This document shows, piece by piece, positions 1 to 64,000 of a DNA stretch of 64,000 nucleotides. The notes beneath the pieces were generated by a model. That model made no database searches. It was not told the DNA's origin and was given only the letters and a program-made list of their open reading frames with translations. A program made the translations under genes and the position numbers. The first letter of the stretch is position 1, and every line of letters begins with the position of its first letter. This DNA is from Candidatus Villigracilaceae bacterium (GTDB lineage Bacteria > Chloroflexota > Anaerolineae > Anaerolineales > Villigracilaceae), in NCBI GenBank assembly GCA_026645935.1, contig JAPKMP010000001.1:186001-250000 (forward strand). The letters run 5' to 3'.

Positions 1-1307
1 TCGGTCGGGTCCCCGACGATGCGATAGGTCTGCTGGGAATCAGACTCGCCGGTGATCTCGATCTCTGAGTCGTTGTTCAGAACGCCGAGCCAAAGGGTGG
101 AGAGGATGGCAGGATACTGTTTTGCATCGACGACCTTACCGCCATCCGTAAAATCACCCTTGGGTGTGTACCCGGCTCCGGAAATGCTGAGCAGTTGACC
201 GTCCGCCCAGATGCGCGTGACTGTCATCTCGTTCTGGGTCAAAGTCCCGGTCTTATCGGAGCAGATCGTCGTGGCGGAACCGAGCGTTTCCACAGAGGAT
301 AACTTGCGAATGAGCGCATGGCGCTGGATCATTTCGCGCATCCCCAGCGCGAGTGAAATGGTTACAACAGCAGGCAAACCTTCGGGCACAGCGGCAATGG
401 CGAGACTGATGGCGATGATGAATACTTCTGTGATCTCGCCCGCAAATTCCTTGAAATATTCGATGGGCGTCGAGAATAATCCCCCGATATCCGTATAGTT
501 GATCAACGCGACTAAGAAGACGACAAATACCAGGATCAACGAGCCGATGCTCAAAGACTTGCCGAGATTATCCAGGCGGCGCTGGAGCGGAGTCTCTTCG
601 GCTTCCACGTTTTGAAGCATGGAGGCAATGAGACCCAGTTGGGTATTCATCCCGGTGCTGGTCACCACGCCGCGCCCGCGTCCGTAGGAAACGACCGTTC
701 CCATAAAGGCGGTATTTTTCCGGTCACCGAGCGGAACGTTCTTTTCGAGCACGGTCGCAGCATTCTTTTGAACCGGCAGCGACTCGCCGGTAAGCGAGGC
801 TTCCTCCACTCGCAGGTTAACCGCTTCGAGCAATCGCAGATCGGCCGGGATGAAATTTCCCGCCTCAAGAAAAACAATATCGCCCGGCACAAGGTTGTAG
901 GCGGGGATGGATTTGCGCGAACCGTCGCGCAGCACCTGCGCTTCGGGCGCGGCTAATTTCTTCAGCGCTGCCAGTGCCTGCTCCGCCCGCTGTTCCTGGA
1001 TGATTCCAAGGATGGCGTTTAATACCACGATCGCCATGATGGCGATGGATTCGACATAATCCCCAAGCAAAGCAGAGATGATGGAGGCAACGATCAGCAG
1101 GATCACCACAAAATTGTTCAATTGATCCCACAGCATCGCAAGGAATCCGGGACGCGGCGCCTCGCTCAACTGGTTCAGACCGTGCTGCGCCAGTCGTTTT
1201 TCAGCTTCGACGCTGGTTAAACCCTCCTCATGCACTTCGAGATGTTTGAGCGTTTCCTCTGCGGTGACGGCGTGGAATTCCTGCGGCGTTGTTTCTTCGT
1301 TCGTCAT
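1..1307 (-). CDS. P2-type cation-transporting ATPase, N-terminal part (cut by window edge)
   Basis: Membrane pump of the P-type ATPase superfamily, most like Ca2+-type P2 enzymes. About 435 codons are visible; the C-terminal part lies outside the window. The frame opens with an N-terminal cation-ATPase domain, then a first transmembrane pair, the actuator domain with the TGES loop (ASLTGESLPV), a second membrane pair carrying PEGLPAVVTISLALGM, and the phosphorylation motif CSDKTGTLTQNEM. The PEGLP signature in the fourth membrane helix is typical of Ca2+/Mn2+ or Na+ pumps. The start is chosen because CAGGAG lies about 8 bases upstream. Ion specificity cannot be fixed without the C-terminal helices. 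It stands alone, divergent from the next gene. Confidence 0.9.
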   Translation of the reverse strand, partial: MTNEETTPQEFHAVTAEETLKHLEVHEEGLTSVEAEKRLAQHGLNQLSEAPRPGFLAMLWDQLNNFVVILLIVASIISALLGDYVESIAIMAIVVLNAILGIIQEQRAEQALAALKKLAAPEAQVLRDGSRKSIPAYNLVPGDIVFLEAGNFIPADLRLLEAVNLRVEEASLTGESLPVQKNAATVLEKNVPLGDRKNTAFMGTVVSYGRGRGVVTSTGMNTQLGLIASMLQNVEAEETPLQRRLDNLGKSLSIGSLILVFVVFLVALINYTDIGGLFSTPIEYFKEFAGEITEVFIIAISLAIAAVPEGLPAVVTISLALGMREMIQRHALIRKLSSVETLGSATTICSDKTGTLTQNEMTVTRIWADGQLLSISGAGYTPKGDFTDGGKVVDAKQYPAILSTLWLGVLNNDSEIEITGESDSQQTYRIVGDPT

Positions 1308-1486
1308 TCATTGCTCCTGGGGTGAATTTCTTCCTGCGCGCAAAAAAGACGAGAACACTCCGTCGAATGGAATGTCTCGCCTCCATTTGGGATGGTCGTC
1401 TTTAAGGTTTCCTGCAAACGCGAATGAGTCTATTCCCAGACCTGATGCTTGTCAAGCAATGCGCCCGAGAAAACTGTTGGGTGGGT

Positions 1487-1492
1487 TACAAT
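1487..1492 (+). promoter_or_regulatory. -10 box of a probable leaderless promoter
   Basis: TACAAT ends 7 bases before the ATG at 1500, and no Shine-Dalgarno sequence lies between. This geometry puts the transcription start at or within a base or two of the start codon. No clear -35 box is seen. Confidence 0.5.
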
Positions 1493-1499
1493 TCGGTCC

Positions 1500-2108
1500 A
1501 TGCGTATCTTCAAATCGAGATTACCCCAACTTCTCCTTGTGCTTTTATCGATCGCCATTCTCGCGCTGTTCGGTCCCGAGGAGCAATCGCTGGGATCGAA
1601 CGTCCGGCTCGTGTATCTGCACGGAGCCTGGGTGCTCACCGCCGAGATCGCCTTCCTTGCAGCGGCTCTCGCCGGACTTTTAGGCTTGATCCTGCGCCGC
1701 GGCATGTTTCACTCGTGGAGCGCCGCGCTCGGGCGAACGGGGATTATCTTTTGGATCACCTACCTGCCGTTATCCCTGCTCGCCATGCAAGCCAACTGGA
1801 ACGGTCTTTTCCTCGCTGAGCCGCGTTTCCGGCTTGCGATGATCTTCGCCGTCACCGGCGTTCTGCTTCAAGCGGGGTTGTGGATTTTCAACCTGCCGTG
1901 GCTGACTTCTCTTGCGAACATTATTTTCATCGTTGTTCTTCGCGCCATCTTCGCCACAGCGGAAAATATCATGCATCCGCCCCCATCGCCGATCTTCAAT
2001 TCGGGGAATATTATCATCATCGCTTTCTTCGTTGCGTTGAACCTGTTGGCGTGGCTAGCCGCCTACCTCCTCACGCGCCTGCTGCTTGATGCCAAACCCG
2101 CTTCCTAA
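1500..2108 (+). CDS. Six-TM membrane protein, CcsA/CcmC-like
   Basis: Integral membrane protein of about 202 residues with roughly six hydrophobic helices. The segment VRLVYLHGAWV at the start of the second helix resembles the Y-x-H-x-P-A-x-W region of cytochrome c assembly proteins (CcmC/CcsA family), so a role in haem handling is possible but unproven. The start at 1500 is preferred over an upstream in-frame GTG because it begins right after a TACAAT box and directly precedes the first membrane helix. The MFS gene follows 13 bases later, so the two are probably co-transcribed. Confidence 0.65.
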   Translation: MRIFKSRLPQLLLVLLSIAILALFGPEEQSLGSNVRLVYLHGAWVLTAEIAFLAAALAGLLGLILRRGMFHSWSAALGRTGIIFWITYLPLSLLAMQANWNGLFLAEPRFRLAMIFAVTGVLLQAGLWIFNLPWLTSLANIIFIVVLRAIFATAENIMHPPPSPIFNSGNIIIIAFFVALNLLAWLAAYLLTRLLLDAKPAS

Positions 2109-2121
2109 ACCCCAATCCTAA

Positions 2122-3267
2122 ATGTCCCGAATTCGCCTTATCACCTACACTGCCATCCGTGTGGTTCTTAATACCGCACATCGCATGGTCTATCCCTTTC
2201 TTCCCGTTTTCGCGCGCGGACTTGGCGTCGACATCCAAACGATCTCGGCACTGGTTGCCAACCGGGCGGTTGTCGGATCGTTCAGTCCGTTTCTCGTCCC
2301 ATTCATCGAACCGCGCGGACGCAAGTTCGGCATGCTGCTCGGTTTGGTATTCTTTACAGGCGGCGTGGGAATTGTAGCCTTTGCCCCTTCTGTCTCATCG
2401 TTGGGAATCGCCCTCATCCTTTCCCTGCTCGGAAAAGCTTTCTTTGACCCTTCGCTTACGGCATATGTTTCGGATCATACGCCGTACTCGGAGCGCGGAA
2501 GTGCGGTCGCCGCCCTTGAGTTTGCATGGTCGTTGTCATTCATAGCGGGCATCCCCGCCGTGGGCTGGTTGCTTTCGCGCTCCTCCTGGTCGACACCTTT
2601 CATGGTATTGGGGATTCTGGGCGTCGCCGCATTCATCTACATCGCATTGACCCTGAAGGATTCTGTCATACCGTCCCACCATGAGGACGGCATATTCGGA
2701 AACGCAAAACAGATCATTACTTCGCCGGTGACGCTGGCGGCAATTTCCATCGGCCTGCTGGTTTCTGCGGCGAATGAAGTCGTCAATATCGTCTTTGGTT
2801 TGTGGCTGGAGGATTCTTTCCAATTACAGATCGCCGCCTTGGGAGCGGCATCCGCTGTCATCGGCTTGTCGGAGTTGGGAGGCGAGGGACTGGTATTCGG
2901 CCTCGTTGACCGGCTGGGAAAAGTCCGCGCTTCAGGTCTGGGGGTTATTGCTAACTGTTTTGCAGCAATATTGCTTCCCATCATCGGGCGGACGCAGGCA
3001 GGCGCATTGGCGGGCTTATTCCTGTTTTACATCACTTTCGAATTCACCATTGTGAGTATCATCCCCCTGATCACCGAAGTCATGCCTGCCGCTCGGGTGA
3101 CGATGCTGTCATTTGCAGGCGCGGCGCATTCCGTGGGCCGGGCATTGGGCGCGTGGCTGGCTCCGCCGTTATATGCGGTCGGATTTTCCCATATCATGGG
3201 AGCGGCAATCGTTTTCAACCTGCTTGGCCTGGCGGCGGTCTGGTACGTTTCGAGGCACCACGAATGA
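2122..3267 (+). CDS. MFS transporter
   Basis: Major facilitator superfamily permease, 381 residues, with about twelve hydrophobic helices. The loop between helices 2 and 3 carries a reduced form of the MFS motif (EPRGRKFGMLLG), and the equivalent loop of the second half reads DRLGKVRASGLG. The length fits the small MFS exporters. The substrate cannot be inferred from sequence or neighbours. It follows the six-TM gene by 13 bases and ends shortly before a strong bidirectional terminator, so the pair looks like a two-gene unit. Confidence 0.8.
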   Translation: MSRIRLITYTAIRVVLNTAHRMVYPFLPVFARGLGVDIQTISALVANRAVVGSFSPFLVPFIEPRGRKFGMLLGLVFFTGGVGIVAFAPSVSSLGIALILSLLGKAFFDPSLTAYVSDHTPYSERGSAVAALEFAWSLSFIAGIPAVGWLLSRSSWSTPFMVLGILGVAAFIYIALTLKDSVIPSHHEDGIFGNAKQIITSPVTLAAISIGLLVSAANEVVNIVFGLWLEDSFQLQIAALGAASAVIGLSELGGEGLVFGLVDRLGKVRASGLGVIANCFAAILLPIIGRTQAGALAGLFLFYITFEFTIVSIIPLITEVMPAARVTMLSFAGAAHSVGRALGAWLAPPLYAVGFSHIMGAAIVFNLLGLAAVWYVSRHHE

Positions 3268-3333
3268 TTGGGAGCACCGGGATGGCAGGGTCATTTATGG
3301 ATGCGGGGTGAGGCGGGTGAATGGTCGAAAAAT

Positions 3334-3369
3334 AAAATAAATCCCATCTCGTGAGATGGGATTTATTTT
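3334..3369. terminator. Bidirectional terminator between MFS gene and Flp pilin
   Basis: A near-perfect inverted repeat of about 17 bp per arm (AAATCCCATCTC-GT-GAGATGGGATTT) is flanked by A-rich sequence on the left and T-rich on the right. It can therefore end transcription of the MFS gene on + and of the pilin gene on -. Confidence 0.85.
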
Positions 3370-3392
3370 TGTAACTAAACTGCCGGCTTCGA

Positions 3393-3548
3393 TTAGAAGC
3401 TGCTGAGGCTGTCGTTGATGGTGCTGAATACGTTGCCGATGATGGGACCGAGGACCATGAGGACTGCGATAACAACAATGGCAACCAAAACGAGAATCAA
3501 CGCGTATTCGACCAGTCCTTGGCCTTTTTCCTTGGGTGAGAACAACAT
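3393..3548 (-). CDS. Flp/Tad-type pilin, copy 1
   Basis: Small pilin-like protein of 51 residues with no separate signal peptide. A short polar N-terminus is followed by the prepilin-peptidase-like motif KGQGLVEYALILVLVAIVV: G, then a glutamate five residues later, then Tyr, as in Flp pilins. One long hydrophobic helix and a short polar tail (GNVFSTINDSLSSF) follow. It has AAAGGAG before the ATG and its own promoter. Two more copies lie upstream on the same strand. The tad assembly genes are not in this window. Confidence 0.85.
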   Translation of the reverse strand: MLFSPKEKGQGLVEYALILVLVAIVVIAVLMVLGPIIGNVFSTINDSLSSF

Positions 3549-3600
3549 GAGTATTTTCTCCTTTCTTTAGGATTTCCCAGGTTTCGCCTGAGATAAGGTT

Positions 3601-3628
3601 ATTTTACACGGAGCACCGATTTTTGCAA
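3601..3628 (-). promoter_or_regulatory. Promoter of Flp pilin copy 1
   Basis: On the minus strand, TTGCAA (3623-3628) and TAAAAT (3601-3606) are separated by 16 bp. They lie about 53 bases upstream of the pilin ATG, leaving room for a leader with an AAAGGAG ribosome site. Confidence 0.6.
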
Positions 3629-3688
3629 GCCTGCAGGGGAGAAGCTCCCTAACAGTATTGTTAGCCTTTCAAATGTGACCGGGCTCCA

Positions 3689-3844
3689 CTACACATTGCT
3701 GAGACTGTCGTTAAGCGAACTGAACACGTTGCCGATGATAGGGCCGAGGATGTAGAGGACTGCGATAACAAGAATGGCAACCAGAACAAGAATAAACGCG
3801 TATTCGACCAATCCCTGGCCTTTTTCCATGGGCGTAAACAACAT
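3689..3844 (-). CDS. Flp/Tad-type pilin, copy 2
   Basis: Pilin-like protein of 51 residues, the most divergent of the three local copies. It has Thr4, Met6, Phe17, Leu25 and a Tyr-Ile in the second half of the helix, and ends in SLSNV. The core KGQGLVEYA motif and the GPIIGNVFS tail are kept. AAAGGAGGTGA lies just before the start, an almost complete match to the 16S anti-Shine-Dalgarno, which suggests strong translation. The upstream region holds a palindromic repeat at 3921-4022, so its promoter may differ from those of copies 1 and 3. Confidence 0.85.
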   Translation of the reverse strand: MLFTPMEKGQGLVEYAFILVLVAILVIAVLYILGPIIGNVFSSLNDSLSNV

Positions 3845-3920
3845 GGCATTTCACCTCCTTTCCTTAAATCTAGGATTTAATCAGGGAGTAACTAAATTCG
3901 AGGTGATGCAGCAATTTCTC

Positions 3921-4022
3921 GCATGTCATTCTGAGGAGCGCAGCGACGAAGAATCTCTAGTTTTCTAATAAACTTGATTTTGGCAGGGGAGAGACCCTCC
4001 GCTATCGCTCAGGGTGACATGC
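3921..4022. repeat. MITE-like imperfect palindrome (GCATGTCA ends)
   Basis: An element of about 102 bp begins GCATGTCATTCTGAGGAGCG and ends in the imperfect reverse complement (CGCTCAGGGTGACATGC), with arms of about 35 bases. It lies in the 377-base gap between pilin copies 2 and 3. The rest of that gap has no gene I can support. Related TGTCATT-ended palindromes occur at 9019 and 34127. It codes for nothing recognisable and has no visible target-site duplication. Confidence 0.7.
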
Positions 4023-4170
4023 ATCGTTTTGATTTTAGGCACTCTCTTTAATCATTATAAACGAAACCATCCGGGGGAAATATTGTAAACTTCTTGCAAA
4101 GGTCAATTTTTTACATCGTTTGGCGGCGTCACCGCATTCCACGTGCTGCAGCGCAATCATTAATGCCTAG

Positions 4171-4203
4171 AAAAAAAGCCCCGTCGTGAAACGGGGCTTT
4201 TGC
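4171..4203 (-). terminator. Terminator of Flp pilin copy 3
   Basis: A stem AAAGCCCCGT/ACGGGGCTTT with a short loop, followed on the minus strand by a run of T. It lies about 20 bases beyond the stop codon of pilin copy 3 and is a textbook intrinsic terminator. Confidence 0.85.
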
Positions 4204-4221
4204 TGGACTTTCCGATCAGGA

Positions 4222-4377
4222 TTACACGCCGCTGAGGCTGTCGTTGATGGTGCTGAACACGTTGCCGATGATGGGGCCGAGGATCATGAGGACGGCGATA
4301 ACGACGATGGCCACCAAAACGAGGATCAGCGCATATTCCACCAAACCCTGGCCTTTTTCTTTGGGTGAGAACAACAT
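4222..4377 (-). CDS. Flp/Tad-type pilin, copy 3
   Basis: Pilin-like protein of 51 residues, differing from copy 1 at only three or so positions (Met-Ile in the helix, tail SLSGV). The processing-type motif KGQGLVEYA, a single hydrophobic helix and the GPIIGNVFSTIND tail are present. It has a strong promoter of its own and a strong terminator, so it is a one-gene unit. The three copies probably arose by tandem duplication; copies 1 and 3 are much closer to each other than to copy 2. Confidence 0.85.
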   Translation of the reverse strand: MLFSPKEKGQGLVEYALILVLVAIVVIAVLMILGPIIGNVFSTINDSLSGV

Positions 4378-4436
4378 GATGTATAACTCCTTTCGTTTAT
4401 GAATGGTCGGAAGACGCCTTCCGTATTTACGTTTCT

Positions 4437-4464
4437 ATTCTACAGCAACGGGTCGAAAAGTCAA
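4437..4464 (-). promoter_or_regulatory. Strong promoter of Flp pilin copy 3
   Basis: On the minus strand TTGACT (4459-4464) and TAGAAT (4437-4442) are 16 bp apart. The predicted leader contains a small palindrome, CGGAAG-ACGC-CTTCCG, and a Shine-Dalgarno AAAGGAG before the ATG. Confidence 0.7.
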
Positions 4465-4587
4465 TGATTTTTATTTTACAATCTTGTTAGGGAAGAGGGG
4501 GGTCTCCGGCCGCATTTTGAATCGCCCGCACACACGGACGTTTCTGTGGTTAAATTATTTCATCATCAATCCTCGACGGTGAATCCC

Positions 4588-5862
4588 ATGCTCATTCATT
4601 CAACCTCCCAACTCCTGACACTTGCAGGCGGTCCCCAGCGCGGAAATGCGCTCGGTTCGCTCGGCATCATCGATAATGGCGCTGTCGTCATGCGAGACGA
4701 AAAGATCGTCGCAGTCGGTGGGACGGACGAACTCCGCGCCGCATACCCCGATGAACCGACACTTGACGCGGGCCGTTGCGTGCTCATGCCGGGTTTCGTG
4801 GACCCGCACACGCACCTCATCTGGGCGGGCGATCGCGCCAATGAATTCGAAATGAAGATGGCGGGAACGCCTTATCTCGATATCCTTGCGGCTGGCGGCG
4901 GTATTCTCTCCACCGTCAAAGCGACCCGCACAGCCAGCATCGAAACGCTGATGGCGGAAACCCGCCCACGCATGCTGAGGATGTTCAGGAACGGCACGAC
5001 AACCGCTGAAGCAAAGACGGGTTATGGGCTGCAAACCGCCACGGAACTGCGTTTATTGAAAGCCCTGCTTGCCTTGAACGATGAAAGCCCGCTCGACCTT
5101 GTCATCACATTTCTTGGCGCGCACGCCATTGCACCGGAATTTAAAGATGACCCCCAGGGATATACGGATGAAGTCGTCAATACCATGCTGCCCATGCTGA
5201 AAGGCTGGTGGGAGACTCACGCCCCGCGCCTTCCCATGCCCTTTGTGGATGTGTTTTGCGAGACGAAAGCCTTCACTCTCGAACAATCGCGTCAGATCCT
5301 GACCCGGGCACAGTCGCTGGGATTCCCGCTTAAGATCCACGCCGACGAATTCGACAATCTCGGCGGAGCGTCGCTGGCAGCGGAGTTAAAGGCCGCGTCG
5401 GCCGACCATCTCGTGGTCACGTCCGATGCGGATATCGAAGCGCTGGGCAGGTCCGAGACAGTGGCGGTCGCCCTCCCTTGCACTCCCTTCGGGCTGGCTG
5501 AATCCCATTACACACCCGCGAAAAAATTGCTGGATGCGAACGCGATCCTTGCCATCGCTACAGACTGCAATCCCGGCACATCGTGGAATGAGTCGATGCA
5601 ATTTGCGATCGCGCTCGCCTGCCGTTATATGAAATTGACTCCCGCCCAAGCCATCGCTTCCGCGACGATCAATGCTGCGCATGCCATCCGCCGCGCGGAT
5701 TCGGTCGGCTCCATCGAAGTCGGCAAACAGGCGGACATGCTTATCCTGTCTGTGAGCGATTACCGTCAGGTCGGTTATCGTTACGGAACGAATCTCGTCA
5801 AGCACATCATCAAACGCGGACAGGTCTATTCAGTGGATGTGGGATATTACAGGACGGCATGA
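4588..5862 (+). CDS. hutI: Imidazolonepropionase
   Basis: Amidohydrolase-superfamily enzyme of histidine breakdown. It opens the ring of 4-imidazolone-5-propionate to give N-formimino-glutamate in the cytosol. About 424 residues, the usual length. Metal and substrate motifs are visible: VDPHTHLIWAGDR near residue 70, AKTGYGL, KIHADEFDN with the later metal histidine, and ATDCNPGTSWNESM with the catalytic aspartate. The start at 4588 (MLIHSTSQL) is preferred over an in-frame GTG at 4546 because family members begin there; no strong ribosome site is seen. It overlaps the next gene by 4 bases. No other hut gene lies in the window. Confidence 0.92.
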   Translation: MLIHSTSQLLTLAGGPQRGNALGSLGIIDNGAVVMRDEKIVAVGGTDELRAAYPDEPTLDAGRCVLMPGFVDPHTHLIWAGDRANEFEMKMAGTPYLDILAAGGGILSTVKATRTASIETLMAETRPRMLRMFRNGTTTAEAKTGYGLQTATELRLLKALLALNDESPLDLVITFLGAHAIAPEFKDDPQGYTDEVVNTMLPMLKGWWETHAPRLPMPFVDVFCETKAFTLEQSRQILTRAQSLGFPLKIHADEFDNLGGASLAAELKAASADHLVVTSDADIEALGRSETVAVALPCTPFGLAESHYTPAKKLLDANAILAIATDCNPGTSWNESMQFAIALACRYMKLTPAQAIASATINAAHAIRRADSVGSIEVGKQADMLILSVSDYRQVGYRYGTNLVKHIIKRGQVYSVDVGYYRTA

Positions 5863-6812
5863 ATTCGAAAGGCTCCCGGAAGAAACCGATCGATATCATT
5901 CCCATCGCCCGGGACCGGGTGATGGAGCATATCCCCGAAATGGTCATCGTGCTGGATGAAAAGGAACGCATCGTCGATGCGAATGCCATGGCGCAAAAGT
6001 GGCTCGATAAACCGTTGGAAGAGATCATCGGCGGCGATCCGATGGAAGTCTTCAAGCAATGGCCTCAATTGTTACAGCGTTTCTTCTTCCTGGAATACCA
6101 CCGCGAAGAGGTTGAAATTCCAGGCGACCCGCCCCGCGTTCTGGAAACCATCATCACGCCGGTCTATAACGAATCGAAACAGCTTGAAGGAAGGATCGTT
6201 CTCGCCTACGATATTACCGCTAGGAAAAAACTCGAAGGGGATTTAAAGACCGCCAACCAGGCTCTTCAATCCCAATTGGAGGAGAACGAACGACTGCGCC
6301 TCCGATTGCAGGAGCAGGCCATCCGCGACCCGCTGACCGGGGTGTTCAACCGCCGCTATTTTGCGGAAGCGCTCGATAATGTGACCGCCCGCGCCGTTCG
6401 CGAAAATACTCCCTTTTCCATCATCATTCTCGATGTGGACCATTTCAAACGGATCAACGATTCGTACGGTCACAAATGCGGCGACTTCGTTTTGCAGGCT
6501 CTTGCGAAATATCTGGCTCAAAAAACAAGGCGCAGTGACATCGTCTGTCGTTTTGGCGGGGAGGAGTTCGTTATTCTCATGCCCGACGCCTCTGCAGACT
6601 CTGCCCAGGAACGCGCCGAACTTTTTCGAAAGGAATTCGAAGCCATGGTCAACGTCTGCGAAGGAAATTCCATCCAAGCCACATTTTCGGTGGGAGTGGC
6701 ATCCTTCCCCGTTCACGCGGGTTCGGGGGAGAGCCTGCTTGGCTGCGCAGACCAGGCGTTGTATCGGTCCAAGGCGGGGGGACGGAACCGGGTCACTGTT
6801 TTTGAACGGTGA
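5859..6812 (+). CDS. PAS-GGDEF diguanylate cyclase
   Basis: Predicted cytosolic sensor and c-di-GMP synthase, 317 residues. A PAS domain occupies about residues 20-125 (IPEMVIVLDEKERIVDANAM), a coiled linker about 125-150, and a GGDEF domain about 150-315. The signature is GGEEF, a functional variant, in CRFGGEEFVILMPDA. Five residues before it lies RRSD, the RxxD inhibitory site, so product feedback is likely. No membrane segment is present. Its start overlaps the end of hutI (ATGA), so it is translated from the histidine/arginine catabolic operon. The PAS ligand cannot be read. Confidence 0.88.
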   Translation: MNSKGSRKKPIDIIPIARDRVMEHIPEMVIVLDEKERIVDANAMAQKWLDKPLEEIIGGDPMEVFKQWPQLLQRFFFLEYHREEVEIPGDPPRVLETIITPVYNESKQLEGRIVLAYDITARKKLEGDLKTANQALQSQLEENERLRLRLQEQAIRDPLTGVFNRRYFAEALDNVTARAVRENTPFSIIILDVDHFKRINDSYGHKCGDFVLQALAKYLAQKTRRSDIVCRFGGEEFVILMPDASADSAQERAELFRKEFEAMVNVCEGNSIQATFSVGVASFPVHAGSGESLLGCADQALYRSKAGGRNRVTVFER

Positions 6813-6857
6813 GACGCGATACAATCCGACATCAAACATCCAATCAGGAGACATTTA

Positions 6858-7763
6858 ATGCAAATAGACATCATCGGCGTGCCCATCGATCTCGGCGCGG
6901 ACCGCCGCGGCGTGGACATGGGACCGAGCGCGATCCGCTATGCCCATTTACAGAAAAAACTCGAAGACCTCGGTTATACAGTGCAGGATGAAGGCAACGT
7001 GGAAGTGCCCATCGCGGAAATGTGCAGCATCAACAACCCGAAACTGAAATACATCGATTGCATCATTCCGATGGCGAGACGAGTATCCGGCGCGGTATCC
7101 ACTTCGGTGGGGGCTGGCAACTTTCCGCTTGTATTGGGAGGCGACCATTCCCTTTCCATCGGTTCGGTGCGCGGAGCGGCTCGCGGACGAAAGATCGGAG
7201 TCATCTGGCTCGATGCGCATGGCGATTTCAATACGGCTGAAACGACTCCGTCAGGAAATATCCACGGCATGTCGCTTGCCATCCTTGCAGGCTTGGGTGA
7301 CGGGAGGTTGATTCAATTATGGGATGAACCCGTGCCCGTCATCGACCCAATAAAGATCGCAGTCATTGGCGCGCGCGATCTCGATGAAGGCGAAAAGGTC
7401 AATTTGCAAAACGCGGGCGCGATGGTGATGAGCATGGAACAGATCGACCGCTACGGCATGGTCACTGCGCTCGAAAAAGCCATCGAACGGGTCAGCCGCG
7501 ATGTGGATGGAATCTTTCTTTCGCTCGATCTCGACTCGCTCGACCCCGAACATGCTCCCGGTGTTGGAACGCCCGTCCCAGCCGGGCTTTCACAGCGCGA
7601 GGCGCATCTCGCCTGCGAGATGATCGCCGAGACCGGTAAACTCATCGGCATGGATCTGGTCGAAGTCAACCCCATCCTCGATGTTCAAAACCGAACCGCC
7701 TCGCTCGCCGTCGATTTTGCGCTCTCCGCGCTGGGGCGCCGCATCTGGAACGGACTTACATGA
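6858..7763 (+). CDS. rocF: Arginase
   Basis: Ureohydrolase of 301 residues that splits arginine to ornithine and urea. The N-terminus GVPIDLGADRRGVDMGPSAI and the C-terminal MDLVEVNPILDVQNRTA are those of RocF-type arginases. Mn2+ ligands are in GGDHS, DAHGDFN and SLDLDSLDP. CAGGAGAC precedes the ATG. The related formiminoglutamase HutG was considered because of hutI nearby, but the arginine-site region TTPSGNIHGM and the overall pattern favour arginase. The next gene starts inside its stop codon (ATGA). Confidence 0.9.
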   Translation: MQIDIIGVPIDLGADRRGVDMGPSAIRYAHLQKKLEDLGYTVQDEGNVEVPIAEMCSINNPKLKYIDCIIPMARRVSGAVSTSVGAGNFPLVLGGDHSLSIGSVRGAARGRKIGVIWLDAHGDFNTAETTPSGNIHGMSLAILAGLGDGRLIQLWDEPVPVIDPIKIAVIGARDLDEGEKVNLQNAGAMVMSMEQIDRYGMVTALEKAIERVSRDVDGIFLSLDLDSLDPEHAPGVGTPVPAGLSQREAHLACEMIAETGKLIGMDLVEVNPILDVQNRTASLAVDFALSALGRRIWNGLT

Positions 7764-8530
7764 AACCGACCCTCTCTGATCTTGAAAAACTTGCGCTTGA
7801 AGCAGGAGCCATCCTCCGTGAGGGATACAACAAGGAGCACACGGTTCATTACAAAGGGACAATCGATCTTGTGACCGAAGCCGATCACGCCTCTGAAGCC
7901 TTTCTGCTCGGCGAAATAAAATCGCGTTTTCCCGGCGGGCACATCCTTGCCGAAGAGAGCGGAAGTATTCAGGGGAGCAACGAAGACCTCTGGTATATCG
8001 ACCCGCTCGACGGCACGGTCAATTACGCGCATCACATTCCCATCTTTTGCGTCTCGATTGGATTTTCAACGAACCGACAAATGACTCTCGGCGTCGTCTA
8101 TGACCCCATGCGGAATGAACTCTTCGCCGCCGAACGCGGCAAAGGCGCATTTCTCAATAGCAAAAGGATTCAAGTATCCAGCATAACCGAACTGGAAAAG
8201 TCCCTGCTCGTGACCGGCTTCCCCTACGACACCTGGGATACCGAACTCGATAATTTCAAATACTTCGAACGGCTCGCGAAGAAAACCCAGGGCGTACGCA
8301 GACTCGGTTCTGCTGCTTTGGATGCCTGCTACGTTGCCGCCGGGCGCTTTGACGGTTTCTGGGAGTTCAAACTCAAACCCTGGGACGTCGCTGCTGGCGG
8401 TTTGATCGCAAAGGAAGCAGGGGGAAAGGTCACTGCCATCGATGGAAGGGATGATTTTCTCTCCGCGCCTTTATCCATCCTCGCTTCCACGCCGGGGATT
8501 TATGAGGCAGTGAAGGGGCAGTTGAGTTAA
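7760..8530 (+). CDS. Inositol monophosphatase family protein
   Basis: Mg2+-dependent phosphatase of the IMPase/FBPase fold, 256 residues. The first metal site is in ILAEESG, the signature DPLDGTVNYAHHIPIFCVS is complete, and the second signature is WDVAAGGLIAKEAGG. Substrates of this family include inositol-1-phosphate, histidinol phosphate and 3'-phosphoadenosine phosphate; the sequence alone does not decide. It overlaps arginase by 4 bases and ends the operon just before a terminator. Confidence 0.88.
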   Translation: MKPTLSDLEKLALEAGAILREGYNKEHTVHYKGTIDLVTEADHASEAFLLGEIKSRFPGGHILAEESGSIQGSNEDLWYIDPLDGTVNYAHHIPIFCVSIGFSTNRQMTLGVVYDPMRNELFAAERGKGAFLNSKRIQVSSITELEKSLLVTGFPYDTWDTELDNFKYFERLAKKTQGVRRLGSAALDACYVAAGRFDGFWEFKLKPWDVAAGGLIAKEAGGKVTAIDGRDDFLSAPLSILASTPGIYEAVKGQLS

Positions 8531-8536
8531 ATAAAA

Positions 8537-8566
8537 AGCGGATGACGATAGGTCATCCGCTCTTTA
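8537..8566 (+). terminator. Terminator after IMPase gene
   Basis: Stem AGCGGATGAC/GTCATCCGCT with a short loop and a T-containing tail, starting a few bases after the stop codon. It closes the hutI-to-IMPase unit before the tRNA genes. Confidence 0.75.
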
Positions 8567-8591
8567 TAAATCTTCAATCACAAATCGATTG

Positions 8592-8664
8592 TGGGCCCGG
8601 TAGGATTCGAACCTACGACCAAGCGATTATGAGTCGCCTGCGCTAACCGCTGCGCCACGAGCCC
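8592..8664 (-). tRNA. tRNA with CAT anticodon, probably tRNA-Ile2 (lysidine type)
   Basis: A 73-base cloverleaf with a 7-bp acceptor stem (one G-T pair), the D-stem GCGC/GCGC, the anticodon loop CTCATAA and the T-loop TTCGAAT. The CCA end is not encoded. The anticodon arm GGCGACTCATAATCGCT is the same as I recall for enterobacterial tRNA-Ile2, whose C34 is changed to lysidine by TilS. It differs from elongator tRNA-Met, though automatic tools may name it tRNA-Met. Confidence 0.88.
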
Positions 8665-8673
8665 GTGATTAAA

Positions 8674-8730
8674 GTGTCAGGTGTCAAGTGCGGAGTGTCA
8701 CGTGACACCTGGAACCTGACACTTGACACC
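8674..8730. repeat. TGTCAGGTGTCAAG-type inverted repeat between tRNA genes
   Basis: Short alternating copies of GTGTCA, AGGTGTCAAGTG and their complements (CACTTGACACC, ACGTGACACCT) form several possible hairpins in the spacer between two tRNA genes. A related array lies at 45582-45622. Confidence 0.6.
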
Positions 8731-8739
8731 GAACGTCAG

Positions 8740-8811
8740 AGCGGGAGATGGGATTCGAACCCACGAATATCAGCTTGGAAGGCTGATGCCTTACCACTTG
8801 GCGACTCCCGC
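8740..8811 (-). tRNA. tRNA-Gly(TCC)
   Basis: A 72-base cloverleaf: acceptor GCGGGAG/CTCCCGC, anticodon loop CTTCCAA with anticodon TCC, and T-loop TTCGAAT. It reads GGA and GGG glycine codons. CCA is not encoded. The preceding tRNA with a CAT anticodon lies 76 bases away on the same strand, so the two may be processed from one transcript. Confidence 0.93.
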
Positions 8812-8902
8812 AAAGCGACGTGATTTTACATGCAGGGGGGCGGAGCGTCAAGCACCTTGACCGTGAAAGGGCAGTAAAGTACAATCAGCGCGCTTAATCA
8901 AT

Positions 8903-8976
8903 GCCCTCGTAGCTCAGTGGATTAGAGCGCTTGCTTGCGGAGCAATAGGTCGGCGGTTCGAGTCCGTCCGAGGGCG
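8903..8976 (+). tRNA. tRNA-Arg(GCG)
   Basis: A 74-base cloverleaf: acceptor GCCCTCG/CGAGGGC, D-arm GCTC...GAGC, and T-loop TTCGAGT. The seven-base loop TTGCGGA gives the anticodon GCG. A follows GG in the D-loop (A20, an arginine identity base) and the discriminator is G. The outermost anticodon-stem pair is a C-T mismatch. CCA is not encoded. Most bacteria read CGY with an ACG anticodon edited to inosine, so GCG is unusual. Confidence 0.85.
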
Positions 8977-8980
8977 CTCC

Positions 8981-9012
8981 AACCGTCTTTTTGAAGGCGG
9001 TTTTTTTTATTT
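8981..9012 (+). terminator. Terminator after tRNA-Arg
   Basis: Stem AACCGTCTT/AAGGCGGTT (one T-G pair) with a TTTG loop, followed by eight T residues, directly after the tRNA. Confidence 0.85.
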
Positions 9013-9018
9013 TAGAAA

Positions 9019-9051
9019 TGTCATACTGAACCGCCTTTCGTCGAAATGACA
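9019..9051. repeat. Short TGTCAT/ATGACA-ended palindromic repeat
   Basis: A 33-base element beginning TGTCATACTGAAC and ending GAAATGACA. Its ends match those of the larger elements at 3921 and 34127, so it is probably a short member of the same family. The rest of the gap up to 9160 has no visible gene. Confidence 0.5.
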
Positions 9052-9162
9052 AAATAAAGTGTTATAAGGCACAAAACAGGATTTATAAAACACTCTTTTA
9101 GAGACCCTGACACTGAACAAATTGAATGGTCAGGGTGGCATAAACGAAATCTCCTTTTTGTT

Positions 9163-9168
9163 TATAAT
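9163..9168 (+). promoter_or_regulatory. -10 box of a leaderless surE promoter
   Basis: A perfect TATAAT ends 8 bases before the surE ATG, and the intervening bases (CTTCCACC) hold no ribosome site. It is also preceded by TTGTT, giving a partial extended -10. Confidence 0.6.
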
Positions 9169-9176
9169 CTTCCACC

Positions 9177-9986
9177 ATGACGAAGAAAAAACCACACATC
9201 CTCCTCACCAACGACGACGGCATCCGCTCGCCCGGTTTATGGGCGGCCGCGGGCGAACTTTCGAAAATAGGCTACGTCACCGTGGCCGCGCCGCGCGAAC
9301 AATCCAGCGGAATGGGACGTAGTCTGCCCAACACATCCAGTGGAATCATCAAAAAGGAACAGGTCAAGGTCAACGGGCAGACGTGGGAGGTATACGCAGT
9401 GGGCGGCACCCCGGCGCAAGCCGTCCTGCATGGAGTCCTCGAGATCGTCCCGCATGAACCGGATTTGATCGTATCCGGGATCAACTACGGGGAAAATGTC
9501 GGGTTGGGAGTCACAATTTCCGGCACGGTCGGAGCCGCGATGGAAGCCGCGGGTCTCGGATATCGCGCCCTGGCAGTTTCGCTCGAAACCGATCCGCACC
9601 TTCATCTCAGCCATTCCGAAGATGTGGACTTCAGCGCCGCCGCGTATTTCACCGCCTACTTTGCCCGCATCCTCCTGGAAAGGAAAACATTCGACGGCGT
9701 GGATTTGTTGAAAGTGGAAGTGCCGCGTCATGCCACCCCCGAAACGAAGTGGCGACTCTCCAGGCTTTCCCATCTCCGATACTACAAACCGACTCCTACC
9801 AAACGAAAATCGTGGGACGAGCCCGGTCCCATCGGTTATGAACACGATGACAACCTCCCTCACGAGCAGGAGGGCACGGATGTTTATGTTTTGCGCACCG
9901 ATAAAATGGTTGCCGTGACGCCGATCAGCCTGGATATGACCGCCCGCGTGGATTTCAAAAAGTACGAGCAGTATCTGCGGGATTGA
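9177..9986 (+). CDS. surE: 5'/3'-nucleotidase SurE
   Basis: Survival protein E family metal-dependent nucleoside monophosphatase, 269 residues. The metal-binding N-terminus LLTNDDGIRSPGL is complete, and SGINYGENVG plus GTVGAAMEAAGLG supply the remaining conserved asparagine and glycine motifs. SurE dephosphorylates purine and pyrimidine nucleotides and is linked to stress survival. The start follows a TATAAT box directly, so the message is probably leaderless. Two small genes follow closely on the same strand. Confidence 0.93.
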   Translation: MTKKKPHILLTNDDGIRSPGLWAAAGELSKIGYVTVAAPREQSSGMGRSLPNTSSGIIKKEQVKVNGQTWEVYAVGGTPAQAVLHGVLEIVPHEPDLIVSGINYGENVGLGVTISGTVGAAMEAAGLGYRALAVSLETDPHLHLSHSEDVDFSAAAYFTAYFARILLERKTFDGVDLLKVEVPRHATPETKWRLSRLSHLRYYKPTPTKRKSWDEPGPIGYEHDDNLPHEQEGTDVYVLRTDKMVAVTPISLDMTARVDFKKYEQYLRD

Positions 9987-10010
9987 AACGCGCGCCAAAG
10001 GAGAGCAATC

Positions 10011-10499
10011 ATGCCCACCATCGTCTTCAACGGCAAGACCTACAATTCCATCGAAGACATGCTCGCCGATGAAAGGCTGGCATATGAACAGGTCTCGCAG
10101 ATTCTTGTGGATAAGGACGGCAACGGCATTCCCGACCTGCTCGAAGGTGACCTGGTCCAGAACGTGCTGGCCGCGCGCTCTACAGGGATGCATGTCAATG
10201 TGAACGGCAAGGTCTATCACACCCTCGATGACCTCCCCCCCGATCTTCGTCAGAGCGTTGATGGAGCTTTCAGGATGTTGTCAAAAATGGGTATGCTTGC
10301 AAATCCGCCTGCAATGGAGAACCCGCCGTCAAACCGCCCCCAACATGTTGAATCAAAACCCTTCCTTTCCACTCAAGCTTCCCCTGTCATCGAAGAGGAG
10401 AAGGGTTCCGGAGTCTTTTTTTATGCGATCGTCTCGGTCGTACTGTGTTTCGCGATCGCCGTCGCCACATTTGCCATCGTCTATTTCATGAGCCGGTAG
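10011..10499 (+). CDS. Small tail-anchored protein with EF-hand-like loop
   Basis: Protein of unknown function, 162 residues, with AAAGGAGAG before the start. The first 100 residues contain two related segments, VFNGKTYNSIEDM and NVNGKVYHTLDDLP, suggesting an internal duplication. A calcium-loop-like DKDGNGIPDLLEGD lies between them. After a proline/serine-rich linker, one hydrophobic helix near residues 140-159 ends the protein (VSVVLCFAIAVATFAIVYF), so it is probably C-terminally anchored. It follows surE by 24 bases and abuts the next small membrane gene. Confidence 0.75.
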   Translation: MPTIVFNGKTYNSIEDMLADERLAYEQVSQILVDKDGNGIPDLLEGDLVQNVLAARSTGMHVNVNGKVYHTLDDLPPDLRQSVDGAFRMLSKMGMLANPPAMENPPSNRPQHVESKPFLSTQASPVIEEEKGSGVFFYAIVSVVLCFAIAVATFAIVYFMSR

Positions 10500-10847
10500 A
10501 TGAAATTCGTACTCGTATACACGCTCATTGCAGGCGCGATCTCCGCGCTGACTGCGCCGATCCCCGGCACCTCCCTGCTATTGACCGCCCTGGAAGTGTA
10601 CATGATTGTGCATCTTTCCAAGATCCAGGAAGCAAAGTTGGAGTTGAAAGAGATCGGTTACTCCGCCATCGCCTTGTACGGTCTTTCCACCGTGCTGAAA
10701 GATGCCGCGCTCGAAGTCCTTACCTTTATTCCCGTCATCGGCTGGCTCGCTGAAGTGATCGTGGCGATGCTTTTCGTATTTTTTCTGGGAATGCTGGCAA
10801 ACCTCTACTTCAGCAGACCTTCACGGAAGGGGCGGGACCTTCAATAG
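10500..10847 (+). CDS. Small membrane protein of unknown function
   Basis: Protein of 115 residues whose start codon follows the stop of the previous gene without a gap, implying translational coupling. It has an N-terminal hydrophobic stretch (LVYTLIAGAISALTAPIPG), a central amphipathic part (HLSKIQEAKLELKEIG) and a C-terminal hydrophobic hairpin. The pattern resembles DUF697-type proteins with an IPG or IPVIG turn before a membrane helix, but this is only a resemblance. The last 27 bases overlap the end of the convergent VIT-family gene. Confidence 0.7.
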   Translation: MKFVLVYTLIAGAISALTAPIPGTSLLLTALEVYMIVHLSKIQEAKLELKEIGYSAIALYGLSTVLKDAALEVLTFIPVIGWLAEVIVAMLFVFFLGMLANLYFSRPSRKGRDLQ

Positions 10848-11561
10848 AACCCCGACCAAATATCCCGCCAGCGCGCTGATCGTACCGATCAGCATCATTT
10901 CCGTGCCGCTGCGCATGGGTCTGCCCACGGTAACCCGCGCTTTGTAAAAACCGATTCCGAACAAAACAAGCGCTGTCACCAAAACGGATATCCACATGCT
11001 CGTTGAGATGGGGAGGAACAAAAACGGGGCGATCGGCACGAGCGAGCCGATGATCGCCGAAAGCCCAACCACCCAGGCGGCCTTCATCGCCTTGGAGCGA
11101 TCCACCGGCGAGAGTTGGTGTTCCTCCGCCATCATCACCGCCACCCACACATCCTTGTTCGCCGTGATCGTATTCACAATGCGGTCGAGCAACTCCCCCC
11201 TAAATCCCTTGCTTTCATAGATATCGCGGATCTCCTTCGTTTCCAATACAGGCGCTTCGATGATATGCCGGTATTCGCGCTCGCGTTCGCTCTGGTACAA
11301 ATCCGCATCGGCGAGCGTGGTTGTAAAGGCCACCGCGCCCATCGAAATGGATTCGGCGAAGGTCGTCGCCAGTCCCGCCACCAGCACCACGCGCGCATCG
11401 TTCGTCGCCGCCGCGATTCCCAGGACCACGCCGAGGACGTTGACCAGCCCGTCTTGCGCACCCAGGATGAAGTCCGAAAGACCCGAGCCGCGCTTGTGCG
11501 GGTCAGTATAGTTATGGTGAAAAAGTTCCTCGTGAAGCGATTTTTTAAGTTGTGTTTCCAT
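10821..11561 (-). CDS. VIT1/CCC1-family Fe2+/Mn2+ transporter
   Basis: Membrane transporter of the vacuolar iron transporter family, about 246 residues. The first helix region GLSDFILGAQDGLVNVLGVV carries the conserved DG motif. AESISMGAVAF forms the second helix, followed by a charged cytosolic insert (EREREYRHIIEAPVLETKEI) rich in Glu as in metal-binding members, then three further helices. The ATG at 11561 is favoured over a GTG two codons upstream, because a TAGTAT box lies 9 bases before it. It probably moves iron or manganese. Confidence 0.87.
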   Translation of the reverse strand: METQLKKSLHEELFHHNYTDPHKRGSGLSDFILGAQDGLVNVLGVVLGIAAATNDARVVLVAGLATTFAESISMGAVAFTTTLADADLYQSEREREYRHIIEAPVLETKEIRDIYESKGFRGELLDRIVNTITANKDVWVAVMMAEEHQLSPVDRSKAMKAAWVVGLSAIIGSLVPIAPFLFLPISTSMWISVLVTALVLFGIGFYKARVTVGRPMRSGTEMMLIGTISALAGYLVGVLLKVPPLP

Positions 11562-11570
11562 GACCACATC

Positions 11571-11576
11571 ATACTA
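11571..11576 (-). promoter_or_regulatory. -10 box of VIT-family gene (near-leaderless)
   Basis: On the minus strand TAGTAT ends 9 bases before the ATG at 11561 with no Shine-Dalgarno between. It sits back to back with the TATAAT of the divergent gene. Confidence 0.4.
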
Positions 11577-11590
11577 CGCGCCGAATTATT

Positions 11591-11596
11591 TATAAT
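11591..11596 (+). promoter_or_regulatory. -10 box of a leaderless promoter for the phosphodiesterase gene
   Basis: TATAAT ends exactly 6 bases before the ATG at 11603, so the transcript should begin at or beside the start codon. No ribosome site is present. Confidence 0.6.
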
Positions 11597-11602
11597 GGAC
11601 GA

Positions 11603-12589
11603 ATGTCACGCGCCCACCTGATCCTTGCTCTTTGTCTCGCCTCGCTTGCCTGTTCGTCACAGATCATACCGATCCCAACGGAAACGCCGACTGCAACTCC
11701 CTCGCCGACTCAAACTCCCACAGCGACTCCGACTCTCGAACCGACTCTGACAACGACGCCCGCGCCTCCCGCCCGCCGCGTCTTGATCCTCTCCATCGAC
11801 GGTTTCCGCCCCGACGCCATGCCGCTTGCGCCCATGCCTTATCTGATGTCGTTGTTGAATGAATCTGCCTATTCGCTCACCGCACAGACGGTTTACCCAA
11901 GCGTCACTCTCGTGTCGCATACCTCCATGCTGAGCGGACAATGCCCCGCCAAACATAAAGTGGATTGGAACGATTACATCCCCGAGAATGGTTATGCCCA
12001 GGTTACCGATCTGTTCGATATCGCCCATCAAGCCGGGATGCAAACGGCGATGTATGTCGGCAAGGAAAAATTGCGTCAGATCACCGAGCCGCAAAGCACC
12101 GATATCTTCAAGTTCATCAATGACCGCGACCTGGTCATTACAGAGGACCTCATCCAAAACTTCCCCGCCGGGTTTCGCCTGATGTTCGTTCACTTCCCCA
12201 CCACCGACTGGATGGGACATGAATATGGCTGGCTTTCCCCCGAGCAACTCAGCGTGCTCTACCGCGCGGACCAGGCAATCGAAAAACTTGTGACGGAACT
12301 AAACAATCGCGGCTTGCGCGAAGAGGCTCTCTTCATCATATCCGCTGACCACGGCGGGCACGACACCACGCATGGCTCAAGCCTGCCCGAGGATATGGCC
12401 ATTCCCTGGGTCGCATCCGGCGCGGGCATCAAACCCGCGGCGTTGAATTCTTCCATCACCACAGTGGACACCGCCTCAACTGCCGCTTTTGCTCTTGGCT
12501 TGCAAATTCCCCCTGAATGGGATGGTGTGCCCGTCTATGAAGCGTTCGGTGTGCCGATCATAAAGACCTCGCTGGGATGCGGTCGGTAA
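11603..12589 (+). CDS. Lipoprotein type I phosphodiesterase / nucleotide pyrophosphatase
   Basis: Exported enzyme of the alkaline phosphatase superfamily, NPP branch, 328 residues. A lipoprotein signal (ALCLASLACSS, Cys17) is followed by a threonine/proline-rich linker of about 35 residues. The metal-dependent domain starts with LILSIDGFRPDAM (first Asp) and has the nucleophile Thr in YPSVTLVSHTSMLSG. Later metal ligands are in TTDWMGHEYG and SADHGGHDTTHG. It should act on the outer face of the cell. The native substrate is unknown; nucleotides or phosphodiesters are typical. Confidence 0.88.
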   Translation: MSRAHLILALCLASLACSSQIIPIPTETPTATPSPTQTPTATPTLEPTLTTTPAPPARRVLILSIDGFRPDAMPLAPMPYLMSLLNESAYSLTAQTVYPSVTLVSHTSMLSGQCPAKHKVDWNDYIPENGYAQVTDLFDIAHQAGMQTAMYVGKEKLRQITEPQSTDIFKFINDRDLVITEDLIQNFPAGFRLMFVHFPTTDWMGHEYGWLSPEQLSVLYRADQAIEKLVTELNNRGLREEALFIISADHGGHDTTHGSSLPEDMAIPWVASGAGIKPAALNSSITTVDTASTAAFALGLQIPPEWDGVPVYEAFGVPIIKTSLGCGR

Positions 12590-12592
12590 CGT

Positions 12593-12754
12593 TTACGTCA
12601 TGGACGGCGCATACGACTCGAGATAGCCGCAGTCCACGCAATGAAACGTAATCACCGCCAGGCGCGGACCGACGCGGCGTTTCTCCGGCTTGATAAAATT
12701 ATTTGGAACATATCCATGTGATGTGCGTATGTAAATTGGAAAGACGGTTCGCAA
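12593..12754 (-). CDS. Possible small zinc-ribbon protein or gene remnant
   Basis: An open frame on the minus strand ends in GPRLAVITFHCVDCGYLESY, which resembles the C-terminal single-knuckle zinc-ribbon tail (CxxCGYLE) of small nucleic-acid-binding proteins. There is no ATG. The best start is a TTG at 12754 without a ribosome site, giving 53 residues; the frame is open back to a stop near 12820. It may be the residue of a longer zinc-ribbon gene cut at its 5' end. It overlaps no strong feature and is convergent with the phosphodiesterase gene. Confidence 0.35.
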   Translation of the reverse strand: MRTVFPIYIRTSHGYVPNNFIKPEKRRVGPRLAVITFHCVDCGYLESYAPSMT

Positions 12755-12766
12755 GGAGACGCCGCC

Positions 12767-12871
12767 ATGAAGCTCTGGATTTTCTTTGCTCTCTTCGATA
12801 TCCTCATTCTCTTATCCTATCCCATTGCCTATATCATCCATCGCCTAAGGAGGATGAAGGGTGTAAAATAG
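12767..12871 (+). CDS. Possible 34-residue membrane peptide
   Basis: A very short frame beginning MKLWIFFALFDILIL has a good Shine-Dalgarno (CAAGGAGA) nine bases upstream. It forms one hydrophobic helix followed by the basic tail HRLRRMKGVK, so it would sit in the membrane with its C-terminus inside. It lies 42 bases upstream of glgC on the same strand. The codon pattern and ribosome site make it plausible, but its shortness leaves real doubt. Confidence 0.45.
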   Translation: MKLWIFFALFDILILLSYPIAYIIHRLRRMKGVK

Positions 12872-12913
12872 TCCCAGTGTTCGATATCCCGATATCCTTC
12901 CAGGAGGATTTCC

Positions 12914-14161
12914 ATGTCGTCATACAATGAGGTCCTGGCGGTCATCCTAGGGGGCGGACGCGGGGCGCGGCTCTACCCGCTGACGCAAATGCGATCCAAA
13001 CCGGCTGTGCCGATCGCCGGGAAATACCGCCTGATCGACATCCCCATCAGCAATTGTATTAACTCGGAAATTTTTCGTATAGCGATCCTGACCCAGTTCA
13101 ACTCGGTATCGCTTCATCGGCACATCACGCGCACGTACAATTTTGATTCCTTTCACCAGGGCTGGGTGCAGATCTGGGCGGCTGAGCAGACAATGGAAAG
13201 TGCAGACTGGTACCAGGGCACAGCGGATGCCGTCCGCAAGCAGATGTTGGAGATACAATCCACAGGCGCGAAATATGTGTTGATCCTGGCTGGAGATCAT
13301 CTGTATCGAATGGATTACAAAGCCATGGCGGAATTTCATTGGGAAAACGGAGCGGATATCACTGTTGCCGTCCAGCCGGTTGCAAAGGAAGAGGTGAGCC
13401 GCTTTGGGGTTTTGAAGCGCGAGTCCGATGCCCGAATCAGCAATTTTGTGGAAAAGCCAAAAGACCCGGCGGTCCAGAACCAATTCATCAGCCGGGATGA
13501 CCCGGTGCGGCCTTTCCTTGGCTCGATGGGAATTTACATGTTCAATACGAAGATCCTGCTGGATTTCCTGCGGAATTTCCCCGATTACGACGATTTCGGC
13601 GGAGACATCATTCCGCACGCCATCAAGACCAATAAGGTGTTCGGCTTCGATTTCGATGGGTATTGGCAGGATATCGGAACGATCCGCTCGTTCTACGAGA
13701 CAAACCTGATGCTGACCACACCGAACTCGCCGTTCGATTTCTACGATGCAAAATTGCCGATCTATACCGACACGCGTTATCTGCCTGCTTCGATCGTGGA
13801 AGACTGCCTGATGAAGGAAGTGCTGATCGCAGAGGGGAGCCGGGTGCTGCGGTCTGAGATAACCCATTCCATCATCGGTATCCGCAGCCAGATCGCCGCG
13901 GGCTGTGTCATCAAGGACAGTATTGTGATGGGTTCTGATTATTATGAGCGCGACTGGGGCGGGCTGCCCATCGGTATCGGCGCGAACTGTCACATCGAAG
14001 GCGCGATCTTGGATAAGAACGCCCGCATCGGCGAAGGTGTGGTCATTCGGCCGTTTCCGCGCAACGCGGATGTCGACGACGAAAATTGGTTTGTGCGCGA
14101 TGGCATTGTGATCATCCCAAAGGATGTCGAGATTCAACCCGGCACGGTGATCGCGCCGTAA
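12914..14161 (+). CDS. glgC: Glucose-1-phosphate adenylyltransferase
   Basis: ADP-glucose pyrophosphorylase, first committed step of bacterial glycogen synthesis, 415 residues. The nucleotide-binding start AVILGGGRGARLYPLT, the KPAVPIAGKYRLID activator/catalytic region, LAGDHLYRMDY and FVEKPKDP are all present, and the C-terminal third is a left-handed beta-helix. CAGGAGGATTT precedes the ATG. No other glycogen gene is visible apart from a phosphohexomutase at 23.4-24.8 kb that could supply glucose-1-phosphate. Confidence 0.95.
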   Translation: MSSYNEVLAVILGGGRGARLYPLTQMRSKPAVPIAGKYRLIDIPISNCINSEIFRIAILTQFNSVSLHRHITRTYNFDSFHQGWVQIWAAEQTMESADWYQGTADAVRKQMLEIQSTGAKYVLILAGDHLYRMDYKAMAEFHWENGADITVAVQPVAKEEVSRFGVLKRESDARISNFVEKPKDPAVQNQFISRDDPVRPFLGSMGIYMFNTKILLDFLRNFPDYDDFGGDIIPHAIKTNKVFGFDFDGYWQDIGTIRSFYETNLMLTTPNSPFDFYDAKLPIYTDTRYLPASIVEDCLMKEVLIAEGSRVLRSEITHSIIGIRSQIAAGCVIKDSIVMGSDYYERDWGGLPIGIGANCHIEGAILDKNARIGEGVVIRPFPRNADVDDENWFVRDGIVIIPKDVEIQPGTVIAP

Positions 14162-14297
14162 AAGCCTTCTTTGCTTGGAGTAGCGGAGATGACCTTGTCA
14201 TAACACTCGCGAAATTAAATGCGTTACAAGCGGCGGGCTATCACCATGTTGCAACTTTTCCAAGCGCGCAAGCAGAGGGTCAAGATTAAAATTATGC

Positions 14298-14303
14298 TAT
14301 ACT
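14298..14303 (+). promoter_or_regulatory. Extended -10 promoter at the head of the 14.3-22.6 kb operon
   Basis: TGC-TATACT, an extended -10, ends 10 bases before the ATG at 14314. The region between has no Shine-Dalgarno, so the transcript is nearly leaderless. The 152-base gap after glgC holds a 43-codon open stretch without a start codon and nothing else I can support. Confidence 0.5.
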
Positions 14304-14313
14304 CCAATTAACT

Positions 14314-14556
14314 ATGAATTCACGAGAATTCTGGCAACGCTGGGCTGAATCCCTGCGCCGTTTTCAACTTCAAGATCTGGTCGCCTCGTTCCTTGAAGCA
14401 GGAAGTCCGTTCGCCCTGCTTGGGGCGCAGGCGATTTATTTTGGAGGCGCATTCATCAAGAATGACCACCTCGACGCGCTTGCTTCGATGCTCGAGGATG
14501 AATCCGAATTGCGCGCATTTACAGCCTATTTGAACGGAGGGGAAACAGTTTTATGA
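14314..14556 (+). CDS. Unknown 80-residue protein, first gene of membrane operon
   Basis: Small, probably soluble and helical protein of unknown family (begins MNSREFWQRWAESLRRF). It has amphipathic helices and one apolar stretch (SPFALLGAQAIYFGGAF) too short and mixed to be a sure membrane helix. It ends by overlapping the next gene by 4 bases (ATGA), so it is coupled to it. I do not recognise it. Its place at the head of the operon suggests a peripheral partner of the membrane proteins encoded downstream. Confidence 0.7.
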   Translation: MNSREFWQRWAESLRRFQLQDLVASFLEAGSPFALLGAQAIYFGGAFIKNDHLDALASMLEDESELRAFTAYLNGGETVL

Positions 14557-15284
14557 TTCCCCTTTCCGCGCTCATCCTTGCCATATTCCTGCTGGGCGTC
14601 ATCACAATATGGAAGCGCCGCTCGCCCGGAACACTGAGGCAGATCCCCGCATTTACCAGGCTCGCCCGCACCATCGGGTTAAGCATCGAAGACGGGAAAC
14701 GACTGCATATCGCGCTGGGACACGGTGGATTGTTCGACGCGCGCGGCGGGTCGGCATTGGCGGGATTGGCCTTGCTGCGAAAGATCGCCGAACGGACCTC
14801 CGTGAGCGACATGCCTTCTGTTGCAACTGCCGGGGATCCGACGCTGGGTCTATTGACACAAGATACCCTGCAAGCCGGTTACCAGGCGGCGGACGTTGGT
14901 GAGGCTTACGTCCATACGATGGGGCGCATTACAGGGTTGACCCCATTCAGTTATTCCGCTGGGACGATGCACATTCCACAGAATGAAAACGTTTCGACGA
15001 ATATCCTGCTCGGTCATCTCGGTCCTGAAACTGCCCTGTTGGTCGAAGCGTCTGACCGCGCTGGCACCACGTTGATCGGCGCGACGGATGATCTTGCCGG
15101 GCAATCGATTTTATTTGCCGGTTCACAGGAACCATTGATCGGTGAGGAACTGTTTGCCGCGGGCGCCTACCTCAATGCCGAGCCGGCGCATCTGGCCAGT
15201 TTAACCGTGCAGGACCTGTTCCGGTGGTTGATCATCCTTGCCCTGCTGGCTGGATCGGCGGCAAAATTCCTGGGGGTTTTCTAA
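14553..15284 (+). CDS. DUF6754-like membrane-anchored protein
   Basis: Protein of 243 residues with a hydrophobic N-terminal helix (LSALILAIFLLGVITIW) and a C-terminal helix (LFRWLIILALLAGSAAKFLG), and a soluble domain of about 190 residues between. That domain has glycine-rich turns (ALGHGGLFDARGGSALAGLA) and recurring HLGPETALLVEASDRAG-like segments. It resembles proteins annotated DUF6754, seen in Chloroflexota and archaea, but I give that label with moderate confidence. It overlaps both neighbours by a few bases, so it is tightly coupled. Confidence 0.75.
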   Translation: MIPLSALILAIFLLGVITIWKRRSPGTLRQIPAFTRLARTIGLSIEDGKRLHIALGHGGLFDARGGSALAGLALLRKIAERTSVSDMPSVATAGDPTLGLLTQDTLQAGYQAADVGEAYVHTMGRITGLTPFSYSAGTMHIPQNENVSTNILLGHLGPETALLVEASDRAGTTLIGATDDLAGQSILFAGSQEPLIGEELFAAGAYLNAEPAHLASLTVQDLFRWLIILALLAGSAAKFLGVF

Positions 15285-15898
15285 TGCGAGTTCTGACCGC
15301 CATCATTGCCATCGCAGTCGGTATCCTCATACTGCTTGGATACTTCTTCACGCAAGCGGAGGTCGTACAGGCTGTCCTGCTGGACTGGGCAATCATCCTT
15401 GCCGGCACGGCGACCCTGATCGGCATTTTCAACCTGATCACCGTCCACGCCGATAAAATCCGACGGCGCGAAAAGGATGGTGTCTATTCCGCAATACTTA
15501 TCATTGGCTTGGTTGGCGCGTTCTTCTTTGGAATCGTCCTCAAACCGCAGAGTTCTTTCCTGCAATCTGTCCTGTTGGAGGGGATCATCATCCCTGTGGA
15601 AGCCTCACTGATGGGATTGCTGGCGGTATCCCTGCTCTATGCAGCAGTTCGTTTAATGCGCCGCCGGGCAGACATGATGAGCATTATTTTCATCCTGACG
15701 GCTGCATTGATCTTTCTCGGTTCGGTCACCCTGCCGTTCGGTGAAATGCCGCTGATCGGCACCCTGATCCGCCCGTGGGTTTCGCAGATATGGGCGGTGG
15801 GCGGTGCGCGGGGAATATTGATCGGAGTTGGACTTGGCGCGCTCATGACCGGCTTGCGGGTGTTATTCGGTATCGACCGGCCGTATGGGGGCAAATGA
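15284..15898 (+). CDS. Six-TM membrane protein of unknown function
   Basis: About 204 residues and roughly six hydrophobic helices with short loops; the charged loop HADKIRRREKDG after the second helix should face the cytosol. The ATG overlaps the stop codon of the previous gene by one base, which fixes the start and marks coupled translation. There is no recognisable transporter or enzyme motif. It is probably a structural membrane subunit acting with its neighbours. Confidence 0.75.
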   Translation: MRVLTAIIAIAVGILILLGYFFTQAEVVQAVLLDWAIILAGTATLIGIFNLITVHADKIRRREKDGVYSAILIIGLVGAFFFGIVLKPQSSFLQSVLLEGIIIPVEASLMGLLAVSLLYAAVRLMRRRADMMSIIFILTAALIFLGSVTLPFGEMPLIGTLIRPWVSQIWAVGGARGILIGVGLGALMTGLRVLFGIDRPYGGK

Positions 15899-15899
15899 C

Positions 15900-18425
15900 A
15901 TGATGGACATGGTGAAATGCCCCCTATGCGGGACGATGAACCCGCCCACACAGAAAATCTGCCAGGGATGCCAGACCCCGTTATCTGGGGAATCCTTTCA
16001 ACCCGGTCAGGCTCCGGTAAAGAAGGATACTGGAGAGCTGGAACCCATCCTGCCGCAATGGTTGAGGGATGCGCGCGAAACCGCAAAAGAATCGGGATTG
16101 GGTGAACGTTACCAGCAGTCAGAACCAAACCAATCCGCCGCTTCAAGCTCGGACCTGTTGGCGGGTCTGCAATCCCAGGCAAAATCTGACGACGAAGAGG
16201 AAGTGCCGGACTGGCTTGCCAACATCACAGGCGCACCAAAACAAAAACAAAAACCTGAAGAGCCTGAGGAATTCACCGGCGTCCGCTGGGTGGAGACGGG
16301 ACACAGGGACGATTTTGAACAGGAAGATGAAGTCCCCAGTTGGCTGGCCGGGATGCAGACCCCTTCAACCGGTGCAGATGAAAAAGACGAACTCACTGAA
16401 TGGTTCCAGGAATCAGGCGCGGGCAAGGATTCGTTCAAAAGCCCCTTTCAACAGATCGGCAACTCAATTCCTTCGTCTTCGCAACCCAAACCCGACGATA
16501 CAACGCCGGAGTGGTTGAAGCAAATGGCTGCTGAAGCCGGTGAAAAGAAAACCGAGTCCGAATCCATCGACTGGTTCAGCCAAATCCCGGCAGAATCTCC
16601 CGCTGGTTCAAAAGACCAATCTCAGGAACCCAGCGTCCCTGCTTTAGGCTCTGATTCTTCGGATTGGTTGAGTAAATTGCAAGCCGACGTAAATACAGAC
16701 GCACAAGAGGAAGCGCCGGAGTCCTCCGAGTTTCCGGTTGATACACCGGATTGGTTGAGGAATCTGGGCGGAGTCTCCAGCGGCGAACCGTCTCCATTTA
16801 TTGAATCAGCACCGGATGAGCCTGAGCCGCTCATCCCGGAACCGGGCATTCCCTCATGGCTGGCTTCGGAGGAAAGCAAAAAGTCGGACTCCACACCGGT
16901 GTGGCTGCAGGAAAAAGGGGGAACCGAATCAGACGTGCCTGCCTGGGTGTCTCAAGATTCTGCTTCTACTGCAGATTCACAGGCCCAACAGGACAATTTG
17001 GAATCGCCCGTTGAAGATATCTTCAGCGACCTTCCGGAATGGTTGAAATCCGCTGCGCCTGAATCTTCGATCTTCGATGAACCTGCCAAGCCCGTTGAGA
17101 CTCCAAGTGTTGGTGCGGCTGGACCGACTGCCCAACCAGATTTCGAAACGACGCCTGCCTTCACAGATGGGGGAATACCCAGCGACGCTGACGGACTCTT
17201 TACCGAAATGCCGGACTGGCTTTCCAACGCGCTGGAGACCCCGGTTACACCGGGCGCATCCGAACCAGGCACTGGCTCCGATGCGCTTGCATCGAACGTC
17301 CTGCCTTCATGGGTTGAAGCCATGCGTCCGATGGATCAGGCCATCCCCGGCTCTTCTTCCTTGATGAGCGATCAAACCTTCGAACAGCGCGGCGCTCTTG
17401 CAGGGTTACAGGGAGTCCTCCCCGCAGGTTTGGGCTTTGCACCCACCAGCAAACCCAAAACCTATTCGAACAAACTCAGTGTCAACGATGAACAACTGAA
17501 ACATGCTGAGATCTTCGAACAGGTCCTTGCAGCAGAGACCGCTCCCGAAAGGCTTGTCACGGAAAGGCAGATCGGTGCATCACGCGGATTGCGCTGGGCG
17601 ATTTCTGCAATTCTTATCGGCGTGATCTTGACCGTAACGTTTCTGGGAACCCGGTTCCTTTCCGTACCCATCGGCGTTCCCAACGAACTGCGCTTTACCA
17701 TGGCGGTTGCGCAAGCAATCCCTGAGAACGCGCCTGTCCTGGTCGTGATGGATTATGACGCCTCCCGCGCCGGTGAAATGGAAGCCGCCTCTGCTCCCTT
17801 GTTCGATAATTTGATGCTTCTTAAGCATCCGCGGCTGACTTTTATCGCCAGCAATGAACCCGGAGCGATCCTTGCCGAGCGCTTCATTGCCGGACCATTG
17901 GCGGTTCACAACTATCAAAACGGAGTCACTTACCTGAACCTCGGCTACCTTGCCGGAGCACAGGTGGGAATTCGCGCCTTTGCGGAAAATCCGATGTTCG
18001 CCGCGCCAATGGAGATCACAGGCCAGCCTGCATGGGCTTTGCCGCCGCTTCAGGATGTGAAGTCGCTTGACCAATTCGCACTCATTGTCCTTATCACCGA
18101 TGATGCCGATGCAGCCCGGTCCTGGATCGAACAGACAGAGACCGCGCGCGGCGTCGTTCCGATCGTTGCCATATCGAGCGCCCAGGCCGCGCCCATGATC
18201 CAGCCGTATTACGACTCGGGGCAGGTGGCGGGCATAATATCCGGATTATACGGAGGCGCGATCGTCGAACGCCAATACAACAATGGTCGCCCCGGCCTGG
18301 CGCGCAATTATTGGGATGCCTACAGCCTAGGTATGTTGCTTGCGTTGGTCTTCACACTTGGCGGAGGGTTCGTCCAATTGGGACTGGGTTTGCGCGATCG
18401 TACCGCATCCAGGGGTGAAAAATAA
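15900..18425 (+). CDS. Zinc-ribbon, P-x-W-L-repeat, membrane-spanning protein
   Basis: Large protein of unknown function, about 841 residues. Residues 5-22 form a zinc ribbon (CPLCGTMNPPTQKICQGC). Residues about 45-480 are acidic, low-complexity and probably disordered, with about 14 copies of a short motif of the form P-[DSEQ]-W-[LVF] (LPQWLRDA, VPDWLANI, VPSWLAGM, TPEWLKQM, TPDWLRNL, LPEWLKSA, MPDWLSNA). A membrane helix follows at about 562-585, then a soluble domain of about 220 residues and a final helix near the C-terminus. The start could also be 15885. The ribbon and repeats should be cytosolic. Confidence 0.8.
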   Translation: MMDMVKCPLCGTMNPPTQKICQGCQTPLSGESFQPGQAPVKKDTGELEPILPQWLRDARETAKESGLGERYQQSEPNQSAASSSDLLAGLQSQAKSDDEEEVPDWLANITGAPKQKQKPEEPEEFTGVRWVETGHRDDFEQEDEVPSWLAGMQTPSTGADEKDELTEWFQESGAGKDSFKSPFQQIGNSIPSSSQPKPDDTTPEWLKQMAAEAGEKKTESESIDWFSQIPAESPAGSKDQSQEPSVPALGSDSSDWLSKLQADVNTDAQEEAPESSEFPVDTPDWLRNLGGVSSGEPSPFIESAPDEPEPLIPEPGIPSWLASEESKKSDSTPVWLQEKGGTESDVPAWVSQDSASTADSQAQQDNLESPVEDIFSDLPEWLKSAAPESSIFDEPAKPVETPSVGAAGPTAQPDFETTPAFTDGGIPSDADGLFTEMPDWLSNALETPVTPGASEPGTGSDALASNVLPSWVEAMRPMDQAIPGSSSLMSDQTFEQRGALAGLQGVLPAGLGFAPTSKPKTYSNKLSVNDEQLKHAEIFEQVLAAETAPERLVTERQIGASRGLRWAISAILIGVILTVTFLGTRFLSVPIGVPNELRFTMAVAQAIPENAPVLVVMDYDASRAGEMEAASAPLFDNLMLLKHPRLTFIASNEPGAILAERFIAGPLAVHNYQNGVTYLNLGYLAGAQVGIRAFAENPMFAAPMEITGQPAWALPPLQDVKSLDQFALIVLITDDADAARSWIEQTETARGVVPIVAISSAQAAPMIQPYYDSGQVAGIISGLYGGAIVERQYNNGRPGLARNYWDAYSLGMLLALVFTLGGGFVQLGLGLRDRTASRGEK

Positions 18426-18426
18426 C

Positions 18427-19131
18427 ATGGCATTCTCCCTTGATCTCGTCACAGGCGCGCTCGGTTTCCTCTTCACGGTTTTGATCCTGAGTTATTTGAT
18501 CGGCGATAACCCCCTGTTCAAGATTGCTGTCTATCTTTTTGTGGGTGTCGCTTCCGGCTATACAGCCGCTGTGGTGTTCTGGCAGGTCCTTTACCCGAAA
18601 CTTTTTTTGCCAACCGTACTCATTTTGCAGACCGGTGACTTTATGCGCGGCGTTCTGCTAGTGGTGCCCTGGCTGGGTTTCGCCTTTATCCTGATGAAAA
18701 TCTCTCCGCGGCTGGCGGGAATCGCCCGCATTACTATGGCATTTCTCGTAGGCGCCGGTGCGGCTGTGACGATCGCAGGCGCATTGACCGGAACGATCAT
18801 TCCCCAAATGATCGCCACGATCGACTTTTTCGATCCAAGCCTCGCGGCAGCAAGGAATATCAGCGCATTCGAAGTGTTGGGGAATGGAACGATTCTGTTG
18901 GTGGGTGTTGTCACGACTCTGGCTTATTTCCATTTCGGTGCGCGACAAAAACCGGATGGCTCACCGAAACGTTTTGCCCCGATCGACCTGCTTTCATGGA
19001 TCGGACGCATCTTCATTGGAATCACCCTTGGCGTTATCTTCGCAGGCGTGTATGCCGCAGCCCTCTCTGCCATGATCGAACGAATAAACTTTCTCATTAA
19101 CTTCCTCACTTCACTGTTGGGGATGTCCTAG
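18427..19131 (+). CDS. Membrane protein of unknown function
   Basis: About 234 residues with six or more hydrophobic segments. They include LVTGALGFLFTVLILSYLIG at the N-terminus, a helix with GVASGYTAAVVFW, and a C-terminal pair around GVIFAGVYAAALSAMIE. No family motif is recognised. It starts one base after the stop of the zinc-ribbon gene and is followed after 6 bases by the ASKHA gene, so it belongs to the same operon. It is probably another integral subunit. Confidence 0.75.
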   Translation: MAFSLDLVTGALGFLFTVLILSYLIGDNPLFKIAVYLFVGVASGYTAAVVFWQVLYPKLFLPTVLILQTGDFMRGVLLVVPWLGFAFILMKISPRLAGIARITMAFLVGAGAAVTIAGALTGTIIPQMIATIDFFDPSLAAARNISAFEVLGNGTILLVGVVTTLAYFHFGARQKPDGSPKRFAPIDLLSWIGRIFIGITLGVIFAGVYAAALSAMIERINFLINFLTSLLGMS

Positions 19132-19137
19132 GGTCCC

Positions 19138-20898
19138 ATGCCTACTTCCATTGTTACAGGTAACTCCCTGCTTGCCATCGACGTCGGAGCCGCAAACACT
19201 CGCGCGGTTCTGTTCGATGTGATCGAAGGCGAATACCGATTTGTGGCATCTGGAGTTGCACCCAGCACCGCTGAATCACCGGTGAGGGACGTATCGGAGG
19301 GCGCACGCCATGCCATTCGATCATTGCAGGGCATTCTAAAGAAGAACCTGCTTGATATGTCACGCAGTCTTATCCTGCCCAGCCAGCCCGACGGCTCGGG
19401 CGTGGATTCGCTCGTCGTCACCGTTTCCGCAGGCTCAGCCGTGCGGACCCTTGTAGTTGGGCTTCTGAAAGACGTCTCGCTTGACAGCGCCCGGCGTCTG
19501 ACTGAATCCACCTACGCCCGCGTGGTGGATTTCATCAGCCTTGGTGATCATCGCAAGCCCGAACAGCAGATCGACAGCATTCTACGCACCCGCCCGGATA
19601 TGGTTGTCATCGCCGGGGGTACGGATGGGGGCGCTTCCCGCTCCGTTCAAAAATTGCTCGATCCGATCGGCCTCGCCAGTTACTTTTTGCCCGAGGAAAA
19701 GCGCCCTGCCGTTCTATACGCGGGCAACGGCAAACTTGCGGAAGAGGTGAAGTCGCTGGTCGGTTCCCTTTCATCCTATCTGCATTTCAGCTCGAATATC
19801 CGCCCCTCGCTCGATACCGAAGACATCCCGCCAGCCGAGAGTGAACTGGCACAGATGTTCATCAAAATCCGCAAGAAGCAACTCAAGGGGTTGGACATAC
19901 TCGATAATTGGGCGGGCGGTCACACCCTGCCGACGGCATATGCAACAGGGCGCATGGTACGCTTTCTATCCAATGTTTATGGCTCGCAAAAAGGGCTGCT
20001 AAGCGTGGACCTTGGCGCTTCTTCCACAGTGATCGCTGCGGGCTTCAAGAACAAATCTGTTTTGAAGGTGTATCCCCAGTTTGGCCAGGGTGAAAACCTG
20101 CCTGGCTTGCTTAATCACACTTCCATCGAAGATATCTTGCGCTGGTCAACTCTCGACATCCCGCCCGCAACTCTTGTGGATTATCTGCACCAAAAAGCGC
20201 TTTATCCTGCCACGATCCCCGCCACCAGGGAAGATCTTGTACTCGCGCAGTCGGTGGCGAAACAGGCATTATTCCTTGCCATGCAGTCTGCGCGTCGCGA
20301 TTTTCCTAGAGACGCCGCCATCATCAAGCCGAATCTCGCCCCGCTCTTCGATCCGATCATCGCCGGGGGTGCCACCTTGAGCGACGCTTCGCGGCCGGGT
20401 CAGAGCCTGCTCCTGCTATTGGACGCGGTCCAACCCGTCGGCATTGCGACTGTCATCCTAGATCAGAACAACCTCATGCCGCTCCTGGGCGCGGCGGGCT
20501 CTGTCAATAATCTTCTTCCGGTCCAGGTCCTTGAATCCGGGGCATTTCTGAGTATAGGTACGATCATCTGCCCGGTGGTTTCAGCAAAATATGGCGCTTC
20601 CATCTTGAAAGCCAGAATCACGTATGAAAACGGCGCTGAAGCGGGCGTGGATCTGAAGTATGGTTTTCTGGAGATTCTTCCCTTGAAAAGCGGCGAGACA
20701 GGCCGACTTACCATCCAGGTCGGGCGCGGAGTGGATATTGGCTTCGGCTTTGGGCGAGGCGTAAAAGGTCTTCCGATCAGCGGCGGTGCGTTGGGTGTCG
20801 TCTTCGATGGCAGGGGTCGTCCCTTGGACATGCCGTCTGACCCTGTCAGGAGGCGCGAACTCATCAAAAAATGGAACTGGTCTTTGGGAGGCGGATAA
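19138..20898 (+). CDS. GlmL/MutL-family ASKHA protein
   Basis: Protein of 586 residues resembling the MutL/GlmL family that accompanies glutamate mutase (not the mismatch-repair MutL). The actin-fold phosphate motif LLAIDVGAANTRAVLFD is at the N-terminus. A second glycine-rich motif MVVIAGGTDGGASRSV follows near residue 160, then LLSVDLGASSTVIAAG near 285 and IIAGGATLSDASRPGQ near 405. It should bind and perhaps hydrolyse ATP. No B12-dependent mutase subunit is encoded nearby; its neighbours are membrane proteins. A different, membrane-linked role is therefore likely. Confidence 0.75.
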   Translation: MPTSIVTGNSLLAIDVGAANTRAVLFDVIEGEYRFVASGVAPSTAESPVRDVSEGARHAIRSLQGILKKNLLDMSRSLILPSQPDGSGVDSLVVTVSAGSAVRTLVVGLLKDVSLDSARRLTESTYARVVDFISLGDHRKPEQQIDSILRTRPDMVVIAGGTDGGASRSVQKLLDPIGLASYFLPEEKRPAVLYAGNGKLAEEVKSLVGSLSSYLHFSSNIRPSLDTEDIPPAESELAQMFIKIRKKQLKGLDILDNWAGGHTLPTAYATGRMVRFLSNVYGSQKGLLSVDLGASSTVIAAGFKNKSVLKVYPQFGQGENLPGLLNHTSIEDILRWSTLDIPPATLVDYLHQKALYPATIPATREDLVLAQSVAKQALFLAMQSARRDFPRDAAIIKPNLAPLFDPIIAGGATLSDASRPGQSLLLLLDAVQPVGIATVILDQNNLMPLLGAAGSVNNLLPVQVLESGAFLSIGTIICPVVSAKYGASILKARITYENGAEAGVDLKYGFLEILPLKSGETGRLTIQVGRGVDIGFGFGRGVKGLPISGGALGVVFDGRGRPLDMPSDPVRRRELIKKWNWSLGGG

Positions 20899-20901
20899 AG
20901 A

Positions 20902-21957
20902 ATGATTGCACCTGTTCATCATGTCACTGGTCTGACCACAATCGTCCGCGAACGGCTGTTGCCCGTTTCAGGGAACGTCATTGCCAGAATCCAGCAGAAA
21001 GTCACGACTGGCGAAGTGGTTGCCGAGACTCGCTGGGCGCGCGAACATGTCCTGTTGGATGTGGCGCGTTCGTTGGGAGTTTCCCCCGCCGCGGCAGACC
21101 GCCTGATCAAATGCCAGGTGGACGATCAACTTCCCGCTTCGGCAGAGATTGCCGTGGGAAAAGGATTGTTCCCACGTTCCGTGCGCGCGCCGCGCGAAGG
21201 GCGCGTGGTGGCGGTGGGGGGCGGGCAGGTCCTCCTGGAGATCGGCGAATCGAAATTTGAACTACGCGCGGGCATGCCCGGTACAGTGGTTCAGGTGATT
21301 CCAAACCGGGGGGTTGTGATTCAAAGTTCCGGGGGGCTTGTTCAGGGGGTTTGGGGCAATGGGCGGATCGATTCAGGTTTGATGGTCAACTTGATGCAAA
21401 GCCCCGATTCGGTATTGACTCCAGACAGAGCGGACGTCAGCCTGCGCGGTTCGATTCTTCTTGGCGGTATGATCCAACATGCCGAATCCTTGCAGGCCTT
21501 GGCGGAACTACCCGCACGCGGGCTGATCGCTTCCAGCATTGTACCCCCCTTGTTGGCGAAGGCACGCGAGATGCGTTACCCCATTGTCGTAACGGATGGT
21601 TTCGGATCCGTGCCGATGAATTCGGCGGCGTATAAGCTGCTCAGCACAAGCGCCAAACGCGAAGTTGCCCTTAATGCGGAATCCACCGACCGCTATTCCG
21701 GTTCACGCCCTGAAATCATCATTCCTTTGCCAACAACCTCCGAGCCGCCCGTTCCCAGCGAAACCGAAAGCTTTGCACCCGGATCCCAGGTGCGCATGCG
21801 CTGCGCTCCCGCAACGGGAAGAATCGGTTCCATCCTCTCGATCAAACCCGGCTTGACAACCCTTCCCAGCGGGCTGCGCGCCCAGGCCGCGGAAGTCAAG
21901 CTTGACAACAACGAAATCGTGATCGTCCCGCTCGTAAACATGGAAGTTGTGGGATAA
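20902..21957 (+). CDS. Unknown 351-residue operon partner with barrel-sandwich-like domain
   Basis: Soluble protein of unknown family. The N-terminal 80 residues are helical. The segment VRAPREGRVVAVGGGQVLLE near residue 95 has the Ala-Pro-x-x-Gly-x-Val pattern of barrel-sandwich (lipoyl-like or RnfC-like) folds, followed by GTVVQVIPNRGVVIQSSGG. A Rossmann-like middle part (LLGGMIQHAESLQALAEL, PIVVTDGFGS) and a C-terminal beta-rich tail follow. No catalytic motif is seen. It begins 3 bases after the ASKHA gene, and the two probably act together. Confidence 0.7.
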   Translation: MIAPVHHVTGLTTIVRERLLPVSGNVIARIQQKVTTGEVVAETRWAREHVLLDVARSLGVSPAAADRLIKCQVDDQLPASAEIAVGKGLFPRSVRAPREGRVVAVGGGQVLLEIGESKFELRAGMPGTVVQVIPNRGVVIQSSGGLVQGVWGNGRIDSGLMVNLMQSPDSVLTPDRADVSLRGSILLGGMIQHAESLQALAELPARGLIASSIVPPLLAKAREMRYPIVVTDGFGSVPMNSAAYKLLSTSAKREVALNAESTDRYSGSRPEIIIPLPTTSEPPVPSETESFAPGSQVRMRCAPATGRIGSILSIKPGLTTLPSGLRAQAAEVKLDNNEIVIVPLVNMEVVG

Positions 21958-21997
21958 TTGCGCAAAGATGTTCAAATAAGGTTCAGGAGAGTGCTTC

Positions 21998-22564
21998 ATG
22001 TCCTTTGAAGAATCCAATTTCGACGATAACCCCGAGGACGGTCAACTGCCGGAAGAATCCAATAATAACCGTACCTTCCTGATCGCAGCTGCCATTCTGG
22101 GCGGGATCATCCTGATCTCGTTCGCGTGCATAGTCGGAGTTTATCTCTTTACGCAGAACTCCGCTGCGCAGGCAGAACAGCAGGCAGCAGCATTGACTCA
22201 AACTGAGGCGGTCAATGCCAATTTCATCAACCAGGCACTGACCTCCACGCATGAGGCATCCCTGATTCCCACCGCCACCCTGCCGCCAACCGCGACATTG
22301 GTCGTGAACGTACCCACTGCGACGAATACACCCGATCCGAATGCAGTTGCCCAGGCGGGCACTCCCGGAGCTGCAACTGCGACCGTCGGAGCTGCGTTGA
22401 CCCAGGCTGCCATCGCACAGCTGACCATCGTCCCAACGACCACTGCTTTGCCCAAAACGGGTTTCGTGGATGACGTGGGCATTCCTGGGCTTGTTGTCAT
22501 GTCGCTTGCTTTCATTATTGTGATCCTTGTTGCGCGCAGACTCCGCTTCGCCCCCAGCCGATAA
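21998..22564 (+). CDS. Thr-rich surface protein with LPKTG-type C-terminal signal
   Basis: Protein of 188 residues with an acidic N-terminus, a hydrophobic helix at about 26-51, and an Ala/Thr-rich stretch of about 100 residues. The C-terminus has LPKTG (about 151-155), a hydrophobic helix (GLVVMSLAFIIVILV) and the basic tail ARRLRFAPSR. That order, LPxTG then helix then positive tail, is the classical sortase sorting signal. The first helix is unlike a cleavable signal peptide because 25 residues precede it. TTCAGGAGA precedes the ATG by 9 bases. It is the last gene before a strong terminator. Confidence 0.75.
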   Translation: MSFEESNFDDNPEDGQLPEESNNNRTFLIAAAILGGIILISFACIVGVYLFTQNSAAQAEQQAAALTQTEAVNANFINQALTSTHEASLIPTATLPPTATLVVNVPTATNTPDPNAVAQAGTPGAATATVGAALTQAAIAQLTIVPTTTALPKTGFVDDVGIPGLVVMSLAFIIVILVARRLRFAPSR

Positions 22565-22585
22565 TTGCCCCCTCTCCCAAACTTC

Positions 22586-22617
22586 AACTCACCCCGATGC
22601 CGGGGTGAGTTTTTATT
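22586..22617. terminator. Terminator at the end of the membrane operon
   Basis: Perfect stem AACTCACCCCG/CGGGGTGAGTT with a short ATGC loop, followed by TTTTATTT. It closes the nine-gene operon and may also serve the convergent editing-protein gene. Confidence 0.85.
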
Positions 22618-22638
22618 TCATGCAAATTGTTTCCCCCG

Positions 22639-23370
22639 CTATCGAAGTTTTATATAAAGCCGTTTGTTCCTCCTGCCTTTGTTCTCAGTGCGAAAGATGC
22701 TGAAGCGGCCGAGGTCAAGAGTCGACCCGACATGTGTTCCTCCACAAGCCTGGATGTCGAATCCGCGGATCTCAACCACGCGCACATGACCGTCGACAAT
22801 AGGAGGTTTGACATTGAGCGTTCGAAGCAGTTCGGGTCGGTTTCGGTATTCATCCTCGGTCATCAAATAAGACATGATGGGATATCCCGCATGTAAAACC
22901 TCATTTACCTTTGCTTCCAACTCCGAGCACAGCTCCGTTGAAAGGATTTCCAGGTTGAAGTCGATCCTGGAGTATTCTTCGCTGATCTGCACGCCTGTGA
23001 TCCAACCCTTGTAATCGCGAAGTGTAATGGTATTTAAGATATGCAGGACTGTGTGATGGCGGGATAAAGACAACCTGCGTTCGGAGTTTATATTCACCGA
23101 TATTTTCCGCCCAACGAGTTCGGGTTTCAATTCTGAGTTACAAACATGCCAGATGACCTGTTCTTCGTCGATAAACGCAGAGTCGATTTCGATGCGGGAA
23201 TCATCTGGGAGTGTGGCGAATCCGTTATCGGAAGGTTGTCCGCCCCCGCCGGGGTAGAAACAGGTTTGGTCGAGTGCGAAGCGCGAGTCCTGAATCGCAA
23301 TGACCATTGCCCCGGTCTCGAAGCAATGGTCATCTTGTGAATAAAGTCGTTTTGTCGCTTGCAGGGGCAT
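22639..23370 (-). CDS. AlaX-type alanyl-tRNA editing protein
   Basis: Free-standing homologue of the AlaRS editing domain, 243 residues. It hydrolyses mischarged Ser-tRNA(Ala) or Gly-tRNA(Ala). The first part, FYPGGGGQPSDNG, matches the N-terminal domain. The zinc site is built from SRHHTVLH (HxxxH) and CGGTHVGST (C and H). It begins 5 bases after the phosphohexomutase stop codon, so the two are co-transcribed. Family members of this length may have AlaXM-type specificity; this is inferred from size. Confidence 0.88.
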   Translation of the reverse strand: MPLQATKRLYSQDDHCFETGAMVIAIQDSRFALDQTCFYPGGGGQPSDNGFATLPDDSRIEIDSAFIDEEQVIWHVCNSELKPELVGRKISVNINSERRLSLSRHHTVLHILNTITLRDYKGWITGVQISEEYSRIDFNLEILSTELCSELEAKVNEVLHAGYPIMSYLMTEDEYRNRPELLRTLNVKPPIVDGHVRVVEIRGFDIQACGGTHVGSTLDLGRFSIFRTENKGRRNKRLYIKLR

Positions 23371-23375
23371 AGAAA

Positions 23376-24824
23376 CTATACGACGCTTTCCGCCACCTGT
23401 TTACCATAACCCAAAAGCGCTTTTACCATGGGTTGTGTGCGGCCCTCCGCGTAAACGCGCAGGACAGGTTCGGTGCCGGAAGGGCGGATCAGCAGCCATG
23501 AATCATCTGCCATGATGTATTTCACGCCGTCACGCTGGTTGATTTCACCCACCTTTTGTCCGCCGATCTCCGCCGGAGCCTTCTGGGTGAGGAACTCGGT
23601 CATTTCGGCTTTGGCAACAGGGCGGCTCAAGCGCAAGTCCGCGCGCTCGTAAAAGGCGGGGCCGACATCCGCAAGCAAATCATCGACCAACTCGCCAAGC
23701 GATTTGTTATACGCGGCAAGCATTTCCACGATGAGCAAACCCATGATGGGACCGTCGCCTTCGGGGATGTGCCCTTTGAAGGAAATACCGCCGGATTCCT
23801 CGCCGCCGATGAGCACATCTTCGCTCATCATGATATCCGCGATATGGTTGAAGCCGACCGGTGTTTCATGGATCTTGAAGCCGTAGCGCTTGGCAAGCCT
23901 GTCCAGCATGCGCGTCGTTGAAACCGTGCGCACCACAGAGCCGCTCATGCCGCGCTTCTCGACGAGATATTTCAGCGAGAGCGCCATGATCTTATGCGGG
24001 TCCACAAAGTTGCCGCGCTCGTCCATCGCGCCGATGCGGTCGGCGTCGCCGTCGGTGACCACGCCAAAGTTGCCCAGCCCCGAACTGACCGCGCTCGATA
24101 ATGCGCCCAGGTATTTTGAGATCGGTTCGGGATGAATGCCGCCAAAACCGGGGTTCATCTCGCCGCGGATCTCATAGACTTCACAGCCTGTGCCCTGCAA
24201 AAAGGATTTGATCACGCCCCGCCCCGATCCGTACATCGCATCGGCAACGAAGCGCTGGGGATTCTCGGCGATGATGTCTGTGTTGATCAGTTTGCGCATG
24301 TGATCGAAATAGGCAGGCAGGGGATTGAACTTCTGGATCAGACCCGCTTCGCGCGCCTTGTTGAAGTCCATCAAATTGGGACCGCGCGCCTGTTGTTCGT
24401 TATCGTTGATGTAAACTTCCACGCGGCGGCACTGTTCCGGCAGCGCCGAGCCGCCGAACGCGCCCTTCACTTTCACTCCGTTGTAGCGCGGCGCATTATG
24501 CGAAGCGGTGATCATCACACCTGCGATGGCGTTGTTGTTCTTGACCGCGTAGGAAATGGCGGGTGTGGGCGAATCGGATTGAGCCAGCAAAACGTTGAAT
24601 CCGTTCGCGGCAAGGACACGCGCCACTTCCCCTGCGAAACGGTCTGAAAGGAAACGGGTATCGAAACCGATGACGATCTTTTTCTCATCCACCGAGTCGG
24701 ATTTGTCCCAATGGTCCGATGCCACGGCATCGGCGATGGCTTGAGAGACCATGCGTAGATTGCTGAAGGTGAAGCTATCCGAGATGACGGCGCGCCAGCC
24801 GTCGGTGCCGAAATGAATGGGCAT
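23376..24824 (-). CDS. Phosphoglucomutase/phosphomannomutase family protein
   Basis: Alpha-D-phosphohexomutase, 482 residues, interconverting hexose 1- and 6-phosphates in the cytosol. The four family motifs are visible: the active-site serine in TASHNAPRYNGVK, the metal loop TDGDADRIG, the sugar-binding loop GGEESGG and the phosphate-binding RPSGTEP near the C-terminus. The Shine-Dalgarno AAGGAG lies 6 bases before the ATG. With glgC in the same window it may feed glycogen synthesis, but glucose versus mannose preference is not readable. Confidence 0.9.
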   Translation of the reverse strand: MPIHFGTDGWRAVISDSFTFSNLRMVSQAIADAVASDHWDKSDSVDEKKIVIGFDTRFLSDRFAGEVARVLAANGFNVLLAQSDSPTPAISYAVKNNNAIAGVMITASHNAPRYNGVKVKGAFGGSALPEQCRRVEVYINDNEQQARGPNLMDFNKAREAGLIQKFNPLPAYFDHMRKLINTDIIAENPQRFVADAMYGSGRGVIKSFLQGTGCEVYEIRGEMNPGFGGIHPEPISKYLGALSSAVSSGLGNFGVVTDGDADRIGAMDERGNFVDPHKIMALSLKYLVEKRGMSGSVVRTVSTTRMLDRLAKRYGFKIHETPVGFNHIADIMMSEDVLIGGEESGGISFKGHIPEGDGPIMGLLIVEMLAAYNKSLGELVDDLLADVGPAFYERADLRLSRPVAKAEMTEFLTQKAPAEIGGQKVGEINQRDGVKYIMADDSWLLIRPSGTEPVLRVYAEGRTQPMVKALLGYGKQVAESVV

Positions 24825-24910
24825 TGTTGCTCCTTGAAAGTTGGGTAGAGCGCGTTTTACAACGCGCGGATTCGATCAGTGGCGTGAGAGAAGACCGATT
24901 ACGTGATGAT

Positions 24911-26224
24911 TTATGGATTAGGGGTGACTGTCGGTGTGGACGATGGGCTGAAATTCGGGGCGGGCGTGGCATATGCGATCACCGACTCCAATAGCCAGCC
25001 TTCTATGCGCTGCCCATTGATGAGGGCGTATACCTTCACCCAGGTGCTTCCGTTCACGATCTGGAATTCCGAATAGGTTTCGACGATGGTGCCGTTGAGC
25101 AGGGTCATGACGTAGTTTCCGCCCGGCGCATCGCGCAGGTTCGCGCCTCCGCCTTCACTAGCGGCAACCTTTCCATATGTCGGGGTGGGCTGGATGGTGA
25201 GTGTGATGGTCGGTGTTTCCGTAGGTGGAAGCGTGATCTCCAGCGTGAGAGGAACGGGACTGGGAGTGACATCCTCAGAAGTGATTTCATTCGGTGTTGG
25301 TGTGCGGGTGGCGGGACCTCTTGTAGGCGTTTGATTCGGTTTGAGCGTGAGAGTCAGGCTTGGGATCAAGGGGGGAGCCGACGAAATCTGATTCGTGGGA
25401 GTGGATTGAGAAATCGCCGGTTCTGCCCTGAACGGGGTGCCGGATGCAGCGAGGACGGCAAGGGTTCCGGCAAAGAAAACGAGCATGAGTCCGCTCAAGA
25501 TAAATCCGCCTACCGAGGGGCGTAATCGAAGCACGAAGAGAGTGATGAGACCAAGAATGCCTGTGAGCGCAAAATGTGCGGCAAAGACCAGCAGCCCTTG
25601 CATCCATACATCGGGCAAGCCGGAACCGATGCCGAATGCCGCAGCGCTGACGGGCAGGTAGAACGCATAGGCGACGATCACACTTGGCAGAAAAGGACGG
25701 TCTTCGGAACGCGCAAATGAAATGACGAGAGTGATTGCCCCGAGAGCAAAGACAACCAGTTCGGGGATCCACAGCCGGGAGTGAAGAAAAACGTTATCGA
25801 AAGTCTGCGGCATAAAGGGAAGGGCGGCAAAGCCGGTGAGCAGGCCCCCAATAAAAACGAATAGAATGCTGATGAATAACGCCATCAGTGTTTCGAACAT
25901 GAATCGCAGCGAACCGGTGAGGAGAGCGAGTAAAAATCCCACCCAGGGCGTCATGAGCGGCGCAACAAGGATCCCGAACAACAAAACGGCCTGCGAATCG
26001 AGCAGGTAGCCAAGCCCCAGGATCGCCCCGCATATCAATGAAAATATGAACAACTCCCAGGACGGGTATGCCCGTCGAGCCAGCGATGCGATCAATTCCG
26101 CCTGGCCTTCGGCATCCGTCGGTATATGCGATCTTCGTGTGGCGCGCCTTCTGCGCGGCGGCTGCGGAATCGTTGATTCTTCTTTCGGAGGCAGGGGCAG
26201 AACCGGCTCGTCGTTCATAGACAT
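24911..26224 (-). CDS. DUF389 membrane protein fused to an SH3-like domain
   Basis: Protein of 437 residues. A basic N-terminus (PPRRRRATRRSHIP) is followed by about seven membrane helices with the DUF389-type repeat LLFGILVAPLMTPWVGFLLA. A proline/threonine-rich linker of about 70 residues leads to a bacterial SH3 domain (GGANLRDAPGGNYVMTLLNG through NGQRIEGWLLESVIAYA). It ends in a second short proline/threonine-rich tail. SH3 domains of this type often bind cell-wall material, so the C-terminus should be outside. The first ATG directly follows a TATAAT box. The fusion is unusual for DUF389 proteins. Confidence 0.75.
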   Translation of the reverse strand: MSMNDEPVLPLPPKEESTIPQPPRRRRATRRSHIPTDAEGQAELIASLARRAYPSWELFIFSLICGAILGLGYLLDSQAVLLFGILVAPLMTPWVGFLLALLTGSLRFMFETLMALFISILFVFIGGLLTGFAALPFMPQTFDNVFLHSRLWIPELVVFALGAITLVISFARSEDRPFLPSVIVAYAFYLPVSAAAFGIGSGLPDVWMQGLLVFAAHFALTGILGLITLFVLRLRPSVGGFILSGLMLVFFAGTLAVLAASGTPFRAEPAISQSTPTNQISSAPPLIPSLTLTLKPNQTPTRGPATRTPTPNEITSEDVTPSPVPLTLEITLPPTETPTITLTIQPTPTYGKVAASEGGGANLRDAPGGNYVMTLLNGTIVETYSEFQIVNGSTWVKVYALINGQRIEGWLLESVIAYATPAPNFSPSSTPTVTPNP

Positions 26225-26230
26225 GGTTCA

Positions 26231-26236
26231 ATTATA
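26231..26236 (-). promoter_or_regulatory. -10 box of leaderless DUF389 gene
   Basis: On the minus strand TATAAT ends exactly 6 bases before the ATG at 26224, without a ribosome site. Confidence 0.6.
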
Positions 26237-26343
26237 CAGGGTATGGGGCTGTAAAGGGGAAGAAGGGGGCATATCGTTTCCTTCCCTGATGTCGTATATT
26301 TACCCTGTGTCGAATCTTTGATCTGTGGTAACGAGGAGCCCAT

Positions 26344-27246
26344 ATGAAGGAACCACGCGTGTATAGAACCTCTCCCGCCTTGATCGTCATTGTTATTCTT
26401 ATGATCGTCGTTTTGTTTGGCGGAATTGGGTTTGCGTTGGGTCCTGAAGCGATCGCCTTCGCTGCGCCTTATGCGTTGATAGGGCTTGTCCTCTTTGCGG
26501 GATTCTTTGCCGCACAAATATCCAAAATCACCCTTTCTGATGAAGAGATCACGGTTCAGAACCTGCTTGGGGCGAAGACCCTGCGCTGGACGGAGATTGC
26601 CCGCGCATCAGGATGGAGATATACGCTAAAGCTTCACAATCAAGACGAGGATGTGGCGCTAGCTGTCAAACCGCAATTACCGGGATACGAGGAGATCGTG
26701 GAGTTCATCGGCACGAAGCGTCCCGACCTGTTCAACCCGAACGAATACAGCGAGATGAAGCGCGGGCTCGGCGTCTTTGTGATGGTATTTCTGGTGGTCG
26801 CAGTCATTGTAGGTGTTTCCGTGGTTTTCGTTTATTCGACGATGTATTCGCCCGAAGCTTCCACGGTCGGATATTTGCCCCTGCTCGTATTTGTGGTCGT
26901 GGCCTTTATTCTCGGCGGAACAGTCCTATCTGTGCCGCGTTCCTTAATCCTCGAAGGGAAGGTGATGAATCTAAAATATCTCTTCAGTGAAAGAAACCTC
27001 CGCGCGGATGAGATCTCCCAGGTCCAATTGAGTTATACCCAGAGCCGGAACGGGAAACATTACTTCATCGCCTTGCACCTTGCGGATCGAAGGAACATCC
27101 GCCTCTCGGGGCTGGGAATCAGCCTGCCGGTTGCGTATCTGGTTCTGAAAAACTGGCATCGAAATCATACACAAGGACAACATGCGAATCCGCGCCAACT
27201 CTCAACAGACATCGCGCCCAACTGGCCGGATCGTTCCAGCAGATAA
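26344..27246 (+). CDS. Membrane protein with PH-like domains
   Basis: Protein of 300 residues with two membrane-hairpin plus beta-domain units. The first hydrophobic pair covers about residues 10-58, followed by a PH-like beta segment (KITLSDEEITVQNLLGAKTL). The second hairpin spans about 142-198, followed by a similar segment (SLILEGKVMNLKYLFSERNL). This repeated layout resembles bacterial membrane PH-domain proteins of unknown role. CGAGGAGCC lies before the ATG. It is divergent from the DUF389 gene and convergent with the TauE/SafE gene. Confidence 0.65.
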   Translation: MKEPRVYRTSPALIVIVILMIVVLFGGIGFALGPEAIAFAAPYALIGLVLFAGFFAAQISKITLSDEEITVQNLLGAKTLRWTEIARASGWRYTLKLHNQDEDVALAVKPQLPGYEEIVEFIGTKRPDLFNPNEYSEMKRGLGVFVMVFLVVAVIVGVSVVFVYSTMYSPEASTVGYLPLLVFVVVAFILGGTVLSVPRSLILEGKVMNLKYLFSERNLRADEISQVQLSYTQSRNGKHYFIALHLADRRNIRLSGLGISLPVAYLVLKNWHRNHTQGQHANPRQLSTDIAPNWPDRSSR

Positions 27247-27294
27247 CCGATAACCTGTTGTTTTATCCAATGGCGGATGCGGGCGCTGTTACGG

Positions 27295-28056
27295 CTACCT
27301 CACAAAATAAATGATCGCTACAATGACGCCGATCGTCACCACCGTCCACCGCAGCGTGGAAGGTTTGATCTTGCCAGCCAACCGTCCGCCCAGGTTGCCG
27401 CCGATGAGAGCACCTACTGCCATCACCAGGGCGACCGTCCACAATACGTGACCAGAGAATAAAAAGAAAATCGCTGCTGCGATATTTACAGCAAAGGCTA
27501 CCGCTTGTTTCAAAGCGTTGAGCCGTGTGAGAGAGTCTTCGAGGGTGAGTCCCAAAGCCGAAAGGACGATCACGCTCAAACCTGCGCCGAAATACCCGCC
27601 GTAGATGGAAGCGAGCCCCACCGGGAGCCAGGACAGCTTCTCCAAATTTGCTCCCTGACCTTCCGCCATCCGTCTTGTCAGCCACGCGCGGACGGGGTCT
27701 TGGACGGCAAGGAGCACACAAGCCAACAAAATCAAATACGGGACAAGTTCGGTGAATAATTTTTCGCCCGTTTGCAAAAGTAAAAATCCGCCGACCACGC
27801 CGCCAATGACACTGGCAGGCATCAACAGCCACAATCTGTTTTTCTGGTCTTTGAGGTCTTTTGCCTGAGCCATTGTCCCGCCGAAGTAACCGGGGCAGAG
27901 CGCTACTGTGTTCGTGACATTTGCAGAGACGGCGGGCACGCCCAGAAAGGTCAGCACAGGGAAAGTGATGAGCGTCCCGCCGCCAGCTAGGGCATTGATA
28001 GCTCCCGCCGCAAGCGCTGCAATGGCGGCGAAGAGATAGTCAAGAGGTGTGAGCAT
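27295..28056 (-). CDS. TauE/SafE family membrane permease
   Basis: Probable sulfite/sulfonate or organic anion permease of the TauE/SafE (formerly DUF81) family, about 253 residues and eight helices. The family repeat is visible as [17 protein letters not shown] near the N-terminus and [16 protein letters not shown] in the middle. The start at 28056 is preferred over an ATG 42 bases upstream because the family begins there and AAGGA lies upstream. The true substrate is unknown. Confidence 0.85.
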
Positions 28057-28144
28057 GATGGGGAAAATCCTTGTGTTGGGATGGAGCAAGTATAGCATCG
28101 TGAATGGATCAAAACGTCACGTCATTTGTTACTTTTCCTTATTC

Positions 28145-28173
28145 TTGACGCCCCCCGCTCTCCGGCATATAAT
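28145..28173 (+). promoter_or_regulatory. Promoter of the valine T-box transcript
   Basis: TTGACG (28145-28150) and TATAAT (28168-28173) are 17 bp apart, close to the housekeeping consensus. Transcription should start near 28180, just before the first strand of T-box stem I. Confidence 0.8.
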
Positions 28174-28177
28174 CCTA

Positions 28178-28438
28178 GCCATTCAGAAGTAGTAAGCGAC
28201 AGGTTCCCTGATAGAGAAGGAGATGCAAGGTGGAAGTCTCCCCAGGCAAACAGCGCCGAAGTCGTCTGAGTTGACTTGCCGAAGAAATCAACGCGAAAGT
28301 AGACCGGCACGGGGTTGCCCGTTACAGCAAAGACCGATGATTGTCGGTAAATGAGTGTCTCATCCTTGATGGGAAACCGAGGTGGTACCGCGGAGCACAG
28401 ATGCTTCGTCCTCATGATGGACGAAGCGTTTTCGTTTA
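28178..28438 (+). ncRNA. T-box leader with valine GUC specifier
   Basis: Riboswitch that senses uncharged tRNA-Val. The base of stem I pairs ATTCAGA (28181-28187) with TCTGAGT (28265-28271). The specifier loop holds AGTAGTA on the 5' side and GAA-GTC-G on the 3' side, so the specifier codon is GTC at 28261-28263, valine. An upper stem GGAGA/TCTCC is present. The T-box GGTGGTACCGCGG is at 28381-28393, followed by a terminator hairpin (28403-28427). Uncharged tRNA should favour the antiterminator and switch on the genes downstream, which include valS. Confidence 0.93.
28403..28437 (+). terminator. T-box-controlled terminator
   Basis: Perfect stem GCTTCGTCC/GGACGAAGC with a 7-base loop, then a T-rich tail (GTTTTCGTTT). 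Its 5' arm lies just after the T-box sequence, as expected for mutually exclusive antiterminator and terminator folds. Confidence 0.85.
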
Positions 28439-28448
28439 AGGATAGAGC

Positions 28449-28909
28449 ATGAACATCAAACAGATCCTACAATCCCAATATCTTGCCGCGCTTGCCATGT
28501 TCAAACAGGCAGTCGTTCACTGTCCGCCCACGGTATGGGACGCTAAACGCGACAAGGATAAGTTCTGGTATGTTGCCTATCACACCTTGCGGTTCGCTCA
28601 CCAATACCTGAAAGCCAAAGACAAAGGCTATCCCGGCTGGGAGCAAAGACCATACTCGAACCCCGGCGTTCCATTCACGAAGGATGAGATCCTCGAAAAA
28701 CTTGCACAAGTTGAATGGGATATCCTCGAACAGATTCCGCTCATGGATTTGGAAGAAAAGACAGGAGCCGCCGGTGCTCTTGCAAACAAACTGGAGTTAC
28801 AGATTTACAATATCCGCCACATTCAACACCACACAGGCGAACTATATCAAAGACTGAGCGCAACGGACGTAAAATTGAATTGGGCGTCCAAGCGAACCAA
28901 GGAGAACAA

Positions 28910-28913
<4 letters not shown>
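28449..28913 (+). CDS. DinB-like four-helix protein under T-box control
   Basis: Protein of 154 residues resembling the DinB/YfiT four-helix metal-binding fold. Candidate metal histidines are in VAYHTLRFAHQYL (about residue 38) and NIRHIQHHTGEL (about 130), the usual spacing. DinB-like proteins are often thiol-dependent transferases or unknown. It lies between the T-box terminator and valS and overlaps valS by 4 bases (ATGA). It is therefore induced together with valyl-tRNA synthetase when valine tRNA is uncharged. A role in valine or tRNA metabolism is only inferred from this. Confidence 0.8.
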
Positions 28914-31591
<2,678 letters not shown>

Positions 31592-31597
31592 GTTTTC

Positions 31598-31651
31598 GTA
31601 GGGGCGACACACACCTGCCCAGGCCGCAGGTACTGGGTGTGTCGTCCCTAC
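31598..31651. repeat. GTAGGGGCGACAC palindromic repeat
   Basis: Imperfect inverted repeat with arms GTAGGGGCGACACACACC and GGTGTGTCGTCCCTAC, immediately after the valS stop codon. It could act as a terminator-like hairpin but has no T-tract. Elements with GTAGGGGCGAC ends are familiar as dispersed repeats in Chloroflexota and other phyla; only one copy is in this window. Confidence 0.65.
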
Positions 31652-31669
31652 ATTATTTTGGAGGTTGTC

Positions 31670-32170
31670 ATGGACAAACCCGCCATCACTGTCCGCCGCG
31701 CCGAAGCATCGGACGCCGAAGCGTTCCAAAGAATCTTTGCCGGACCCAAAGCGATCTGGGGCACGCTTCAACTTCCATTTCCATCTTCAGACCGATGGCA
31801 AAAACGACTTGCCGACCCGCCGGAAGGATCATTCAATCTCGTCGCTTGCCTCGATGCCGAGGTCGTGGGGCAGATTGGTCTATTCACGTTCCCGAACCAT
31901 CCGCGCCGCAGGCATGTCGGGCAGATCGGCATGGCAGTCCGCGACGATTGGCAGGGCAGGGGAGTCGGTTCCGCGTTGATGCAGGCTGTGATCGACCTTG
32001 CCGATAACTGGCTCAATCTCTCCCGCCTCGAGCTGGAAGTGTTTACCGATAATCCGCCCGCGATAGCCTTATACAATAAATTCGGTTTCGTCACGGAAGG
32101 GATGTTCAAAAACTTCGCCTACCGTGATGGTCAATATGTGGATGTGTATGCAATGGCGAGGTTAAGATAA
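31670..32170 (+). CDS. GNAT-family N-acetyltransferase
   Basis: Acetyltransferase of 166 residues with the full GNAT fold. The acetyl-CoA loop is GMAVRDDWQGRGVGSALMQA near residue 90 (Q/R-x-x-G-x-G/A), and the C-terminal strand is NPPAIALYNKFGFVTEG. The start at 31670 has GGAGG nine bases before it and lies right after a palindromic repeat, so earlier in-frame codons are unlikely. The substrate, a small amine or a protein N-terminus, is unknown. Confidence 0.87.
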   Translation: MDKPAITVRRAEASDAEAFQRIFAGPKAIWGTLQLPFPSSDRWQKRLADPPEGSFNLVACLDAEVVGQIGLFTFPNHPRRRHVGQIGMAVRDDWQGRGVGSALMQAVIDLADNWLNLSRLELEVFTDNPPAIALYNKFGFVTEGMFKNFAYRDGQYVDVYAMARLR

Positions 32171-32191
32171 CGATCCGGGAGCAGGAGAAAC

Positions 32192-32223
32192 AAAAAAGGA
32201 CGAGCCGCAAACTCGTCCTTTTT
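32192..32223. terminator. Bidirectional terminator between GNAT and SLOG genes
   Basis: Perfect stem AAAAAGGACGAG/CTCGTCCTTTTT with a 7-base loop, flanked by A and T runs. It serves both convergent genes. Confidence 0.85.
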
Positions 32224-32224
32224 A

Positions 32225-32929
32225 CTATTTCATCAGCTCATCCATCTTTTTGATGAAATGGTTCGCATCCCGGAAGAAATTCGCCACATGCACCCTGCCT
32301 GTACGGATCAAAGCCAGGGCTTTCGAATCGGTGCCAATTCCCAGACTGGTACTCGCGATCACATCCGCCGTGCGCCCGCTTCCCTCGGCGATCAGCACCG
32401 GGCGCCCATATTGGACGTTATTTCGCGCATCCTCCCATGTGATCTGCCCGCCGTTGATCAATACCGCCACTGTCGGCAGGGAATCGCACAAGGCGCTGGC
32501 TGCCGCCGCGATCCATTCCGATTCGTCGCCCCATTTCGATCCGGGACAAAAGATGAAATGCGAATGATGCGGCTCCAGCATGGTTTCCACATTCTCGATA
32601 TCGCGCGCGGTCACACCGATCATTGGGAAATCCTCCACGCCTCCCGCCTCGCACGCGCGTCCCAATGCAGCCATCACGCCTGTATCCGTGCCGCCGTCGA
32701 GGATGACTGCATTTTTGATCAGCGCAAACGGCAGAAGATGTTTCTCGAAGAAAGTCTGCACCGAGGCGACATCCCCATCACTCATCCCGCCCGCCCCGCC
32801 GACGATCACAATGGTCGGTTGCGACCCGGGAAAGCCAAGCAGTTTCCATGCTTCCTTCAACTCATCCAACGCATCAGGGTAAACAACCGGTCTGGCTCTG
32901 CCTTGCACAGGGAGCGATTCCATTCGCAT
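32225..32929 (-). CDS. SLOG/LSDAT-domain protein
   Basis: Protein of about 234 residues with a Rossmann-like nucleotide-binding fold of the SLOG superfamily, in the prokaryotic LSDAT branch related to the N-terminal domain of TRPM channels. The motifs are IVIVGGAGGMSDGD (first loop), ILDGGTDTGVMAALG (second) and LINGGQITWEDA (third). Such domains bind nucleotide-derived ligands such as ADP-ribose. This copy stands alone without an effector domain. The ATG at 32929 follows a TATAAT box by 6 bases, which fixes the start; the open frame upstream is not conserved-looking. Confidence 0.78.
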   Translation of the reverse strand: MRMESLPVQGRARPVVYPDALDELKEAWKLLGFPGSQPTIVIVGGAGGMSDGDVASVQTFFEKHLLPFALIKNAVILDGGTDTGVMAALGRACEAGGVEDFPMIGVTARDIENVETMLEPHHSHFIFCPGSKWGDESEWIAAAASALCDSLPTVAVLINGGQITWEDARNNVQYGRPVLIAEGSGRTADVIASTSLGIGTDSKALALIRTGRVHVANFFRDANHFIKKMDELMK

Positions 32930-32935
32930 GGCTTC

Positions 32936-32941
32936 ATTATA
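32936..32941 (-). promoter_or_regulatory. -10 box of leaderless SLOG gene
   Basis: On the minus strand TATAAT ends 6 bases before the ATG at 32929; the bases between (GAAGCC) contain no Shine-Dalgarno. Confidence 0.6.
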
Positions 32942-33002
32942 CGATGGATGAACAGCGTAAAAATTACAGAATTTAATTTCCAAAAAGAAACCATTTCTTG
33001 AA

Positions 33003-33031
33003 TTGACAGACATACCGCGGGTGGCTATAAT
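33003..33031 (+). promoter_or_regulatory. Consensus promoter of the FMN riboswitch transcript
   Basis: Perfect TTGACA (33003-33008) and TATAAT (33026-33031) with a 17-bp spacer. It is the best promoter in the window and lies about 15 bases before the aptamer. Confidence 0.85.
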
Positions 33032-33052
33032 GACATTCACAAATTTAAATAA

Positions 33053-33181
33053 CCTTCGGGGCAGGGTGACACGCAGCGCAAAAAGCGTGAATTCCCGATC
33101 GGTGGTACAGCCCACGAGTGCTTCGGCACATGATCCGGCGCAACTCCGGAGCCGACAGTTATAGTCTGGATGAGAGAAGGT
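33053..33181 (+). ncRNA. FMN riboswitch (RFN element)
   Basis: All conserved blocks of the FMN aptamer are present in order: CTTCGGGGCAGGGTGA, then AATTCCCGATCGGTGGTACA, GCCCACGAG, a variable hairpin (GTGCTTCGGCAC), GCGCAACTCCGGAGCCGACA, GTTATAGTCTGGATGAGAGA and the closing AAGG that pairs with CCTT. A terminator follows 39 bases downstream, so high FMN should stop transcription before the transporter genes. Confidence 0.97.
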
Positions 33182-33219
33182 ATCGGCACAAGCCTGTACG
33201 GGATTTGTGTGGATTCGCG

Positions 33220-33250
33220 CCCCGAAAACGTTTGCTGTTTTCGGGGTTTT
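33220..33250 (+). terminator. Riboswitch-controlled terminator
   Basis: Perfect stem CCCCGAAAAC/GTTTTCGGGG with a short loop and a TTTT tail, the expected expression platform of the FMN element. Confidence 0.85.
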
Positions 33251-33297
33251 GATTCTGCGGATTTGCGCGCCTCATTCCCAGACTTGAGCCTGTTCCC

Positions 33298-33333
33298 ACG
33301 CCCCGGAGATCTAACTTCTCTGAGGCGTTTTGC
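33298..33333 (+). terminator. Second terminator-like hairpin before the permease gene
   Basis: Imperfect stem ACGCCCCGGAGA/TCTCTGAGGCGT followed by TTTTG, 48 bases after the first terminator and 25 before the permease ATG. It may add a second termination point, or may mask the ribosome-loading region. Confidence 0.45.
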
Positions 33334-33357
33334 TTGCGCCTGTTTAAGCAATACACT

Positions 33358-34122
33358 ATGAAAACCAAAACCCTGCACTCCCTCTCACGCTGGCTTGGAT
33401 TCGCTTCCATCCTGCTTGCGATTCCGCTCTGGGCATGGATCGTTCGAGCGAGTCGATTACCCAAATTCATCCTGCCGTCGCCCACAGATGTGTGGGATCG
33501 ATTTCTTAAAGCCTTGAATGACGGCAGCCTGCTCTATCACACCGGAATTACGCTTTCAGAGGTACTGCTTGGCCTTCTGGTCGGCGTTTGTTTTGCCACC
33601 ATCGTCGGATACGCCCTTGCCAAATCGCGATCGCTCGAGCGGATTCTTTCACCGTACCTTGTGGCAAGCCAGGCGATTCCCATAGTGGCGATCGCGCCGT
33701 TGCTCGTCATCTGGCTCGGGGATGGGATTCTTTCGAAGGTCATCATCTGCGCATTGATCGTATTTTTCCCGGTGCTGGTCAATACCATCGTTGGCGTCCG
33801 TGCTGTTTCGGCATCCCTGCACGATCTGATGGTCTCCCTCCGCGCCACGCGCTGGCAGATTTTGTGGAAGCTCGAATTACCCGCATCCCTGCCCATCCTG
33901 CTGGGTGGACTTCGCATCGGCGCGACGTTATCGGTCATCGGCGCCATCGTCGGTGAACTGGTGGACGCCGACCAGGGGCTTGGCTTTTTGCTGCAACTGG
34001 GTGATTTTCAGTACGACACGTCCATGGTCTTTGTGGCGGTGTTCATGCTGGTCGCGCTGGCTTTGTCCTTGTATGGTGTGGTGACGTTGCTGGAGAAAAG
34101 GTTTTTAAAGTGGCAAAAATAA
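33358..34122 (+). CDS. Riboflavin ABC transporter permease (RibX-like)
   Basis: Inner-membrane permease of the nitrate/sulfonate/taurine type, about 254 residues with six helices. The cytoplasmic coupling loop is visible as RATRWQILWKLELPASLPILLGG (EAA-like). FILPSPTDVWDRF at the N-terminus is typical of SsuC/ThiX-like permeases. The FMN riboswitch directly upstream makes riboflavin or a flavin precursor the likely substrate, as in the RibXY systems described from Chloroflexus. No Shine-Dalgarno is seen. No ATPase gene is adjacent. Confidence 0.82.
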   Translation: MKTKTLHSLSRWLGFASILLAIPLWAWIVRASRLPKFILPSPTDVWDRFLKALNDGSLLYHTGITLSEVLLGLLVGVCFATIVGYALAKSRSLERILSPYLVASQAIPIVAIAPLLVIWLGDGILSKVIICALIVFFPVLVNTIVGVRAVSASLHDLMVSLRATRWQILWKLELPASLPILLGGLRIGATLSVIGAIVGELVDADQGLGFLLQLGDFQYDTSMVFVAVFMLVALALSLYGVVTLLEKRFLKWQK

Positions 34123-34126
34123 ATCC

Positions 34127-34216
34127 CATGTCAATGCGAGGGTGGTGCTTGTCCGCCCGAAGCAATCTCTTTGTACTGAGCGATTGCTTCGCCCCTTTGG
34201 GTCTCGCAATGACATG
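34127..34216. repeat. TCATTGCGAG-type palindromic repeat inside the riboflavin operon
   Basis: A 90-base imperfect palindrome starting CATGTCAATGCGAGGG and ending TCTCGCAATGACATG, with inner arms GAAGCAATCTC and GAGCGATTGCTTCG. It sits between the permease stop and the binding-protein gene. Its ends match those of the element at 3921. As RNA it would fold into a long hairpin between two cistrons. Confidence 0.75.
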
Positions 34217-34237
34217 AAAAATTAATAAGGAGATTCA

Positions 34238-35215
34238 ATGAAGAAAATAGTTTTGCTCATGCTCGGGCTGGTGCTCGGCCTGATGGGATGCGCCAACTCA
34301 AATTCCGCGAATGAGGCGGGGGAACTTCGTCGCATCAAATTGCCGATGGGCTACATCCCAAACGTCCAGTATGCGCCCTTCTATGTCGCGGTGGACAAGG
34401 GATATTTTGTGGATGAAGGCATCGAACTCGAGTTCGATTATTCGTTCGAGACCGACGGTGTGGCGTTGACGGGCGCGGGCGAAATTCCGTTCACGGTGGC
34501 TTCGGGGGAGCAGGTCTTGCTGGCGCGCTCGCAGGGACTGCCCGTGGTGTATGCATTTGCGTGGTATCAGAAATTTCCGATCTCGGTGATAACAAAACCC
34601 GGGCTTGGAATCGAATCGCCCGAAGACTTGCGGGGAAAAGAGATCGGTTTGCCGGGCTTGTTCGGCGCGAATTACATCGGGGTGGAGGCTTTATTATTTA
34701 CGGCAGGTGTTGATTCATCCGAAGTGACATACGACGCGATCGGGTTCAATCAGGTCGAATCATTTGCGACAGATGCGAGCGATGTGGTGGTGGTTTACAC
34801 CGCCAATGAACCCATTGTCCTGCGCGCGCAGGGGTTTGAGTTCACCGAAATGCGTGTTTCGGATTATGCCCAATTGACCTCCAATGGTCTGGTCACAAGC
34901 GAAATGACCATTGCGAACGAACCGGAGTTGATCCGCGCCATGACGCGCGCGCTGGCTCGCGGCATCGAGGATGCGATCGCGGATCCCGATGAGGCGTACG
35001 CGATCAGCGCGAAGTATGTGGAGAATCTCGATGACCAGGACAAGGATGTTCAGATGCAGGTTTTGAACACCTCGATCGAGTTTTGGCGGGCGGAGCGCAT
35101 CGGTCTTTCGGACCCGCAGGCATGGGAGAACATGAACGAATTGCTGGTGAAGATGGGTATGATCCCCGAACCTGTTGATTTGAGCAAAGCCTTCACGAAC
35201 GAGTTCGTGCCGTAG
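34238..35215 (+). CDS. Riboflavin-binding lipoprotein (RibY-like, NMT1/THI5 fold)
   Basis: Extracytoplasmic solute-binding protein, 325 residues. The lipoprotein signal LGLVLGLMGCANS ends at Cys18. The mature part begins KLPMGYIPNVQYAPFYVAVD, the NMT1/THI5-type opening in which the ligand-facing residues follow GYIPN. TAAGGAGA lies 8 bases before the ATG. It shares the FMN-riboswitch transcript with the permease, so it should capture riboflavin outside the membrane. The 115-base gap to the permease is filled by a palindromic repeat. Confidence 0.83.
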   Translation: MKKIVLLMLGLVLGLMGCANSNSANEAGELRRIKLPMGYIPNVQYAPFYVAVDKGYFVDEGIELEFDYSFETDGVALTGAGEIPFTVASGEQVLLARSQGLPVVYAFAWYQKFPISVITKPGLGIESPEDLRGKEIGLPGLFGANYIGVEALLFTAGVDSSEVTYDAIGFNQVESFATDASDVVVVYTANEPIVLRAQGFEFTEMRVSDYAQLTSNGLVTSEMTIANEPELIRAMTRALARGIEDAIADPDEAYAISAKYVENLDDQDKDVQMQVLNTSIEFWRAERIGLSDPQAWENMNELLVKMGMIPEPVDLSKAFTNEFVP

Positions 35216-35298
35216 ATTGGAATCCGGTGGTCGAGTAGTGACGTAAAAATCGTCACGTATCGCCTGTCCCGGCGGTTTATGCCGGGGAGACCTCCGGG

Positions 35299-35304
35299 TA
35301 AAAT
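35299..35304 (+). promoter_or_regulatory. -10 box of a leaderless promoter before the endonuclease III gene
   Basis: TAAAAT ends 6 bases before the ATG at 35311, with no ribosome site. Upstream, CCGGCGGTTTATGCCGG could form a terminator-like hairpin for the riboflavin operon. Confidence 0.5.
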
Positions 35305-35310
35305 CCTTAC

Positions 35311-35976
35311 ATGACCAACCTCAAACAGCGCGCACTGCAAATCCATAAAACTTTGTTGGAAGCCTTCGGCGAGCCCATCTGGCGGAATCCATTGCCCGCC
35401 ATCGATGAACTTGTCTCGACCATCCTTTCACAGAACACCAACGACGTCAACCGCGACCGCGCCTTCGATGCCCTTCGCGCGAAATATCCCACGTGGGAAG
35501 CGGTGCGGGATGCGAAGGAAAAAGATGTGATTGCTGCCATCAGACCGGCGGGGCTGGCGAATCAGAAAGGTCCGCGCATTCAGCAGGTTTTGAAAGAAAT
35601 TACCAAGGAACGCGGCTCGCTCGATTTGAATTTTCTAAAAGACCTTTCCATTGAAGAGGCGAGGAATTGGCTGACCAAATTCAACGGGGTGGGACCGAAG
35701 ACCGCGGCCATCGTTTTGTGCTTTTCGCTGGGGAAGCCTGCTTTTCCTGTGGATACGCATGTCTATCGCGTTACAGGTCGAATTGGCATTCGCCCCGAAA
35801 AGATGACCGTTGAGCAGGCGCACCCGCATCTTGAGTCTGTATTTCCTCCCGAAACCTATTATGCCGCGCACTTGAATATCATCCGCCTGGGACGGGAGGT
35901 GTGTAACGCGCGGAAACCGCTGTGTCCGAAATGCCCGGTCAGGAAGTTGTGTTTGTATAAAGAAAAAACGAAGTAA
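35311..35976 (+). CDS. Endonuclease III family DNA glycosylase
   Basis: Base-excision repair enzyme of the HhH-GPD superfamily, 221 residues. The helix-hairpin-helix motif is FNGVGPKTAAIVL, with the catalytic Lys at GPK and the catalytic Asp in FPVDTHVYRV. The C-terminal iron-sulfur cluster ligands are C-x6-C-x2-C-x5-C (CNARKPLCPKCPVRKLC). The enzyme should remove oxidised pyrimidines or related lesions. It starts a run with ybaK-like and folK genes. Confidence 0.92.
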   Translation: MTNLKQRALQIHKTLLEAFGEPIWRNPLPAIDELVSTILSQNTNDVNRDRAFDALRAKYPTWEAVRDAKEKDVIAAIRPAGLANQKGPRIQQVLKEITKERGSLDLNFLKDLSIEEARNWLTKFNGVGPKTAAIVLCFSLGKPAFPVDTHVYRVTGRIGIRPEKMTVEQAHPHLESVFPPETYYAAHLNIIRLGREVCNARKPLCPKCPVRKLCLYKEKTK

Positions 35977-35993
35977 TAAGTGACAAATTAGAG

Positions 35994-36491
35994 ATGCAAT
36001 CAATGGATCAACCTCCCGTCAGCCTGGCGTTGGAAAAATTGAACATTCCTCACCGAGTCTTCCGACACGAAACGCCGGTGGATTCACTGGAAAAAGCCGC
36101 CAGTGATCGCGGTCAGCGCCCCTCCCAGGTGGTGCGGACGATCCTCTTCCGCGTGACGGAGGATGAGTTCGCGCTTGTCCTTGCAGCGGGACCGGGGCAA
36201 ATATCATGGAAGGCGTTGAGAAAAATCCTTGGTCGCTCGCGCATCACGATGGCGACGGATGAAGAGGTGTTCTCAGTGACGGGGTACAAGGTCGGGACGG
36301 TGGGTCCATTCGGGTTGGCGAAACAAACTCGAGTGTTGATCGAGGCGGGAGTCCTCAAAGAGGAGGAAATTTCCATCGGTTCGGGAATGCGCAATACGGC
36401 GGTCATCCTCAAAAGCGCGGATTTGCATCTGGCGCTAAACGGCGCGGAGGTTGTATCATTGATGGAAACAGAGGAGCCAAACCAGCCATGA
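35994..36491 (+). CDS. YbaK/EbsC-family aminoacyl-tRNA deacylase
   Basis: Free-standing editing protein of the YbaK/ProX fold, 165 residues. It probably hydrolyses Cys-tRNA(Pro) or similar mischarged tRNA. The family core is seen in QVVRTILFRVTEDEFALVLA, the structural Lys in SWKALRKILG, and the GxxPFG region in GTVGPFGLAKQTRV and SIGSGMRNTAVIL. The start may be 35994 or 36003. It is the second trans-editing protein in the window after the AlaX-type one. It overlaps folK by 4 bases. Confidence 0.85.
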   Translation: MQSMDQPPVSLALEKLNIPHRVFRHETPVDSLEKAASDRGQRPSQVVRTILFRVTEDEFALVLAAGPGQISWKALRKILGRSRITMATDEEVFSVTGYKVGTVGPFGLAKQTRVLIEAGVLKEEEISIGSGMRNTAVILKSADLHLALNGAEVVSLMETEEPNQP

Positions 36492-36976
36492 TGGATCACA
36501 CCGTATATCTTGCCCTCGGGAGCAACATGGGGAACCGCCTCGCGAACCTCAAGAACGCCATTTCTAACCTGCCGCCCCAAATGGACGTGAAAAAGAGATC
36601 GCCGGTGTACGAGACTCCGCCCTGGGGATATGCCGACCAGCCGCCGTTCTTGAACCAATGCGTGATGGCTGAAACGTACCTCGAACCGGAGAGTCTGCTC
36701 GGACATTTGAAGCGCCTCGAATCCGCGCTCGGGCGTGAGAAGTCGTTCGAAAACGGTCCACGCCTGATCGATATCGATATATTGTTTTACGACGAGTTGA
36801 TCCTGAACACGCCGCCGCTGGTCATCCCGCATCCGCGCTTGCATACCCGCGGATTTGTGCTCGTGCCGTTGAACGATATCGCGCCTGACCTTGTTCATCC
36901 CGTTCTCGGAAAACCTGTCAGTGAATTATTGTTGGATGCAGAGCGGGTGAACATCCATGAATATAAGGGTAAATAG
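36488..36976 (+). CDS. folK: 2-amino-4-hydroxy-6-hydroxymethyldihydropteridine pyrophosphokinase
   Basis: HPPK transfers pyrophosphate from ATP to the pterin in folate synthesis. 162 residues, the normal length. ALGSNMGNRLANL opens the protein. The pterin-binding part is VYETPPWGYADQPPFLN, and the signature GPRLIDIDILFYDE carries the Mg2+ aspartates. HPRLHTRGFVLVPLNDI closes the active site. Coupled to the ybaK-like gene by an ATGA overlap. No other folate gene is visible nearby. Confidence 0.94.
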   Translation: MMDHTVYLALGSNMGNRLANLKNAISNLPPQMDVKKRSPVYETPPWGYADQPPFLNQCVMAETYLEPESLLGHLKRLESALGREKSFENGPRLIDIDILFYDELILNTPPLVIPHPRLHTRGFVLVPLNDIAPDLVHPVLGKPVSELLLDAERVNIHEYKGK

Positions 36977-36996
36977 ACGATAGACCATAGACAGGT
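36977..36996. repeat. GACGATAGAC-type repeat remnant
   Basis: GACGATAGACCATAGACAGG directly after the folK stop codon is a fragment related to the larger elements at 44578 and 54739. Confidence 0.4.
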
Positions 36997-37047
36997 GGAC
37001 CCCGATGGTTTCCAACCGGCTACGATCTACCTTCGAAAGAGAAAAAC

Positions 37048-37806
37048 ATGCGCATCATCCGTTTCCAAACCCCCGAAGGAACATCCACCTACGGTTGGAT
37101 TCTCGAGGACAAAGTTGGCGAAGTGCAGGGGAATCTATTCGGCGAGTACCGCCGCCGCGAGGCGCGGACCCCGCTCAAGGAGTTGAAACTGCTCGCCCCC
37201 TGCGAACCGAGCAAGATCATTTGCGTGGGGCGGAATTATGTTGAGCATGCCAAAGAGTTGGGCAACGAAGTGCCGAAAATCCCGCTCATCTTTTTGAAAC
37301 CGCCTTCTTCCATTGTTGCGACGGGGGAGCATATCGTCCTGCCTTCGCAATCGAAGCAGGTGGAGCATGAAGGGGAATTGGTTGTTGTACTCGGCAAAAA
37401 GGCGAGAAACATCACCGCAGAGAACGCCCGGGAATACATCTTCGGTTATACCATCGGCAACGACGTCACTGCCCGCGACCTGCAAAAAGCGGACGGTCAA
37501 TGGACGCGCGCAAAAGGCTTTGATACGTTCTGTTCCTTCGGTCCGTGGATCGACACCGACTTCGACCCGTCCGATTCGGTCATCACCTGCCGCGTCAACG
37601 GGCAGATGCGGCAGATGGCTTCGACGCGCGATATGGTATTCAATGTGGGTATGCTGATCGCTTACATCTCATCGGTCATGACGTTGGAGCCCGGGGATTT
37701 GATCTTTACCGGCACTCCCGCTGGTGTGGGTGAGTTGAGAAATGGCGATGTCGTGGACGTGGAGATCGAAGGGTTGGGAAAGTTAAGCAATCCGGTAAAA
37801 GCGTAA
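37048..37806 (+). CDS. Fumarylacetoacetate hydrolase family protein
   Basis: Metal-dependent hydrolase or decarboxylase of the FAH fold, 252 residues. A short N-terminal domain precedes the catalytic core, which begins KIICVGRNYVEHAKELG. Metal ligands are in VEHEGELVVVLGK (E-x-E), and the core continues with GYTIGNDVTARDLQ and ends in GDLIFTGTPAGVGEL. Family members act on 2-hydroxyhepta-diene-dioate, acylpyruvates or oxaloacetate; the substrate here is not readable. Confidence 0.9.
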   Translation: MRIIRFQTPEGTSTYGWILEDKVGEVQGNLFGEYRRREARTPLKELKLLAPCEPSKIICVGRNYVEHAKELGNEVPKIPLIFLKPPSSIVATGEHIVLPSQSKQVEHEGELVVVLGKKARNITAENAREYIFGYTIGNDVTARDLQKADGQWTRAKGFDTFCSFGPWIDTDFDPSDSVITCRVNGQMRQMASTRDMVFNVGMLIAYISSVMTLEPGDLIFTGTPAGVGELRNGDVVDVEIEGLGKLSNPVKA

Positions 37807-37837
37807 AGTGTGATGCGTGGAGTTTAATACGCGGAAA

Positions 37838-37860
37838 ACCGCACAGAACGGTTTTCCTGG
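37838..37860 (+). terminator. Weak hairpin after FAH-family gene
   Basis: Stem GGAAAACCG/CGGTTTTCC with a short loop lies 33 bases after the stop codon, but without a T-tract. It may be a weak terminator. The remaining gap to 37982 contains an irregular run of TTGCG units and no gene. Confidence 0.4.
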
Positions 37861-37981
37861 CTGTCTTGACGACTTAGCGGTTCAATCTTAAATTTATTCG
37901 ACAGGATAGGAAAATCTTGGCGCAGGGTCTCAGAGTTTATGGGTTTCCTTTGCGTCCTTGCGCATTTGCGTCAAGCTCTTA

Positions 37982-38863
37982 TTATGTTGTTGTATCGCCA
38001 GTCACGATAATTTCGTTTTCCGCCGGGCGGGTGAGTTGCAAATAGGCAATATCAATAGCGAAGGTAGTGAAAGCGCCGACGATACCCGAGTAAACGGCGA
38101 GGGCGGGGAAGAAGAAACAGGCGGATAGAGCCATAACGACCCAAAACATCTGCTCGCCCAATTCCATCGCAACCGGAACAAACAAGGCAGGGATCATCGC
38201 GGGGACGACAAAAATACTCGAGAGAAACGAAGCGCCGAAATAAACGATCAGCGTCAGAATGATAAATTTCCATACATGTTCGCGCACGATCTGCAACGCG
38301 CGTTTGACGGCCTCCCAAGCGCCGAGGTCTTCCTCGATGACCGAGACGATTCCCCCGTTCGCCACGGCGGCAACGAGAAAGGAAAGGGGGGTAAGGAGGA
38401 TCATCACCGGTTGGAGGCAGAAAGATGCAATGCCCATCGTGACTGCGATAAGCGCAGCAGCACAAAGAAAAAATACGGTGAAGATCAGGCCGATCGTCAA
38501 ATTCACGATCAACATCACGCCGAGAGCGCGGGCGAAATATTGAAACCCGTCGCGGAACAGGTTCATGAAAGTTGTAGAGCCGGTTCCCCGTTCGGCGCGC
38601 AGGATTCCGAGAGTCAACGATGTCAACCCGGCGGTGCTGGCAAGGAAACTGGCGATCATGCCGAGCGTGATCACCCCGACCCAAAGCGCGATGACCAACC
38701 CCATCATGTCTTCGTTCCCCTCCAAAAGAAAGAGAGGCGCGACAAATGCGAGGAAGATCACCGAGGCGATCAGCATTGGGAACATCATGAAAAGCACGAA
38801 GGATTTGTATTTCCACGTCGACTTGAATGCGCGGGTCAATATGTTGCCGTAATCGAAATTCAT
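37982..38863 (-). CDS. Multi-pass membrane protein of unknown function
   Basis: Protein of 293 residues with about six hydrophobic helices and the N-terminus FDYGNILTRAFKSTWKYKSF. The opening, together with an amphipathic segment before the last helices (DLGAWEAVKRALQIVREHVW), resembles the membrane domain seen in DUF7544 and glycerophosphodiester phosphodiesterase-associated proteins. The similarity is weak and no function is assigned. GGGAGATTGAT precedes the ATG. It lies alone between convergent and same-strand neighbours. Confidence 0.7.
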   Translation of the reverse strand: MNFDYGNILTRAFKSTWKYKSFVLFMMFPMLIASVIFLAFVAPLFLLEGNEDMMGLVIALWVGVITLGMIASFLASTAGLTSLTLGILRAERGTGSTTFMNLFRDGFQYFARALGVMLIVNLTIGLIFTVFFLCAAALIAVTMGIASFCLQPVMILLTPLSFLVAAVANGGIVSVIEEDLGAWEAVKRALQIVREHVWKFIILTLIVYFGASFLSSIFVVPAMIPALFVPVAMELGEQMFWVVMALSACFFFPALAVYSGIVGAFTTFAIDIAYLQLTRPAENEIIVTGDTTT

Positions 38864-38947
38864 ATCAATCTCCCAAATCGAAAATCATAGATCGTCGACC
38901 GTAAACTTGCGCTGACGGTTCGTCTTTCGCCCACCTGTGAGGAGTCG

Positions 38948-40483
38948 TCATTCCCATTCTATCGTCGCGGGAGGTTTGCTCGTTATATCATAAACAACGC
39001 GGTTGATTCCTTGTACTTCATTTACGATGCGGCTCGAAACTTTTGCCAGCAGTTCAAATGGCAGGCGCGCCCAATCGGCGGTCATAAAATCCTCAGTCGT
39101 CACCGCGCGGATCGCCGCCGCCTCCTGATACGTCCGCTGGTCGCCCATCACGCCAACGGAACGCACGGGCAATAAAACCATAAACGCTTGTGAAGTCTGC
39201 GCTCCTTTGCCAAGATAACCTGCTTTGGATAATTCTTCGAGAAGGATCGAGTCCGCCGCCCGCAGACGGGACAGGCGCTCAGGCGTACACTCTCCGAGAC
39301 AGCGTACGGTTAACCCCGGACCTGGAAACGGTTGCCGCCACACCAGGCCCGGATTCAAGCCGAGAGCTTCTCCCACCAATCGAACCTCATCCTTGAACAA
39401 ATATCTCAACGGCTCGACGAGTTCGAACTGCATATCTTCGGGAAGTCCACCAACGTTGTGATGTGACTTGATCTTCTCCGCCTTGCTTCGATCTGGACCA
39501 GAAGATTCAACGACATCTGGGTAGATCGTCCCTTGTACCAAAAATCTTGGCTGGCCGATGTTTTGCGCCTCTCGTTCGAAGATGCGGATGAATTTCTCCC
39601 CGACGATTTTTCGTTTTTGCTCAGGCTCGGTGACCCCCTTCAATAAGCCTAGAAAGTCATCGGCGGCATCCACAGTGATGAGTTCCGCGCCCAAACCCTC
39701 CCGAAATGCCGAAGCGACTTGCGCGCCTTCGTTTGCGCGCAAGAGTCCGGTATCCACAAACACGCAGATGAGTTGGTCGCCAATGGCTTTGTGAACCAAC
39801 GCCGCCGCGACTGACGAATCCACGCCGCCCGAAACCGCAGCAAGGACTCTTTCTCTTCCAACCTGGTTGCGAATTTTATCCACCGTATCGTCGATGATGG
39901 ATGCGGGGGTCCAATCCGGTTTCGCGCCGCAAATGTCGATGGCGAAGTGCTTGAGGAGTTCGCTTCCATTCGGGGTGTGATTCACTTCCGGGTGGAATTG
40001 CACGCCGAAATATTTGCGTTTCATGTCGCCCATTCCCGCGTATGGACTGTTTCCGCTTTTGGCGAGCGCGATGAAACCTTGAGGCAGTTGTGTCACTTTA
40101 TCGCCGTGGGACATCCAGACTTTGGAGAGAACATCCAGCATCGTGCCGGGAATCAATGGTGTGATTTCAGCGTAACCATACTCGCGCTGGGCAGATGGAT
40201 CCACTTTGCCGCCGAGAGCATGCGTCAACGCTTGCATCCCATAGCAGATGCCGAGGATGGGAAGTCCGCTGTCGAGGATGAATTTCTGGATATATGGCGC
40301 GTTCTCCGCATACACAGACTTGGGACCGCCTGACAGAATGAATCCTTTCGGTAGGATCGAAAGGATTTTTTCCTGCGGCGCATCCCAGGGGAAGAGTTCA
40401 CAATAGACTTGAGCCTCACGAACGCGCCGGGCGATGATCTGCGCGTACTGGGAGCCGAAATCGAGAATGGCGATGGAGTTCAT
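38948..40483 (-). CDS. guaA: GMP synthase (glutamine-hydrolysing)
   Basis: Converts XMP to GMP using ATP and glutamine, 511 residues. The class I glutamine amidotransferase domain comes first, with GGPKSVY, the nucleophile Cys in [12 protein letters not shown] and the His-Glu pair in [11 protein letters not shown]. The ATP-pyrophosphatase domain has the P-loop [12 protein letters not shown], and the C-terminal dimerisation domain ends with the XMP-binding KPPATIEWE. Its start codon overlaps the HIT-gene stop (ATGA), so it belongs to an xpt-HIT-guaA unit for guanine nucleotide supply. Confidence 0.97.
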
Positions 40484-40863
40484 ATGCCCTCACCCCTGCC
40501 CCTCTCCCGCGGGGAGAGGGGTTCAGATATAAGATGAAAATGCAGATGCGGAAAATCCTGATACTCTCCGCCGTTGACAATGAGCCGGTAGGCTTTGAGG
40601 TCGAATTCTTTCACGAGGCTTTGCACAGTGGCGAACAGGTCTGTGAGAAAGGCGGTGTCGGCAGGGTCAAGTTCTGCCAGAGTTTGAACCTGCCGCTTTG
40701 GGACGATGAGCAGGTGAATCTTGTGACCGGGCGAGGGGTGATGGAACGCGATCAGGCTCGGGGTCTCGCGGAGGCGTTTGACGGGGATGGCAAAACTCAT
40801 GTGGGCGAAGACCCAGCCGATGAGGAAGGCGACGAGGCGAAGACCGAGAAGTTTACGAATCAC
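40480..40863 (-). CDS. HIT-family protein with repeat-derived C-terminus
   Basis: Histidine-triad nucleotide hydrolase-like protein, 127 residues. The triad is HLHFHL near residue 109, preceded by [12 protein letters not shown] and [11 protein letters not shown]. The N-terminus is hydrophobic ([21 protein letters not shown]) and could be a membrane anchor, which is unusual for HIT proteins. The last dozen residues ([11 protein letters not shown]) are encoded by a CCCCTCTCCC palindromic repeat, so the original C-terminus was probably replaced. Coupled to guaA by a 4-base overlap. Confidence 0.8.
40490..40521. repeat. CCCCTCTCCC-GC-GGGGAGAGGGG palindrome inside HIT gene
   Basis: An almost perfect inverted repeat with preceding CCCTCACCCCTG. 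It lies in the last codons of the HIT gene and just upstream of the guaA start. It looks like a dispersed repeat that was absorbed into the coding frame. Confidence 0.65.
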
Positions 40864-40917
40864 GTTTTACTCCTCACTGATCGCGGATGTAAATGGAGTG
40901 AAACGTAAAGCGTGATG

Positions 40918-41487
40918 TTAAACGAATTCAATTTTCCCCTCATCCAGCGATTTGATGCAGGCAATCGACTCGATCGGCACGCCCAACGACGCAAGCGCAT
41001 CGCGCCCGCCTTCGAATATCTTTTCGATCAATGCGCCGACGCCGACGATTCTCGAACCGGATGCTTCAGCAAGGCGCGCAAGCCCGAGGATGGTCTGACC
41101 ACTGGCGAGGAAGTCGTCGATGATGAGGACCTTTTCGTCGTTGGCGAGATATTCGGGCGAGACGATCAATTCGACCATTCGTCCTTTCGTGTGCGAAGGC
41201 GCGAGCGTGAGGTAGACCTGGTCCGGCATGGTGATGGGTTTGGTCTTGCGGGCATACACCACGGGAAGATTCATGTGAATGGCAGTGGTCAACGCCGGGG
41301 CAATGCCGGATATTTCAGCCGTAAGGATCTTGGTCGCTCCCACTTTTGCAAATCGTTTAGCGAATTCCAACCCGCATTCATCCATGAGTTTCGGGTCCAC
41401 CTGATGGTTGACGAAACTATCCACTTTCAGAATCCCGCCGCCGAGTACCTGCCCCTCCTTCAATATTCGTTCCTGCAGTGAGTTCAT
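40918..41487 (-). CDS. xpt: Xanthine phosphoribosyltransferase
   Basis: Purine salvage enzyme that joins xanthine to PRPP to form XMP, the substrate of GuaA. 189 residues, the usual length for Bacillus-type Xpt. The PRPP-binding motif is KVLIIDDFLASGQTILGL. Family features include the start MNSLQERILKEGQVLGGGIL, and KILTAEISGIAPALT with ARKTKPITM. TTGGAGG lies before the ATG. No purine riboswitch is seen upstream. With the HIT gene and guaA downstream it makes a guanine-nucleotide unit. Confidence 0.93.
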   Translation of the reverse strand: MNSLQERILKEGQVLGGGILKVDSFVNHQVDPKLMDECGLEFAKRFAKVGATKILTAEISGIAPALTTAIHMNLPVVYARKTKPITMPDQVYLTLAPSHTKGRMVELIVSPEYLANDEKVLIIDDFLASGQTILGLARLAEASGSRIVGVGALIEKIFEGGRDALASLGVPIESIACIKSLDEGKIEFV

Positions 41488-41644
41488 TCAGCCTCCAATT
41501 GTCTGGACAGATTGTAAATTGATTTTACATCCGGATTTGAAAAGAGAAAAGATGAGGGAGGAAGGGAAAAATTTTCATCCGGCGAATCACGCGGCGCGTT
41601 TCACACCTCCTTATCTTCGATTAATCCCTCAAAATTGACTGTGT

Positions 41645-41650
41645 TAGAAT
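41645..41650 (+). promoter_or_regulatory. -10 box before the maf gene
   Basis: TAGAAT ends 10 bases before the maf ATG at 41661, and the bases between have no Shine-Dalgarno, so the leader should be only a few bases long. Confidence 0.45.
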
Positions 41651-41660
41651 CCTGCGGGTT

Positions 41661-42338
41661 ATGGGTAAAATCAAGTTTGTGCTGGCATCCAACTCTCCGC
41701 GCAGAAAACAATTATTCTCGTTGGGCGGATGGGATTTCGACGTAATCGCTGCGGATGTGGATGAGACTCCTTTCGAGGGCGAGCCGCCGCGCGAGTACGT
41801 GATCAGACTGGCAAAAGCCAAGGCGACAGCGATCCAGGCCCGGGCGGGGTCTGATGCGGTCATCGTCGGGTCGGATACCACTGTTGTCGATGGAAATGAA
41901 ATCCTCGGCAAACCGGTTGATGAAGATGATGTGCGGCGAATGTTGAAACAATTGCGGGGGAGGGTCCATCAGGTTTATACCGGCATCACGATCCTGCAAA
42001 ACGAAAAAATGTCCGTTGACCTGTGCATCACCGATGTGCCGATGCGCGATTATTCCGATGAAGAGGTCGAACGTTATATCCAAACGGGCGACCCGATGGA
42101 CAAGGCGGGCGCATATGCGATACAACATCCGGAATTCAATCCTGTGACCGGTCTGGAAGGCTGTTATGCCAGTGTGATGGGACTGCCCATGTGCCATATC
42201 CTGCGCGCATTGAACCGGTTTGATATTTCGGCATTTGCCGATGTGCCTTCCTCCTGCCAGACTCTTTTGAAGTATGATTGCAAAGTTTCGCCCGCCATCC
42301 TGGGCGGCGAACTCGTCCAAGAAGAACCGAAAGGATAG
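41661..42338 (+). CDS. maf: Maf-family nucleoside triphosphate pyrophosphatase
   Basis: House-cleaning pyrophosphatase that removes noncanonical or excess dTTP/UTP-type nucleotides, 225 residues. The signature LASNSPRRKQLFSLGGW is at the N-terminus, followed by VIVGSDTTVVDGNEILGKP (base-recognition Asp) and QVYTGITIL. The C-terminus extends about 25 residues beyond the usual length. It is followed after one base by the transpeptidase gene, so the two are co-transcribed. Confidence 0.92.
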   Translation: MGKIKFVLASNSPRRKQLFSLGGWDFDVIAADVDETPFEGEPPREYVIRLAKAKATAIQARAGSDAVIVGSDTTVVDGNEILGKPVDEDDVRRMLKQLRGRVHQVYTGITILQNEKMSVDLCITDVPMRDYSDEEVERYIQTGDPMDKAGAYAIQHPEFNPVTGLEGCYASVMGLPMCHILRALNRFDISAFADVPSSCQTLLKYDCKVSPAILGGELVQEEPKG

Positions 42339-42339
42339 A

Positions 42340-44574
42340 ATGAAGTCAACACGCTGGATTCAACTACCCCTCATCGCACTTATCCTTGCCGGATGCAGTT
42401 CCTCGCAAGGCGGGGTTGGCTCGATCTTCGCAACCGATACGCCTCTGCCCACGCCGAAAGTCGGTGTGACTCCCGCGCCGAATGTGGAAGCGGCGGTGAC
42501 GGGGTTTTTCGATGCGCTGAAAAGCGATGACTACGAAGTGATGTATTCGATGCTTTCGCAATCCAGCCGCGAGACGCTCACGCTGGAGGATTTTTCAAAG
42601 CGGTGGAACGATGCGTTGAACACGATGAGTGCTTCGAGTTTCGACGTTTCCGTTTTGTCGTCCTCCGTCAGCCCGTTCAATGCCGAAGTGACGTATGCCA
42701 TCACGTACAAGACCGTTTTGGCGGGGGATATTTCCCGCGAGATCGTGATGCGGATGGTCAACGAAGAGAATGACTGGAAGATCAACTGGGACGACGCGTT
42801 GATTTTGCCGGAACTGGCGGGAGGCAATCAACTCGCCATGGAATACAGCATCCCAGCCCGCGGCGACATCTATGACCGCGAAGGGCTGCCCATCGCAACC
42901 CAGGCAGACGCGTTTGCCTTCGGCATCCAGACCGATCAGATCGATAACGAAATGGTCGGCGCTTTGACCTCCGAATTGGGGCGCTTGTGCGGTTTCGACC
43001 CGCTTGGCATTCAAGGCCTGATCGACTCATCTGGGCCTGGCTGGTACCTGCCCATGTGCGAAGGGACGCGCGCCGAAGCCCAGCGATTGCTCTCGATCAA
43101 CCCGGGCGGGCTGGTGGTTCAGGAATATTCGTCGCGGTATTATTTCCGCGGCGGGTTGGCACCGCAGGCGGTCGGATACACCCTTGCCATTTCACCCGAG
43201 CAATTGAATCAATACAAGCGGCTTGGCTACAGCGGGAGCGAACGCATCGGTCAGACCGGGGTGGAGCAGTGGGCGGAGGATTATCTTGCCGGGAAGCACG
43301 GCGGCACGTTGCGCGTGGTCAGCCCGACCGGGCAGATCATCTCCACGCTCGGGCAAAGCGCGCCTGAACCGGCTGATTCGGTCTATCTCACCATCGACAG
43401 CAATCTGCAATTTCATGCTCAGGCGGCGGTTGAATTCTTCCGCGGCGCGATCGTCGTCATGGAAGTGAATACGGGCCGTATCCTTGCCATGGCATCCGGT
43501 CCTGATTACGACCCGAATGTTTTCGATTCCAACAACCCGAACAACATTGCACTGAACAGCCTGTTGAACGATGCAAGGACTCCGCTGCTCAACCGCGCCG
43601 CGCAGGGGCAGCTCCCGCTCGGCTCGGTTTTCAAGATCATCACCTTCTCTGCCGCCCTTGAAAGCGGACTATATTTGAAGGATACCGAATACGATTGCCA
43701 GTACGAATTCACCGAATTAACCGACCAGATCCGCTATGACTGGACGTGGCAGCACTGCCAGGACCGCATTGCCGCCGGGCAGTTTTGCAATACCTCCGAC
43801 AGCACGCCTTCCGGATTGATCACGCTTCAAGAAGGTCTGATGCGCTCGTGTAATCCATATTTCTACCATATCGGCAACGATCTTTATACGAACTGGGATC
43901 GCGGCGCGGACATCGCCAACATGGCGCGCGGATTTGGGCTCGGTTCGCCCACCGGCATTGGGCAAATCCCTGAAGAAGTTGGGCAGATCACAGATCCTGC
44001 GACTCAGATCGATGCGGTCAATCAGGCAATCGGGCAGGGCGATGTGCTCGTCACACCGCTGCAGGTTGTCCGCTTCATGGCGGCGATTGCCAATGGCGGC
44101 ACGTTGTATCGCCCGCAGATCGTAGAAAAGATTCAACCTGTCGAAGGCAACCCTGTTCTGATGTTTAAGCCGGAGGCGCAGGGGACCCTTCCGCTTCGGT
44201 CGGAGAATCTTGAGATTTTGCAGGAAGCTCTCCGAATGGTCGTGGATAATCCGCGCGGGACCGCGCGTTTCAATCTGCTTGGTCTGCAATTCAAAGTGGC
44301 CGGCAAGACCGGCACGGCTGAATCCGGCAGTGGGAGACCGCACGGTTGGTTCGCAGGGTATACGCTGAATGAAGCCAACACCGATCTGCCCGATATTGCC
44401 ATCGTTGCAGTCGGCGAGAACGTCGGTGAAGGCTCCGAATATGCCGTGCCATTCTTCCGCGCGATGGTGGAAGCCTACTATTATGGAAGTCCGCAGCGCC
44501 AGTATTATGATTTTGGTCAGATCGGGTATCCGCCATACACGCCCACACCGCCGTCGGGCGGGGTGATTCCGTAA
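42340..44574 (+). CDS. Class B penicillin-binding protein, MecA/PBP2a-like architecture
   Basis: Cell-wall transpeptidase of 744 residues. A lipoprotein-type signal (LIALILAGCSS) comes first. Residues about 48-155 form an NTF2-like MecA N-terminal domain (VEAAVTGFFDALKSDDYEVM). The dimerisation domain begins PARGDIYDREGLPIA. The transpeptidase has the serine motif LGSVFK near residue 430, SCN in LMRSCNPYFYH, and KTGTAESG near 650. The domain order matches MecA-type enzymes known for low beta-lactam affinity, but resistance cannot be inferred. Lipid anchoring instead of an N-terminal helix is unusual. Confidence 0.88.
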   Translation: MKSTRWIQLPLIALILAGCSSSQGGVGSIFATDTPLPTPKVGVTPAPNVEAAVTGFFDALKSDDYEVMYSMLSQSSRETLTLEDFSKRWNDALNTMSASSFDVSVLSSSVSPFNAEVTYAITYKTVLAGDISREIVMRMVNEENDWKINWDDALILPELAGGNQLAMEYSIPARGDIYDREGLPIATQADAFAFGIQTDQIDNEMVGALTSELGRLCGFDPLGIQGLIDSSGPGWYLPMCEGTRAEAQRLLSINPGGLVVQEYSSRYYFRGGLAPQAVGYTLAISPEQLNQYKRLGYSGSERIGQTGVEQWAEDYLAGKHGGTLRVVSPTGQIISTLGQSAPEPADSVYLTIDSNLQFHAQAAVEFFRGAIVVMEVNTGRILAMASGPDYDPNVFDSNNPNNIALNSLLNDARTPLLNRAAQGQLPLGSVFKIITFSAALESGLYLKDTEYDCQYEFTELTDQIRYDWTWQHCQDRIAAGQFCNTSDSTPSGLITLQEGLMRSCNPYFYHIGNDLYTNWDRGADIANMARGFGLGSPTGIGQIPEEVGQITDPATQIDAVNQAIGQGDVLVTPLQVVRFMAAIANGGTLYRPQIVEKIQPVEGNPVLMFKPEAQGTLPLRSENLEILQEALRMVVDNPRGTARFNLLGLQFKVAGKTGTAESGSGRPHGWFAGYTLNEANTDLPDIAIVAVGENVGEGSEYAVPFFRAMVEAYYYGSPQRQYYDFGQIGYPPYTPTPPSGGVIP

Positions 44575-44577
44575 AGA

Positions 44578-44629
44578 GACGATGGACGATAGACAATGGA
44601 CCATCGTCCGCCGTCTATCGTCCATCGTT
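44578..44629. repeat. GACGATGGACGATAGAC inverted repeat
   Basis: A long imperfect palindrome, GACGATGGACGATAGAC and GTCTATCGTCCATCGT with a short centre (GGACCATCGTCC), fills the gap between the transpeptidase gene and rsgA. Relatives occur at 36977 and 54739. Confidence 0.75.
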
Positions 44630-44635
44630 TGAAAC

Positions 44636-45541
44636 ATGGACATGATGCAGACTCAAGGTCTGATCGTCAAAGCCCAATCCGGTTTCTTCTGGGTCGAAAC
44701 TGGATTGGGCGTTATTGTTTGTCAACTGCGCGGCAAACTCAAGCAGGGCAAAGCCAAAGGCGACATCGCCGCGTTGGGGGATAAAGTGGATATCACGATT
44801 TTGGATGACGGCTCCGGGACGATTGATTCCGTCCATGAGCGGACTCAGCAGATCGCGCGGCTCGACCCCCGCCCGGGTGGAGTCTACCAACAGGTGCTTT
44901 TAGCCAACCCGGATCAGGCTGTTTTCATCTTCGCGTGCGCACACCCCAATCCGCGTTTGAAAATGCTCGACCGGTTTCTGGTGATCGCGGAAAAGCAACG
45001 AATCCCTGTTTTGATCGCGGCGAACAAAATCGATCTCGTCGAGAATCCCCGTTCCATTTTTGGAATGTATGAAGACATCGGGTATCGTGTCATTTACACA
45101 TCCGCCAAAGCGGGAAGCGGACTCGAAGAATTGAGATCGCTTCTGCAAAGTAAAATCAGCGCTTTTGCCGGTCCGAGCGGAGTGGGTAAATCGAGCCTGC
45201 TCAACGCGCTTCAACCCGGGCTCGGACTCGCCGTGAACGAGGTCAGCGAAGCCGTCAATAAGGGACGTCACACCACCGTGGCGCGTCAATTGTTCGCGCT
45301 CGAAGGTGGCGGGTACGTAGCCGATACCCCCGGCTGGAAGTCTCTCGGCTTGTGGGATACCGAACCGGAGGAGATCGATGCTTACTTCCCGGAACTGCGC
45401 AATCTCGTGGAGAACTGTCAATTTAGCGACTGCTCCCATCAACACGAACCGGGCTGTGCCGTTCTTGCAGCCTTGAAAGAGGGGAAGATTCATCAAGAAC
45501 GTTATGAGTCGTTTGTAAGGCTGAGGTCGGGGGGAGAGTAA
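44636..45541 (+). CDS. rsgA: Small ribosomal subunit biogenesis GTPase RsgA
   Basis: Circularly permuted GTPase that helps mature the 30S subunit, about 301 residues. An OB-fold occupies the first 75 residues. The permuted G-domain shows AANKID (G4) before the P-loop GPSGVGKSSLLNAL (G1), and DTPGWKSLG (G3). The C-terminal zinc knuckle is C-x4-C-x-H-x5-C (CQFSDCSHQHEPGC). No Shine-Dalgarno is seen; the start may be any of the three close Met codons. A repeat separates it from the gene before. Confidence 0.94.
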   Translation: MDMMQTQGLIVKAQSGFFWVETGLGVIVCQLRGKLKQGKAKGDIAALGDKVDITILDDGSGTIDSVHERTQQIARLDPRPGGVYQQVLLANPDQAVFIFACAHPNPRLKMLDRFLVIAEKQRIPVLIAANKIDLVENPRSIFGMYEDIGYRVIYTSAKAGSGLEELRSLLQSKISAFAGPSGVGKSSLLNALQPGLGLAVNEVSEAVNKGRHTTVARQLFALEGGGYVADTPGWKSLGLWDTEPEEIDAYFPELRNLVENCQFSDCSHQHEPGCAVLAALKEGKIHQERYESFVRLRSGGE

Positions 45542-45581
45542 CGAGATGCAGGTTACAAGGTGCGACTTACGTTTCGCGGTC

Positions 45582-45622
45582 TGCACTTGACACCTGAAAC
45601 CTGACACCTGATACTTGAAACC
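45582..45622. repeat. ACACCTGA/CTTGACACC repeat array before holB
   Basis: Tandem short units (CACTTGACACCTGAAACCTGA, shortened here to 20 or fewer bases as ACTTGACACCTGAAACCTG, then ACACCTGATACTTG) related to the array at 8674. The last unit supplies GATACT 9 bases before the next ATG and could serve as a -10 box. Confidence 0.5.
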
Positions 45623-45624
45623 GA

Positions 45625-46629
45625 ATGGACAACTGGAACTTACTCGGGCACGAATGGGCTGTGGATATGCTTCGCCGTCATGTCGCGCGCGGCGAGACTC
45701 GTCATGCATATCTTTTCTCTGGCCCTCCCGGCATTGGTCGGCGGACATTGGCATTAAGGTTCGCTCAAGCGTTGAATTGCGAGAAACCTGATGCCCCGGG
45801 GGAGTCTTGTTTTTCCTGTCGTACCTGCAAACAGATCGAAGAGATGAAACATCCCGATCTGGCGATCATCCAGTCGGTGGACGATGATGGCGATGCCAGA
45901 GAAGGGGGGACACTCCGAGTGGATCAGATCCGCGAAATGCAAAGGACTTTAAATCTCAAGCCGTATCAATCCCCGTATCGTGTGGCTCTCTTCCTCCGCT
46001 TTCACGAAGCCAACGACAACGCTTCCAATGCCCTGCTCAAAACCCTGGAGGAAGCGCCCGCTCATGCGATTTTGTTGTTGACTGCTGATAACCCCGAAGG
46101 ACTCCTTCCCACCATCGTCTCCCGTTGCGAAATTCTGCGCCTGCGTCCTTTACCCCTCGAAGCCGTCAGCGCGGATTTGATCGAACGCGGAGTTCAAGGA
46201 GACCAGGCGCGCTTGCTCGCCCATATCTCCGGCGGTCGCCCCGGCTTCGCCCGCAGGCTTGTGGATGACGCCTCCCTGCTCGAAAAACGTGAAGAACGCT
46301 TGAACGACTTGCAATCCCTTCTGCCTGCCGCCCGCGTGGAGAAATTCAACTACGCCGATAAACTTGCCAAAGACAAAGACTCCATGCGCCAGACCATTCT
46401 CGTGTGGCTCTCCTATTGGCGCGACGTGTTACTGCGCGTGACTGGCGCGGAGACTCCCCTTATAAATCTGGATCGCAACATGGAGATCGAGTTCCTAGCT
46501 GGCAGGCTGGACCTGTTTTCCGCGCGAAAGGTGGTTGGCGATCATGAGTCCGCGCTGGAAAAGATGGATCGGAATGTCAATTCACGGTTGTTGGCAGAAG
46601 TATTGTTGATGGACCTGCCGAAGGTATAA
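45625..46629 (+). CDS. holB: DNA polymerase III delta-prime subunit
   Basis: Clamp-loader subunit of the AAA+ family, 334 residues. The P-loop reads FSGPPGIGRRTLALRFA, with Arg in place of the Walker Lys, which fits the ATPase-inactive delta-prime subunit. A zinc module follows (CEKPDAPGESCFSCRTC), then KTLEEAPAHAILLLT and SRCEILRLRPL, the sensor region (SRC). The last third is the collar domain. It works with gamma/tau and delta to load the beta clamp. Confidence 0.92.
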   Translation: MDNWNLLGHEWAVDMLRRHVARGETRHAYLFSGPPGIGRRTLALRFAQALNCEKPDAPGESCFSCRTCKQIEEMKHPDLAIIQSVDDDGDAREGGTLRVDQIREMQRTLNLKPYQSPYRVALFLRFHEANDNASNALLKTLEEAPAHAILLLTADNPEGLLPTIVSRCEILRLRPLPLEAVSADLIERGVQGDQARLLAHISGGRPGFARRLVDDASLLEKREERLNDLQSLLPAARVEKFNYADKLAKDKDSMRQTILVWLSYWRDVLLRVTGAETPLINLDRNMEIEFLAGRLDLFSARKVVGDHESALEKMDRNVNSRLLAEVLLMDLPKV

Positions 46630-46644
46630 ACCCTGTAAAAGATC

Positions 46645-46680
46645 GAGTCCCTGCCTGCGGACAGGGACTTTTCATTTTTC
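46645..46680 (+). terminator. Terminator after holB
   Basis: Stem AGTCCCTG/CAGGGACT with a loop of eight bases, followed by TTTTCATTTTTC. Confidence 0.8.
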
Positions 46681-46805
46681 TCTTAGAAGAATCCTCTCGT
46701 ATTTTTATATCCTCTTAATATTCCTGGGTACTTAATTCCCAGTGATTCTGCCTGTTGCCCATGCTAGACTGTTGATAAGACCTTTACAACAGAAAGGAGT
46801 TTAAC

Positions 46806-47060
46806 ATGTCTATTGAATCTCTTATCGTTTGGGTCGTTGTTGGGGCGATTGCAGGGACGATTGCCGACTGGCTGGTCAGAGGAGTGAGCCTGGGGTGTTT
46901 TGGGACCGTGGTTGTCGGCATCATCGGCGCGTTCGTCGGTGCATGGCTACTTGGCTTATTAGGAGTGTCCATTGGTAGCGGTATTGTCAATGACATTATT
47001 ACAGCATCCATTGGAGCGATCGTCCTGTTGTTCGGTATCAGAATACTGCGCAGAGCGTGA
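46806..47060 (+). CDS. GlsB/YeaQ/YmgE-family small membrane protein
   Basis: Protein of 84 residues with three hydrophobic, glycine-rich helices, for example GAIAGTIADWLVRG, GCFGTVVVGIIGAFVGAWLL and IITASIGAIVLLFGIRIL. This matches the transglycosylase-associated (YeaQ/YmgE) family of general stress-induced membrane proteins. The biochemical role is unknown. AAAGGAG lies seven bases before the ATG. It is a single-gene unit, with terminators on both sides. Confidence 0.88.
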   Translation: MSIESLIVWVVVGAIAGTIADWLVRGVSLGCFGTVVVGIIGAFVGAWLLGLLGVSIGSGIVNDIITASIGAIVLLFGIRILRRA

Positions 47061-47087
47061 TCAGAAACGATCTGATCGCTAAAGGAA

Positions 47088-47124
47088 TAAAGGAGCCGCC
47101 AGCAACTTGCGGCTCCTTTATTTT
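47088..47124. terminator. Bidirectional terminator between YeaQ-type gene and ABC ATPase gene
   Basis: Stem TAAAGGAGCCGC/GCGGCTCCTTTA with a loop of about nine bases and a TTTTATT tail. Its right end touches the stop codon of the minus-strand ATPase gene. Confidence 0.85.
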
Positions 47125-47869
47125 ATTCGATCGCTTCGCGTAATTTCTTCGCCAATTTCCCAAAGTGACTTGTATAACGGATATCCTCGGTGCGCGGACG
47201 TGGAAGGTCGACTGCCACGTCCATTTTTATTTTGCCGGGGCGTTGCGTGAGCACCAGGACGCGGTCTGCAAGAAAAAGCGATTCGTTTATGGAGTGCGTC
47301 ACCATAATGACGGTCTTTTGTTTCGCCTCCCAGATATTGGAGAGTTCCGTCCACATGCGCTCGCGGGTGAGAGCATCCAGCGAAGCAAAAGGCTCGTCGA
47401 GCAGGAGCAGGTCCGGGTCGTGGATCAAGGCGCGGGCGATAGCGACGCGCTGCGCCATCCCGCCGGAGAGGTCGCGGGGGAGCGAATCTTCGAATCCCTT
47501 CAACCCAACAAGTTTGATCATCTCCCGCGCGTTGTTCTGCGCCTTGACCTTTCCCATTCCTTCCAGTTCTAGCGGAAGCATGATGTTTTCCATGACTGTC
47601 CGCCACGGCATCAGGTTCGAACTTTGAAAGACCATGCCGATGCGCGGCTGGTGGCGATACATGAAATTCACCGAGCCGGAGGTGGGCGGTAAAATGCCCG
47701 CCAATACGCGTAAAAACGTTGTCTTGCCCGAGCCGGATGGACCGAGAAAACAGACGAACTCACGCGGGTGGATGAGAAACGAGATTTTGTCGAGCGCATC
47801 CAGACCGCCGTTATTATCGGGGAAGGTGATCGAGAGATCGCGGACGGTAAGTATCGGTTTTATGGTCAT
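47123..47869 (-). CDS. ABC transporter ATPase, nitrate/sulfonate/taurine class, without local permease
   Basis: Cytosolic ATP-binding subunit, 248 residues. Walker A is GPSGSGKTTFLRVL, the Q-loop GMVFQSSNLMPWRTV, the signature LSGGMAQRVAIARAL, Walker B LLLLDEPFASLD, and the H-loop MVTHSINES. It belongs to the class that energises SsuC/ThiX/RibX-like permeases, whose Q-loop reads LMPW. No permease or binding protein is adjacent; it ends an operon with an MBL-fold gene and asparaginase. The riboflavin permease at 33.4 kb lacks an ATPase, so this is a candidate partner. Confidence 0.9.
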   Translation of the reverse strand: MTIKPILTVRDLSITFPDNNGGLDALDKISFLIHPREFVCFLGPSGSGKTTFLRVLAGILPPTSGSVNFMYRHQPRIGMVFQSSNLMPWRTVMENIMLPLELEGMGKVKAQNNAREMIKLVGLKGFEDSLPRDLSGGMAQRVAIARALIHDPDLLLLDEPFASLDALTRERMWTELSNIWEAKQKTVIMVTHSINESLFLADRVLVLTQRPGKIKMDVAVDLPRPRTEDIRYTSHFGKLAKKLREAIE

Positions 47870-47881
47870 GCTGTCATGATT

Positions 47882-48940
47882 TTATAGGGTGAAAAAGGGA
47901 TACATCCTGCCGGTGACGAGACCGGCGTAGTTCCTGATGACTTTTTCAGGACCAAAACTTATGAGCGATTCGAGTTGGCTATTATTCAGCGCACCGAGTT
48001 GGCGGAGAATCTCCAATGCCACCGGCGGGCGGACGCGGGTATGTGTGTGGAGAGCATCGTCCATCGAGGACTTGTCGCCGTCTTCGACCTTGAAGGCAAT
48101 ACCAACGCCTCTTTCATGAATGATGCCGGGCAAAACGCCGATGATCTGATATCCCTCCGCGCCGCGTTTGGTGACGATCTTACCATTGCCCGTCTTCATC
48201 AGTTCGCAATCGAACTCGCCAAAATTGCTCACCATTTCAGGATGGGTCGTCATTGCGCTCGTGATCTTTTTGCATGCAGCTGCACGTTTCGATTCGAGAT
48301 CCCGCGGGTCGCACAACCTTGCCATGCCTTGTGCGGCATGGAAAAGAGGCAGGGCGAAGTTCGGGGCGGAACAACCGTCTATGCCGAGTTGAATATCTTC
48401 ATCGGGTATTCCGCACATCTCAACAAGCGTCCACCGGATCTCGCGCTGGATGGGATGATCGAAGTCAAGATAATTATCGAGCGAATCCCCGCGCATCTTT
48501 GCAAACGCCAGCATCGTGGTGTGCTTGCCCGAACAGTTGTTGAAATTCGGCGTGGGGGCGATATTCTTCTGAACGACTTCCCGTAATTTATTCGCGTCGC
48601 CCGGAAGGTGCGGACCACATTGCAATTGGTATTCAACTATGCCGGTTTTTTGCTGCAAGGCATGCACGGCATCCAGGTGCATTTGCGAGGTTTCATGCGA
48701 GGCGCAGGAAAGCGCGAGTTCCGCCGGAGTATAACGATAATGCTCGATGCCGCCGTCTTCCACGAAGGGCAATACCTGGAAAGGTTTGGCCGATGAACGC
48801 AAAAAGGCGACCTTGTAAGGGTCGCCGTAAGAACGAAGGAGGGAACCGTCGGACGCGACAACCGCGATCGACCCGCGATGCGTCGCTTCGACGACCTCTC
48901 CCCTCGTCAGCTCGAGGATGGGAAGAGGCGCGTCCATCAA
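47882..48940 (-). CDS. Asparaginase (type II-like family)
   Basis: Protein of 352 residues of the small asparaginase family typified by Rhizobium AnsA, distinct in fold from E. coli AnsA/AnsB. It keeps VEATHRGSIAVVASDG near the start, FLRSSAKPFQVLPF with the active-site Ser-Ser-x-Lys, ALSCASHETSQ, and NCSGKHTTMLAF in the middle, with GIDGCSAPNFALPL. It should hydrolyse asparagine to aspartate and ammonia in the cytosol. It overlaps the MBL-fold gene by 4 bases and the ATPase gene follows after 12 bases. Confidence 0.9.
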   Translation of the reverse strand: MMDAPLPILELTRGEVVEATHRGSIAVVASDGSLLRSYGDPYKVAFLRSSAKPFQVLPFVEDGGIEHYRYTPAELALSCASHETSQMHLDAVHALQQKTGIVEYQLQCGPHLPGDANKLREVVQKNIAPTPNFNNCSGKHTTMLAFAKMRGDSLDNYLDFDHPIQREIRWTLVEMCGIPDEDIQLGIDGCSAPNFALPLFHAAQGMARLCDPRDLESKRAAACKKITSAMTTHPEMVSNFGEFDCELMKTGNGKIVTKRGAEGYQIIGVLPGIIHERGVGIAFKVEDGDKSSMDDALHTHTRVRPPVALEILRQLGALNNSQLESLISFGPEKVIRNYAGLVTGRMYPFFTL

Positions 48941-49794
48941 TCTTCGAAATTGTGGCTGGGCGTATGATACTGACGCGCGTTGTAGTGAAGCAAACCGTAA
49001 CGCAAACGCTGGGCGAATTGCTTCTGCCGCGCGGCGGGCGCTTTGTACCAGGTCAGCAATGATGTGACCATTTTTTCCACGGTGGCGGGGTTGGGTTTTT
49101 TCGAGGTCAGCCTGTTCAACTTGTCGTGGACGTGTTTGAGGAAATCGTATTGGGCTTTGACCGCGCTCGTGGTGACGACCCCGCCGCGGCTGCTAATAAA
49201 GGTATAGCCTTTATTTTCCGAGCCAAGCAGCATGTTTAGCGATTCAAGCCAGGCTTTGAGGTTCGACCCGGCAAGGAAGGGCGGCTGGTTTTTCATGACC
49301 GTGTCGCCTATGAAGATGATTTTCTCCAGGGGCAGGCGCACCCAAATGGAACCGTTCGAGGGACCTGGATGATGTTCCAATGAAACGGGCGACGCGCCCC
49401 AATGCAGGGTCATCTGGTCGACGAAAGAGATTTCAGGCGGAGCCCAGCGCACACTTCCCAAGCCCGGAATGGATTCCCAATCTGCGCCGGTCTCCTCTCC
49501 CTGCGCCTTGAATGTACTGGGGCGAGTGCGAAAGATGAAAGCGGTCTTCTCGTGCGCGATGACAGTGCAGTCCATGGCGCGGGCGCCGAGGGTGCGGTCG
49601 GGATGGGCATCCATGTTGATCAAAATCCGGTCGATGCCCCCACCAAGGTTCATGAGCGAAGCGCGCCATGAGCGGGCGTCTTCGGGGGAGGGAGGCGCGT
49701 CGATCTGGATCAAGCCGCGCGGGGTGACGATCACACCCAGGGTTACACCGGGAAACTGGTCTTCAATGAAGATGTTATTTGTAATTTCCTGCAT
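48937..49794 (-). CDS. Metallo-beta-lactamase-fold protein with altered metal motif
   Basis: Protein of 285 residues with the MBL fold: it begins EITNNIFIEDQFPGVTLGVI, as do family hydrolases, and later has SLEHHPGPSNGSIWV and IIFIGDTVMKN, matching motifs 3 and 4. The main motif THxHxDH appears as MDAHPDR, so the first and third metal ligands are Asp and Arg. It may bind one metal or none. The last 100 residues are helical and unlike known subfamilies. It is the first gene of the asparaginase-ATPase unit. Confidence 0.75.
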   Translation of the reverse strand: MQEITNNIFIEDQFPGVTLGVIVTPRGLIQIDAPPSPEDARSWRASLMNLGGGIDRILINMDAHPDRTLGARAMDCTVIAHEKTAFIFRTRPSTFKAQGEETGADWESIPGLGSVRWAPPEISFVDQMTLHWGASPVSLEHHPGPSNGSIWVRLPLEKIIFIGDTVMKNQPPFLAGSNLKAWLESLNMLLGSENKGYTFISSRGGVVTTSAVKAQYDFLKHVHDKLNRLTSKKPNPATVEKMVTSLLTWYKAPAARQKQFAQRLRYGLLHYNARQYHTPSHNFED

Positions 49795-49949
49795 AAGGTA
49801 TCCGGGAAGTTGTCCTTTCCTTTGTTTCCGCCGCTTTTCGGTGGCCGTCCAAGCGTCGGGGCGAAAGGCGCGAATTTGTTATCGATATGTTTTTTGAGTT
49901 TCGAACGCAAGCGCATCTTCCGTCCGAATTATGGCTTTCTTACGTTACA

Positions 49950-52109
49950 CTAACCATCCTTTTTTGTTTCATCGGTGGGCTGATCTTTATCCGGTTTGAA
50001 GGTGAGGCGTCCGGTCTGGCGTTTGAGGGTCCCGGTGGCTTTGCGGGTGGCAACCGGCAGGGCAACCCAAAATGTTGCACCTTTATCCACTTCGCTTTCG
50101 ATCCAAATTTTTCCGCCGTGGCCGTTCACGGCCAGGCGGCAGAATGCTAGGCCGACGCCCAATCCACCTGGCTTGTTTTTTCCACGCAGACGGGTGAACT
50201 TTTCGAAAATGCGTTCCTGCTCGGAAAGTGGAATGCCGGGACCATTATCGCGCACCCAGAAATTGACGAACATGCCGTCCGGGGCGGTTTGTGCTCCGAT
50301 ATCGATGCGTCTGCCAACAGGCGTGAACTTGATCGCATTTTCAAGCAGGTTGATCAGCACGCGGTAGATCATATCCACATCCACCCACACCAATGGCAGG
50401 ACGCTTGTGGCGCGGTTGGTCAGGATTTGTTGGCGGGCGGCAACGGAAGGCTCCACGTCCCGGATTGCTTCGCGCACCAGCGCCACCGGGTCGATGGAGT
50501 TCTGATCCACGATCTTCTGGCCGGCTTCGAGGCGGTTGATATCCAGCAGGGAGTTCACCAGGCGGTGGATCCGCCCGGTTGAATTCTTGGCGATGTTGAG
50601 CATCGAATTCAGCGTTTCATCCTGGGGAAGAAGCGCGCTCATCATCTCCAGGCTCGAAACGATATTTCCCAGCGGAGAGCGCAGGTCGTGGAAGATCATG
50701 GAGATCATGTCGTCGCGCAGGGCATCGAGATCCTTGCGCGAAGTAATATCCCGCATGATCCATTGGATCGCTTCGGAATTGTTGAATTCCACACGCCGCG
50801 CATAGACCTCGATCGACACCATGCCGCCGTCTTTACGCAAAAGACTGGACTCATACCCGCAGGTATTGCCGTTCTTGAGCATTTCGAAGTTCAAACCGGC
50901 TTTTGCCCAATTGACCTCATGCAATTGCTCGATGCTCATGGCATGAAGTTCTGCGGAGGAATACCCGCTCACCTCAACGGCGCCGCGGTTCACTTCAAAA
51001 ATCCGCCCTTCCCAGTCGGTGATCAGAATGGGGTCCACGCTGTCTTCGAAAAGTTCGCGGTAGTGCCTGTGGGCGTGTTGCAATTGCTCGAATAGCTGTG
51101 AATTTTCAATGGTGCTTCCGGCGATATTTCCCAGGCCGGTCATCACCACCATTGCATCGGGGTCGAAGGAACCGGCGATAGGATTGACCGCCTCCAGCAC
51201 TCCGATGACCTTTCCATGGGATTGGATCGGGGCGATCGCAAGCGCACGCATCTCGAGTCCGTTCAGCCTGTCCGCTTCGTTGATGCCGGATTCCTGGCTG
51301 ATGGAGGATAGGATGATCCCATGCTTCTGAGCGACAACTTTGCCTGTCAATCCCTGCCCTGCGGGGATGCGAAATCCTGGAATGCCGCCGGAGTTGCTCC
51401 CGGCCGCTGCTTTGACAACAAGTTCCCGGGTCGCCGGGTCGATCAACGCCAGTGCCACGGTCTCCACTTGAAGCGCTTGCATGGTCTGGTTCAGGATTCG
51501 CCGGAGCACATCCTGCATTTCAAGGGAGGAATTGATCGCTGCCGCCCCCTCCGCCAGCGCAGACATGATCCGGGCTGTGCGCTGGGTTTCGGTGTACAAA
51601 CGCGCATTTAGGACGGCCACACTCGCCTGGTCGGAAATGGCTTGGACCAATTCAAGGTGTTCCTCATTGAAGGTATTGGGCACAGAGTGGACAAGGGTCA
51701 GCACCCCCACAAAACGTTCGCGCGCCATCAACGGCACACAGATCGCCGATTTGGGTCCGGTTTTCTCCGCGGCATCATCTGCGCGGCGGAGCCAGCGTTC
51801 GTCCTTGCTGGTATCGGGCACAAGAGCGGCTTTGCGATTTTGCACCACCCATCCAGCCAGCCCTCGTTCCACGGTGTCGCGTAATTGCTGGGTGGTATGG
51901 TCGTGGAAATGTTTGCCATACACGATCGTGGCGTCCACGGGTTTGCCGAGATCGTCCATGACCACAACGCTCCCGCGCTCCCCGCCCACGTACTGGATGC
52001 AGGCGTAAAGAACCCGCTGCAGGACCGTCCGCAAGTCCAGTGCGGTCGCCACTTCACGGCTGACTTTTACCAGTAATTCGAGGAGCGAGCGCGAATGTTC
52101 TTCTTTCAT
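49950..52109 (-). CDS. GAF-GAF-PAS sensor histidine kinase
   Basis: Soluble histidine kinase of 719 residues. Two GAF domains (about 10-165 and 190-335) are followed by a PAS domain (about 345-455; ELFEDSVDPILITDWEGRIFEV). The phosphorylation helix has MIFHDLRSPLGNIVSSLEMM with the acceptor His. The ATP-binding domain shows NLLENAIKFTP (N), DNGPGIP (G1) and GLGVGLAFCRLAVNGHGG (G2). The tail is basic and probably disordered. There is no membrane helix and no response regulator nearby, so it is an orphan kinase. GAF ligands are not readable. Confidence 0.92.
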   Translation of the reverse strand: MKEEHSRSLLELLVKVSREVATALDLRTVLQRVLYACIQYVGGERGSVVVMDDLGKPVDATIVYGKHFHDHTTQQLRDTVERGLAGWVVQNRKAALVPDTSKDERWLRRADDAAEKTGPKSAICVPLMARERFVGVLTLVHSVPNTFNEEHLELVQAISDQASVAVLNARLYTETQRTARIMSALAEGAAAINSSLEMQDVLRRILNQTMQALQVETVALALIDPATRELVVKAAAGSNSGGIPGFRIPAGQGLTGKVVAQKHGIILSSISQESGINEADRLNGLEMRALAIAPIQSHGKVIGVLEAVNPIAGSFDPDAMVVMTGLGNIAGSTIENSQLFEQLQHAHRHYRELFEDSVDPILITDWEGRIFEVNRGAVEVSGYSSAELHAMSIEQLHEVNWAKAGLNFEMLKNGNTCGYESSLLRKDGGMVSIEVYARRVEFNNSEAIQWIMRDITSRKDLDALRDDMISMIFHDLRSPLGNIVSSLEMMSALLPQDETLNSMLNIAKNSTGRIHRLVNSLLDINRLEAGQKIVDQNSIDPVALVREAIRDVEPSVAARQQILTNRATSVLPLVWVDVDMIYRVLINLLENAIKFTPVGRRIDIGAQTAPDGMFVNFWVRDNGPGIPLSEQERIFEKFTRLRGKNKPGGLGVGLAFCRLAVNGHGGKIWIESEVDKGATFWVALPVATRKATGTLKRQTGRLTFKPDKDQPTDETKKDG

Positions 52110-52140
52110 GTTATACCCATGTCAAGTATAGTCCGTTTGG

Positions 52141-52146
52141 TACAAT
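52141..52146 (+). promoter_or_regulatory. -10 box of a leaderless promoter before the HAD gene
   Basis: TACAAT ends 6 bases before the ATG at 52153. TGTCAA about 16 bases further upstream is a possible -35. No Shine-Dalgarno is present. Confidence 0.55.
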
Positions 52147-52152
52147 TAATCC

Positions 52153-52830
52153 ATGCCCCTTAAGGTACCAGAGATAAAAGCCTTATGCTTCGATGTGGAT
52201 GGGACACTCAGTAATACAGATGACCTTTACGCTCAAAAAGTGTCGAAATTCTTTCCCCGGCTCCTTATTAAGGACCCGGCGCATGCTGCGCGTCGCTTCG
52301 TAATGTGGATCGAATCCCCCGGCAATGCCCTGCTGGGATTGGCAGATTCGCTTCATCTCGACGATGAGATGGTCGCTTTCATAAACTGGCTTTCGCGCCA
52401 CCGGAGGCTTTCTTCGAAAAAATTCCTTCTCGTCCCCGGCGTGGACGAAATGCTCAAACAACTCCATGGACGTTACCCAATGGCCATCGTAAGTGCGCGC
52501 GATGAAATGGGGACGATGCGTTTCCTCGAGCAATTCGACCTCGCCAGATATTTCGATGCCATCGTTACCGGGCTTTCCGCCAAATACACCAAACCATACC
52601 CCGACCCAGTCCTTCTGGCGGCTCAAAAGATGAATGTACCGCCTGAAAATTGTTTGATGATCGGCGATACCACCGTCGACATACGCGCAGGCAAATCCGC
52701 CGGGGCACAAACCCTGGGTGTGCTTTGTGGTTTTGGCGAAGAACCTGAACTGAGACGTTTTGGAGCGGATGAGATCGTGGAAGATACGACGAAATTGTGG
52801 GAAATTTTGACTGCGGACGGTAGATCGTAG
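52153..52830 (+). CDS. HAD-family phosphatase (phosphoglycolate phosphatase-like)
   Basis: Hydrolase of 225 residues with all four HAD motifs: LCFDVDGTLSNTDD (nucleophile Asp and acid/base Asp), IVSARDE (Ser/Thr), KPYPDPVLLAAQKM (Lys) and MIGDTTVDIRAGKSAG (acid pair). The helical cap between motifs I and II is the PGP/beta-phosphoglucomutase type. The substrate is unknown. It is divergent from the histidine kinase gene, with only 43 bases between starts, so the two promoters are packed together. Confidence 0.88.
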   Translation: MPLKVPEIKALCFDVDGTLSNTDDLYAQKVSKFFPRLLIKDPAHAARRFVMWIESPGNALLGLADSLHLDDEMVAFINWLSRHRRLSSKKFLLVPGVDEMLKQLHGRYPMAIVSARDEMGTMRFLEQFDLARYFDAIVTGLSAKYTKPYPDPVLLAAQKMNVPPENCLMIGDTTVDIRAGKSAGAQTLGVLCGFGEEPELRRFGADEIVEDTTKLWEILTADGRS

Positions 52831-52843
52831 TCCATTGTCACGG

Positions 52844-53371
52844 TCAATTGTCATTCTCATATATGATTGTCTGTCTAATATATTCCAGTACAAAAATCTC
52901 GCGCTTCAACCATGCAGGGTGGGTATTTTGAGAAAGTAATGACTTGTTGGCTTCAATTGCATCTTTTATATCGATCCAGACCGCTTGGAAGCCGAGATCG
53001 TGTTCATACTCATCCAGCGTCTGCCTGACAAACCCATCCCCAACCTGGCAAAAATAATATGAGGAAGCCATCTTGAAAACATCGAAGTCAGCCTCTTTTG
53101 CATGGTCGTATTCGAAGATTGCCCCCAATTCGCCATCCACGCCAATGAGGGTTGCGCCACATTCCTCCAGCAACTCGCGAGCAAGTGCATGTTCATGAGA
53201 CTCACCCGCATTTACCCCGCCGCCTGGAAATTTATAATCGCCGACCTTGGATGAATAGACCATGAGCAATTCATGCCCGCGGATGATGACAGCGCGTACC
53301 GCGGTGCGATGAATGGTGCTACCGTGAACATCGACGCCTTCTGATCGGTGAATTTCTGCAAGGATCTTCAT
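52844..53371 (-). CDS. NUDIX hydrolase
   Basis: Pyrophosphohydrolase of about 175 residues. The Nudix box is complete: GGVNAGESHEHALARELLEE followed by CGA, with the metal-binding RE-x2-EE. The N-terminal strand HRTAVRAVIIRGHELLMVYS and the sequence KFPGGG before the box are typical of mutator-type and ADP-ribose-type members. The specific substrate is unclear. The start at 53371 (MKIL) is preferred over an ATG three codons upstream. It follows the MFS gene by 9 bases. Confidence 0.87.
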   Translation of the reverse strand: MKILAEIHRSEGVDVHGSTIHRTAVRAVIIRGHELLMVYSSKVGDYKFPGGGVNAGESHEHALARELLEECGATLIGVDGELGAIFEYDHAKEADFDVFKMASSYYFCQVGDGFVRQTLDEYEHDLGFQAVWIDIKDAIEANKSLLSQNTHPAWLKREIFVLEYIRQTIIYENDN

Positions 53372-53380
53372 GGACTGCAA

Positions 53381-54715
53381 TCAATGCTTGATCACCCTAG
53401 GCGCAAATAAAATCAACGCCAACAAAATTACCCCGCCCGCCAAAAACGGAATCGGCGCGCCGAGCCATTGGAAGAGCGAGCCATAGAATAAGGGCGCAAT
53501 CGCATTTGCTGCGCTGTATGCCGCCGCCGAAAGACCCAAATTGCCACCCACCTCAGATTTATCAGATGCTTTTGAGACCAGGCTGTTGATCGCTGGATGA
53601 AGCGTCCCGCCGCCGATGGCAGCCGGAATACTCGCCATCACGAGCCAGCCAATGCCCAGCCAGCCGTTCGCCGATTCATCCGGCAGTTCGATATTGATAT
53701 CCTGCATCGAAACGCGGAATTCGCCTTTCCCCGCCATGCTTTCGAGTACGCGGGCTTTTTCATACCACGGCACAGGCACAGCGGGAGTCAGACCCGTTCC
53801 GATCAAGCCGATGGCGAGTGTGCCAATGCCCATCAATGCCAGCCAGCGATCGCCGTATTTTTTCGACCATCGTCCCACCAACCCAGCCTGCACCACGATG
53901 ATCATTATTCCTGCCAGCATGAATAGACCGGACGTATCGCGCGCATCCATGCCGAGGCGGACAAGGGTGAATAGAGAGAAGAGTTGTTCGTACCCGCCAA
54001 ATGCCACCTGATAAAAGAACATGATGACCACCAGCAAAAGGATCGCCGGGTTGCTGATGGCTTTGCGAAACGCCTCAAGCGAGAATGGGCGGCGCTTGCG
54101 CGAAGCTTCGGGGTCGGCGGCATCTTGAATGGTTTCCTTGAACCAAAATGTGGTCAACATAATGGAGATGAACGAGAACAACGCCGCAGTCCACGCCACG
54201 GCTTGGTAGTTCTGACCCGTTGCCGCGAGGACGATGAAAGCGAGAACAGGACCGAGCACGAAGCCCACGCCGAATGCCGCGCCGATCAAACCCAGCCCTT
54301 GTGTGCGAGTCTTTTCATTGGTGCTGTCTGCGATGGCGGCTTGGGCGGTGGCGATGTTCGCGCCGGAGAGACCATCTATGATACGCGAGATAAAAAGAAG
54401 GAAGAGCGTGTTCGCAAATCCGAGCAGGATGAATCCGCTCAGGGTGCCGATCTGGCTGGCGATGAGAACCGGCTTGCGTCCGAAACGGTCAGAAAGACGA
54501 CCAAGGATCGGCGCGCCGACGAACTGCATCAGCGGATAAGAGGCTTGCAAAACACCGACCGTGAGCGGGTCCGCGCCGAAGCGGGCGGCGTAGAGCGGCA
54601 ACAATGGAATGATGATGGAAAGTCCCATCAAGTCTACAAAGACGATGACGAGGATGGGCAGGATGCGTTTGAAATCGAGTTTATCTTCGGGGAGAGTTTG
54701 AGTTGTTTCGGTCAT
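53381..54715 (-). CDS. MFS multidrug-type efflux transporter
   Basis: Twelve-helix permease of about 444 residues of the TetA/Bcr-like drug:H+ antiporter type. The motif between helices 2 and 3 is GRLSDRFGRKPVLIASQIG, followed in helix 4 by RIIDGLSGANIATAQAAIAD and in helix 5 by GLIGAAFGVGFVLGP (motif C, the antiporter signature). A loop of about 45 residues (WYEKARVLESMAGKGEFRVS) interrupts the second half after helix 9. The start at 54715 (MTETTQT) is preferred over an upstream frame that runs through a repeat. It neighbours the MarR-ABC efflux locus. Confidence 0.87.
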   Translation of the reverse strand: MTETTQTLPEDKLDFKRILPILVIVFVDLMGLSIIIPLLPLYAARFGADPLTVGVLQASYPLMQFVGAPILGRLSDRFGRKPVLIASQIGTLSGFILLGFANTLFLLFISRIIDGLSGANIATAQAAIADSTNEKTRTQGLGLIGAAFGVGFVLGPVLAFIVLAATGQNYQAVAWTAALFSFISIMLTTFWFKETIQDAADPEASRKRRPFSLEAFRKAISNPAILLLVVIMFFYQVAFGGYEQLFSLFTLVRLGMDARDTSGLFMLAGIMIIVVQAGLVGRWSKKYGDRWLALMGIGTLAIGLIGTGLTPAVPVPWYEKARVLESMAGKGEFRVSMQDINIELPDESANGWLGIGWLVMASIPAAIGGGTLHPAINSLVSKASDKSEVGGNLGLSAAAYSAANAIAPLFYGSLFQWLGAPIPFLAGGVILLALILFAPRVIKH

Positions 54716-54738
54716 AGGTTGTGAGTTTACCACTTGCG

Positions 54739-54807
54739 AGACGATGGACGACAGACCATCGACCCTAAGGTCACCTCTATCATCCATCGTCAGTTATCTA
54801 TCGTCCG
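54739..54807. repeat. GACGATGGACGACAGAC repeat
   Basis: Degenerate alternating units (GAGACGATGGACGACAGACC, ATCATCCATCGTCAGTTATC, TATCGTCCGTTA) fill the gap between the ABC exporter stop and the MFS gene. It is the same family as 44578-44629. Confidence 0.65.
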
Positions 54808-56682
54808 TTATGCGATTATCGTTTCGTCTTCCATTTTCTTGAACTGGCTCATATACAACTCGTAATAGAAACCATATTTCGCCAGCAGTTCTTTGTGCGT
54901 GCCTTGCTCCACGATGTCGCCGTGATTCATCACGAGGATCAAGTCTGCGTCGCGGATGGTGGAGAGGCGATGCGCGATCACGAACGAGGTGCGGTTCTTC
55001 ATCAGGTTGTTCATCGCGCGTTGAATGAGCACTTCGGTGCGGGTGTCAACCGAACTTGTCGCTTCGTCGAGGATGAGAATCTTCGGGTCGGCGAGGAAGG
55101 CGCGCGCAATGGTGAGCAACTGCATCTGTCCCTGTGAGATGTTCGAAGTCTCTTCATTCAAGACCATATTGTAACCATCCGGCAGGGTGTGGACGAAATG
55201 ATCCACGTGCGCCATCTGTGCCGCGGCGATCACTTCTTCGTCCGTTGCATCGGGGCGACCATAACGAATGTTCTCCATGATGGTGCCGTTGTAAAGCCAG
55301 GTATCCTGCAAGACCATGCCGAACATCTTGCGCAGGTCTTTGCGCGTAAAGTCGCGGATGTCGTGACCGTCGATCAGGATTTTTCCGCTATCGACATCGT
55401 AGAAGCGCATCAGCAGCTTGACCATGGTGGTCTTTCCGGCTCCGGTCGGACCGACGATTGCGATCTTGTGCCCGGGCTCTGCCTCCGCTGAGAAGTTGTT
55501 GATGACCGGCTTCGCCGGGTCATAGCCAAAGTGGACATCCTTGAACTCAACATGTCCGCTCACCGATTCGAGCTTGATGGGGGATGCCGTCTCTTCCACT
55601 TCTTCAGATTCATCGAGGAACTCAAAGACGCGTTCCGCGGCGGCTGCGGTTTGCTGCAACACGTTCGAGATGTTCGCCAACTGCGTGATGGGCTGGGTGA
55701 ACGAGCGCATGTATTGAATGAAGGCTTGAATATCACCGACGGTGATGGCGTTGCGAATGGCGAGATACCCGCCGAGGATCGCCACACCCACGTAGCCGAG
55801 GTTTCCGAGGAACATCATGATCGGCATCATCAAGCCGGAGAGGAATTGAGATTTCCAGGCCGAGTCGTAGAGGGTGTTGTTCGACTGGTCGAACTTCTGG
55901 ATGCTTTCGGCTTCGCCGTTGAAAGCTTTCATCACTATGTGACCGCCGTACATCTCCTCTACGTGCCCGTTGACGTGACCGAGATATTCCTGCTGCTGCT
56001 TGAAGAACTTCTGCGACTGTCTGACGATCAGCATCACGGTCACCATCGAAAGCGGAATGACCACCAGCGCCACCAGGGTCATCTGCCAGCTGATGGAGAG
56101 CATCATGATCAGCACGCCCACCACGGTCACCAGCGAGGTGATGATCTGGGTCAGGCTTTGGCTGAGGGTCTGGTTGATCGTATCCACGTCGTTGGTGAAG
56201 CGCGAGAGCACTTCGCCGTGAGTCGTGCCGTCGAAGTAACGCAGCGGCATGTGGTTCATCTTTTCCGAGAGGTCGCGGCGGAAACGGTAGGCGATATCGG
56301 TCGAGACGTTCGCCATGATCCAGCCCTGGATGTAGGAAAAAAGCGCAGAGACGAGATACAAGCCCAACGTGATGAGAGCGATGCGCCCGATGTAGGCGAA
56401 GTCAATTGTGCCGGTGCCGTTCAGTTCCGCCATCACGCCTTCGAAGAGTTTGGTGGTGGCGTTGCCGAGGATTTTCGGACCCGCAATGCTGGCGGCGGTG
56501 GAGAAGACCGCAAAGACAAAGACGATGATGATCAAGCCGCGATACGCGCCGAGATATTCGATGAGTTTTCTCATCGTGCCTTTGAAGTCGCGCGCTTTGG
56601 CGGCGGGCGCGCCCATCATGTGACCGCCCATCGGTCCGCCCATGCGCGGACCTTGCTGTTGTTGAGGACGCTGCATCATCAT
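54808..56682 (-). CDS. Heterodimeric ABC exporter subunit B (canonical Walker B, degenerate signature)
   Basis: Fused membrane-ATPase exporter half, 624 residues. A Met/Gly/Gln-rich N-terminus ([20 protein letters not shown]) precedes six helices (about 45-330). The ATPase has Walker A GPTGAGKTTMVKLL, a signature degenerated to ISQGQ, Walker B ILILDEATSSVD with the catalytic Glu, and the H-loop IAHRLST. It pairs with the preceding gene, whose ATPase has the opposite set of defects, as in TmrAB/LmrCD-type exporters. It overlaps that gene by 4 bases. Confidence 0.93.
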   Translation of the reverse strand: MMMQRPQQQQGPRMGGPMGGHMMGAPAAKARDFKGTMRKLIEYLGAYRGLIIIVFVFAVFSTAASIAGPKILGNATTKLFEGVMAELNGTGTIDFAYIGRIALITLGLYLVSALFSYIQGWIMANVSTDIAYRFRRDLSEKMNHMPLRYFDGTTHGEVLSRFTNDVDTINQTLSQSLTQIITSLVTVVGVLIMMLSISWQMTLVALVVIPLSMVTVMLIVRQSQKFFKQQQEYLGHVNGHVEEMYGGHIVMKAFNGEAESIQKFDQSNNTLYDSAWKSQFLSGLMMPIMMFLGNLGYVGVAILGGYLAIRNAITVGDIQAFIQYMRSFTQPITQLANISNVLQQTAAAAERVFEFLDESEEVEETASPIKLESVSGHVEFKDVHFGYDPAKPVINNFSAEAEPGHKIAIVGPTGAGKTTMVKLLMRFYDVDSGKILIDGHDIRDFTRKDLRKMFGMVLQDTWLYNGTIMENIRYGRPDATDEEVIAAAQMAHVDHFVHTLPDGYNMVLNEETSNISQGQMQLLTIARAFLADPKILILDEATSSVDTRTEVLIQRAMNNLMKNRTSFVIAHRLSTIRDADLILVMNHGDIVEQGTHKELLAKYGFYYELYMSQFKKMEDETIIA

Positions 56683-58907
56683 GCCAGTTCCTCCATGTTC
56701 AACTGTGAGAGGGCGATCTCTTTATAGGTTTCACAGGTTTCCATAAGTTCGTTGTGTGTTCCTTTGCCGACGATCCTGCCGTCATCGAGCACAATGATTT
56801 GTTCGGCGTTCTTGATGGTCGAGACGCGCTGCGTGACGATCAATAGCGTACTGTCTTTTGATTTTTCCTTGAAGGCGCGGCGCAGAGCCGAGTCGGTTTT
56901 GAAGTCGAGCGCGGAGAAGCTGTCATCGAGAATATAGATCGGCGGTTTCTTGACGATGGCGCGCGCAATCGAGAGGCGCTGTTTTTGTCCGCCAGAGACG
57001 TTGGTTCCGCCTTGGGCAATTTCCGTTGCCATGCCTTCAGGCTTTTCGCTCACGAATTCTCTTGCCTGTGCAATGTCGATCGCGGATTGCAGCATGTCTG
57101 ATGTCGCATCCTTGTCGGCGTATAACAAATTGCTCTCGATGGTGCCCGAGAACAGCGCGGACTTTTGCGGCACGTAACCGATCTTTTCGCGCAGGTCGTG
57201 CTGGGTCACATCACGGATATCGATGCCGTCAATGAAGATCGAGCCATCCGAGACTTCGTAGAAGCGTGGGATGAGGTTGACGATGGTGGACTTTCCGGCT
57301 CCGGTCGACCCGATAAATGCGGTGGTCTGTCCGGGCTTTGCCACAAAGCTGATATTTTGCACCGCGTCAATGTCACCGCCCGGATAGCGGAACGACACAT
57401 TGCGGAATTCGATCTCGCCCTTGAAAGGTTCGGCGAATTTCTTCGCTTCCTTCGGGTCGTGGATGTGCGGCTCGGTGCTCAACACTTCATGAATGCGGTC
57501 TGCGGAAACAGAGGCACGCGGAATCATGATGAACATCATCGAGAGCATCAGGAACGCCATCACGATCTGCATGGCGTATTGCATGAACGCCATCATGTCA
57601 CCGACTTGCATGTTCGAGGCGGCAACTTCATTGGCACCGAACCAGATCACACCCAGCAGCATCACGTTCATGATGAGCATCATCAGCGGCATCATTACCA
57701 CCATCACGCGGTTGATGAACAGGCTGACGGCGGTCAGGTCTTTGTTGGCAACGTCGAAGCGTTTCTCTTCGAAGCCTTCCATCGTGAAGGCGCGGACGAC
57801 CATCATACCGGTCAGGTTTTCGCGGGCGACGAGGTTGATGCGGTCGGTCAGTGACTGGATGATCTTGAACTTGGGCAGCGAGAGCGAGAAGACGATGGCG
57901 ATCAAACTGACCAGCATCAAGACCGCCACGCCGATGATCCACGCCAGCGGCGACTCGTTGGTGATGACCTTGATGATGCCGCCCACGCCCATCAATGGCG
58001 CATAGAACATCATGCGGATCATCATCATGCTGACCATTTGAATTTGGGTCACGTCGTTGGTGGTGCGGGTGATGAGTGATGCGGTCGAGAACTTGTCGAA
58101 CTCGGTGCTGGAGAAGCTTTCAACATGCTGGAATACATCGCGGCGAATATCACGCGCCATGCCTGCGGCGATCTTGGCGGAGAGATACCCAACAATGATG
58201 GTCGCAATGCCGGAGAGCAGGGTCAGTCCAAGCATCCATGCCCCAGATGTGAGGATGTAGTTGTTCTGTATGGCTTCCGTGTCCATGCCGAGTGCTTCGT
58301 ATTCCTTGCGCACCACGTTCACGCCTGCTTGCACGATCATCGTCTCACCGAGCTCGGAGAATTTTTCATCCACTGAGGCGGTGATCTGTTCCAATTGCGC
58401 GGCAGGGAGTTGACCCAGCACATCGAAAACGTTCATTCCCGGAGGAAGGCGGCTCGAATCGAAGCCCATTTCTGCGGCTGTGGCGGGATCTTCCATTGCT
58501 TTCTCAATGCCGGAAATGGTCAACAGGGCTTTTGCCATGGCTGGGTCAAGCCGTTCGATCTCACTCTGCGGAATGTCGTTCAACACGTAAATGGGTTCGG
58601 TTTCGAGAGTAGGATACTGTTTGAGGTAGGTATCGTAATCGGGAGAAGAATCAGTGACGAGCGAGTAAGAGGCGAGGATGTCCTCTTTATCTTCTGCGCT
58701 CAAAAAGATCACGACCTTGTCCATCTCACTGGCGCGGATGGCTTCGGGCATGGCATCTTGCACGCCGCCTTGTTGAATGCCGGTGTTGACAATGCGCGAA
58801 AGATAATCGGGCAGGGCAAGGTCAAGGTTTGCCTGCGCGAAGATCAGCATGATGGATAGCGCCAGCAGCCATCGGTATGGTTTTACGAACCTCATTAATT
58901 TCATCAT
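56679..58907 (-). CDS. Heterodimeric ABC exporter subunit A (degenerate Walker B, canonical signature)
   Basis: Exporter half of 742 residues. Between the first and second membrane helices is an insert of about 180 residues (roughly 40-225), with acidic, helical sequence such as [20 protein letters not shown], predicted to lie outside. The ATPase has Walker [15 protein letters not shown], the canonical signature [14 protein letters not shown], but Walker [11 protein letters not shown] (Asp for Glu) and Gln in place of the H-loop His (VTQRVST). It therefore forms the degenerate site of a heterodimer. Transcribed after marR. Confidence 0.93.
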
Positions 58908-58933
58908 ATAAAGGGGTACTCCTTGTAATCCAC

Positions 58934-59014
58934 CCCGTCGGTCAGGCTTTTAGCCCGACACTCTCAAGGCGATTTGTGTTGGCGGGTTGAAAACCCGCCC
59001 TACGTTATCAAATC
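58934..59014. repeat. Composite palindromic repeat between marR and the ABC exporter
   Basis: Two hairpins side by side: GTCGGTCAGGCTTTTAGCCC followed by GACA, and GGCGGGTT-GAA-AACCCGCC followed by CTACG. They are joined by CACTCTCAAGGCGATTTGTG. Such REP-like units are familiar as dispersed elements in Chloroflexota genomes. It lies in the 141-base leader between marR and the exporter genes, so it could attenuate or stabilise the transcript. Confidence 0.65.
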
Positions 59015-59048
59015 ATTGTGTAGAAATTTTGTAAAAGACGGCGAGACT

Positions 59049-59498
59049 TTATGACTTTTCTTCCAACTGCTTCGCCGCCTCGGTCAGGACTTTGAGCGCC
59101 TCGACCACTTTGGGCTTATCCTCCGCTGAAAGTTTGGACACGAGTTCGTCCATCCAGCGGTAACGCTCGGTCATGCCTGCTTCAACCAGTTCTTTACCTT
59201 TCGGCGTCAGTTGAATGGACTTGGCTCGCCGGTCATTGGGGTCTTCGGCGCGTTCGATGTAACCGCCCTGCACGAGCTTCTCGGTCAGTTGACTCGCCGC
59301 CGCGGCAGTGATATCGAATTTCTCGCTGATCTGCGACATGCCAAAGGAACCTTTGTGATGCAACTGCATCAAGATGCTGAACTGCGGCATCGAAAGCCCG
59401 GTGGACTTGGCGAAGTGCATCCAACTCCGCATGGAACGGTGCATGAATACATCCATCCACGAGCGCAGGGATTGTTTTAATTGGAGGGGAGAGGTCAT
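59049..59498 (-). CDS. MarR-family transcriptional regulator
   Basis: Winged-helix repressor of 149 residues. The DNA-binding core is MSQISEKFDITAAAASQLTE, the wing contains RAEDPNDRRAKSIQLTPKG with the typical D-x-R-x3-x-L pattern, and helices at both ends form the dimer. It is transcribed towards the two ABC exporter genes and is probably their repressor, and its own. The promoter carries a palindrome, described separately. A small hydrophobic ligand is expected but not identifiable. Confidence 0.92.
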   Translation of the reverse strand: MTSPLQLKQSLRSWMDVFMHRSMRSWMHFAKSTGLSMPQFSILMQLHHKGSFGMSQISEKFDITAAAASQLTEKLVQGGYIERAEDPNDRRAKSIQLTPKGKELVEAGMTERYRWMDELVSKLSAEDKPKVVEALKVLTEAAKQLEEKS

Positions 59499-59559
59499 AG
59501 TTAAGCCTTCTTTTTAGTTAAGCAGGCTTAACTTTATGCCGGAGTTAAGTTTTGGTCAA
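59499..59559 (-). promoter_or_regulatory. marR promoter with palindromic operator
   Basis: On the minus strand TTGACC (59554-59559) and TAAAGT (59531-59536) are 17 bp apart. The perfect palindrome AGTTAAG-CAGG-CTTAACT (59516-59533) overlaps the downstream edge of the -10. Two extra AGTTAAG half-sites lie at 59499-59505, touching the start codon, and 59543-59549, inside the spacer. A repressor bound here would block the polymerase. This is the expected layout for MarR autoregulation. Confidence 0.8.
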
Positions 59560-59590
59560 GGGACGGGGAATTAGAAAAGTGTTAGAGAAT

Positions 59591-59629
59591 TAAAACGACG
59601 AGGTCGCCCTCTGAAGGCAACCTCGTCAA
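59591..59629 (-). terminator. Terminator of the STAND regulator gene
   Basis: Stem GACGAGGT/ACCTCGTC extended by GCC/GGC with two mismatches, followed on the minus strand by GTTTTAATTC. It lies 80 bases beyond the stop codon at 59710. The rest of that gap shows no gene. Confidence 0.6.
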
Positions 59630-59709
59630 CTCTCTCCTACCGATAAATTACCAATAAAGATGACTGCATTCTACGGGCGTTAGCGCCCCCGTGCAATTAG
59701 CCAAAAGTA

Positions 59710-61941
59710 CTACGTGAGGGTCTTCGTCAACCCGTGCTCGATGCAGACTTCGCGACAGTGCGCAAGACACTCCTGCGATTTTTCCGTATCGCCCATTTTT
59801 TTATAGAGATACCCAAGGTCGCGCCAGCCTTCGGCGATGCCGTCCCAAAATTGGAGTCCGGTGTCGATGCGAATATGTTCCTCGACCCAAAAACGGGCTT
59901 CTTTATATTTTTCCTGATCCATAAACAGATAGCCGATAAAGAGGGAAACCCGTGAGATGAAGAACAAGTCGCCCATTTCCTTGAACATGAGCAGGCTTTT
60001 TTGAAAAAGCTCATGCGCTTCGTTTGCATGGCGCAAGTTATCCTCGACCAAGCCTAGATGGAAGGTGCTGAGCGCCACGCCCCACGAGTCGCCGTTCTGC
60101 TCGTATAACTGCATGCCCTGTTTGCATAACAAACGCGCCCGTTTATGATCGCGGTCTTGAAAAATGATTAATAACGCCAGCCAATTGCACGCTTCTGCAA
60201 ACGTCGTTTCGCCTTCGCTCCCCAAGGCAGATGTCAACACGCGGCTTTCCTCCAGCATCGCGCGCGCCTCTTCATAGGTTTCCTGAGTCCAGAAATATCG
60301 CCCGATGTGATTCAATATCCGCGCATACAAAAGCGGATGCCGGTCCACGCCCGGCAACGAGCGGATCTTCACCAGCCAATCATGCGCTTCGCGGTAGTGC
60401 GCCTGCAATTCCCAATGCCAGCCCAAGTTGGATAAAAGCCGGAGCGCGGATTCGGTCTTTTGACTCTCCACACTCCACGATAATGCTGCGCGGAAGTTAT
60501 CCTGCTCGCGCTCCACCCGCCTCGCCGACTCGACCTGACCGTGCCCGCGGATTTTGGCATTTTCCTGCGCTGAAAATTCCACGAACCAGTTCAAGTGCGC
60601 ATCCCGCGCCTTTATCTCGTCTCCTGAGGCTTTCAGTTGCGACGATGCAAATTGCTGGATGGTGACCAGCATCGAAAAACGGATTTCACCGCCTGAGTCG
60701 GCGCCGCGTTGCAACATGCTTTTATCAGCCAATGACATGACCATGTCTGTGATGGGTTTATCTTTGAAATCGTCGGCAAATACAGCCTCAGCCATGCTCA
60801 AAGAGAATCCGCTGGAGAAGACCGAGAGGTATTGGAATAATTTCTGTTCGTCCTGCGGCAGGGAATGATACGTCCACCCGATGGCATTGAAGAGGGTCTT
60901 TTGCCTGGCAGGGACGGTGCGCATCCCATCGGCGGATAAGATGAAAGAATCATTCAGGCGTTCCAGCAATGCCTTTGGCGACATGATCCGCATGCGGGTG
61001 GCGATCAGTTCGATGGCAAGAGGCAGTCCGTCCAATTGATTGCAGATGGAAATGACCGTCGGCAGATTGTCGGCGCTGAGTTTGAAATCCGCGCGGACGG
61101 CGCGGGCGCGTTCGGCAAATAACTTGATGGCGGAAAATTCGGCGGCTGAGTTCGTGTCCATGCTGGCTGATGTGTCGGGCAATCCCAGGCTTGGGACGGT
61201 GTACAACCATTCGCCGGGGATACGAAGCGACTCACGGCTGGTGGCAAGGATCGTTAACCGGGAACAGGCTGAAAGGAGTCCCGAGGCGAGCGCAGCGGCA
61301 TCCTCGATCAGATGCTCGCAATTATCCAGCAGGAGCAGGAGGCGGCGTTCGCCGATCCCTTCCTGTATCTGTTCGAGCGGTGCCTGTTCTTTGGATTCGA
61401 CAAAGTTCAAGGAATGCAGAATGGCATTGGGAATAAGGTGCGGGTCTGTGATGGGTGCAAGCGGGACGAAATAAACCCCATCGGTAAAATGCGCTGTGAG
61501 GTTTCGCGCGCTTTCAAGGCTCAGGCGGGTCTTCCCAATACCAGGCGGACCGATCAGTGTGACGAGACGAATCTCCGGGTTTTGCAAATAGGCAATAAGA
61601 TCACCGATCTCTTTTTCGCGCCCGATGAAGGAACTGAGCGAGGCGGGCAGGTTGGAACGCGCGGGAGGTTTTGTGACCGTCCATGGGGATGATGTTTCGA
61701 TGCCGGGTGACGCAGACCAATCGCCGCGCGCAAAACGGACGAAGACCGCCTGTTCGTTCGCAGGGATGTGAAAGACATGCGCAAGCCGTTCGATGATCTG
61801 CGAAGACGGGCGGCGTTCTTCAGATTCGAATTTGCGAATTGCAATGGCGGAACAGCCGACTTTATCTGCCAGTTGTTCCTGGGTCCAGCCATTGGCTTTG
61901 CGTTGGCGTTTCAGCCATTCACCGAAAGGGATGTCGTTCAA
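59710..61941 (-). CDS. XRE-STAND-TPR transcriptional regulator
   Basis: Large regulator of about 743 residues. The N-terminal XRE helix-turn-helix is FGEWLKRQRKANGWTQEQLA with KVGCSAIAIRKFE. A STAND/NB-ARC ATPase follows at about 90-350 with the P-loop LIGPPGIGKTRLS, Walker B RRLLLLLDNCEHL and TSRESL. A winged-helix part comes next, and then TPR-like repeats at the C-terminus. The TTG at 61941 is chosen because CGGAGAAAG lies just upstream and the HTH begins there; an ATG at 62037 is possible. Ligand binding to the TPR part would trigger ATP-driven switching. Target genes are unknown. Confidence 0.87.
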   Translation of the reverse strand: MNDIPFGEWLKRQRKANGWTQEQLADKVGCSAIAIRKFESEERRPSSQIIERLAHVFHIPANEQAVFVRFARGDWSASPGIETSSPWTVTKPPARSNLPASLSSFIGREKEIGDLIAYLQNPEIRLVTLIGPPGIGKTRLSLESARNLTAHFTDGVYFVPLAPITDPHLIPNAILHSLNFVESKEQAPLEQIQEGIGERRLLLLLDNCEHLIEDAAALASGLLSACSRLTILATSRESLRIPGEWLYTVPSLGLPDTSASMDTNSAAEFSAIKLFAERARAVRADFKLSADNLPTVISICNQLDGLPLAIELIATRMRIMSPKALLERLNDSFILSADGMRTVPARQKTLFNAIGWTYHSLPQDEQKLFQYLSVFSSGFSLSMAEAVFADDFKDKPITDMVMSLADKSMLQRGADSGGEIRFSMLVTIQQFASSQLKASGDEIKARDAHLNWFVEFSAQENAKIRGHGQVESARRVEREQDNFRAALSWSVESQKTESALRLLSNLGWHWELQAHYREAHDWLVKIRSLPGVDRHPLLYARILNHIGRYFWTQETYEEARAMLEESRVLTSALGSEGETTFAEACNWLALLIIFQDRDHKRARLLCKQGMQLYEQNGDSWGVALSTFHLGLVEDNLRHANEAHELFQKSLLMFKEMGDLFFISRVSLFIGYLFMDQEKYKEARFWVEEHIRIDTGLQFWDGIAEGWRDLGYLYKKMGDTEKSQECLAHCREVCIEHGLTKTLT

Positions 61942-62077
61942 GACACTTTCTCCGAAATGAATCGATTTTGTATCGGTAGGCGATACCACATGATGGAAGG
62001 GATTGTGTACATTTGGGGCATCGTACGGCAGGCGCATCGCGCGCTTCCGGCATTATTTTACCGAAAAGGAGTATGAA

Positions 62078-62458
62078 ATGAAATCGAGGTTTTACGTGTT
62101 TGGGGTTTTGGTTCTCGCGCTGGCGCTTTCAGCATGCGGTGGTTCAGCCAATTCCGGTTTCCCGACCGGGAAGTTCATCAAGGAGGGGACGCAGGAGTAC
62201 GGTCTTCATTTCAAAGAGGACGGCACCTTCGATGTCTTCAACGGCAATACGGTTTTTGTGACCGCCACGTATGATGTGAATGGCAGCGTCCTGACCGAGA
62301 CCGGCAACAACGGCGGCTGCGAACCGAACGTCAGCTTCAACTACACCTTCGACGGCTCGAAACTGACCTTCACCTACGTGGGTAATCCCGAAGATGATAA
62401 AGAGTGCGGCGGGCGCTATGCCGACTTCAATAATGTGACTTACGTTCTGCAGAAGTAA
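62078..62458 (+). CDS. Small lipoprotein, lipocalin-like
   Basis: Lipoprotein of 126 residues. The signal VLVLALALSACGG ends at Cys20. The mature part is a beta-rich domain (FPTGKFIKEGTQEYGLHFKE, DGTFDVFNG, VTATYDVNGSVLTETG) that resembles short lipocalin-like lipoproteins; two cysteines (in GGCEPN and KECGG) may form a disulfide. AAAAGGAG precedes the ATG, ruling out the upstream in-frame start. Function unknown. Divergent from the STAND regulator gene, which may control it. Confidence 0.8.
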   Translation: MKSRFYVFGVLVLALALSACGGSANSGFPTGKFIKEGTQEYGLHFKEDGTFDVFNGNTVFVTATYDVNGSVLTETGNNGGCEPNVSFNYTFDGSKLTFTYVGNPEDDKECGGRYADFNNVTYVLQK

Positions 62459-62471
62459 GGTTTGAGAAGTA

Positions 62472-62506
62472 AAAAAGACAGCCGTCTGAATAACGGCTGT
62501 CTTTTT
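62472..62506. terminator. Bidirectional terminator
   Basis: Perfect stem AAAAAGACAGCCGT/ACGGCTGTCTTTTT with a 7-base loop. It serves the lipoprotein gene on + and the amphi-Trp gene on -. Confidence 0.9.
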
Positions 62507-62510
62507 GTGT

Positions 62511-62738
62511 TTAATACTTCCACTTCATTTGAAATTCGATCTCTTCTTCACCTTCGCCGCGTTCGTGGGCTATGCTGATCTCGGCGGCTTTGGGCACTAC
62601 CACCCGTTTGCCCGCCACCTGAATGCGGAATTTTTCTCCGGCTTCGAGGGCATCCGCAAGTCGGCGCAATTTCTCGGCAAACTTCTTCACGGAATAAACT
62701 TTCTCGATATCACGGGCGCGTTTGATTTTCTTGGGCAT
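62511..62738 (-). CDS. Amphi-Trp domain protein
   Basis: Small protein of 75 residues. An N-terminal helical part (SVKKFAEKLRRLADALEAGE) is followed by a beta-hairpin (KFRIQVAGKRVVVPKAAEIS) and an acidic strand ending in EEIEFQMKWKY. This matches the amphi-Trp domain, a short family ending in an alternating F-x-x-x-W strand; its role is not known. The start at 62738 is favoured over an upstream Met because GAGGAAAAC lies just before it. Confidence 0.75.
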   Translation of the reverse strand: MPKKIKRARDIEKVYSVKKFAEKLRRLADALEAGEKFRIQVAGKRVVVPKAAEISIAHERGEGEEEIEFQMKWKY

Positions 62739-62878
62739 ACGGTTTTCCTCTGGTAGTATTAATGATTGCGCATCATACCTGAAAACCTGTTCGCAACAGA
62801 GTATTTTCATCCAACTATCATTTTACTGGGCAGTTAATATGTCACGGTATAATCGCGCACGCCAATAAGGAGAACAAC

Positions 62879-63721
62879 TTGCTTTCGATCATCTTTGGTC
62901 TACTATCTGCGCTCAGTTGGGGCGCGGGTGATTTTACGGGCGGACTTGCGGCGCGCAAGGTCGGGGCATACCGTTCGGTCTTCTACGCAGAAGTGATCGG
63001 TGTTGTCTTTTTATTTCTCGTATTGGCATTTGTGAACGAACCGATCCCGGATCGGCGGGCGCAAATCTTTGCGCTCCTTGCAGGGGCACTCGGCACGATC
63101 GGTTTGATGCTGTTATATCACTCGATGACCCTAGGGTTGATGAGTGTCGCCGCGCCTGTATCCGCTTTGCTGGCGGCGGTCCTTCCGGTGCTGGTGGGCA
63201 TCTTCACTGAAGGCATTCCGGGTATCCCCACTTTGATCGGATTTGGCTTTGCCCTTTTTGCGGTATGGATGGTCTCACAAAGCGAAGGCGGCGTGAAAGA
63301 CATCCTCTCGCATCTCTCCGACTTGAAACTGCCTCTGCTTGCAGGCATTGGATTTGGCTTTTACTTTGTCCTCATGCACCAGGCGGCACGCGATGGCGGT
63401 GCGGTCTGGCATATGGTCTTCTCGCGCACCGGCGGCATGGCGCTGATTGTCACATATTTATTGGTCACCCGCTCATCATGGAAGATCGAACCTTCCTCAT
63501 TGCCCATCATCTCTTTGAACGGCATTCTCGATCTTGGCGGCAATTTCTTCTTTATCCTTGCAGGACAAGCCGGGCGGCTGGATGTGGCTTCTGTACTTAG
63601 TTCCCTCTTCCCCGGCGCAACGGTCATCCTCGCATGGATCTTCCTGAAGGAACGGCTCAGCCGGAATCAATGGGTCGGCGTATTTTGCGCGCTGATCGCC
63701 ATCGTATTGCTGACCTTATAA
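62879..63721 (+). CDS. EamA/DMT-family permease
   Basis: Ten-helix drug/metabolite transporter of 280 residues with two EamA domains. The first starts LLSALSWGAGDFTGGLAARK and the second begins near residue 145 (LPLLAGIGFGFYFVLMHQAA). It ends with SSLFPGATVILAWIFLKERL, the typical final-helix sequence. The start codon is TTG, supported by AATAAGGAGA eight bases upstream. The substrate is unknown. The next gene follows after 12 bases. Confidence 0.88.
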   Translation: MLSIIFGLLSALSWGAGDFTGGLAARKVGAYRSVFYAEVIGVVFLFLVLAFVNEPIPDRRAQIFALLAGALGTIGLMLLYHSMTLGLMSVAAPVSALLAAVLPVLVGIFTEGIPGIPTLIGFGFALFAVWMVSQSEGGVKDILSHLSDLKLPLLAGIGFGFYFVLMHQAARDGGAVWHMVFSRTGGMALIVTYLLVTRSSWKIEPSSLPIISLNGILDLGGNFFFILAGQAGRLDVASVLSSLFPGATVILAWIFLKERLSRNQWVGVFCALIAIVLLTL

Positions 63722-63733
63722 GGAGTTAACCTT

Positions 63734-64000
63734 ATGGATTCGATGGATACTCATAACACCGCTTTACTCCAAGCCGGATATTTCAACGCCTCAGATCTCG
63801 AAGCAAACCGCAAAGGGCAATTCTCTCAAAATCAGGTGGATCGTTTCAGGAATGAACGGGATTTCATTCAGCAGACATCCGGCAAATACGAGAACAGGGC
63901 ATTTATCGTTTCCTTGATCTTTGGCGCAGGGGCTCTCTTCTTTTGTCTTGTTCTCTATTTCGTTGGCGTCTTCGAAGCGCTTCAAACCATGCTCGGCGGT
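63734..64000 (+). CDS. Unknown membrane protein, N-terminal part (cut by window edge)
   Basis: Eighty-nine codons are visible. A polar, charged N-terminus of about 52 residues (LLQAGYFNASDLEANRKGQF and later NERDFIQQTSGKYENRA) leads into a first membrane helix (FIVSLIFGAGALFFCLVLYF). AAGGAG precedes the ATG. It is coupled to the EamA permease gene by a 12-base gap. The family is not recognisable from this part. Confidence 0.65.
   Translation, partial: MDSMDTHNTALLQAGYFNASDLEANRKGQFSQNQVDRFRNERDFIQQTSGKYENRAFIVSLIFGAGALFFCLVLYFVGVFEALQTMLGG

Follow-up and report, generated by a model that had tools for sequence, protein, structure and literature searches.

A DUF6754 membrane cassette encoded with an ASKHA protein pair in Chloroflexota: a putative solute uptake system

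An operon at positions 14,314 to 22,564 of the 64,000-nt stretch of DNA analysed here (the window) encodes two modules that often adjoin one another in related genomes: a membrane module, g2 (DUF6754)-g3-E-g5, where E is a domain of g4, and a soluble pair, g6-g7. Judged from sequence, we tentatively propose that this operon encodes the version of a two-module, multi-subunit membrane system that Chloroflexota carry, with the uptake of solutes as its most likely, putative function. The features of the operon are as follows.

14295..14303, + strand: possible extended -10 promoter element TGCTATACT (pattern search; no -35 listed)
14314..14556, + strand: g1, an 80-residue protein whose homologues precede g2 in Chloroflexota
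14553..15284, + strand: g2, DUF6754 (PF20539); membrane segment, Rossmann-like domain, membrane segment
15284..15898, + strand: g3, polytopic membrane protein with six hydrophobic segments (hydropathy)
15885..18425, + strand: g4, zinc ribbon and 11 PxW[LVIM] motifs, then membrane segment, E domain, membrane segment
18427..19131, + strand: g5, polytopic membrane protein with six hydrophobic segments (hydropathy)
19138..20898, + strand: g6, ASKHA protein (PF13941); MutL-like core and a C-terminal part with the motif D-x-R-G-R-P
20902..21957, + strand: g7, g6 partner; BSH-like and KOW-like stretches, both weakly supported by profiles
21998..22564, + strand: g8, two membrane segments, Thr/Pro-rich linker and LPKTG; lineage-limited accessory
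22586..22611, + strand: terminator-like hairpin of 11 pairs followed by TTTATTT

Results

Layout of the operon

The genes form a single run on the + strand with spacings of -4, -1, -14, 1, 6, 3 and 40 bases, bearing out the overlaps or tiny gaps described in the initial annotation; there are eight genes rather than the nine it claimed, and its own gene list likewise holds eight. The single extended -10 promoter that it placed at the head of the operon is present as the element TGCTATACT, a pattern with two occurrences in the window (0.36 expected), a number that 5 of 100 shuffles also reach, but it is only plausible as a promoter because no -35 is listed and almost no leader is left. The strong terminator assigned to the other end has the longest stem among 14 terminator candidates, but this number of candidates is not above the 12.0 expected by chance.

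The membrane proteins

It can be seen that g2 is a member of PF20539 (E 7.9e-28, 97.7 bits against a Pfam cut-off of 27), and with its two hydrophobic segments it is the DUF6754-like anchored protein originally described; its Rossmann-like domain probably lies on the cytoplasmic side. The two polytopic proteins of the annotation are g3 and g5, each with six hydrophobic segments by simple hydropathy, where g2, g4 and g8 have two each. Neither g3 nor g5 reached the cut-off of a Pfam family, matched a transporter or had a relevant PDB relative by profile, and a PDB profile hit of g3 to TRPM8 (E 0.7) was taken as chance; the same type of search returned nothing for g2 or g5. Profile-profile comparison gave no relation between g3 and g5 (probability 0.7) or between g2 and E (probability 4.7).

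The many P-x-W-L motifs claimed for g4 are real, with 11 occurrences of P-x-W-[LVIM], whereas 2000 shuffled versions averaged 0.23 and never exceeded 3. The zinc ribbon attributed to the same protein stands as a CxxC...CxxC stretch, but its Pfam scores miss the cut-off. Overlooked at first was a conserved domain, E, between the two membrane segments of g4, which with these segments spans about residues 569-830. In Chloroflexota E is fused behind the zinc-ribbon/PxWL-repeat stretch, and in genomes that lack the membrane module this stretch is a separate protein ahead of g6-g7.

Structures were predicted for Bacillota homologues (locus L141) rather than for the proteins of the window, and the models of E (pLDDT 95.4) and g2 (pLDDT 89.8) were confident and Rossmann-like. 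The best structural look-alike was 1kjn_A for E (Z 10.4, rmsd 3.3, 139 aligned) and the Sir2 protein 1s7g_A for g2 (Z 11.8, rmsd 3.5, 146 aligned), while Foldseek searches with the E and g2 models gave best E-values of 4.6e-4 and 1.7e-3 with TM < 0.4. A PDB profile match of E to glutamate racemase (E 0.0015) was likewise taken as a generic fold match. The look-alikes are generic Rossmann folds, and the assignment of E or g2 to a family from structure was dropped; as modelled, the two folds point to no function.

The ASKHA protein and its partner

PF13941 (MutL/ASKHA) includes g6 at E 2.7e-58 (198.3 bits, Pfam cut-off 27). Among 118 aligned g6 proteins the conserved residues are D15 (99), G17 (116), T21 (113), D291 (101), G293 (115) and G411 (117), so that residues of the sites we take to be phosphate-1, phosphate-2 and adenosine are conserved. 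The stated kinship of g6 to GlmL/MutL therefore holds at the level of an ASKHA core with conserved nucleotide-binding motifs, but g6 scores 93 bits against the GlmL equivalog NF040745 (cut-off 475), and of the GlmL/MutL models (PF13941, NF040745, TIGR01319) it falls below the equivalog and subfamily cut-offs. It further differs from GlmL/MutL in an additional C-terminal part bearing the conserved motif DxRGRP, in having membrane gene partners, and in that the genome of the window organism, 98.67% complete, contains no match to methylaspartate (glutamate) mutase E (PF06368).

The barrel-sandwich-like stretch reported in g7 is weakly backed by similarity to NqrA (E 0.022) and by an RnfC_N score of the L141 homologue (E 0.014, 15.9 bits) that stays under the cut-off of 25.6 bits. 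PDB profiles of lysozyme (1.3e-5) and SPT5 KOW (1.8e-5) also matched g7; neither had a stretch that passed separately, and both were put aside as relatives.

Conservation of gene order

Conservation across relatives, on which the initial annotation had staked its operon, was found in all of the 39 fetched Chloroflexota loci with g2, most of them picked where g2 and g6 share a contig: the order 2-3-4-5-6 is kept in 39 of 39 and all eight genes are present in 19. The core order reaches well past Anaerolineae to other phyla and archaea. At hits outside Chloroflexota, the strict order 2-3-E-5 was seen in 34 of 43 DUF6754 copies that could be tested, and further counts of testable copies gave 12/12 (archaea), 6/9 (Planctomycetota) and 35/35 (Bacillota); one set of 80 loci in the analysis was the best of 468, the presence of E in the Bacillota regions being no independent finding because these were selected by E matches. 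In four archaeal genomes, each of the 24 DUF6754 copies lies no more than 1.2 kb from an E copy. Homologues of g1 lie before g2 in Chloroflexota and elsewhere often before g6.

The soluble pair is linked to the membrane module but is not confined to it. PF13941 is on the same contig as DUF6754, at 2.8-7.3 kb, in 53 of the 67 Chloroflexota genomes with DUF6754, on another contig in 12, and none is listed in two. A g7 gene was found in 25 of 26 tested genomes holding DUF6754 loci, and was not found in the fetched stretch of 11 of the 39 loci, one of which is cut by a contig end. When 21 regions were picked for PF13941 without DUF6754, g6 and g7 occurred together without the membrane module in 19, and 14 had a g4-profile match with the PxWL stretch adjoining g6-g7 (in L104 only the ribbon). 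Read by eye, separate g6-g7 pairs stand beside ABC/FtsX-type, MFS and other genes. Since these pairs also occur without the membrane module, they are not solely its motor; and because, in addition, the membrane cassette multiplies without g6-g7, there is no support for the genes forming one obligatory unit, as had been supposed.

The surface protein g8 had also been counted as an integral part, a view that finds no support: it is found in 19 of the 39 Chloroflexota loci with g2 and was looked for outside Chloroflexota without success. It is an accessory limited to part of Chloroflexota. Its description as an LPKTG-ended surface protein fares better, with LPxTG in 16 of 22 listed matches (two of the 22 weak and probably spurious) and four matches to sortase PF04203 in the genome of the window organism, but g8 scores 12 bits against the LPXTG model TIGR01167, below the cut-off of 15.9.

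Distribution, copy number and neighbouring genes

DUF6754 was found in 67 of 301 Chloroflexota genomes, with one copy in each of the 67 listed, and in four other samples, each of which contains genomes used as search entry points: 129/151 of an Armatimonadota-type phylum, 49/199 Planctomycetota, 28/348 Bacillota and 4/200 of one archaeal phylum. None of 14 control genomes contains it, and the system may for this reason have been overlooked so far. Three archaeal genomes have 7, 6 and 7 E copies with a single g7 each, and 27 near-complete E copies are present in one Bacillota genome (G302). These copy numbers are the pattern of a paralogous specificity unit. Genomes G388, G459 and G483 look closely related.

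In expanded genomes, Amidohydro_1 accounted for 10 of 95 neighbours but for no more than one of 104 genes in the background (Fisher p 0.003), and in a second test for 7 of 97 neighbours and at most 1 of 96 distal genes (p 0.033); the two tests have contigs in common (e.g. L168/L287, L167/L312) and cannot count as independent. Taken by themselves, M20 and M24 peptidases showed no significant enrichment (3/95 each, p 0.28). The neighbour sets came from a crude ORF caller. The set of 97 comprised 95 genes from the 140 listed of 161 passing the filter together with two L286 genes picked by eye, its distal background was 96 of 140 distal genes, and the background of 104 was 110 sampled genes minus six dropped by hand; L323 was excluded as its contig was already present as L169. 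The signal stems from a small number of Bacillota genomes whose related copies are numerous, and no amidohydrolase-like neighbours were seen beside the single copy of the window or, by eye, in Chloroflexota and Planctomycetota maps.

Discussion

Because gene order is conserved, it is sound to read the operon as a membrane assembly that includes a nucleotide-binding ASKHA protein, and to this extent the assembly proposed in the initial annotation survives; but the finding of cassettes in many copies next to amidohydrolase genes favours the handling of solutes over a structural machine of the envelope. A structural or secretory assembly, organised from inside by the ASKHA protein and decorated by surface proteins such as g8, is rather unlikely in our view. 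One operon does combine polytopic subunits with a PxWL scaffold, an LPxTG protein and a domain predicted to face outward, the single copy in every listed Chloroflexota genome with DUF6754 is as in a housekeeping machine, and g2 elsewhere carries large fused N-terminal regions, which in L177 include HEAT repeats. Yet up to 27 near-complete E copies per genome and catabolic-type neighbours are unusual for such a machine, g8 has its restricted range, and no secretion or pilus family was matched by the eight products in Pfam and NCBIfam-type profile searches. Multi-copy cassettes with such neighbours would fit sensing too, and a regulatory complex in which E senses an outside ligand, g2 passes the signal inward and g6-g7 relay it could draw on the Rossmann-like domains that the models would place on both sides of the membrane; RCK/TrkA ligand-gating domains are among the structural look-alikes of g2 and E (Z 9.0-10.3), but similar scores are reached by many Rossmann folds that are unrelated. 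We consider this improbable, as two polytopic subunits exceed the usual needs of a sensor and none of the eight products gave a profile match to a kinase, cyclase, receiver or DNA-binding domain.

The weak resemblance of g7 to NqrA and of its homologue to RnfC_N would suit an Rnf/Nqr-like membrane complex driven by redox reactions, a reading that was dropped as highly improbable. No Rnf/Nqr family was reached at cut-off, and a simple pattern search of homologues found the FMN-linkage-like [ST]GA[ST] in none of the g2, g3 or g7 sequences and in 1/31 E and 1/28 g5, and CxxC in 0/31 E, 0/28 g3, 0/28 g5, 1/24 g7 and 4/33 g2. With the BSH proteins NqrA and RnfC, g7 may share a weakly supported BSH-like stretch, but it has a KOW-like C-terminus and partners essentially devoid of both patterns. 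Least probable of all, and also dropped, is that g6 serves a B12-dependent mutase as a GlmL-type helper, with the other genes incidental: the PF13941 match would favour it, but the equivalog score, the lack of a mutase E match in the genome, the extra C-terminal part and the linkage to membrane genes all speak against it. Also dropped were an ABC transporter (no ABC_tran match among the eight products), anti-phage defence (neither the eight products nor two homologues matched a PADLOC family at E 0.01) and a phage origin (no PHROGs match at E 0.001).

The solute uptake reading, which draws on copy number and gene context, could work as follows. The polytopic g3 and g5 would form the membrane core, E would be an outward-facing Rossmann-like domain that binds the ligand, and the domain of g2 would be turned toward the cytoplasm. 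The PxWL repeats may dock the g6-g7 pair, whose nucleotide cycle would drive, gate or assemble the membrane module. The function so predicted is most likely the uptake or handling of small organic solutes; putative ligands in the many-copy organisms are perhaps amides or peptide-like compounds.

Among known importers, the multi-component systems of the ECF type and TonB-ExbBD share one part that energises or couples them, and the many membrane cassettes with one soluble pair per genome in the three archaeal genomes are analogous to these. They differ in that no ABC ATPase, ECF or Ton family occurs among the eight products and that ASKHA is not the ABC fold. The actin-fold proteins FtsA and PilM, of cell division and pili, are likewise ASKHA proteins encoded with membrane subunits, but the family matched by g6 is MutL, with no FtsA/PilM model among its reported matches. 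A wider and more doubtful proposal, again from sequence comparison, is that the genes might represent a new class of multi-subunit transporters for solutes, found in both Bacteria and Archaea, in which a shared, nucleotide-dependent ASKHA pair, g6-g7, would serve DUF6754-g3-E-g5 cassettes in place of an ABC ATPase. In such a class E would act as an anchored extracytoplasmic binding domain of Rossmann-like fold, and the cassettes would have multiplied to 27 near-complete copies in one Bacillota genome and would occur in almost all Armatimonadota-type genomes.

Titles and abstract openings in the literature searched yielded no paper under the name DUF6754 or PF20539 and no description of a function for this set of membrane proteins. 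What is new is the conserved set of partners around DUF6754, to which the Pfam entry assigns no function. If our reading is true, a membrane system that is conserved and has about seven parts would so far have escaped description, and an ASKHA protein would be working with a membrane complex in a manner unrecorded in the literature searched. For organisms that are poorly understood and for the most part uncultured, it would also provide a function in uptake or in the envelope that can be tested.

The operon and its flanks

The stretch contains eight closely packed genes (g1 to g8), all on the + strand and spaced by -4, -1, -14, 1, 6, 3 and 40 bases; a ninth gene, counted in the initial annotation, is absent. 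The features that frame the operon are:

12914-14161, glgC, upstream of the operon
14295-14303, extended -10 element
14314-22564 (+), operon g1-g8
22586-22611, terminator-like hairpin with a long stem, 3' of the operon

The hairpin agrees with the strong terminator that had been proposed for the operon end, and the extended -10 element proposed as its promoter does exist, although it is weak as evidence. glgC also lies directly 5' of the operon in four loci from genomes of the same genus (L062, L063, L114 and L115). Three tRNA genes (Met, Gly, Arg) are found at 8591-8977. Beyond the 3' end of the operon, a gene on the opposite strand (24911-26224 (-) in the window, 12923-13999 (-) in L115) has weak similarity to the g8 profile (E about 5e-4 and 2e-4, respectively), which probably stems from the Thr/Pro-rich linker. 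The window's assembly has one match each to PF13941 and DUF6754.

The encoded proteins

g2 is indeed a member of DUF6754, and g3 and g5 are polytopic, as had been read from the sequence; no Pfam family reaches the cut-off for either g3 or g5. The N-terminal part of g4 is zinc-ribbon-like and is followed by 11 PxW[LVIM] motifs (mean 0.23, maximum 3 in 2000 shuffles), bearing out the description of a zinc-ribbon protein with many such motifs; two membrane segments (approximately 569-587 and 812-830) then enclose one domain, which we named E. As annotated, g6 is a MutL-type ASKHA protein; its score falls far under the GlmL equivalog cut-off. Its nucleotide-site residues are conserved among 118 aligned g6 proteins (D15 in 99, G17 in 116, T21 in 113, D291 in 101, G293 in 115 and G411 in 117). 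A C-terminal DxRGRP motif (residues 557-562; gene 19138-20898) lies outside the PF13941 match and is near-invariant in the same proteins, D557 and R559 each being present in 116. The barrel-sandwich-like stretch ascribed to g7 gives a profile match that is present but weak, as is a KOW-like match. g8 ends, as expected of the surface protein proposed, in LPKTG and a membrane segment, and the organism's genome has four sortase matches.

The E and g2 homologues of a Bacillota locus, L141, gave confident models (pLDDT 95.4 and 89.8, pTM 0.89 and 0.80, respectively). In these models both are predicted to consist of a Rossmann-like domain between two membrane segments; profile comparison finds no relation between E and g2, and the best structural matches of the models are generic. 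The fold points to no function. Charge counts near the membrane segments of the window's own proteins suggest a topology in which E would lie outside and the g2 domain inside.

Two modules in Chloroflexota

DUF6754 was present in 67 and PF13941 in 158 of 301 sampled Chloroflexota genomes. In 53 of the 67, PF13941 shared a contig with DUF6754 and lay 2.8-7.3 kb away; it was on another contig in 12, and none was listed in two. We fetched 60 regions, 39 with g2 and 21 picked for PF13941 in genomes without DUF6754. The order 2-3-4-5-6 (digits are gene numbers) is kept in 39/39 g2 loci, so the gene order is conserved across these relatives; 19 have all eight genes, six are without g8, three without g1 and g8, and 11 without g7 and g8 within the fetched stretch. 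In L117 (6327-8836) g4 is spread over two overlapping reading frames, through a frameshift or an assembly error.

Among the 21 loci without DUF6754, g6 and g7 occur in 19 and a g4-profile match in 14, in most of which it spans the zinc ribbon and PxWL repeats and not E; conversely, one family (L078, L081 and L082) has E and no repeats. The PxWL stretch thus travels with g6-g7 and E with the membrane genes, the two being fused in the window's lineage. The zinc-ribbon/PxWL protein in the loci without g2 (L092-L113) is free-standing beside g6-g7, with no DUF6754 module in the locus, and in some cases has an amphipathic-looking C-terminal tail.

Spread to other phyla and archaea

A scan with seven DUF6754 proteins gave 468 relatives. 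The best 80 of these include records titled Chloroflexota, Bacillota, Armatimonadetes, WOR-3, TA06, Proteobacteria, Deltaproteobacteria, Planctomycetota, Latescibacterota, Zipacnadia, Muiribacterium and rumen bacteria, together with Bathyarchaeota and Thermococci. Fifty of the 80 are titled other than Chloroflexota and hold 58 g2 copies, 43 of them testable (at least 2.6 kb of downstream sequence). The strict order 2-3-E-5 was found for 34 of the 43. In eight of the other nine, 3, E and 5 still follow g2, but E is repeated or a reading frame is overlong; the last (L185) has g3 alone. g6 and g7 accompany 18 of the 50 loci, commonly as 1-6-7-2-3-E-5. Rumen bacteria (L194, L196-L199) have three E repeats between g3 and g5 and one more E after g5. 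In L177 (7628-10783) DUF6754 is fused to the C-terminal side of a region of about 780 residues with HEAT repeats, and long N-terminal extensions occur in other phyla too.

Occurrence of DUF6754 and of the strict 2-3-E-5 order by group
Armatimonadetes: 129/151 genomes sampled around one record
Planctomycetota: 49/199 genomes sampled around one record; order in 6/9 copies, the other three without 3, E or 5 nearby
Bacillota: 28/348 genomes sampled around one record; order in 35/35 testable of 42 copies (regions chosen by E)
Archaea: 4/200 genomes sampled around a Bathyarchaeota record; order in 12/12 copies in archaeal regions
Control genomes: 0/14

In Planctomycetota loci L280, L282 and L283, g7 precedes DUF6754, with g3, E and g5 not close by. 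g7 was found in 25 of 26 genomes tested, two of them Chloroflexota (G312 is the only miss).

Copy number and neighbouring genes

E occurs 7, 6 and 7 times in three archaeal genomes, all of which have a single g7; in a fourth, E and g7 give four matches each, one of those to g7 containing stop codons. E lies within 1.2 kb of all 24 DUF6754 copies in these four genomes. In the 3.8 Mb Bacillota genome of locus L144 (G302), E gives 29 rows, of which 27 are near-complete and two partial. The nine g7 rows there represent fewer than nine genes, several of which are split into two matches.

Genes at most two places from 40 fetched Bacillota regions, one omitted as a repeat, were compared with a background of 104 genes taken from other parts of these genomes. 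Amidohydro_1 made up 10 of 95 neighbours against at most one of the 104 (it does not appear among the families to which at least two of these genes match; Fisher p 0.003), while M20 and M24, at three of 95 each, gave p 0.28; these neighbours are statistically non-independent because many cassettes are paralogues in few genomes. An earlier, overlapping neighbour set gave 7/97 against at most 1/96 (p 0.033). Several additional g6-g7 pairs per genome, without 2-3-E-5, occur in Bacillota (L232-L248) and adjoin genes named by eye as ABC/FtsX-type, MFS, aminotransferase-like and amidohydrolase-like.

Discussion

The two-module gene set is conserved and widely spread, with many E copies in some genomes and, in expanded genomes, a biased genomic context. 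We know of no system with these parts and found no account of DUF6754 (PF20539) among 5.39 million open-licence papers; because, in addition, most of the parts have no family at the cut-off, we regard the gene set as hitherto undescribed. A publication that uses a different name, or one in a subscription journal, may nonetheless exist.

As to function, an envelope assembly with a structural or secretory role, which was the view taken in the initial annotation, seems to us rather unlikely, sensing is more doubtful still, and other functions share what is left. Solute uptake is the reading that we tentatively prefer. We also propose that the membrane module g2-g3-E-g5 and g6-g7 form one physical complex, in which the PxWL repeats may dock g6-g7 onto the membrane module, and that its action is nucleotide-driven.
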